In this document: piece by piece, positions 1 through 26,697 of the stretch
How the letters are laid out: every line of letters starts with the position of its first letter
How positions within the stretch are numbered: the first letter of the stretch is position 1
Virus record (IMG/VR): IMGVR_UViG_3300026199_000003
Coordinates: 1-26,697 of that record
DNA: 26,697 nucleotides
Strand: one strand, 5' to 3'
DNA from: a virus
Notes under the pieces: model-generated
Databases searched by the model: none
Seen by the model: only the letters and a program-made list of their open reading frames with translations
Told to the model about the DNA's origin: nothing
Translations under genes and position numbers: made by a program

Positions 1-1585
1 TACGCTTAATCGGCTTGATCTTTTTTTCAGCCAAACCATGTCTTTTAATAACGTGCCGATCAACCGCACCCAATTTGGCTGTTTGAGGTTTCATTAAGCC
101 AAGAGCAAGTGACCCTGTTTTTGTGCTAATCTGCGGAATCTGGGATGAAAGCCTTTCAATGTATGCCATGTCAGATTCCCCCGGCATGATCTTGGAAAAC
201 TCCGGGTCTTTCCTAAACTGTCTTGCCCACTCTGCCATTGCAGAAAAATCATTAGACCCGGCAATGCCAATACCTTTGCGGTCCTGACCCTGCATTTTGT
301 AGTCTTCGATAATGCGATTAGAAATTGCTGTCCTCTCGGCCCTGCTTAAATCTTTATGCGTTTTCCCTCTGGGAATATAAGATGCCAACCTGTTAAGGTC
401 ACCGGGAGTCCTGACCCTCATCTGTGCCAACATTAATTCTGAATTGGTCAGATCGCTGTTTGCCGTCAATTGTCCAAACAATATCCGGTTAAATCTTTCA
501 GTCGGGTCAGCAAGGTTAGGTGTCATCGTCTTATAATGCTTCGCATAAAGAGCTTCCCGGTTAGCGTTGCTCATATTTCTCGTTGCCTGTGGATTCGCCT
601 CAAGCCAAATAAGATCATTAAAGGTAAACTCACCATCAAGCCCTCCGGGGATTTTCGCACCGTCCACATCAACGATTGGAGACAACTCGCCCAACCCTTG
701 TGGGGATGTTGGAGAGTCACCATGTCCAGAAAGCAATCTATCTCTTCCCCGCAACCTGCTTTGTTCAACCGTATCCTCATTAAGTTTCATCCCGACAACA
801 TCAGGTTGTTCATCCAAAATTTCTCGTGGTGTATTCTTCTCGGCATATTCTTTGTCAAATTTAACTCGCCAATCTTCCTCGTAACCACCCTTCTTATAGA
901 AGTCCACCAAGTTTGGGTTGTCCGGAAGACCACTATCATAGGCATCAAGATGTGTGGCACCTTGCCTTGCCGAATCTTCAAGAATACTTCGTCCTCGCCC
1001 ACCTTGCAAACTAAACACGCCAGCAAGGTTTCCGGGCTGATCTGATTGCCAGCCTTCCACCAAGTAGCCAGCCTTCTGGTCTGGAGTCATCATTATTTTC
1101 CCGCCTTGTTCCAGTAAGGCTTTCAGTGTCTCTGGTGTTTGCTCACTTAACATGGGGCTTCCGCTTTGCTTGTATGCCTTCAAGTAGTCGTTGGGATGTG
1201 CGTTGTAAAATACTTGCCCCCCTTCTTTCCTTAATGCGTTGCTACCAAGTGACCCACCCGGTATAGGAGCCAGTGAAGATGCCAACGCACCACCCGTGGG
1301 TAATTCCATTGATGCAATACCAACATCCTCTGCACTTGCATGACCGGGATCACCAAAGACTTTGTAAGTCGTAACAGCATCGACCAACATTTGAGGTAAC
1401 ACGACATCAAGCTCACCCTGCTTATCTCTTCCAAGTGGCAAGATGCCACCACGCACCGCAATATTAGGATCAAGCAAAGAACGTGCAACATAATCACCAA
1501 CCGATTCCATTGGCACACCATCCATTGCTGGCCTTGGTGAACCTGCCATCGTTTTTGGCAACCGCAATAAATCAGCAAGCGTCAT
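1..1585 (-). CDS. Large virion-associated or polyvalent protein, partial, with GNAT-like and DRH-type motifs
   Basis: The frame is open without a stop for 528 codons from ATG at 1585 to the left edge, so the C-terminus is missing. The start overlaps the stop of the upstream tail gene as ATGA. I see no overall family match. Residues about 185-247 look like a GNAT acetyltransferase fold: GGRGRSIL, then GATHLDAYD, then LVDFYKKGGYEE and VKFDKEY, the pattern 'LpxlYxxxGF' found in some phage proteins. Residues about 487-516 read KTGSLALGLMKP followed by GAVDRHVIKRHG, the K..S...P....DRH pattern of a phage domain I associate with DUF7178; this is a weak match. Its place after the tail-connector genes suggests an ejected or internal virion protein, or an enzyme packaged with the particle. 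That role is inference. Confidence 0.7.
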   Translation of the reverse strand, partial: MTLADLLRLPKTMAGSPRPAMDGVPMESVGDYVARSLLDPNIAVRGGILPLGRDKQGELDVVLPQMLVDAVTTYKVFGDPGHASAEDVGIASMELPTGGALASSLAPIPGGSLGSNALRKEGGQVFYNAHPNDYLKAYKQSGSPMLSEQTPETLKALLEQGGKIMMTPDQKAGYLVEGWQSDQPGNLAGVFSLQGGRGRSILEDSARQGATHLDAYDSGLPDNPNLVDFYKKGGYEEDWRVKFDKEYAEKNTPREILDEQPDVVGMKLNEDTVEQSRLRGRDRLLSGHGDSPTSPQGLGELSPIVDVDGAKIPGGLDGEFTFNDLIWLEANPQATRNMSNANREALYAKHYKTMTPNLADPTERFNRILFGQLTANSDLTNSELMLAQMRVRTPGDLNRLASYIPRGKTHKDLSRAERTAISNRIIEDYKMQGQDRKGIGIAGSNDFSAMAEWARQFRKDPEFSKIMPGESDMAYIERLSSQIPQISTKTGSLALGLMKPQTAKLGAVDRHVIKRHGLAEKKIKPIKR

Positions 1586-3150
1586 ATTTTCCCGCCCGGT
1601 ACAAAAGTATAGTTAGTTACGATCCAGCTTGGTCTTGACTCTGTAGCACTCACACGAACACGGCAACTACCTGACCGACCTTTACCAACAATCCCACGCC
1701 AGCCTCTCCATATCTGCCCTGTCGTTCCCCATGTTGCGATACCCCATAATCCAACGCCCCATCTCCCCGGTGCAGATGTGGATGGGGTGGTAACGCCCCT
1801 CGGAGTTTGCACCTGATAATCAATATTCATATCAAGTGCGGGTGCAGGGTCGCCCGTTGATTCAAAAATAACTTCAACCAGCTTAAACGCTTTTTCACTC
1901 TGCGGACTTCCAAAATAATTAAATGCCGATAAACCATCACCCTCAATGGCAGAACCCCCATCACTAAGAACATCATCACCATTAGAATCCACACCGTTAA
2001 ATTCCCAAACCGTCCCATCACTTTTGCCGAAATAAATCTTATCCCCAGCCATGCCCCAACAAATTGCGTCCATGCCCTTAAACCTGCATGGAGCCATAGT
2101 CAAAGAATTAAAAACATACTGATGTGCAAGGGTGGTTGCCCCTGTGGTTGTTGGAATATTAAAAATAATCATCTGCCCCCTTGGGTAGATAATCGGTTGC
2201 CAACCAAAATTGGTCCCGTAATCCTTAACAGCGGTATTCACCGCATCGTTTATTTGCTGTGATATTGCAACCCTCTCGGCTTGTGATCGGTCAGTCATCA
2301 AGATGGCCTGTGCCGAAACAAAACCGTCTTCGGTCACCATGACCAAATCACCGCCAGCTTTAACCATGCACCGCCTTCCTACGGGCCGTCCGACTTGAAA
2401 TACTCCAACTAACTGCCAATCGGTTGCAGTGGATGGGTCAACCCCGTTATAAATTGCAACCTCACCTTCACTGGTTAGGAATACCGCAACATCATCCACA
2501 CCCTCGCCACTGTCCCTTGTCCAAGTACCCATGCTCTGAATAAAGCCACCCCGCTTGAACACACCGTACAAAGGAAACTCTGTAAACGTGCCTGTAATTG
2601 CATTGGTCGCACCGTACCAAGCTGATAAGCTATCCTTCTCGCCAACCCATAATCTTCGATGGTGGATGTTGCACCAGATTAAATTAGCAACTGTCGGCCC
2701 TGTACCACCAAAAGTTGACCAGCTTGAACCATTATAAGTGCGTGGCGTATCATCACCGTTAAACGCAAGAGAGAACTGACCGCCTGACGTTCCCATGTTT
2801 ACAAACTGCCACCTGTCGTTTGTCATCCCGGTGACAACTGCACTGCCTACGGCACCGGATGAGGTGACATCAAAAATGCTACCGTTTGCACAACCAAAAA
2901 TCTGGTTCGTTCCATCGGTCTTGCTATGTTCGATAATTGTTTCTACCGGACCACCCAAACCAGTTGCATGGGAAGCACTGCCACCTCTTAACGTGCATTG
3001 CTCTGTTTCTGGAAACCAGTTGTCAAGGATGACGGCTCTATTAGCCCTCATATCGCTTAGTGACGATCTGGTATCCCAGCCACCAACCGGGGGTGGAACC
3101 GCAACCGCTTTAGCGGGTTGTCTTTTTCTTGCCCGTTGTATTGCTAACAT
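1582..3150 (-). CDS. Putative beta-propeller tail protein (P22 gp10-like stabilisation protein)
   Basis: The 522-residue product opens with a basic segment (RARKRQPAK), then VGGWDTRSSLSDMRANRAVILDNWFPE, the usual start of podovirus tail or packaged-DNA stabilisation proteins. The rest is rich in Gly, Thr, Trp and short beta-strand blocks (VWEFNG, VGLWGIATWG), as expected for a beta-propeller that plugs or extends the tail tube. It follows the gp4-like adaptor, as gp10 follows gp4 in P22. The start ATG at 3150 has AAGGTGAT just upstream. The stop overlaps the next gene by 4 bp. The fold and gp10 assignment rest on pattern and gene order; a T7 gp12-like nozzle is the alternative. Confidence 0.65.
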   Translation of the reverse strand: MLAIQRARKRQPAKAVAVPPPVGGWDTRSSLSDMRANRAVILDNWFPETEQCTLRGGSASHATGLGGPVETIIEHSKTDGTNQIFGCANGSIFDVTSSGAVGSAVVTGMTNDRWQFVNMGTSGGQFSLAFNGDDTPRTYNGSSWSTFGGTGPTVANLIWCNIHHRRLWVGEKDSLSAWYGATNAITGTFTEFPLYGVFKRGGFIQSMGTWTRDSGEGVDDVAVFLTSEGEVAIYNGVDPSTATDWQLVGVFQVGRPVGRRCMVKAGGDLVMVTEDGFVSAQAILMTDRSQAERVAISQQINDAVNTAVKDYGTNFGWQPIIYPRGQMIIFNIPTTTGATTLAHQYVFNSLTMAPCRFKGMDAICWGMAGDKIYFGKSDGTVWEFNGVDSNGDDVLSDGGSAIEGDGLSAFNYFGSPQSEKAFKLVEVIFESTGDPAPALDMNIDYQVQTPRGVTTPSTSAPGRWGVGLWGIATWGTTGQIWRGWRGIVGKGRSGSCRVRVSATESRPSWIVTNYTFVPGGKI

Positions 3151-3156
3151 ATCACC

Positions 3157-3870
3157 TTAAAATAATTGTGATGCACCACTTGCAGACGGTGTCCCAGTGT
3201 GGTGCCTACCACCCATAAAAATGTCGCCAGCCACCAAAATATCACCATCGGGCTGGTCGTTATCCATCAGCATCTTGCAATAATTATCATAAGACTCATA
3301 AGCCACATCAGCCGGGAGTCCATCACCCCACAGGAATTCAAAAATGATTGCCCGTGTCATTAACTCCTCATCAAGTATTCCGGTATCATCATCAGCTACC
3401 CATTTTGATTGCTCTGCACTGGCTGATGATTGGCACCAGTTCTTTGATACATACTCAAACGCCAAAGACTTCCCTGCCGTCATAACAGGAATGGCCATTA
3501 ACACATCTCCACGAATAATGAATTTGTGCCGTGTGTCATCATCGTATGAGTTCGCCTTGAGGCTATTCCACTCAACTGGCGTGATAGGACCGATCATTAA
3601 ATGATTGTCCGTTCTATTCCAGAAAGACTCTGGACATATCCGGTCAAAGTCTGATGGCAAAATAGATGTTTGCGTTTCAGTCGCAAGTGAAGTGAAGGTT
3701 TGTTCTTTCCTCAATATCTGCCAAGGAAAGCTCTTCAGTATAGAGCGACCAACCTTTTGTGCGTACCGTAGAAACTTTCTTGTTTCTGGATTTGAATTGC
3801 CAATAACCGCTGTCGGCCTTGCTATGCCAACCTCATCAGCAACATCTTGTATGATTGTTAGGAGCGACAT
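3157..3870 (-). CDS. Head-tail adaptor (P22 gp4-like tail accessory factor)
   Basis: The 237-residue protein starts MSLLTIIQDVADEVGI and goes on with a KFLRYAQKVGRSIL helix, a short FPWQ segment, LPSDFDRI and a GPITPVEWN block. This layout is common to P22 gp4-like adaptors that dock under the portal and close the head before the tail is added. Position supports it: it sits directly after the coat gene and before the propeller-like tail protein. TGAGG lies just before the ATG. In P22 gp4 has muramidase activity; no catalytic motif for this is evident here. Confidence is good for an adaptor and moderate for the gp4 name. Confidence 0.72.
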   Translation of the reverse strand: MSLLTIIQDVADEVGIARPTAVIGNSNPETRKFLRYAQKVGRSILKSFPWQILRKEQTFTSLATETQTSILPSDFDRICPESFWNRTDNHLMIGPITPVEWNSLKANSYDDDTRHKFIIRGDVLMAIPVMTAGKSLAFEYVSKNWCQSSASAEQSKWVADDDTGILDEELMTRAIIFEFLWGDGLPADVAYESYDNYCKMLMDNDQPDGDILVAGDIFMGGRHHTGTPSASGASQLF

Positions 3871-3908
3871 GAAACCTCATTCTCAAAATTGTTGCCACAT
3901 ATAAAATA

Positions 3909-3940
3909 GAAAAAAGCCCCCCGGCCCAGAAAGGCCGGGG
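3909..3940 (-). terminator. Rho-independent terminator after the coat gene
   Basis: On the minus strand an 8-bp perfect GC stem (CCCCGGCC / GGCCGGGG, loop TTTCTG) is followed by GGC and six T. It starts 8 bases after the coat stop codon, in the 78-base gap before the adaptor gene. It is the clearest intrinsic terminator in the window and would cap the abundant coat transcript, with read-through feeding the tail genes. Confidence 0.9.
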
Positions 3941-3948
3941 ACTCATGT

Positions 3949-5163
3949 TTAGTTGGTACCAATACGACAAGCCAGTTCAGGGCGAATCGTTTTGTACCCA
4001 TAAAGAACATCAAGGCGACAAGGAAACTTATCGTTGTTGATGTCGTAGTCACGAACAATACGCATGGATACCCCGTCCATAACTTCACGGGCAGAGAAGT
4101 CCACGCCTTTCGGCATAAGCAGATCAGCGGTTGCGAAAGCAAACGCATCCTTGTGAAAGCCCATACCGATAGCATAATCCGCACTTGTACCGATAGCGGT
4201 GGAGTCATCAGACTCACGCTTCCACACCTGTACATTGTTGGCAGGTGAAGCTGTAACATTCTGTGTCGCACCTGAAGTGGTAAGGGCGGGACTGATGGCC
4301 AGTTCCGTTGCTGAAGTTCCACTATTCGATGTCACAACAAACTTCATCAACTCGCCAGTGTCTGCCTTGGTTTCAGGATGAACCCGGTTAACATCAGTAA
4401 AGGATACGATGTCACCTACCAGAAAAGTACCAGTTGAGCCAGTATCAATCGTGATAGTTGAACCCGTCTGACTTGCTCCGTTCACAAGATAGTCTCCTGT
4501 CCCGTCATCTATACCAGTGGTGTGAGTAGGCCAGAGAGTGTTCTGGTAAACGTCTTTGAATCCAAGGAAGTCATTTGCGACCATACCCTCTCGGTAGTTC
4601 TTGGATAGTTTAGCCGGGTCATTAAACAGACCAGACACCGCTTCAACCAAATCCACATTCTGCTGTGTGGTCATGTTCAAACAACGCCCAGAAATTGGGG
4701 CCAGTGCGTCAGTCAGCTTCTTGCCACACTTCAAAATGTCCGAAAGCGTAACAGTGGCACCTACGTCAGAAACCTCCTGATAAATGTCTTTATACATAGA
4801 CATCGCATCGTTTTCGATATTAGATGCCAACACAGACATTGCCGGGTCCAAGATACGGGATGAAAAATCATCCATATCCATTGTCAGGTCAACGGATGTG
4901 AAATTCAGATCAACGCCCTTTTGCGTTGATACCTGCAACGTGGTTGTGCTTTCCGTTGTATCCTGTGTAGATAGGGTGGCACCTGTGCGTACCGTGTACT
5001 GGTTAGGGTTGCGGATTAAAAGACTGTCACCAATCTTCGCTCCGGTCTTGGCAAAGCGATCATCATATTGACGATTCACATTACCAATAAAATTTAACTT
5101 CTGATGCAGTATCCGCAGAGCTTCACGGGTGACCGCAGTAGGGGTGATTAAAGTATTTGCCAT
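3949..5163 (-). CDS. Major capsid protein, P22 coat-protein family
   Basis: The 404-residue protein begins MANTLITPTAVTREALRIL and continues with NFIGNVNRQYDD, FAKTGAKIGDSLLIRNPNQ and YTVRTGATLSTQDT. This is the conserved N-arm and start of the HK97-type core of P22-like coat proteins (Pfam P22_CoatProtein). The length is near that of P22 gp5 (430). It forms the icosahedral shell with the scaffold encoded just upstream. Translation starts at an ATG preceded by AAGGAGGAG, a very strong ribosome site presented on a hairpin. A strong terminator follows, so coat is set up for high independent expression. This is one of the firmest calls in the window. Confidence 0.95.
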   Translation of the reverse strand: MANTLITPTAVTREALRILHQKLNFIGNVNRQYDDRFAKTGAKIGDSLLIRNPNQYTVRTGATLSTQDTTESTTTLQVSTQKGVDLNFTSVDLTMDMDDFSSRILDPAMSVLASNIENDAMSMYKDIYQEVSDVGATVTLSDILKCGKKLTDALAPISGRCLNMTTQQNVDLVEAVSGLFNDPAKLSKNYREGMVANDFLGFKDVYQNTLWPTHTTGIDDGTGDYLVNGASQTGSTITIDTGSTGTFLVGDIVSFTDVNRVHPETKADTGELMKFVVTSNSGTSATELAISPALTTSGATQNVTASPANNVQVWKRESDDSTAIGTSADYAIGMGFHKDAFAFATADLLMPKGVDFSAREVMDGVSMRIVRDYDINNDKFPCRLDVLYGYKTIRPELACRIGTN

Positions 5164-5168
5164 GCAGT

Positions 5169-5205
5169 GGCTCCTCCTTGAGCCTTGTCAGCAATTCTTG
5201 CCGAC
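5169..5205 (-). promoter_or_regulatory. Two consecutive hairpins in the coat gene leader; Shine-Dalgarno in a hairpin loop
   Basis: The 62-base gap between scaffold and coat genes folds as two hairpins on the minus strand. The first is GTCGGCAA-GAA-TTGCTGAC (5205 to 5187), 8 bp with one G-U pair. The second is GGCTC-AAGGAG-GAGCC (5184 to 5169), whose loop is the ribosome site of the coat gene, 5 bases before ATG 5163. Such structures can stabilise the 5' end of a processed mRNA or tune coat against scaffold. The pairing is seen; the role is inferred. Confidence 0.55.
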
Positions 5206-5225
5206 TACATTTATTGATTTTTTAA

Positions 5226-6152
5226 CTAACGCATATTGCGTTTTGCAAGTTGTGCCTCTCGCTTTCTAACCCAATCGGCAACCGAATCTTTATCTGATGG
5301 CACAGATGATTTGCCAGTACCACCAGTACCACCTTTGGTTGACTTGACGGGTTTAAGCTGGGTCACTTTCTTCTTAACTGTTTTCGGGTTTGCTTTCTTT
5401 TGCATCTGGTCATAAAGCATAGCCTTGTAAGCCATTTCCGCACCCGCTGGGTTCAAAGGCCACTTATCAGCCTCTTGCCTTGGGATGCCATAAGTATTGC
5501 TAACGTAGTTAATGACATCGCTTGCTTTATCCTTTGCAAATCCCGGTATCCGTTTCTCAACCTGTTTAACACCTTCATCAGCCCTTCTAGCAATCTCTTG
5601 CTGTCCTTGCTGTGCCTGTGATTGCTCAAGTAGTGAAACTTGTTGCACCGTCTGATTGAACTCTGCCGTTTTCTGACTGATGGCATCTGAAATCTTTCTG
5701 GCATCATCTGGATTCGTCTGCCACAAAGTCTGCACATCCACCTTCTGAAGCTCGGCTATGTCCTGACGCAACTGCAAACCCTTGGAATATTCCTGAAGGG
5801 TATCACCGTGCATACCTTGAAGTTTCTGGATGGCTTGTTCTCTAGCTTCCAGTGACTTCTTATGCTCGGCTACATCTTGGGAACGCTTCGTATGGGCCGA
5901 CTCTAAGTTCTTGCCAAACGCTTGCATCTCTTCAGCAAGCTCTAATGGCATATTCTTCTTGGCAAATTGTTTCTTGTTGCCGCCAAAATCGAACTCGTAA
6001 AACTCATCTGTTTTTTCTTCTGATTGTTCTTCCTGATCTTCGGAGTCATCCGATGCTTGATCTTCTTGTGAATCCTCGGCCTCGGCTTCTACCTCATCAG
6101 TCGTTTCATCAGTTACTTCTTCTACTTCTTCTGCTTCTTCAACTTCATCCAT
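5226..6152 (-). CDS. Capsid scaffolding protein (P22 gp8-like)
   Basis: The 308-residue protein sits between portal and coat, the scaffold slot of P22-type head operons. Residues 1-50 are almost all Asp and Glu. The middle (about 75-210) is a long charged, Gln-rich coiled coil with KKSLEAREQAIQKLQ and SLLEQSQAQQGQQE. The C-terminus is basic (KKKVTQLKPVKSTK, WVRKREAQLAKRNMR), as in P22 gp8, where a basic C-terminal helix-turn-helix binds coat. It would drive shell assembly and then leave the head. The length equals that of P22 scaffold (303). TGAGG precedes the ATG and the portal stop lies 11 bases upstream. Confidence 0.85.
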   Translation of the reverse strand: MDEVEEAEEVEEVTDETTDEVEAEAEDSQEDQASDDSEDQEEQSEEKTDEFYEFDFGGNKKQFAKKNMPLELAEEMQAFGKNLESAHTKRSQDVAEHKKSLEAREQAIQKLQGMHGDTLQEYSKGLQLRQDIAELQKVDVQTLWQTNPDDARKISDAISQKTAEFNQTVQQVSLLEQSQAQQGQQEIARRADEGVKQVEKRIPGFAKDKASDVINYVSNTYGIPRQEADKWPLNPAGAEMAYKAMLYDQMQKKANPKTVKKKVTQLKPVKSTKGGTGGTGKSSVPSDKDSVADWVRKREAQLAKRNMR

Positions 6153-6163
6153 GACTTACCTCA

Positions 6164-8152
6164 TTACTGTGGGATTGTTCCCGGTGGCATTATTGGTGTC
6201 CCGCCTTGTTGCAGAGGACTCCCCGGCACACCCGATGGAACCGATCCCGGTTGCTGTGGTGGCACACCTCCCGGCATCATTGCTGGAGGTTGACCGCTCA
6301 CGTTTAATCCTTGTGCTTGCAGGGCCATCTGCAATCGTTTTTCGACCTCTTCCGACCCTTCAAAATCCAAATATTTCATAACAAGATCACCGATATACAA
6401 ACCAGCCCCCGGCACTTGTCGCATAATCTCTATTAATGCTTCCCTTGTTTCCTCACGCTGAGAAGCGTAAGAAGGTCCAGCCTTGACGGTCACATCATAT
6501 TTGCCTGTGCCAATATTGAACAACCGTTCTTCTTCTTGCTCTTCACCATCAATCATTGGGATGGGAGCATTTGGGTCCATTGTTAGCTTGGTAACCTTTT
6601 CTTTTTCGTCTTCACCGATAATGCGTATCGTTTGCCTCGGTGAATATAAGGATGGAATAATATCGACCAAAACCTTGCCAGCGTATTGAATCGCCCGTGA
6701 TAAGTTGTCCAAAAAATGGAAATTAGAAACGTCAGATTCCTTTTGCCGTGCAAGAATCGCTCTCCCAGACGTTTCATTCGACCTTGCCCCAAGGGATGGA
6801 TCATAAATACCGATAATTGACTTCATGTCATCAGAGCTATTCAACGCTTCTTGCAACGCACCAGCCGGGACACTTGCAAACGGTTGCCGTTGCGGGACTT
6901 GACTGCCCTTGGCATATTCAAGATAAGCATGAGATCTTGCATTAGCCGTTTCCCATTTACCTCGTTTGCCTTTAGGGATTGCCCCTTCTTCCATCAGCCA
7001 AGGAGCTTTCGGAGCAAGAGCGACCAACTCGGTAGATGCTGAACGCCAGAAGTTGAACATTGCTTGAGGGTCTTTAGCGTCACGAATCATTGACCGGAAC
7101 CATCTTTTCCCATCACTGAACACCTCCTCGCCCCAAACGGGACAAATAGGAATCATCGAACCGGGCCACTCAGCCTCTTCCAAAACTTCCACACCGCTAA
7201 TCACACGCTTTATTACTTTTGTCCCCATAACCTTGCGTGATTGCGTAGCCGACAACCCCCTTGCCTGAAAAAACAGGTTGATTAATTCATCCTCTTCCAC
7301 CTTCCCCAATTCAATCTTGCCAGCTTGGAAGAAATGCTTTGCCATGCCAGCCAGCTTATCTTTACGAATCGCCTGAACATTGACCACATCACCTGATGGC
7401 CTTACATGATTCCATCCCTCAATTAGCCATAGCTCATGCTCTTTTTCTTCTTTAAGGTAATAATCGGCAACCTGTATCTTGTCATCCTGTAACCAGTATT
7501 GCGTGGTTTGCGATCCTTCATCACCTTCAAACGATACAGGCTGTGCGTCAGGCCACTTCGCTTGAAACTGATCCTCCGTAAAGAAATCGGAAACGAAACA
7601 ATACTGCCAATCTTCCGCATCAAAGCTAGTTGAGTTCACATCCCAATGGACCTGTAACGGATTGCTAATGCGTTCAAACCTTGCCTCAAGATCGAATGAC
7701 TCATCGTGTGCGTAATCAATGCCGATACGGAAAAAACCAAACCCACCGCTTACCGCATGGTCAATAGCTGTATCAAAAGCAATATCAGCATTAGAGTTCC
7801 TTTGAATTGATCGGATAAGCCCATTAAGCACCTCCGCTGTCGCTATGTCTGCCCCGTTGTCGATTGGATTAACTACGATGCCGGGTTTGTTCTGCCGGGA
7901 CTCGTTAACCACCTGCCGAATGAACGCAGGGATTTTATTTACCGTCAAACAAGGGCGACTCTCTTCTTCCCGTAGCTTCTTGACCTTGTCAGGCCATTGC
8001 TCACCTAAACGCCCAAAACGTATATCATCTTCGTAAGCATTGCGGTTGAAATCAGAACCGTCTTGAGATTCCTCAAACCGTTCCAATGCCTCTTGGATTA
8101 TCGTTTCTTCTTTATTTGAGTCAGCCGTAGCTGTCTTTTCTGCTTTATCCAT
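6164..8152 (-). CDS. Portal protein, P22 gp1-like
   Basis: The 662-residue protein is near the size of P22 gp1 (725). It has the N-terminal pattern of P22-type portals: an acidic start, FNRNAYEDDIRFGRLGEQWP, CLTVNKIPAFIRQVVNESRQNKP and GFGFFRIGIDYAHDESFD. Later blocks include the stem and crown segments, with GIYDPSLGARSNETSGRAI before a run of helices and a Pro, Gly, Met-rich tail (PPQQPGSVPSG). It forms the dodecameric ring at one vertex, through which terminase packs DNA. It lies directly after the large terminase gene. AGGGGAATG lies upstream of the start. The family call is firm. Confidence 0.92.
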   Translation of the reverse strand: MDKAEKTATADSNKEETIIQEALERFEESQDGSDFNRNAYEDDIRFGRLGEQWPDKVKKLREEESRPCLTVNKIPAFIRQVVNESRQNKPGIVVNPIDNGADIATAEVLNGLIRSIQRNSNADIAFDTAIDHAVSGGFGFFRIGIDYAHDESFDLEARFERISNPLQVHWDVNSTSFDAEDWQYCFVSDFFTEDQFQAKWPDAQPVSFEGDEGSQTTQYWLQDDKIQVADYYLKEEKEHELWLIEGWNHVRPSGDVVNVQAIRKDKLAGMAKHFFQAGKIELGKVEEDELINLFFQARGLSATQSRKVMGTKVIKRVISGVEVLEEAEWPGSMIPICPVWGEEVFSDGKRWFRSMIRDAKDPQAMFNFWRSASTELVALAPKAPWLMEEGAIPKGKRGKWETANARSHAYLEYAKGSQVPQRQPFASVPAGALQEALNSSDDMKSIIGIYDPSLGARSNETSGRAILARQKESDVSNFHFLDNLSRAIQYAGKVLVDIIPSLYSPRQTIRIIGEDEKEKVTKLTMDPNAPIPMIDGEEQEEERLFNIGTGKYDVTVKAGPSYASQREETREALIEIMRQVPGAGLYIGDLVMKYLDFEGSEEVEKRLQMALQAQGLNVSGQPPAMMPGGVPPQQPGSVPSGVPGSPLQQGGTPIMPPGTIPQ

Positions 8153-8185
8153 TTACTTCATTCCCCTTTTCATCTAGCTTACCCA

Positions 8186-9442
8186 TTAGCCCAACCAACT
8201 CCCTTCCCCCACATAATGATCGTACATAGGTTCTTCCACTTGTTTACTGGCAACAAGTTGAGGCATCAACTCTGTGAATCCCCAAACCATCGCATCAACT
8301 CTATCAGGTGAACCCTCACCCTCGTAACCACCAGCCGTCATCTGACACATTTGTGCTTCCAAGTCAGGGAAGCTACCCACATGACTGATTCTGTTTTGTT
8401 CGTACAAGGCAGAGATAGGCTCGGCCCTAACGTGTTTCCCTCTGGTTGCTCTTACTTCAATGATCGGGATGCTCGGCCTGATCGACTCAAGAGTGTGCCG
8501 AACCATGTCACCACCTTGATTGATTTCAATAACAAGTGCATCAGCTTCGTAACGATCAAAAGTTGAAATCGCACGGTTAGCCCATTGTCCGGGCGTTCCC
8601 TTAATACTTTGGTCATCCAAAACATATCCCCTGCCATCCGAACCAATGCCCTGCACCAGAATCCCATGCTCATCCGATTTATCTCCGCTTGATATTGCAG
8701 GATCAACTGCTACAACTATTCGTTCCAACTCCGGGGCTTCAGCCCTTCGGTTCTGATGTAGGTTTTGCCTTGACCAGATTGCACCCACCGCAGTCGGTTC
8801 ATACTCACCCATCCAAATATGTGCAAACCGATCAGGCTTCTGCTTGCGATCAAACTCCATCTCTTCCAGCAACTCACCGGGAAAGTATGGATTGTCCTCA
8901 ACCCTTACTCTTCTAATAATTGCGTTCTCTGGTACAACTTCACCTCTGAACAACTGGTCAACCGGATCAGTAGGATGCCTCGGATTCCAACTGAACCATA
9001 ACTCTGAACCGGGCTTGCGAATCGTTGGGATCAATATTTCCAGTGACCGTTGAGATATATTCTGTGCCTCTTCCACCCAAACTATGTCGATACCTTCCAT
9101 TGACTTAATCTGATCTGCGGTCATCGTTCCAAGGCCAGCAAAGTTAAACGTGGTCCCGTTGCTTCCCTTAATCTCATTCTTTAGCGACTCATAAAAATTG
9201 CCGATGCCAAACAATCCGATCTTGTCATCCAATAAAAGTTTGACCGAATCCTTGATAGACTTTTGAATCTCTCTCGCACATAAAACTCTAAGTGGCTTCT
9301 GCACACCTCTTAACAATAGTGCCATTGCAATAGAGTGAGACTTTGCACAACCACGCCCAGAGTAAAAAGCCTTGTACCGTGATGGCTTAAACAAATCCTG
9401 AAACGCCACTGGCATCTCTATGTCAAGTTCAGCCGTTGCCAT
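8186..9442 (-). CDS. terL: Terminase large subunit (ATPase and nuclease)
   Basis: About 418 residues, the usual size for PBSX-type large terminases. The N-terminal ATPase has a Walker A-like SGRGCAKS (28-35) and Walker B GIDIVWVEEA (about 117-126) with the catalytic Glu. The C-terminal RNase H-like nuclease has VAVDPAISSGDKSDEHG, a central LVIEINQGG with the second acidic residue, and SPDRVDAMVWGFTEL near the end. It cuts concatemeric DNA and pumps it into the head. A GTG at 9448 is two codons upstream, but the ATG at 9442 is the more likely start. It overlaps the small subunit by 14 bases, so the two are translationally coupled. Confidence 0.93.
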   Translation of the reverse strand: MATAELDIEMPVAFQDLFKPSRYKAFYSGRGCAKSHSIAMALLLRGVQKPLRVLCAREIQKSIKDSVKLLLDDKIGLFGIGNFYESLKNEIKGSNGTTFNFAGLGTMTADQIKSMEGIDIVWVEEAQNISQRSLEILIPTIRKPGSELWFSWNPRHPTDPVDQLFRGEVVPENAIIRRVRVEDNPYFPGELLEEMEFDRKQKPDRFAHIWMGEYEPTAVGAIWSRQNLHQNRRAEAPELERIVVAVDPAISSGDKSDEHGILVQGIGSDGRGYVLDDQSIKGTPGQWANRAISTFDRYEADALVIEINQGGDMVRHTLESIRPSIPIIEVRATRGKHVRAEPISALYEQNRISHVGSFPDLEAQMCQMTAGGYEGEGSPDRVDAMVWGFTELMPQLVASKQVEEPMYDHYVGEGSWLG

Positions 9443-9926
9443 TCGCACCCATAAAATTAATGTTCAAGTTAAGCCCCTGCCCGACAGTTACTGAACCAGC
9501 TTCCGGTTTTTCAATCTGTGTGATCTTACTTGCTAATGCCATCGCTTTTGTCCTGTCTGAAAACTTAGCCAACATCCCGGTGTTACCATCCTCAAGTGAT
9601 ACAACTTTTATTTCGACAACCGCATCTCTTAACTCTTTTGGCCATTGATCCATACTCTTCGGATTCCCACTCGCATCCAAGGCATCCAAGGGATCGAAAG
9701 CCATCATGCTCTTTGTCTTTTCCAAAAGTATATCTTCAAGCTCATCTAACTTTTTTTCGTGCCTCTCTCTTCTCCTTGCAAGAGCTTCTTGAATTTTAGG
9801 TTTCTTTAAGTTCTCGGAAGCTATGACATGAGCCGTCTTCGGGCTGTATCCCGCTCTAATCGCAGACTTTTGCTTCTCGCCTGTCATTGAGAGATAGCGA
9901 ACAAACTTTTCTTCTTTCTCGGTCAT
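9429..9926 (-). CDS. terS: Terminase small subunit
   Basis: The 165-residue protein begins MTEKEEKFVRYLSMTGEKQ, then SAIRAGYSPKTAHVIASE, the helix-turn-helix pattern of the Terminase_2 family. A basic and acidic coiled coil follows (ARRRERHEKKLDELEDILLEK). It recognises packaging-site DNA and presents it to the large subunit encoded just downstream. The frame is open to 9968, but the ATG at 9926 has AAGGAG nine bases upstream and overlaps the stop of the preceding gene as ATGA, so it is the true start. The last 14 bases overlap the large subunit. Confidence 0.9.
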   Translation of the reverse strand: MTEKEEKFVRYLSMTGEKQKSAIRAGYSPKTAHVIASENLKKPKIQEALARRRERHEKKLDELEDILLEKTKSMMAFDPLDALDASGNPKSMDQWPKELRDAVVEIKVVSLEDGNTGMLAKFSDRTKAMALASKITQIEKPEAGSVTVGQGLNLNINFMGANGNG

Positions 9927-10123
9927 ACAACCAATCTCCTTGGGAGCTTCTTCAACTCGGCATCCCAATCAACTGTCTTTTGCCTGACCACCTTTAACTT
10001 TTTGTGTTGAGATGGTGGGACAAAGGATTCCCCCAATTTTTTTATATACTTCCGAACAACCGGGTCTTCCTCTGCGTCAGGTCTTGACTTTAGCCATTCC
10101 CAAAATGCGTCACCATTTTCCAT
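9923..10123 (-). CDS. Small hypothetical protein next to terminase
   Basis: This 66-residue, highly charged protein (MENGDAFWEWLKSRPDAEED at the start, basic HKKLKVVRQK in the middle) has no motif I recognise. It has no membrane segment or cysteines. It is locked between neighbours: its ATG overlaps the upstream stop as TGATG and its stop overlaps the small terminase start as ATGA. The coupling suggests it is made along with terminase, possibly as a packaging accessory, but nothing in the sequence shows this. Confidence 0.7.
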   Translation of the reverse strand: MENGDAFWEWLKSRPDAEEDPVVRKYIKKLGESFVPPSQHKKLKVVRQKTVDWDAELKKLPRRLVV

Positions 10124-10344
10124 CAGTAATCTTCTGCCTCATAATTAGCATCTATCCGGTAAACATTATCATCCGGAGCAATTCTAGGTTTCACATGGTG
10201 CAAATTGTGATCTTGCTCACCTTCTAACATTTGACCGTAAGCAGACGGGATATTGCCAGACCTCAAATCATTACCGTTAATCACAATTTCTGTTTCAGGC
10301 TTCTTATCTCTCACCAGCTTGAGCCTACGCTTTCCCGATGCCAT
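10123..10344 (-). CDS. Small hypothetical protein
   Basis: About 73 residues from ATG at 10344 (MASGKRRLKLVRDKK), with a basic first third and a strongly acidic, polar remainder ending in NYEAEDY. An ATG at 10350 and a GTG at 10356 in the same frame are alternative starts; none has a clear ribosome site. The first 20 bases overlap the end of the preceding 58-residue gene in another frame, and the stop overlaps the next ATG by one base. No known domain is visible. It is likely real because of the unbroken chain of overlapping genes, but its function is unknown. Confidence 0.6.
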   Translation of the reverse strand: MASGKRRLKLVRDKKPETEIVINGNDLRSGNIPSAYGQMLEGEQDHNLHHVKPRIAPDDNVYRIDANYEAEDY

Positions 10345-10501
10345 CAACATGAACACAGGCGATGCTACTGCCTACTGGCAATCCAACCTGCCTTGCTTCT
10401 TTCAATCGCTCTGCACAATGATTCTTGTCGTACCACGTTTCCAATACCTCGATCCTCTCTATCTCAAATTGTCCAAATGTGATTAAGAGTAAGACCCACA
10501 C
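10325..10501 (-). CDS. 58-residue protein with hydrophobic N-terminus
   Basis: A GTG at 10501 opens a 58-codon frame to TAG at 10325. The product starts MWVLLLITFGQFEIERI, then ETWYDKNHCAERLKEARQVG and ends with SSIACVHVDGIGKA. The layout (short hydrophobic start, then a helix with a Cys, then a late Cys) matches small proteins common in marine phages that look like secreted, disulphide-linked peptides. AGTAGG lies eight bases before the GTG, and the gene starts two bases after the previous stop codon. The two cysteines (residues about 29 and 49) could pair in the periplasm; that is inference. Confidence 0.6.
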   Translation of the reverse strand: MWVLLLITFGQFEIERIEVLETWYDKNHCAERLKEARQVGLPVGSSIACVHVDGIGKA

Positions 10502-10502
10502 A

Positions 10503-10904
10503 TCACTTGCCTACTTTCTGCGTTGGTGTATCCAGCATCACCCATTCAGAGATGTAGGATGGCACTGGCAATAACACATACTCATACGCATTGCTCACCG
10601 CTTGCGTAATGATCTGGATCTTCTTAGTTTCAATGTTGTACTGAATCTGGTTGCAATCGCTCCTCGGATTAATCTCTTCAATGTGAAACAAATAAACACG
10701 CCCATTCGCATAAGTGACTGCCATCAAAGAATTGGGCTGGGGTTCGTAATTCCGTATCTCCATAGGTGATGGGAGCTTCAACCGACCATCGGAGGGAATT
10801 TGATCGGCTGAAGCAACCACCGGGGAAACAGTAATACTAAGCCAAATCAGTATTACTGTGAGGAGACTACTGATGTTCATTGATTGTCTCAATAGCGTGT
10901 TCAT
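10503..10904 (-). CDS. Probable exported protein
   Basis: The 133-residue protein has a hydrophobic stretch at about 11-30 (NISSLLTVILIWLSITVSPV) followed by VASADQ, a plausible signal-peptidase site. The mature part is polar with beta-like segments (MAVTYANGRVYLFHIEEI, YEYVLLPVP) and one Cys. The ATG at 10904 has AGGA five bases upstream; a second ATG lies eight codons later. It overlaps the end of the upstream lipoprotein gene by 38 bases. I recognise no family. Being in the lysis block, it may act in the cell envelope. Confidence 0.6.
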   Translation of the reverse strand: MNTLLRQSMNISSLLTVILIWLSITVSPVVASADQIPSDGRLKLPSPMEIRNYEPQPNSLMAVTYANGRVYLFHIEEINPRSDCNQIQYNIETKKIQIITQAVSNAYEYVLLPVPSYISEWVMLDTPTQKVGK

Positions 10905-11145
10905 ATTTCCTGACCAGCGAATCCAACTTGATAACGTATGTTTTCAATTCAATCAAATGACTCTCCTCAATACAGATGTAATCATCACCGCATTTCTGCC
11001 AGACCTTATCCGGTTCCATGACCGCTTTCGGTACAACTGGATAAGCATGAATCGGATACGGCCCGTTACTTCCTCCTGTTACGCAACCAAGGAGCAGAAA
11101 CAGGGTTACAGCCAGCGTTATCAGCTTGCTTTTGTGCTTCTTCAT
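10867..11145 (-). CDS. Lipoprotein, candidate outer-membrane spanin (Rz1-like)
   Basis: From ATG at 11145 (GGAAAG three bases upstream) the 92-residue product starts MKKHKSKLITLAVTLFLLLGC, a standard lipoprotein signal with lipobox LLGC, Cys about residue 21. The mature part has a Gly-Pro-rich start, a short disulphide candidate (KCGDDYICIEE) and a C-terminal helix ending ETINEHQ. Its first 80 bases lie inside the 3' end of the upstream membrane-protein gene in another frame, the typical nested layout of Rz and Rz1. An o-spanin that joins the inner-membrane partner to break the outer membrane is therefore likely. The frame is open upstream to 11178, without a good ribosome site there. Confidence 0.65.
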   Translation of the reverse strand: MKKHKSKLITLAVTLFLLLGCVTGGSNGPYPIHAYPVVPKAVMEPDKVWQKCGDDYICIEESHLIELKTYVIKLDSLVRKYEHAIETINEHQ

Positions 11146-11290
11146 CTTCTTTCCGATTGAACCTGTTAATCTTTCCAATTGCCTTTTTTGCTCTCATCAA
11201 ATCATCCGCAACTTTGATCTTCTTGCCGACACGCAAAAGGTAAAGCAATAACCCGCCACCCAATGCCATCATGACAAGAAAGGAAATCAT
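11066..11290 (-). CDS. Membrane protein, candidate inner-membrane spanin (Rz-like)
   Basis: The 74-residue protein starts MISFLVMMALGGGLLLYLL, one N-terminal membrane segment, followed by a basic amphipathic region (RVGKKIKVADDLMRAKKAIGKI) and a polar tail. The ATG at 11290 overlaps the stop of the holin-like gene as ATGA, which rules out the longer open frame to 11350. The lipoprotein gene starts within its 3' part in another frame. The layout amidase, holin-like, TM protein, nested lipoprotein is a normal lysis cassette. The periplasmic part is short for an i-spanin, so a second holin or antiholin remains possible. Confidence 0.6.
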   Translation of the reverse strand: MISFLVMMALGGGLLLYLLRVGKKIKVADDLMRAKKAIGKINRFNRKEDEEAQKQADNAGCNPVSAPWLRNRRK

Positions 11291-11487
11291 CCCTTGCGGT
11301 CCATACCCATTTTCCAAGTGATCCCGCCCACGATGCCCACAGCTTGCCAAGTGTCAGTGCCAAACACATGGTATCCACGGATTTGACAAAAAGTCATTCC
11401 AAGTGCTAGGAACATCATGAAGTACGTCTTCATGCCGGGCATGAAACCAGATACAGCCTTAACCATCGGCTCAATCAGCTTTTCCAT
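11287..11487 (-). CDS. Putative holin
   Basis: The 66-residue protein begins MEKLIEPMVKAVSGFMPG, then a hydrophobic helix (TYFMMFLALGMTFC), a short loop and a second hydrophobic segment (AVGIVGGITW) with a basic end MDRKG. Size, two membrane segments and position right after the amidase fit a class II holin that releases the endolysin. The ATG at 11487 has AAGGAG six bases upstream; the frame is open to 11574 but the strong ribosome site decides for this start. It ends in an ATGA overlap with the next gene. Holins share little sequence, so the call rests on context. Confidence 0.6.
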   Translation of the reverse strand: MEKLIEPMVKAVSGFMPGMKTYFMMFLALGMTFCQIRGYHVFGTDTWQAVGIVGGITWKMGMDRKG

Positions 11488-11497
11488 CAGTCTCTCC

Positions 11498-11971
11498 TTA
11501 GTTCGGTGAAGCAACCAGAAAACGTGCCAAGGCGAAATCCCTGAAGATTTCTTCCCTGACAATTTGCATATCAAAATTCGGGCAGGTCTTGCTGTCGTCC
11601 AATTCTTTATGGCCCTGAACTAAATCAACTAGCACACCATGTTTATGGATAATGCCTATAAGTAATTTGTGGAGTTTTGCGAATTGTTTTTTCGTGAAGT
11701 GATGTCTGCCGATAAGACAAACACCGATGGAACCCTTGTTGTGACCCTTAACATGGGCTGGAACAATATTGATCGGCCTTCCGGTTTCCACAATACCATC
11801 ATCATCCGGGTTGAAGTCATCACCCGATTTGCGAACACCGTTCAGGATCACATAGTTATAGCCGATGCCATCCCAGCCACGTTCCTTGTGCCAACGATCA
11901 ATGGCATCACGGTCACCAAAACCGGAATCAGAACAATGAACAACAATTTTATTAATCTCTCGCTCTTCCAC
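11498..11971 (-). CDS. Endolysin: N-acetylmuramoyl-L-alanine amidase (T7 lysozyme type)
   Basis: The 157-residue protein is an Amidase_2/PGRP enzyme that cuts the bond between muramic acid and L-Ala in peptidoglycan. The zinc ligands appear as H12 in VVHCSDSG, H121 in VQGHKEL and C130 in KTCPNFD; K128 matches the catalytic Lys of T7 lysozyme and Y38 the family Tyr. GHNKGSIGVCLIG (76-88) is the central strand block. No signal peptide is present, in keeping with holin-dependent release. The start is GTG at 11971 with a poor ribosome site, inside one arm of an inverted repeat. The holin-like gene begins 10 bases after its stop. Confidence 0.92.
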   Translation of the reverse strand: MEEREINKIVVHCSDSGFGDRDAIDRWHKERGWDGIGYNYVILNGVRKSGDDFNPDDDGIVETGRPINIVPAHVKGHNKGSIGVCLIGRHHFTKKQFAKLHKLLIGIIHKHGVLVDLVQGHKELDDSKTCPNFDMQIVREEIFRDFALARFLVASPN

Positions 11972-11997
11972 ATCTACATCTTACGGGAATGTGGAAG
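11965..11997. repeat. 9-bp inverted repeat over the amidase start
   Basis: CTTCCACAT (11965-11973) and ATGTGGAAG (11989-11997) are perfect inverted copies 15 bases apart. The left arm covers the GTG start of the amidase. It could be a weak mRNA hairpin that slows endolysin translation, or an operator. The surrounding 79-base gap (11972-12050) holds no gene and no clear promoter. Confidence 0.45.
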
Positions 11998-12050
11998 TTG
12001 AGATAAGGCCGTCAACTAGGGGTGTCGTGAAGGGGCGGTCTATAAAGTGA

Positions 12051-12260
12051 CTAAATTATCTCATCGGGAGTGGGGCCATCAGACAAAACGTCAACCGCAT
12101 ATTTCATGAAGTGATGTTTTGAGGGGATATACTTTTTTTCGGTTCCCCACTCGCCAGCTAAAATCCAAACTGCATCCATCCCTGTTTTGGCCTCTGCCAT
12201 TCTCTTGAAAACGGAGTCTGGCATCTTGGTCGTATCAATTACCATCGTGATTGTGGTCAT
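12051..12260 (-). CDS. Small hypothetical protein
   Basis: The 69-residue protein starts MTTITMVIDTTKMPDSVFKRM and contains VWILAGEWGTEKKYIP and a His pair (SKHHFMKYAVDVL). No family is recognised and no membrane segment is present. The ATG at 12260 has AGGAGG six bases upstream and overlaps the stop of the phosphoesterase gene as TAATG, which excludes the longer frame to 12290. It is the last gene of the accessory operon before the lysis block. Confidence 0.7.
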   Translation of the reverse strand: MTTITMVIDTTKMPDSVFKRMAEAKTGMDAVWILAGEWGTEKKYIPSKHHFMKYAVDVLSDGPTPDEII

Positions 12261-13495
12261 TACGCTCCTCCTTGTTGGATGGAAACCCATTCAGATTTTG
12301 TTTGTTTGGTTTTCGGCTCAACGTGAACGGGAATACTAAAAGTGATACCCCTGTCTGGATGCGTCACCCATAAGGCTTGCATCGGTTGTTCAAAGGGCAG
12401 ATTCAATGCGTAGGCGTACTCATCGTACCCCTTCAAACTTCCGTTGACGATCACACGCCTTGATTGGAAGAGATGATGCCAGTGGCCGATAATCATGGTA
12501 TCGAACTCCTGATTGATCTGTGCGTTGCGGCTGGATTTTTTTGCAAACCCACGCATGATTGGCATTAATGCCCCGGTGATCCCATCACCGCCCCGGAACT
12601 GGTCACCATGCGTTAATAAATACCGATGATTATAAATTCGATAATAAGCGTCAGGGCCATCAGGGATCATAAATGATACACGCTGATTCGGCTTGCCTTC
12701 GGTGGGATGGTAATGTCTTTTTATAAGCTGGTACAGCAACCAGTCAAAAGAAGTAAATGCCCGGTTTTTATGTCGAACTTTTTTAGTATTGCGACCATGA
12801 TTCCCGGTCACACCAACAACAAAAACATTTGGGAACTTTTCAAGCAACTGGTTAATCATCCAAGTCATCACCCCAAGCAAATCCAACATTGCTTGCATGG
12901 TGTACTCTTCATTCGACTCGGTAAGCTCCTCATGGAGAATATCACCGGAAAACATATCACCGCCTAAAGCTAAGACGATACCGGGGTACTCTGGGTTGAC
13001 CATGTGATTGAAAAGAAGATCAATTACATTATCGACCAAGTACCTCGCCCGATCCCTAGCAATCTTGAGATCAAACGCATTGGTCACACCACCCATCTGG
13101 TTCGCATCAACCACTTCTGCCCAGTGCCAATCCGAACAAAATAAAGTTGGCACACCGGGAGACTTGTTTGACTTATGCGATGGTTTGAGAACCCACCCCG
13201 GTGGTTCAGTCTGAATCTCGGCAATCTTGAAAATCTTTCGCCTGATTTCCTCTGCCCCCAACTCTTCCCGCTCTACCTCTGCTAACTTTGCTTTGAGTTG
13301 TTTCACTTGATTGTTGAGAAATGCGACCTCACGCTCTGCCTTCGGCTGTACGGTTGGCTCAACGCCCTGCTTGACTGCTCGTTGATACCGTTTTCGTAGC
13401 GTTGTTTCTGGCATCCCGGTTGCCACTGAGGCATAGTAAATGCTTCCATGCTCGGTGACCAAATTTACGGCTTCTTGCAATTGCTCTTTAGTCAT
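12260..13495 (-). CDS. Metallophosphoesterase with N-terminal helix-turn-helix and coiled coil
   Basis: The 411-residue protein has three parts. Residues 1-40 look like a helix-turn-helix (SIYYASVATGMPETTLRKRY). Residues 50-95 form a charged coiled coil. Residues 115-390 are a calcineurin-like metallophosphoesterase with SDWHW (121-125), GGDMFSG (168-174), GNHGRN (221-226), THGDQF (285-290) and GHWHH (317-321), the full set of two-metal ligands. It would hydrolyse phosphodiesters or phosphomonoesters; the substrate is unknown. The ATG at 13495 overlaps the previous stop as ATGA, and GGAG lies 11 bases upstream. The N-terminal region suggests DNA or RNA targeting. Confidence 0.85.
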   Translation of the reverse strand: MTKEQLQEAVNLVTEHGSIYYASVATGMPETTLRKRYQRAVKQGVEPTVQPKAEREVAFLNNQVKQLKAKLAEVEREELGAEEIRRKIFKIAEIQTEPPGWVLKPSHKSNKSPGVPTLFCSDWHWAEVVDANQMGGVTNAFDLKIARDRARYLVDNVIDLLFNHMVNPEYPGIVLALGGDMFSGDILHEELTESNEEYTMQAMLDLLGVMTWMINQLLEKFPNVFVVGVTGNHGRNTKKVRHKNRAFTSFDWLLYQLIKRHYHPTEGKPNQRVSFMIPDGPDAYYRIYNHRYLLTHGDQFRGGDGITGALMPIMRGFAKKSSRNAQINQEFDTMIIGHWHHLFQSRRVIVNGSLKGYDEYAYALNLPFEQPMQALWVTHPDRGITFSIPVHVEPKTKQTKSEWVSIQQGGA

Positions 13496-13779
13496 GGAAT
13501 AGGGTTCTCCAAAATTATTTGCAAATCCATCAACCACCTGCGGGGAATATTCAACTTTCCCCGATACTCACCATCCACTTCTTTATCATTCGACAAGATC
13601 ACATCCACCTTGTTATAACCAAGGTAGAGGCCAAACGTATCGTATATGGTCGCCTTGTGATTGCCGACCATCTCTTCCGCTGTCCCTGACTCCGTAGGCT
13701 CGGCACTAGCATCAGGCCACCTGACCCTGACCAATGCACCCACTGGAACTTTTTTAAGATGCCTCGCTGTGATTTTCAT
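13492..13779 (-). CDS. Small hypothetical protein, possible SH3-like fold
   Basis: The 95-residue protein has KKVPVGALVRVRWPDAS near its start and YDTFGLYLGYNKVDVILSND in the middle, alternating strands that look like a small beta-barrel. It ends in a helix-like stretch with IPRRWLMDLQIILENP. I recognise no named family. It starts 26 bases inside the end of the dATP/dGTP diphosphohydrolase-like gene, with AAGG nine bases upstream, and its stop overlaps the phosphoesterase start. It is clearly a gene of this operon. Confidence 0.7.
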   Translation of the reverse strand: MKITARHLKKVPVGALVRVRWPDASAEPTESGTAEEMVGNHKATIYDTFGLYLGYNKVDVILSNDKEVDGEYRGKLNIPRRWLMDLQIILENPIP

Positions 13780-14146
13780 TTTTCATAACCTTCAACGGTC
13801 CACGATGTACCTTGCAACACCTGTTTTCATCGGCACACTCACACTTGATGCCAGTTCTTTTCTTGCGGTCAAAAAAATCTAGAAACATCAACCCGATTGC
13901 CATCTTTGCTAAATGGGGTTCGCTTGGATCGCCTATACGATACTTGCGATAATGCTCAAAGATGTGGTTGTCTACATCTCTCCCAAGGTTATCAAAGCCC
14001 TGCTTCCAGTTGGCCTCACCATGAGACACCGCACCTTCACCCATCACCTTTGCCATCTGGTCGATAAATTCCCACTCAATCAGGTCAAAACGGTAGTTTT
14101 CAATTTTATTTCTGGTTGCACCTGATTCCGATACATCTTTCGTCAT
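13754..14146 (-). CDS. dATP/dGTP diphosphohydrolase-like protein (DUF5664 type)
   Basis: The 130-residue protein has the pattern of this family: GATRNKIENYRFDLIEWEF, then MGEGAVSHGEANWKQGF (38-54), then DVDNHIFEHYRKY and PHLAKMAIGLMFLDFF (76-92). These helices carry the acidic and His residues expected for a MazG-like nucleotide pyrophosphatase. It may trim dNTP pools during infection. The C-terminal tail is unusual and Cys-rich (KCECADENRCCKVH), perhaps a metal site. The frame is open to 14230, but ATG at 14146 has AAAGGG five bases upstream. No modified-base synthesis gene is visible beside it. Confidence 0.7.
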   Translation of the reverse strand: MTKDVSESGATRNKIENYRFDLIEWEFIDQMAKVMGEGAVSHGEANWKQGFDNLGRDVDNHIFEHYRKYRIGDPSEPHLAKMAIGLMFLDFFDRKKRTGIKCECADENRCCKVHRGPLKVMKNENHSEAS

Positions 14147-14159
14147 ATTGGCCCTTTCT

Positions 14160-14342
14160 TCAGTTTGGAACGTCCACGCCTTCTCCCGGATCGTCCGGTT
14201 TGCAATATGTTTCACCCTGACAACAATCACCCATCGTCAAAACTTGGTGGCAGTTAGGGCATCTTATTTTACCGTGAGCATCAAGAGGCACAGCCCAATG
14301 CCCACACCTGTCGCAATTTACCTTCCCCTCATTTGAGTTCAT
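14160..14342 (-). CDS. Zinc-ribbon protein
   Basis: The 60-residue protein has two Cys pairs in ribbon spacing: CDRCGHW (10-13) and CPNCHQV, followed by a CCQGETYC cluster. It most likely folds round one zinc ion, with a second metal possible. Such small ribbons bind nucleic acid or protein partners in phages; no target is evident. GGAAG lies seven bases before ATG 14342, and the start overlaps the upstream membrane-protein gene by 14 bases. The longer frame to 14390 is not needed. Confidence 0.75.
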   Translation of the reverse strand: MNSNEGKVNCDRCGHWAVPLDAHGKIRCPNCHQVLTMGDCCQGETYCKPDDPGEGVDVPN

Positions 14343-14550
14343 AAGCCAACTTCCATAAAGTTTGTATGTAAATCCCAGCCAAAATAACATCGGTCAACAT
14401 CAAGATTTTTAAATTCTTACGCCAAAAAATATACAGCCACAGCAACTGACCCGGCAGACCAATCACGCAACCCCACCACACATAGCTGTTTGCCAATAGC
14501 CAGATATTTGTTATGGCAAAAATATTTGCCGTGACTTGTAGAGTTACCAA
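14329..14550 (-). CDS. Small integral membrane protein
   Basis: The 73-residue protein is hydrophobic for most of its length, with segments about 6-24 (VTANIFAITNIWLLANSYVW), 26-44 and 50-66. The middle reads WGCVIGLPGQLLWLYIFWR, a pattern shared with small phage membrane proteins that resemble a PnuC fragment. The start is TTG at 14550, with GGTGAT just upstream, inside the end of the oxygenase gene; no ATG or GTG occurs in the first half. It would sit in the inner membrane. Function is unknown. Confidence 0.7.
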   Translation of the reverse strand: MVTLQVTANIFAITNIWLLANSYVWWGCVIGLPGQLLWLYIFWRKNLKILMLTDVILAGIYIQTLWKLAYELK

Positions 14551-15152
14551 AACATCACCAAATCACCACCATCCCTGATGATATGACCCTGCAAAGTTAT
14601 CCGGTATTCATTCGGCATATATTTTTTGTACTTAGATATGCGGTGCATCGTCATGCCATCGTGCAGTACCATTTCACCCTCGTCATAGGGGACATAAACA
14701 TCTTTGCCATTTTCATCAAAGTCGGCACCACCGCCACCTGTCGGGAGCTTGATCGCATAGGTGAACGTGGTCGCATCTTCATCACCCAAACCTAGCGTCA
14801 CATGAGACTGGTCGGTGTGCCAGTTGCCAGAAATGGTTAGAAACTTCGGGTCAGACGGGAAAATATGGAATCCCGGCAAAGCCAAATTGTCTTTCAGCAT
14901 GATCGGTTCACACAAGACATGGGCAAGCCTCTTTGACACATGGGAATACATCGGCTGGAACTCTTCCATCAAAACAGGATTAAGCCGTTCCGCATCTTCA
15001 TAATATTTTGGTGACGGCCCATCAAGATAAGCTGGACTGCCAAGCGTGAAGAAAGGGAAGTCATAAGAACGGCTTTCCCACAGGTCACGCATCGCTATCA
15101 CCTGCTTGGCGATCTTGTCAATTGGCAATCCCATCCGCACACGATCAATCAT
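14544..15152 (-). CDS. 2-oxoglutarate/Fe(II)-dependent oxygenase-like protein
   Basis: The 202-residue protein carries the facial triad of this superfamily: WHTDQSH (H112, D114) and LHDGMTMHRI (distal His H170, or H164), with R184 in NEYRITLQGH placed to bind 2-oxoglutarate. The double-stranded beta-helix core spans about residues 90-190. These enzymes oxidise proteins, nucleic acids or small molecules using 2-oxoglutarate, O2 and iron. The substrate cannot be told. GGGGAG lies four bases before the ATG. It is the first gene left of attP, so it would be at one end of the prophage and head of the accessory operon. Confidence 0.75.
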   Translation of the reverse strand: MIDRVRMGLPIDKIAKQVIAMRDLWESRSYDFPFFTLGSPAYLDGPSPKYYEDAERLNPVLMEEFQPMYSHVSKRLAHVLCEPIMLKDNLALPGFHIFPSDPKFLTISGNWHTDQSHVTLGLGDEDATTFTYAIKLPTGGGGADFDENGKDVYVPYDEGEMVLHDGMTMHRISKYKKYMPNEYRITLQGHIIRDGGDLVMFW

Positions 15153-15180
15153 TCGGCTCCCCTATATAGTGATAAAAAAA

Positions 15181-15199
15181 CTTCCACGTTTCTTCCACG
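15181..15199. repeat. Arm-type repeat, copy 1 (attP arm)
   Basis: CTTCCACGTTTCTTCCACG occurs here and again, identical over 19 bases, at 15388-15406. Each copy is itself two CTTCCACG half-sites 11 bases apart. The two copies flank the tRNA-Glu fragment, as arm-binding sites of a tyrosine integrase flank its core. No gene lies in 15153-15364. Confidence 0.75.
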
Positions 15200-15251
15200 C
15201 AAAAAGCCACCATTCTCAAAAAGGAATGACAACCTTGATTGACTAAACTTA

Positions 15252-15279
15252 TTGTATTGTGGTATGTTACAGGTATAAT
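15252..15279 (+). promoter_or_regulatory. Possible promoter in front of the tRNA-Glu half
   Basis: A perfect TATAAT at 15274-15279 lies nine bases before the tRNA-like fragment, with a weak TTGTAT 16 bases upstream (15252). Transcription would start at about 15286-15288 and read straight into the fragment. A second pair, TTGACT (15239) with TATGTT (15263), is also possible. After integration it could drive the rebuilt tRNA-Glu gene. Confidence 0.4.
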
Positions 15280-15349
15280 TTCCAACATGGCCCCATCGTC
15301 TAGCGGTTAGGACGCTGGCCTCTCACGCCAATCACGCTTCTGTAACATA
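15263..15349. repeat. 10-bp inverted repeat flanking the attP core
   Basis: TATGTTACAG (15263-15272) and CTGTAACATA (15340-15349) are perfect inverted copies on either side of the tRNA-like fragment, 16 and 9 bases away. They may be binding sites for integrase, excisionase or a host factor. Confidence 0.55.
15289..15330 (+). other. attP: attP core: 5' half of a tRNA-Glu (CUC) gene
   Basis: The 42 bases from GGCCCCATCG match a tRNA-Glu gene from position 1 through the acceptor 5' strand, the D arm (GTCT-AGCGGTTA-GGAC), the anticodon stem (CTGGC) and the loop CTCTCAC to GCCA. The match then breaks; there is no TpsiC arm or acceptor 3' strand, so this is not a working tRNA gene. The integrase gene starts its 3' end 35 bases away, and arm-type repeats flank it. 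It marks the site where the phage recombines with a host tRNA-Glu gene. Confidence 0.85.
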
Positions 15350-15364
15350 TTGTCTTTAAACAGT

Positions 15365-16390
15365 TTATTCACTTTTTGATACCGCACCTTCCACGTTTCT
15401 TCCACGTTGTTCAAGTTTCTTAAATGCTTTCATGACAGAATTTTTGTAAGTTTGAGTGTATCTGCCCGTCACTCTGGACCCTTCGGCATGGGAGAGAATC
15501 TTGCCGATCCATTCATCGCCAAAACCTTCATCGCACAAAGCAGACCCGATGTGCCTTCTCAAGTATTTGGCCCCGTAGCCTTTCATTCCCGCATCGGTGA
15601 AAGCTCTTAGCACAGCGGTGGTCACAGCCTTTGGCTTGATATTCGGGAATAAGATCGCATCTGCATCCATAGGCCAAGGAACGGTATCAAGCTGAACCTT
15701 GAGAGCTTGCAGGATCGGCACAACAATTCGCTCCCCATTCTCATGATCAACTTTGCCCCTCGGCTTGTCGATCCATCCTTTCGAGATATGGCAAGGTTTG
15801 AGATTAACGGCATCAGATACATCCATTCCGGTTAATGCCATAATCCAGTAAATCGGCTTGTATTTATCGGCAAGGTAATCGGCAACCATATGGACCTGTG
15901 CCTCGGTCAACGGGGCTAAAATCTTCCGCTTGATCTTTTTATATGTGAGCTTTGGCCTTCCCCACTTCTTGTCGGCTACCCGCAATAAAGCGGTTAAAGC
16001 ATCAAACTCCTTGTCCAGCGTATCTTTCACGCCCTGCAATTCGCCATCTTTGGATAATCCATACCTGAACTCAATGTAAGACTCAAGCAGTTCCTTGGTA
16101 ATATCTCGCAAGGTGTACTCGCCAAAGAACGGGTAAACATGAACCCGCAAACTTAATTCCATACGCTTTGAAACTTCACGGTTGATCTTGAGTGATTTTA
16201 TCTTCCTTCTGGCAGAGCTTGGGTCAAGCCCTTGCTCAATATCGGCAATCACTTTGCCCAACTGGATTGAAGCCTTCCTGATTTCATGCTCATAAGCATT
16301 GAGTGGCACAACATGAATCCGCTTCCAATCCTTTTTGTCTCTGACATTGGAATACCATCTGCCATCAATCAACTTCATGTATGTAGGCAT
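15365..16390 (-). CDS. int: Tyrosine integrase with altered catalytic box I
   Basis: This site-specific recombinase inserts and excises the phage at attP. The longer frame from ATG 16462 gives 365 residues; ATG 16390 (341 residues, MPTYMKLIDGRWYSNV) has a much better ribosome site, AGGGGGG, about six bases upstream. Numbering from 16462, the core-binding domain is about 90-165. The catalytic domain has TGMDVSDAVNLK (211-222), K237, YLRRHIG (300-306), ILSHAEG and RYTQ with nucleophile Y335. The box I Arg of the usual TGxR is Asp214, and the His of HxLR is Lys299, both unusual. The 3' end of the gene contains the second arm-type repeat. Confidence 0.9.
   Translation of the reverse strand: MPTYMKLIDGRWYSNVRDKKDWKRIHVVPLNAYEHEIRKASIQLGKVIADIEQGLDPSSARRKIKSLKINREVSKRMELSLRVHVYPFFGEYTLRDITKELLESYIEFRYGLSKDGELQGVKDTLDKEFDALTALLRVADKKWGRPKLTYKKIKRKILAPLTEAQVHMVADYLADKYKPIYWIMALTGMDVSDAVNLKPCHISKGWIDKPRGKVDHENGERIVVPILQALKVQLDTVPWPMDADAILFPNIKPKAVTTAVLRAFTDAGMKGYGAKYLRRHIGSALCDEGFGDEWIGKILSHAEGSRVTGRYTQTYKNSVMKAFKKLEQRGRNVEGAVSKSE
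15388..15406. repeat. Arm-type repeat, copy 2, inside the integrase gene
   Basis: Identical to the 19-base copy at 15181-15199 in the same orientation. It lies in the last coding stretch of the integrase, encoding about residues 352-359 (RGRNVEG). Integrase bound here could also block its own transcript. Confidence 0.7.
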
Positions 16391-16479
16391 ACCATCCCCC
16401 CTGAATATCCGTTGATCTTTGGATAGGGAGCTTACCATGTTCTTTGTTATGGCTGAAGTCATATTGTAAATTTGTACAC

Positions 16480-16572
16480 CCCACCCCCCGATCTCGACAC
16501 AAGATATGGGTTAGCCCCAAGCACCAATAGCTTCCCTATGCAGGTTCTATTAATGTTGTAGGGGGTGGGGCT
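16480..16572 (-). promoter_or_regulatory. Integrase leader with mutually exclusive inverted repeats
   Basis: The gap between the nuclease and integrase genes has CCCCACCCCC (16480-16489) and its perfect inverse GGGGGTGGGG (16561-16570). The same right arm, as TGGGGCT (16566-16572), can instead pair with AGCCCCA (16513-16519). In the minus-strand RNA the C-rich arm comes first and could also mask the AGGGGGG ribosome site of the integrase. An RNA switch on integrase translation is possible; pairing is seen, function inferred. Confidence 0.4.
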
Positions 16573-16580
16573 GTTAGTAT

Positions 16581-16931
16581 TCAATGTTTTAAATAATCCA
16601 GTATCACTTTCCACGCCTCATCTGGCCCGTAACAAACTTCTGCCCTATAACCACTGTCGCTCAATGAGCGGAGCCACTCTCTCTGTTTCGGGCTTGTTTT
16701 ATTTTTCCCATATTTCATTTCGATCCACAGTCCAGCATACGTTCCCTTCGGATGAGCAAGAAATATGTCAGGGACACCTGCTTTGACACCCTCTTTCTTC
16801 AACTTACTGGCGACTGCCTTGTGCCTTGCCCCTCCATTTGGGATTGCAAACATATTCTTCAACTCCGGGTGATTGCGTTCTTCCCATTTTGCTTTTGCAA
16901 ATAATGCGACTTGATCGCTATGCTCACTCAT
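16581..16931 (-). CDS. VRR-NUC domain nuclease
   Basis: The 116-residue protein is a single VRR-NUC domain, a PD-(D/E)XK-type nuclease. It shows FAIPNGGARHKAVASKLKKEG, then GVPDIFLAHP (D55), LWIEMKYGK (E71, K73) and TSPKQREWL (Q83), the catalytic D, E-x-K and the following Gln. Phage stand-alone VRR-NUC proteins act as Holliday-junction or flap nucleases in replication and repair. It is placed right after the primase-helicase group and before integrase. The length is normal for a stand-alone form. Confidence 0.9.
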   Translation of the reverse strand: MSEHSDQVALFAKAKWEERNHPELKNMFAIPNGGARHKAVASKLKKEGVKAGVPDIFLAHPKGTYAGLWIEMKYGKNKTSPKQREWLRSLSDSGYRAEVCYGPDEAWKVILDYLKH

Positions 16932-16940
16932 AAATTGGCC

Positions 16941-17198
16941 TCAAAGAATTTTCCCTTTAAAAATAGTCTTTGCATCGTGTAAAACTTTTACTTCATTTTC
17001 ATCCAGATCAATTAAGGACTGAATCTCTTTCGGTGTGTACTTGGGCAACGATCTATCCGGTACTGACATTGCCCGGTGCTTCACCAAATAAAAATCTGAA
17101 TCAAACTTTTCTGAATGAATCAAAACCCAGCCCCGCTTTTTATAATTCTTTGTTGCTTGCGTAAGGTCTATCGCTGTATCTTCCAGTTCGGTATTCAT
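16941..17198 (-). CDS. Small hypothetical protein after primase-helicase
   Basis: The 85-residue protein starts MNTELEDTAIDLTQATKNYK at ATG 17198 and contains GWVLIHSEKFDSDFYLVKHR and YTPKEIQSLIDLDENEVKVL. The charge and strand-helix pattern look genuine but match no family I know. The first 59 bases overlap the 3' end of the primase-helicase gene in another frame. The open frame continues to 17420, but that part is the shadow of the helicase gene. The ribosome site is weak. Function unknown. Confidence 0.65.
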   Translation of the reverse strand: MNTELEDTAIDLTQATKNYKKRGWVLIHSEKFDSDFYLVKHRAMSVPDRSLPKYTPKEIQSLIDLDENEVKVLHDAKTIFKGKIL

Positions 17199-18816
17199 AG
17201 TGCAAATCTGTGACCCCCAATTTCCCAAGATATTTTTTCTTCTGCTTCTGAAAATGAAGCTCAACCATAAAATCGTTATCAGGCATTGCATACTTGGGTT
17301 GGTGAACCGTGATGCATACGTCAGCCTTGTTGCGAAAACTAGCAGAGCCGTTGATTGAGTACGGGGTTGGTACTGGTGGTGCTTTGCCCTCTTCTGTGTA
17401 CGGCTTCTTTGGATGAGCAATAATAAATACCGTCACACCATATTCACGGGCAAACCTGCGAATCATCGAAAGCTGGTTATTGAACCACTCCGTTTCGGAC
17501 ATACCACCACGCACAGAATGGTCAAGCTCATTCCAAGGATCGCAAATAATGGCCTTGATCCCCTTTGCCCTGACCAACATTCCCCAAAGCTCAACCATCT
17601 CAACTGGTGCCAACTGGTGATCTTCCGGCTGGATAAAAAATATGTTGTCGTTTATCCATGCCTGTGATTCGTTGATGTCGTTTTGATCCATGCGACTTTT
17701 AAATTGATCCCGGTACGGCAAGCCGATGAACTTTTCAGCAATCTTCCCCGCTAGATCTTCTTGCGGATACTCTTCTGGAGAAAACAGGCCAAATTTCCAT
17801 TCATGTTGCATAATCATGTTGACCATGACCGCTAATATCCAATCGGACTTGCCGTGACCGGGATAACCCGTGATGACAACCAATTCACCAGCATCGGGAT
17901 TCAACTTCCAAAACGGGTCAATGTTTTGCCAGCCAACACTTAAGCCTTCTTGTCGCCCGTACAAGAAGTGAGTCATCATGTCGATGTCGTTGGCGTAAGT
18001 GATTCCACGGAGCGGAAACACTTTTGCTTCTTCGATGAGCTTACGGACAACCTCTGGTCCGTACTTAATCAAAACATCGTTAGCGTCTTTACAATCTTCC
18101 GGTGTCTCAACGTAGCGACACTTATCCAGACCAATACGCCTAGACAGTTCGTTACGCAGTTCCAGACCGGGGCCATCGGCATCAGACCAGATTACAAACG
18201 CCTTGACCTCATTGAACCGATCTTCCACGTTTTCAAAAAACGTGAAACCTTTAGCCCCGTCTGGAACACTACACACGCCACGCAAGCCCGACTCCATAAT
18301 CGCTAGAGCGTCTAATTCGCCTTCAACAATTATTGTTTCTTCGTTGTCAATGTTGTCGTACCCGTAAACAATTCGCTCGGCATCTTTGCTCTGCCTGAAC
18401 TGTTTGTCTTTTGACCGCATCTTGACATTTACGCATTGACCACTTTTGAAATATGGAAATTTGATCCAACCATTATCAAAACTGATTCTTGCCTCAGACA
18501 AAATTGCTTCTGAAATCTTTCTTTCGGCAAACCAGACCAAAACCGGATCAGGCAACTCCTGATAACTCCAATTCGGCAACTTGTAGTTCTTTACCTGTTT
18601 CTTTATCTTCGGCTGGCTCACAATATCTTTCACAAAACTACGCTTGAGACTGCCCGTCCAACCGCAATGATGGCAGTTCCAAATGCCCTCATCTACATTG
18701 ACCGATAGACTTTTATCGTGCTTGTGTTTCTTCCGGTCATGTTTGCATTTCGGACAATCCGTTTTTATCTGCCCGTAACCAGCATTGACTGTGATTCCAA
18801 AATCTTCAAAGTTCAT
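17140..18816 (-). CDS. Bifunctional primase-helicase (T7 gp4-like)
   Basis: The 558-residue protein has a zinc ribbon with C21, C24, C48 and C51 (CPKC, CHHC), a TOPRIM primase core with IIVEGELDAL (E165) and WSDADGPG (D212, D214), and a DnaB-type helicase with Walker A GYPGHGKS (317-324), AIICDPWNELD as Walker B and FIIAHPKKP near the end. It would make RNA primers and unwind the fork as a hexamer. The length is near T7 gp4 (566). Its ATG overlaps the stop of the upstream initiator-like gene as ATGA. No DNA polymerase lies in the window, so the phage encodes one elsewhere or uses the host's. Confidence 0.92.
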   Translation of the reverse strand: MNFEDFGITVNAGYGQIKTDCPKCKHDRKKHKHDKSLSVNVDEGIWNCHHCGWTGSLKRSFVKDIVSQPKIKKQVKNYKLPNWSYQELPDPVLVWFAERKISEAILSEARISFDNGWIKFPYFKSGQCVNVKMRSKDKQFRQSKDAERIVYGYDNIDNEETIIVEGELDALAIMESGLRGVCSVPDGAKGFTFFENVEDRFNEVKAFVIWSDADGPGLELRNELSRRIGLDKCRYVETPEDCKDANDVLIKYGPEVVRKLIEEAKVFPLRGITYANDIDMMTHFLYGRQEGLSVGWQNIDPFWKLNPDAGELVVITGYPGHGKSDWILAVMVNMIMQHEWKFGLFSPEEYPQEDLAGKIAEKFIGLPYRDQFKSRMDQNDINESQAWINDNIFFIQPEDHQLAPVEMVELWGMLVRAKGIKAIICDPWNELDHSVRGGMSETEWFNNQLSMIRRFAREYGVTVFIIAHPKKPYTEEGKAPPVPTPYSINGSASFRNKADVCITVHQPKYAMPDNDFMVELHFQKQKKKYLGKLGVTDLHYEYRTGRYSDRPYASNKEL

Positions 18817-19463
18817 AATGCGGGAACCCTCACTTTTGGTGCTTCAGGAATAATGAGCTTGTTGATTTGAGATTTAAAAAGTGCGATTGATCTGCCTTTG
18901 CCTTCAAGCCAAGGGTCATCCGATTTCAAAAATGCCGTAATTAAATCTTGGGTTTTCTCCAAACCATATTTCGACACTATCGACTTCATCAACTTTCCAT
19001 CTTTGCCACCATCAATCATCGGGGTTGCCCCGAAAATATTCTGGAACTCATCGTGGTAAAAATTGATTACTTGATGAACTTCTGATGAAGATTTTTTTTC
19101 ATTCGTGTTTTTTTTCGTATATAACTCACTAACTAACTCTCTAACTAGGGGCTTTTTTTTATTTTTTATTTTTTCATCTTCGTTGCCGAAAACCTCTATA
19201 AGTCCAAGTTTTTCAAACAACTCTAATTTTACAGGTGAGCTGAAAAGTCCTCGCTTTTTAACCCATTTATTGTCGAAAGGTATCTGATTGTCTTCTGTAT
19301 GTGCGATACAAAGTAGCCCAATGTAGTGTGCTTTGTGGCTGTCATGCAGTTGTCCGACTGCTGAATCGAGGTTCCAAGTGTGGTACAAACGAATCCAAGG
19401 AGACTTGCTATCTTTTCGCTTTGGCTGTAATTTTTCAAAATTTTTGACCCTGAAATATCTCAT
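18813..19463 (-). CDS. Replication initiator-like protein
   Basis: The 216-residue product from ATG 19463 starts MRYFRVKNFEKLQ, then SKSPWIRLYHTWNLD, a start shared by many phage replication or replisome-organiser proteins that load helicase. Residues 1-95 look like a winged-helix domain (KWVKKRGLFSSPVKLELFEKLGLIEVF). A Lys- and Ser-rich linker follows (about 97-125), then a helical domain with DLITAFLKSDDPW, like the DnaD-type C-domain. It sits just before the primase-helicase with an ATGA overlap, which fits a helicase-loading role. Open frame extends to 19550, but conserved sequence begins here and GGGGA precedes the ATG. The linker is coded by several runs of eight A. Confidence 0.7.
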   Translation of the reverse strand: MRYFRVKNFEKLQPKRKDSKSPWIRLYHTWNLDSAVGQLHDSHKAHYIGLLCIAHTEDNQIPFDNKWVKKRGLFSSPVKLELFEKLGLIEVFGNEDEKIKNKKKPLVRELVSELYTKKNTNEKKSSSEVHQVINFYHDEFQNIFGATPMIDGGKDGKLMKSIVSKYGLEKTQDLITAFLKSDDPWLEGKGRSIALFKSQINKLIIPEAPKVRVPAL

Positions 19464-19537
19464 TTCCCCGACCTGAATTGAATGTGAAAAAGAATAGGAC
19501 TCCTGTTTGTGTTTGCAACTTTCCTCACCGGATTGAT

Positions 19538-19564
19538 AGGCAGGGACCAAAATAGCCCCTGCCT
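19538..19564. promoter_or_regulatory. Hairpin between SSB-like and initiator-like genes
   Basis: AGGCAGGG (19538-19545) and CCCTGCCT (19557-19564) form a perfect 8-bp stem with an 11-base loop in the 125-base gap. On the minus strand no T-run follows, so it is not a classical terminator; it may slow or process the transcript and shift expression towards SSB. Confidence 0.5.
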
Positions 19565-19588
19565 TTGAACAATCCAGTTGTCGGGTGC

Positions 19589-19987
19589 CTAAAAAGGCAC
19601 TGGATCATCCACTGCGGATACACCTGCCAACGGTGTGTAGCCAAACCCATCCACCCCAATATCGGGCTTGAGGTTGGTTTTGCCGTTGTATTCTTCTTCG
19701 ATCAAAGTTAAAGACACACGCTTGCCTCGCAAGTCCTGTGCCTCAAAATCCTGACCCGGCTGGAAACCAAGCATCTTGCATTTTTTTGATGCGATTCCAC
19801 GCCCACCATCACTCCAGACCAGATTGTCAAAACAAAGAGTTTTGCTCTCGCCCACTGGAACAAAGCGAACCGACCACATCTCATCACCGTTTTTTGTGAT
19901 TTTTTCTTCCACCTTGGCAACTTCGGCATCGTATTGCCCCGGATCGTTGCTACCTCGTGAGCCTAAATCTTCTTCTGTGAATCTCAT
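19589..19987 (-). CDS. Single-stranded DNA-binding protein-like (DUF669 type)
   Basis: The 132-residue protein begins MRFTEEDLGSRGSNDPGQYD, followed by AEVAKVEEKITKNGDEMWSV, the start typical of DUF669-like phage proteins with an OB fold. It ends AVDDPVPF, an acidic and aromatic tip like the DDDIPF tail of bacterial SSB, which recruits partner proteins. It would coat ssDNA during replication and recombination. It follows the Sak4-like recombinase by 13 bases with GGGGGG before the ATG. Sak4-type recombinases work with a phage SSB, so the pair makes sense. Confidence 0.8.
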   Translation of the reverse strand: MRFTEEDLGSRGSNDPGQYDAEVAKVEEKITKNGDEMWSVRFVPVGESKTLCFDNLVWSDGGRGIASKKCKMLGFQPGQDFEAQDLRGKRVSLTLIEEEYNGKTNLKPDIGVDGFGYTPLAGVSAVDDPVPF

Positions 19988-20000
19988 TTAAATGTCCCCC

Positions 20001-20978
20001 CTAGTTGACGGTTGGGGCTAGTACGCTTTTCTGATGCTCGTACAAAGCCCGTAATGGTTTTTTGTGATCTTCTGTAACGATGCGTGATGACTTGATTTTT
20101 TTGGCAATCTCGTTCAAGGCATCAATCGTTTTGGAAGATTCAATTGCCTTTTTAAACTCATCATGCTTGGTCAGAGATTTCATCTGCTTTTCAGGACTGT
20201 TACCTTCGACCAAAGCCTGATCCTTCTCGGCAATTTCATCTACGCTTTCAAAAGTAGCTTGCTGGCCATTTAGTAATGGCAAAACTGGTTTAATCATGTC
20301 AAAATTCGGGTTGGGAAATGTATGGCCTGAAAGTATCCCGGTCCTGTCTTTTTCAGCGATTGCTAGAACGGTAGCTTTCTTGCCGTCTTTTCCCTTGGCC
20401 AAATCAAAACGGAGTCCGATATTAAATTCATATTCCGTTTCGCCTTCGGCCCTCATCGCCACACCCACCTTTTGCATTTGACCGTCAGCATCTTCAAAAA
20501 CATTTTTCTGTCGGCCTAAAACAAAAACATGAAATGGAGCTTCCATCAAAAACTTAACAAGCTCTTTATACGGACGTTTGATGTTTGCCCACATATGCAT
20601 GGGGATTGTGCCAGCCGATGTTTTCTTGTTCTCTGGGACTGCGTTTTGGCAAGCATCCCAAAGATGACTGATGCTGTCGATTACGATCACTTCGTAATCG
20701 ACAGGGTTGAGCGACTTGACCGCATCCAGTACATCAGCTATGGACTGTGTGTGGATAACGTCAAAGTCAAATGCCTTTGGATGGATTTTTCTTTCTTTGA
20801 CATCCATCGAATAAAAATCTGTGCCATGTTCGGTATCAACATAGGCAATCCGCTTCCCCGATTTGCTGACAAGACCTTCTGCGAATAGCAGAGTCGTAAA
20901 AGTCTTGCCTCTACCCGATGGGCCGTACCCACAAATCTTCAAGTACGCTTGTTGAGGTTTTGCTTTTTTAAAAACCAT
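20001..20978 (-). CDS. RecA/RAD51-like recombinase, Sak4-like ATPase
   Basis: The 325-residue protein has Walker A GYGPSGRGKT (17-26), a YVDTEHGTDFY block, Walker B YEVIVIDSISHLWD (about 94-107) and a VFVLGRQKNVFED strand, the pattern of the AAA_24 or phage RecA-like family that includes Sak4. Such proteins anneal or pair ssDNA with their own SSB, encoded next. The C-terminal 90 residues are charged helices (EFKKAIESSKTIDALNEIAKK), a form often seen as a partner-binding module. GAGGAG lies seven bases before the ATG. Homology to RecA core motifs is clear; the Sak4 label rests on size and neighbour. Confidence 0.85.
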   Translation of the reverse strand: MVFKKAKPQQAYLKICGYGPSGRGKTFTTLLFAEGLVSKSGKRIAYVDTEHGTDFYSMDVKERKIHPKAFDFDVIHTQSIADVLDAVKSLNPVDYEVIVIDSISHLWDACQNAVPENKKTSAGTIPMHMWANIKRPYKELVKFLMEAPFHVFVLGRQKNVFEDADGQMQKVGVAMRAEGETEYEFNIGLRFDLAKGKDGKKATVLAIAEKDRTGILSGHTFPNPNFDMIKPVLPLLNGQQATFESVDEIAEKDQALVEGNSPEKQMKSLTKHDEFKKAIESSKTIDALNEIAKKIKSSRIVTEDHKKPLRALYEHQKSVLAPTVN

Positions 20979-21016
20979 TTTTATACTCCTCAGAGTGTTA
21001 GTAATAACCTGACCGC

Positions 21017-21041
21017 TAGTGCCACATCATCGATGGCACTA
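21017..21041. promoter_or_regulatory. Hairpin upstream of the recombinase gene
   Basis: TAGTGCCA (21017-21024) and TGGCACTA (21034-21041) form a perfect 8-bp stem with a 9-base loop in the 74-base gap before the Sak4-like gene. No T-run follows on either strand. A processing or operator site is possible. Confidence 0.5.
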
Positions 21042-21052
21042 ATGGTTTCGCC

Positions 21053-21217
21053 TTATTTCAAAGGCTCATCAGAGGTTTTCTCTTCGTATAGCTCACGAAT
21101 AGAATTGATGTGCCAGACATGACAGCCCGGACATTCGTAATATTCGCCTTCCACTCCGTTGAGCGGAATGTACCCCTGTTCATCCATCCATTCCGTAAAT
21201 TGGTTTGTCATTTCCAT
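21053..21217 (-). CDS. 54-residue protein with possible metal site
   Basis: ATG at 21217 opens 54 codons to TAA at 21053. The product starts MEMTNQFTEWMDEQGYIPL and contains EYYECPGCHVWHI, a CxxCH-x-x-H group that could hold a metal, then an acidic end. GGAG lies six bases before the ATG, inside the end of the preceding microprotein gene. It is too short for most gene callers, but the ribosome site and tight packing make it convincing. Function unknown. Confidence 0.75.
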   Translation of the reverse strand: MEMTNQFTEWMDEQGYIPLNGVEGEYYECPGCHVWHINSIRELYEEKTSDEPLK

Positions 21218-21220
21218 CAC

Positions 21221-21310
21221 TCACTCCCCCAATAAATAAATCGAAAATAAAATAAAAACTACCGACCAAACCCCCATGCCTAGCCAGACCCACTCCACCC
21301 AGCCGCTCAT
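21221..21310 (-). CDS. 29-residue single-pass membrane microprotein
   Basis: ATG at 21310 overlaps the previous stop as ATGA and is preceded by GAGGAG eight bases upstream. The product starts MSGWVEWVWLGMG and goes on VWSVVFILFSIYLLGE: one Trp-rich membrane helix and no other domain. It ends three bases before the start of the next gene. It could modify a host membrane complex early in infection; nothing more can be read from it. Confidence 0.7.
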   Translation of the reverse strand: MSGWVEWVWLGMGVWSVVFILFSIYLLGE

Positions 21311-21777
21311 AGCAACCACTCCTCATCAATATTGCGTGTTGCATCGTTGTATGCCTCGCAAGCATCTTCATAGGCAATGATGGCCTCATGTATGACCGAA
21401 TCGAAATCGAAAATAAATTGTTGGTATCGGTGCAACTCCTTGTCTACATCCCTGCGATCTGTGTAATGAGGCAATTCATCAAGGTCTTGCAGGTCGTTGA
21501 TCTCGGAGCAAAGTTTGTTCAGTTTTGAAATGATGTTTGTCTTTTCCGGATCATTGATGCGATTGATTGCCATCACGAATCGGTAATCAGGCGGTTTGTT
21601 TTCTTGCTTGCGTGGAACGCCTGAAGCAACCACCGATTTGAGGGCATCATTGCCGATGATGCCTTCGGCAATTAACGGGCTATAATTCGTCCGATGTTGG
21701 CTTTGTGTGGATGATTCCTTTTGTCGCCACCCACCACCAGCAAAATCTCTTGTTCCGAATGGTTGCTTTGAGTTCAT
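21307..21777 (-). CDS. Hypothetical early protein, helical
   Basis: The 156-residue protein has a polar, low-complexity start (TRDFAGGGWRQKESSTQSQH), then YRFVMAINRINDPEKTNI and a long acidic helical part (KLCSEINDLQDLDELPHY, FIFDFDSVIHEAIIAYEDA). I recognise no family. GGGGGAG lies seven bases before ATG 21777. It is the second gene of the leftward early operon and ends in an ATGA overlap with the membrane microprotein, so they are made together. Confidence 0.75.
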   Translation of the reverse strand: MNSKQPFGTRDFAGGGWRQKESSTQSQHRTNYSPLIAEGIIGNDALKSVVASGVPRKQENKPPDYRFVMAINRINDPEKTNIISKLNKLCSEINDLQDLDELPHYTDRRDVDKELHRYQQFIFDFDSVIHEAIIAYEDACEAYNDATRNIDEEWLL

Positions 21778-21790
21778 TTGGCTTCTCCCC

Positions 21791-22666
21791 CTAAAATGCA
21801 GATGTTAAAGATTCTGGATTTTCGTTATAGTGAGCGTCATCCGAGTGAGCGTCATCCGGTTGATACTCTTCATGGCCAGACTTGTTCTTAATTTTGGTTG
21901 GACGCTGTACTGTCGTTTGTTTGTCGTCTTGATACTCTTCATGCTTCTTGACTTTCGCCATGAACTCCACACTGTCACCAACCGCACCCAGTTCAGCCGT
22001 ACCGAAATAAACTATCAAGTTGCCGTCAGGGTCTTTAATCTTGGTAATTGATGACCAGCCGTAAGCTGTCTCAAAACCTTTGAAGAAAACAACATCACCG
22101 GAAAACTTGATACGCTCACCAACGGTTCCGATATAATCACTCTCCGGCTCCATCGCTTTCTCTACCTGAAGCCCCTTGCAGATAAGATTGTGAATAAAGA
22201 AAAGCTCTCGCTCATCAGCGATCTCAATACAGCGATTGATTAAGGCTCTGCCGACTTCATCCCGTGGCTCTTGCTCTGCCCACCACATGATTGTCTTCGG
22301 CTCTGCCTTGGAGATCACATACCCTTTGTGCTTGCCAAAGGGGAAGAGGTCGCTATACTTGATGGTTTGGATTGCGTGATGTTGCCATACGGTTAGATCG
22401 TTATACTTATTCAAGTCAAAGTTGGCATCGATGTCGTCAACCAAAAGATACTTTTCAAACTTCCTGAATGATTCAAGATATGCGGTTGCTTCCTTGACGG
22501 CCCACTCCCGGTTAGTACCAAGGTTCTTAACGTAGGTATGCTCGGCTTGTGTGTGGTGGGGGTTGGTCGGTTTGTTAGGGTAGAACCGCCTACAATGGAG
22601 CGTGTACTGGGCCGACTTCATTCCAGTACCGATCCAGACTGTGATTACTGCTTCGGCTTTGCTCAT
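21791..22666 (-). CDS. Early protein with FGKHKG motif and OB-fold-like C-domain
   Basis: The 291-residue protein starts at ATG 22666 with GGAGG seven bases upstream. About residues 105-130 read FPFGKHKGYVISKAEPKTI, the FGKxKG motif of DUF3820-like domains also seen in exonuclease X-type proteins. Residues about 180-265 (IGTVGERIKFSGDVVFF, DPDGNLIVYFGTAELGAVG, AKVKKHEEYQDDKQTTVQR) match an OB-like domain of phage replication proteins that ends in 'TVKxHxxYxxxxQT'. It probably binds nucleic acid early in infection. The same frame is open to 22951; starts there, including ATG 22801, lack ribosome sites. It is the first gene after the leftward promoter. Confidence 0.75.
   Translation of the reverse strand: MSKAEAVITVWIGTGMKSAQYTLHCRRFYPNKPTNPHHTQAEHTYVKNLGTNREWAVKEATAYLESFRKFEKYLLVDDIDANFDLNKYNDLTVWQHHAIQTIKYSDLFPFGKHKGYVISKAEPKTIMWWAEQEPRDEVGRALINRCIEIADERELFFIHNLICKGLQVEKAMEPESDYIGTVGERIKFSGDVVFFKGFETAYGWSSITKIKDPDGNLIVYFGTAELGAVGDSVEFMAKVKKHEEYQDDKQTTVQRPTKIKNKSGHEEYQPDDAHSDDAHYNENPESLTSAF
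21829..21858. repeat. 15-bp perfect tandem duplication
   Basis: AGTGAGCGTCATCCG is repeated head to tail (21829-21843, 21844-21858) in the early protein gene. It encodes DDAHS and DDAHY near the C-terminus, so the frame is kept. A HEEYQ pentapeptide is also repeated nearby. This looks like recent replication slippage in a flexible tail. Confidence 0.85.
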
Positions 22667-22805
22667 GACATTTCCTCCATGTTTTTTGGGAGAAGAGGCC
22701 GACCTTGCTGTGTCATGAGCATTTGCGGTAGGATGCAATTGGCCGACCCCTTCAGGTTGACTTTTGATTCTATTTTGGTTAGGATTTGATTTATTGCTCA
22801 TGACA
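22660..22805. repeat. Three copies of TGCTCATGACA in the control region
   Basis: TGCTCATGACA occurs at 22660-22670 and 22795-22805, and inverted as TGTCATGAGCA at 22711-22721. The two same-strand copies include ATG codons (22666 and 22801) of the same frame. They may be operator sites or remnants of a duplicated start region. No other gene lies in 22667-22878. Confidence 0.5.
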
Positions 22806-22811
22806 TATACC

Positions 22812-22839
22812 AATATATGCCAATTTACGCCATTGTCAA
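22812..22839 (-). promoter_or_regulatory. Leftward sigma70-like early promoter
   Basis: On the minus strand TTGACA (22839-22834), a 16-base spacer and TATATT (22817-22812) form a near-consensus promoter. Transcription would begin near 22805 and lead into the early operon starting at ATG 22666. The octamer array overlaps both boxes, so repressor binding should block it. Confidence 0.7.
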
Positions 22840-22862
22840 GCATATTATGCAAAATATGCAAT
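22833..22862 (+). promoter_or_regulatory. Possible rightward promoter for the repressor gene
   Basis: TTGTCA (22833-22838) with TGCAAT (22857-22862) at 18 bases is a moderate match. Its -35 box overlaps that of the leftward promoter on the other strand, so only one polymerase could bind at a time. It would give a very short leader before GTG 22879, which has no ribosome site. Confidence 0.4.
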
Positions 22863-22878
22863 AAAAAGCCAAAATAAT

Positions 22879-23262
22879 GTGGATATAGCCAATATTCTGA
22901 AGGGACTGCGTGAAGAAATGGGGTTCGGGCGGGACCAGAGGGGATTTGCAACCAAAATTGGCCTTAGTTTAAGAACACTCTCCCGTTGGGAAACGGGTGA
23001 GGGTGAACCAAAGCCGTATCAATGGCACAGAATAGTCAGGATATGCCGTGAAACGCACCCAGAAGCCGTAGATTCGTTGATCCCAGCGGTGGAGGTGGTA
23101 GATAATGATAACCATGAGGAGGCCGAGGAAGGTATGCTAAAACAACTTATACAGGCTCAACAAAAAATCATTGAGCTTCAGGAGGAAAACAAACAATTGA
23201 GAGAAGAACTCTCAAAAGCCCCCAACCAGTCCCGGAAGAAGAAAAACGGGAACGGAGCCTAG
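22879..23262 (+). CDS. HTH (XRE/cI-like) transcriptional repressor
   Basis: The 127-residue protein has an N-terminal helix-turn-helix: FATKIGLSLRTLSRWETGEG (about 23-42), the classic XRE pattern. A variable acidic middle follows, then a coiled coil (MLKQLIQAQQKIIELQEENK, about 85-105) that should mediate dimerisation, and a basic tail (SRKKKNGNGA). No LexA-like peptidase domain is present, so induction would not be by RecA-aided self-cleavage. The start is GTG at 22879, without a ribosome site; a leaderless message is possible. It faces the leftward early promoter across phased octamers, as expected for the lysogeny repressor. Confidence 0.85.
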   Translation: MDIANILKGLREEMGFGRDQRGFATKIGLSLRTLSRWETGEGEPKPYQWHRIVRICRETHPEAVDSLIPAVEVVDNDNHEEAEEGMLKQLIQAQQKIIELQEENKQLREELSKAPNQSRKKKNGNGA

Positions 23263-23274
23263 CTGGGGGGGGCA

Positions 23275-23414
23275 ATGCTAAAAACGGCTCCAAGCATCAC
23301 ACATTGGAATGGGTTTGCTTCCGGGACAAAAAAATAAGGAGAACACCTTGCAGTTGCTGTGAAAACCACATCTGCTATGAGGGCTTGCATGGGTTGTTCA
23401 AATGGGAGGCTTAG
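23275..23414 (+). CDS. Candidate Cys-rich small ORF, possibly made by -1 frameshift
   Basis: After GGGGGGGG, ATG at 23275 begins a 20-codon frame (MLKTAPSITHWNGFASGTKK) ending at TAA 23337. The last two sense codons are part of the heptamer A AAA AAA (23328-23334) in the phase of a -1 slippery site. A -1 shift joins it to a frame that reads IRRTPCSCCENHICYEGLHG and stops at TAG 23414, right before the next ATG. That second frame is also open upstream to 23175 and has a TTG at 23304. The Cys-rich part (four Cys in 12 residues) looks coded. Which start and frame are used is unclear; a sequencing slip in the A run would look the same. Confidence 0.4.
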
Positions 23415-23537
23415 ATGGAAGGATTGCTAACCTTGTGGACCTTGCTCATCAGCCTGTTTGTCCGGTGGGAATGGGTCAGAAAGATATTTAGATTTTTTGG
23501 AAAAGAATTGCCCCCTACACCAAAGGAATGGGACTAA
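23415..23537 (+). CDS. 40-residue membrane microprotein in the repressor operon
   Basis: ATG at 23415 has GGGAGG five bases upstream and opens 40 codons to TAA at 23537. The product starts MEGLLTLWTLLISLFV, a single membrane helix, then basic-aromatic RWEWVRKIFRFFGKEL and a Pro-rich end. Being downstream of the repressor on the same strand, it is likely expressed in the lysogen, which suits a superinfection-exclusion or lysogenic-conversion role. That is inference. Its stop overlaps the stop of the convergent minus-strand gene. Confidence 0.65.
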   Translation: MEGLLTLWTLLISLFVRWEWVRKIFRFFGKELPPTPKEWD

Positions 23538-23785
23538 GGTTTAGGTTTAGTCTTGTCGCCTTCCGTGTCCCTATGTGCCAGAAGATGCGAAAGAATTAGC
23601 TGGTTAGCATCTTTGAGTGGCTCAAGGCTACTATCCAAATCCTCCCTAGTTAAAATCGAGCGTTCCAGTGAGTCTGTTCTTTCTTCTAGCCGATCAATGC
23701 GTCCGAATAATCGTTTCACGATAAAAGCCATCCCACCCGCCAGCATAGTACACATAGCCAAAAACCAATCATTCAACTTGTCCAC
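23534..23785 (-). CDS. Membrane-anchored coiled-coil protein
   Basis: About 83 residues from GTG 23785 (CGGAG five bases upstream): DKLNDWFLAM, a membrane helix (CTMLAGGMAFIVKRLF), then a coiled coil (RIDRLEERTDSLERSILT) and a charged C-terminus. ATG 23803 in the same frame is the alternative start. N-in topology with a periplasmic coiled coil is the form of an inner-membrane spanin or an antiholin. It follows a small lipoprotein gene with a 17-base overlap. Being next to tail-fibre genes and far from the amidase, it may be a second lysis set. Confidence 0.6.
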   Translation of the reverse strand: MDKLNDWFLAMCTMLAGGMAFIVKRLFGRIDRLEERTDSLERSILTREDLDSSLEPLKDANQLILSHLLAHRDTEGDKTKPKP

Positions 23786-23909
23786 AATCACTCCGTACCT
23801 CATCCATAACTAGCTCGCTGATAATATTGGCACTTGTAGAAAGTAGCACCGTTTCGACTATCCCACTGCAACCGCTCAACAACAAAGTTGCCACCAACAA
23901 ATACTTCAT
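23769..23909 (-). CDS. 46-residue lipoprotein
   Basis: The product starts MKYLLVATLLLSGCSGIVET: a lipoprotein signal with lipobox LLSGC, Cys at 14. The mature part is only about 33 residues, ending SDCGQVE. The ATG at 23909 overlaps the previous stop as ATGA, fixing the start against the longer open frame to 23969. It could be an outer-membrane spanin partner of the next gene or a surface protein that blocks receptor or DNA entry. Confidence 0.65.
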   Translation of the reverse strand: MKYLLVATLLLSGCSGIVETVLLSTSANIISELVMDEVRSDCGQVE

Positions 23910-24109
23910 CGTTTCAATATTTTTCTCGTAAGCATCACCAACACTAAAACCACCACCAGCCCTGCCCACACGCTACCTGTCTGCACATCCACTCCCATGA
24001 AGGACACGCTGTCCAGAGGCTTCGGCTCTATGACAATAGTTTGCTCCATCATCGGTTCGTCAGTTGTAATGACTGCCGTGTTCCCGTTAGCTGTTATCTC
24101 TTTTGTCAC
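23906..24109 (-). CDS. Small membrane protein with C-terminal anchor
   Basis: The 67-residue protein has a polar N-terminal 45 residues (TDEPMMEQTIVIEPKPLD) and one membrane helix near the end (VWAGLVVVLVLVMLTRKILKR), with a positive C-terminus, so the N-terminus should face the periplasm. The start is GTG at 24109 with GGAGAG seven bases upstream. It ends in an ATGA overlap with the lipoprotein gene. No family is recognised. Confidence 0.65.
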   Translation of the reverse strand: MTKEITANGNTAVITTDEPMMEQTIVIEPKPLDSVSFMGVDVQTGSVWAGLVVVLVLVMLTRKILKR

Positions 24110-24129
24110 TTAGTTGCTCTCCGTTTGTT

Positions 24130-24501
24130 TTAGTTAATCTCCACCCAACTGGTAGCATCTTCATCCCAATCATACATTTTATCATCATCTGGTCTTGGTA
24201 TTGGTGCATCCCAAAGACAAGTACCTTCGTTCAGTAACCAAGATGGAAAGGGTTGTGGAGCTATAAAAGCGTCTCTGGTTTGATCGTATGTATATCCTTT
24301 CCCTGCATAATTTTTACGGAGGGCTACACCACCATCGGGATCGTTAGAATTGGGTGCATAATGAATCCCACCTCTGGTGTTATAAGAGGTCTGTACCCAG
24401 TTACTTGCATCACCAACTACACCACTATCGATAAAATCCTGTTCAGCGACAATGACTCGCTGGACTATATTGTCGTTATCTATTTCAGCAAAATGGCTCA
24501 T
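24130..24501 (-). CDS. Tail-fibre accessory protein of the marine phage type
   Basis: The 123-residue protein reads MSHFAEIDNDNIVQRVIVAE, then GDASNWVQTSYNTRGG, ALRKNYAGKGYTYDQTRDAF and CLWDAPIPRPDDDKMYDWDE. This is a widespread protein in marine phages, found beside tail-fibre genes and thought to be a fibre subunit or assembly protein. It is mostly beta and polar, with no membrane segment. AAGGAA lies before ATG 24501. The family is recognised by pattern; its exact job is not known. Confidence 0.8.
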   Translation of the reverse strand: MSHFAEIDNDNIVQRVIVAEQDFIDSGVVGDASNWVQTSYNTRGGIHYAPNSNDPDGGVALRKNYAGKGYTYDQTRDAFIAPQPFPSWLLNEGTCLWDAPIPRPDDDKMYDWDEDATSWVEIN

Positions 24502-24514
24502 TGCTTATTCCTTA

Positions 24515-25501
24515 TTATTGAAATTTGTATCGAATGATCACTACACCAGAACCGCCAGCCCCGGAAGCTCCATCATCACGACAGCCACCTCCCCCTCCTC
24601 CTGTGTTTGCTGAACCAGCGGTGCCTCCGCTACCAGCAAGATTATCACCAGCTCCGCCACCACCTGAACCACCTGAGCCTACTGATCCTGAATTACCAGA
24701 TCCGCCACCTCCTCCGCCTCTACTGACAGCACTACCTGTAATACTTGAGGACGTTCCTGCACCTCCTGTACCACCATCATTACCTGAGTGTGTCCCTCCT
24801 ACAGCACCAGCCCCACCACCTCCAGATCCCCCCCAATTTCCGGGTGAAGATGTTACAGCACCACCATCATTACCTTCAGATGGACTATACGAACCAGCGT
24901 TTCCTGAACCGGGGGTTCCTTGACCATGCGTTCCAGATAAACCACCCCCACCACCTGAACCACCATCGTCTCCATCAACTCGATTTGCTGTCCCGTGTCC
25001 ACCGCCACCCCCTCCACCAGTAGAGCTGATCGTACTAAATGTTGATGTTCCGCCAGCACCTCCCTTCTCTGGAGCAGATGTGGCACTACTACCACCACCA
25101 CCTACAGTGACAGAGTATGAAGTTGCTGTGACAGAAAATCCTGTCGCTGTGCGATACCCTCCGGCCCCACCACCACCACCATGAACTATTCCTCCACCAG
25201 CACCTCCAGCAACAACAAGATATTCAACCTCACCATGTCCTAAAGTAGTGACTTCAAAAGTAGCTCCCGAATTAAATGTATGGACTTTATAATCTCCATC
25301 CGTAGTTATAGTCCCACCAGTTGCAACCATTCCTGTAAACGAAGATTTCCCGTGTCCCTGCGACATTGAAATTTCTCCAGAAGCATCATCAAACAAAGTA
25401 CGAACATCAGCATCGTTCATGCCAATTTGGTCTGTACCTGTATTACCTAGTTCAACATTTACATCATTGAGGCTAATTGCCCCACTAGCTGGGAGTGTCA
25501 T
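24515..25501 (-). CDS. Glycine-rich tail fibre, adhesin-like
   Basis: The 328-residue protein starts MTLPASGAISLNDVNVELG, a cap found on many phage tail proteins, then ALFD-type motif TLFDDASGEISMSQGHGKSS. Residues about 100-320 are dominated by Gly runs (GGGGGGGHG, GGSGGGGA) with Ser, Thr and Asp, as in T4 gp38-like adhesins that fold as polyglycine II helices. It ends GSGVVIIRYKFQ, the usual C-terminal strand. It would sit at the fibre tip and set host range. The opposite strand shows a false proline-rich frame. Gly-run length is likely to vary by slippage. Confidence 0.82.
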   Translation of the reverse strand: MTLPASGAISLNDVNVELGNTGTDQIGMNDADVRTLFDDASGEISMSQGHGKSSFTGMVATGGTITTDGDYKVHTFNSGATFEVTTLGHGEVEYLVVAGGAGGGIVHGGGGGAGGYRTATGFSVTATSYSVTVGGGGSSATSAPEKGGAGGTSTFSTISSTGGGGGGGHGTANRVDGDDGGSGGGGGLSGTHGQGTPGSGNAGSYSPSEGNDGGAVTSSPGNWGGSGGGGAGAVGGTHSGNDGGTGGAGTSSSITGSAVSRGGGGGGSGNSGSVGSGGSGGGGAGDNLAGSGGTAGSANTGGGGGGCRDDGASGAGGSGVVIIRYKFQ

Positions 25502-25513
25502 GAGTAATTATCC

Positions 25514-26697
25514 TTACATAGATCCGTATGCGGTAACATTACCAACAACGGTGAGGTTCCCAGAAGCATCTAATTTCATTTTGTTTACTGCACCCGTAGC
25601 AAAATAAAGAACACCTGCTGATTCTGTGATTGTCCAGTTGCCTAAATCCAGAGTTGTGATGTCGCAAGTTGCCGGGAGTCTCGCTGTGTTTAACGTACCA
25701 GATGAAATATTACTTGCCGAGGTTGTATCCGTTGTAGCAGAAGCTGCTAAGCCATGTGAACCAATACTTGTTACTGCTCCCGTAAGAGAGGATGTTGGAA
25801 CTGAAGATAACCGACCGTTTGGCAATGTGCCTGACCCAATATTTGAAGCATTAGTTGTATCAGTAGTCGCTGAAGCGGCTAAACCGTGAGAACCAATGCT
25901 TGTTACTGCACCACTAAGTTTAGAAGTGGCTATACCTGCACTAGCATCTACGTCTGCATTAACAATATCCACTAACTTGCTTTGTGCTATAGCCGCACTT
26001 GCGTTAATGTCAGCGTTTACAATTCCTCCAGCCCTAGTATAGTTAACACAAGTAACTACATTTGATGCTGTAGAAACAAACTCACCTACATCACCAGCCG
26101 CTGTTGTAATATTTGCACTACCGGGGAGATCAAGAGTACCAGCCCCGTGTGTCATTATTAATGCACCAGAAAATTCCAGAAAGAAGTGACGATCAGCCGC
26201 TACAGTAAAGGTTGTGAAGCCAGTTGTTCCTGTGCAGATAAAGTAATCACCATCCGTGCCAATAACTGTGGGAGATGCAGAAGCAATATCGCCACCTTTT
26301 TGCATTTGGATATAGTTGCCATTGCAATCTAGGAATCCACCTAATTGGGGTGATCCATCTGAAACAACGTCAGCTATTTTCGCATCTATTTGAGTTTGGA
26401 TTGAAGATGTTACTCCATTCACATAACCTAGTTCGGTATCGGTTGTTGTTGATACTGCAATCTTTTGCGAACCATTAGAAATAACTGCCCTACTAGCAGT
26501 TAAAGATTCTGTGTCAATTGTAGATGCAGAGCCAGTAATTGTAGCTTGTAACGTGGCATCACTAATGGCCGTATTGAGTTCGGCAAGAGTACCTGTAACA
26601 GTATTATTAGTCAGACTAATAGATTTATTAGTCAGCGTATTGGTCGATGACGCTGTGATTTGCCCTCCAATGGAAATTAATTGAAACCGTGTCCCAT
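25514..26697 (-). CDS. Tail fibre protein, partial at the right edge
   Basis: The frame is open from the right edge for 393 codons to TAA at 25514, so the N-terminus is missing. Early in the visible part it reads QITASSTNTLTNKSISLTN, a pattern common in marine phage fibres. It then repeats GAVTSIGSHGLAASATTDTT twice and NADxNASAxIAxSKL twice. The C-terminus ends GNLTVVGNVTAYGSM, suggesting a fibre stem with a Ser/Thr/Gly-rich repeat. It is 12 bases upstream of the glycine-rich fibre gene. An apparent GTG at 26422 is internal. Confidence 0.8.
   Translation of the reverse strand, partial: GTRFQLISIGGQITASSTNTLTNKSISLTNNTVTGTLAELNTAISDATLQATITGSASTIDTESLTASRAVISNGSQKIAVSTTTDTELGYVNGVTSSIQTQIDAKIADVVSDGSPQLGGFLDCNGNYIQMQKGGDIASASPTVIGTDGDYFICTGTTGFTTFTVAADRHFFLEFSGALIMTHGAGTLDLPGSANITTAAGDVGEFVSTASNVVTCVNYTRAGGIVNADINASAAIAQSKLVDIVNADVDASAGIATSKLSGAVTSIGSHGLAASATTDTTNASNIGSGTLPNGRLSSVPTSSLTGAVTSIGSHGLAASATTDTTSASNISSGTLNTARLPATCDITTLDLGNWTITESAGVLYFATGAVNKMKLDASGNLTVVGNVTAYGSM
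25703..25914 (-). repeat. Imperfect coding repeat in the tail fibre
   Basis: Two copies of the block GAVTSIGSHGLAASATTDTT lie about 45 residues apart (roughly 25703-25783 and 25837-25914). The amino acids are almost identical while the DNA differs at many third positions, so the repeat is old and held by selection on the fibre. Confidence 0.7.

Follow-up and report, generated by a model that had tools for sequence, protein, structure and literature searches.

The window, a viral contig of 26,697 nt, carries the genes of a phage. Pfam and PHROG searches identify a P22-like portal, a terminase large subunit, a major head protein and a DnaB-like primase/helicase, as well as a tyrosine integrase (Int). 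Close to the 3' end of the integrase gene (int) lies the 5' half of a tRNA-Glu gene, surrounded by repeats and promoter-like elements. The features of this region are the following:

15179-15199, plus strand: left arm of a direct repeat, a putative arm-type site of Int.
15210-15223, plus strand: motif CCATTCTCAAAAAG, common to other tRNA-Glu att regions; among 167 loci, only att regions match it.
15239-15268, plus strand: alternative promoter-like pair TTGACT-18-TATGTT, with the best promoter score (shuffle p=0.01).
15263-15272, plus strand: left copy of an inverted repeat, TATGTTACAG; marginal.
15274-15279, plus strand: TATAAT, a -10-like hexamer read directly from the sequence, 9 nt before G1 of the tRNA; TATATT at the homologous position of viral contig L074.
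15289-15329, plus strand: predicted attP core, the 5' half of tRNA-Glu(CUC) from G1 to the anticodon loop plus 3 bp; identical over 41 nt to intact tRNA-Glu genes of 13 genomes.
15315-15329, plus strand: predicted crossover region with anticodon stem CTGGC, 7-nt loop CTCTCAC and GCC; the sole part common to att sites with a 5' half (5'-type) and with a 3' half (3'-type).
15340-15349, plus strand: right copy of the inverted repeat, CTGTAACATA; marginal.
15365-16462, minus strand: int, convergent with the tRNA half (Pfam PF00589, 2.5e-6; PHROG integrase, 9.8e-18).
15386-15406, plus strand: right arm of the direct repeat, overlapping the 3' end of int.

The half tRNA reads GGCCCCATCGTCTAGCGGTTAGGACGCTGGCCTCTCACGCC, with the anticodon loop at 15320-15326. 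No complete tRNA was found by ARAGORN in the whole window. An earlier note on this DNA, made from the sequence alone, had claimed that phage and host share the front of tRNA-Glu, from base 1 to just past the CTC loop, and had proposed looking for host tRNA-Glu(CUC) genes that match over about their first 42 bases. Both hold: the 41-mer is present in 13 of 84,980 species genomes, exclusively of Nitrospinota and Desulfobacterota, and each time it belongs to an intact tRNA-Glu(CTC) gene. Identity with the host tRNA is extended and exact, the anticodon arm included. With the best matches (L008, L013) the identity block of the window begins 5-6 nt upstream of G1; this extension could be due to chance, since other exact hosts stop sooner. 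Concerning the crossover, the 7-nt anticodon loop has been described as a 7-bp overlap (PMC8371274).

Arm-type repeats flank the core on both sides. TTCCACGTTTCTTCCACG occurs twice, at 15182 and 15389, as compared to 0.04 occurrences expected by chance, and the repeats reach 21 bp with one mismatch, which makes them stronger than the 19-bp direct repeats originally described. The 10-bp inverted repeat TATGTTACAG/CTGTAACATA had been placed correctly, but is only marginal against shuffles (11 bp, 95% limit 11). It is not kept in L074 either, and we rejected it as a key feature. The arm repeats of the window (TTCCACG) and of L074 (TCTAACCC) differ in sequence, while their spacing is alike (-110/+56 and -111/+57), which suggests co-evolution with the arm-binding domain of the integrase. 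CCATTCTCAAAAAG recurs at L030 (1404-1417), L031 (1414-1427), L067 (1634-1647) and L076 (7549-7562), even beside unrelated integrases, and perhaps represents a site for an accessory protein or something conserved around the tRNA-Glu target.

L074 is the closest viral relative of the window. It was the only contig retrieved by an integrase profile scan, and no integrase relative emerged when viral contigs were scanned with the single protein or phage records were searched by tblastn. Its integrase is 46% identical to that of the window; the one of the Nitrospinota genome G048 is 48% identical. L074 carries a 5' half in the same layout and with the same arm spacing, and the gene order beside attP is common to both contigs, with an Fe2OG-like gene to the left and int followed by a related small gene to the right. 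In the window the left gene (14544-15152) resembles by eye a 2-oxoglutarate/Fe(II) oxygenase; no Pfam or NCBIfam match was obtained for it. As a further peculiarity, an Asp at TGMD, about residue 214, replaces the catalytic Arg I in the clade formed by the integrases of the window, L074, G048, G022, G037, G039 and L078. In other tyrosine recombinases Arg I lies within TG-L/M-R. The Asp-type enzyme is presumably active, since the G022 element, which carries it, looks integrated.

A lone 5' half beside int is also what a 5'-type integration should leave at the host-upstream end. The window might thus be a chimera of prophage and host, and the half a host-side attL remnant and not the attP of the phage. 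However, the half is flanked on either side by phage genes and by repeat arms, its neighbours to the left and to the right are the same in L074, and the sequence upstream of the host target (tRNA-Gln and a gene ending in GPPIM) is absent from the window. The flanking phage genes therefore mark the site as one of the phage rather than as a junction with the host, and of all the alternatives weighed here we give the chimera the least credence.

Using a degenerate pattern, we found the 5' half without the 3' half in four more viral contigs, L074, L002, L075 and L076. Each of these halves matches a known tRNA-Glu variant without a difference for 41-48 nt: L074 matches the L057/G036 variant, and L075 and L076 match L031, L059 and L078 (Nitrospinota genomes or a Nitrospinota-type prophage contig). 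Their identity blocks begin 0-1 nt from G1, and the blocks of all five 5'-type sites end 3-9 nt past the anticodon loop. Other viral hits of a general tRNA-Glu 5'-half scan were complete phage tRNA genes, plus one gene cut at a contig end, and were discarded. The 3' half only was found with 3'-half patterns in about 17 viral contigs, in one of which it begins inside the core at the contig end; the patterns differed in strictness, and the ratio of about 5:17 gives an order of magnitude. Blocks of the 3' type, as measured on L099-L107, extend from 3-6 nt ahead of the loop to the 3' end of the tRNA or slightly beyond it. Upstream of an integrase gene, L080 (IMGVR_UViG_3300037247_002096, 4-368) carries a degenerate array in which 36-nt units with the motifs GCGAGTCA and GAAAACCA are repeated in tandem.

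Joining phage and host sequences in silico and scanning the junctions with ARAGORN gave a complete tRNA-Glu only at the host-downstream (phage-upstream) junction for all five 5'-type sites. With each of the 3'-type sites tested, it was the host-upstream junction alone that yielded one. Neither attP itself nor the opposite junction contained a complete tRNA. The tRNA scan of attL and attR suggested in the earlier note thus returns, for one in silico junction of the window, a tRNA rebuilt with the phage 5' half. The note had further held that its model fails if relatives share only the 3' part with the host tRNA. Most tRNA-Glu relatives, G048 included, are indeed of the 3' type, but L074, the closest viral one, is of the 5' type. 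A 5'-restoring attP is supported by the tyrosine integrase next to it, by the arm repeats, by exact host matches beginning at or within about six bases of G1, by four further 5'-only sites, by the mirror-image relatives with a 3' half and by the in silico junctions.

As an alternative to an attachment site, the half could be a phage decoy or a regulatory tRNA fragment transcribed from TATAAT. It does have a promoter-like element directly upstream and, like tRNA halves, stops within the anticodon arm. Such a function leaves unexplained why the half sits beside an integrase and between direct-repeat arms, why the same half recurs in four other phages with other flanks, and why mirror-image 3' halves adjoin related integrases at the same core; we consider it very improbable.

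Nitrospinota are the likely host of the phage. They are major nitrite oxidisers of the sea. Integrase relatives are present in 21 of 77 Nitrospinota genomes (best 48% identical, E 2e-99). Desulfobacterota also have tRNA-Glu matches but were rejected as hosts, as not one of 243 genomes of the order of Desulfocapsa holds an integrase relative at E<=1e-15. The genomes surveyed comprise one per species, many of them fragmentary. Relatives of the portal protein at E<=1e-15 were not detected in the 77 Nitrospinota genomes, so no full prophage was seen. These genomes likewise yielded no integrated 5'-type prophage: the 5'-half matches that could be inspected are intact tRNAs, except two fragments in genome G065 (L086, L087). 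We rejected these as 5'-type lysogens, because they have chromosomal neighbours (RpoD and a sterol-desaturase-like gene) and differ in the first two bases. No integrase was recognised near them, and no intact CUC tRNA-Glu gene was seen in G065.

In Nitrospinota the target stands in a recurrent context, in which tRNA-Gln is followed by the GPPIM-ending gene of about 150-190 codons and then by tRNA-Glu. This arrangement is an integration hot spot for several integrase groups (L030, L031, L033, L039, L040, L042, L045, L070, L078), and G048 appears to carry two tandem elements. At most of the loci examined tRNA-Glu begins about 13-140 nt after the end of an ORF, with tRNA-Gln further upstream, and at most of them no clear sigma-70 promoter of its own was found. 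Desulfobacterota copies of tRNA-Glu have TTGACA-17-TA-rich hexamers. The host upstream arrangement is kept by 3'-type insertion and broken by 5'-type insertion.

This raises the question of how a rebuilt tRNA is expressed. TATAAT does lie nine bases upstream of the tRNA, as the earlier note had pointed out, and together with TTGTAT it is closer to the half than TTGACT-18-TATGTT. L074 has TTGTAT and TATATT at the same places, so that a TATA-like hexamer stands 8-9 nt before G1 in both contigs. Two promoter-like consensus matches were found in the window as compared to 0.6 expected; the p=0.01 comes from one of several tests, with a matrix modelled on E. coli promoters in general. Promoter scoring revealed no promoter-like element upstream of the half in L002, L075 and L076. 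The idea of a phage promoter for a host tRNA is therefore plausible for the window and L074 only.

The 5'-type attP may also be real and have no dedicated promoter. Readthrough from int or other phage genes would then express the tRNA; alternatively, rebuilding the CUC tRNA may not be essential, since tRNA-Glu(UUC) may read GAG codons. The three contigs without an element fit this explanation, and so do the half of L002, which begins 17 nt after the int stop and is co-directional like in archaeal pTN3, and a second, TTC-type tRNA-Glu match that a looser pattern detects in the genomes checked. It fits less well that no upstream gene reads toward the half in the window or in L074 and that these two have the promoter-like hexamers in common. 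Moreover, none of the five phages deviates from the tRNA anywhere in the 5' half, even though Int should need the core only, which suggests selection on tRNA function. We regard the lack of a dedicated promoter as a real possibility, short of probable, and prefer a phage promoter for the window and L074.

Comparison of related integrases indicates how the 5' polarity may have arisen. In L099-L106 and most Nitrospinota elements the 3' half is on the int side. The half of L002 is on the int side too, but it is a 5' half and the core is reversed. The L002 and G047 integrases share 69% identity, and G047 is a 3'-type element, about 5.3 kb long, of which both ends can be seen. The window and L074 have the 5' half on the side away from int. 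At the int-proximal junction of G048 and G022, int is followed by the core and a 3' half, the core being reversed as compared to the window, and the G048 integrase is 57% identical to that of L074. The 3' half at the G048 junction belongs to the target; the element's own half is presumably a 3' half as well, since no 5' half is present. The integrases of L075 and L076 lie about 8-14 kb from the half, and the layout of both was left out of this comparison.

In the integrase tree the 5'-type sites fall into two clades, each of which also has its 3'-type relative (support values of 100/100 and 97/94 to 100/100), and the L002/G047 pair is placed far from the group of the window, L074 and G048. The tree forces at least three label changes, which could be one gain with losses. 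As 5' sites occur in two clades beside 3'-type relatives, it seems that the polarity flipped at least twice, starting from ordinary marine Nitrospinota relatives. Within each 5' clade the half stays on the same side of int and the anticodon-arm core is reversed. The 5' polarity probably goes back to such a reversal with respect to int, as beside related integrases this core is found in the opposite direction and together with the 3' half. In the simplest case, the near-symmetric anticodon arm would have been reversed in attP, and selection would then have favoured the other half of the tRNA.

We consider it very probable (roughly 0.87), judging from comparative sequence evidence, that 15179-15406 serves as attP of a temperate podovirus-like phage of Nitrospinota with a P22-type portal, that Int crosses over in the anticodon arm of tRNA-Glu(CUC) and that the phage restores the 5' half. 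The crossover site would most likely be the one tRNA-Glu(CUC) gene that the host possesses. Since the tRNA sequence in attP runs from base 1 to the anticodon stem-loop, the host-upstream end of the integrated phage, next to int, would be left with a non-functional 5' half, and at the far end the tRNA would be rebuilt from the phage 5' half and the host 3' half. The rebuilt tRNA-Glu would be severed from its usual upstream context and transcribed from phage DNA, probably via TATAAT/TTGTAT or TTGACT/TATGTT just upstream. We infer the crossover position, promoter activity and also integration itself, the latter since the 77 Nitrospinota genomes show no integrated 5'-type prophage. In more general terms, integrases acting at the near-symmetric anticodon arm may switch polarity repeatedly, and the switched phages may take over transcription of a host tRNA that was probably transcribed together with the genes upstream of it, so that the tRNA supply of the lysogen would depend on the phage; to us this is an even bet.

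tRNA genes are classic integration targets, and as a rule the 3' end comes from the element, and the host promoter stays untouched. Restoration of the 5' half is already known from archaea. The pTN3-like integrases of Thermococcales use an attP/attB identity of about 41 bp that covers the 5' half of a tRNA(Leu), and integration rebuilds the tRNA apart from the promoter that it had originally (Cossu et al. 2017, PMC5495485; PMC8371274). The attP of pTN3 is part of int itself, and integration splits this gene; according to a review, the int promoter then drives the tRNA (PMC8371274). The site of the window has the 5' half in attP in common with these systems. Unlike in archaeal pTN3, its attP is outside int (int ends at 15365, the half at 15329), int converges on attP and a separate promoter is proposed.

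Among bacteria, 5'-half restoration is seldom seen, as far as the passages of the review that cite Williams 2002 go (PMC8371274). By the same passages, integrases of the anticodon-loop class usually carry the 3' half and keep the host promoter, with very few exceptions. The window shares with this bacterial class the tyrosine integrase, the anticodon stem-loop core and the rebuilt tRNA; its half is the 5' and not the usual 3' half. Elements and phages at tRNA-Glu(CUC) of Nitrospinota (G022, G037, G039, G047, G048, L099-L107) have the same target and core, and integrases homologous to that of the window (G048 48%, G039 and G037 about 30-34% identical). Unlike the window they carry or restore the 3' half, and tRNA-Glu remains in the context that it has in the host. 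The common core of mycobacteriophages, too, usually spans the 3' half. In the tRNA-dependent lysogeny of mycobacteriophages (Fionnbharth etc.) a core of about 10 bp is used, the host tRNA is destroyed and the phage carries a complete tRNA gene (PMC10865867). As proposed for the window, integration there takes place in a tRNA gene and bears on the supply of the tRNA, whereas the window has a 41-nt core and, on a contig that is maybe incomplete, no complete tRNA of the same isotype.

The site of the window is thus a rare bacterial mirror image of the usual arrangement. The bacterial viral sites described here break the 3'-end rule at a single target, and their 3'-type relatives are so close that the switch can be seen; both the change of polarity and the possible control of a host tRNA by a prophage thereby become testable. 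At the same time, an exact genetic link ties uncultivated phages to Nitrospinota.
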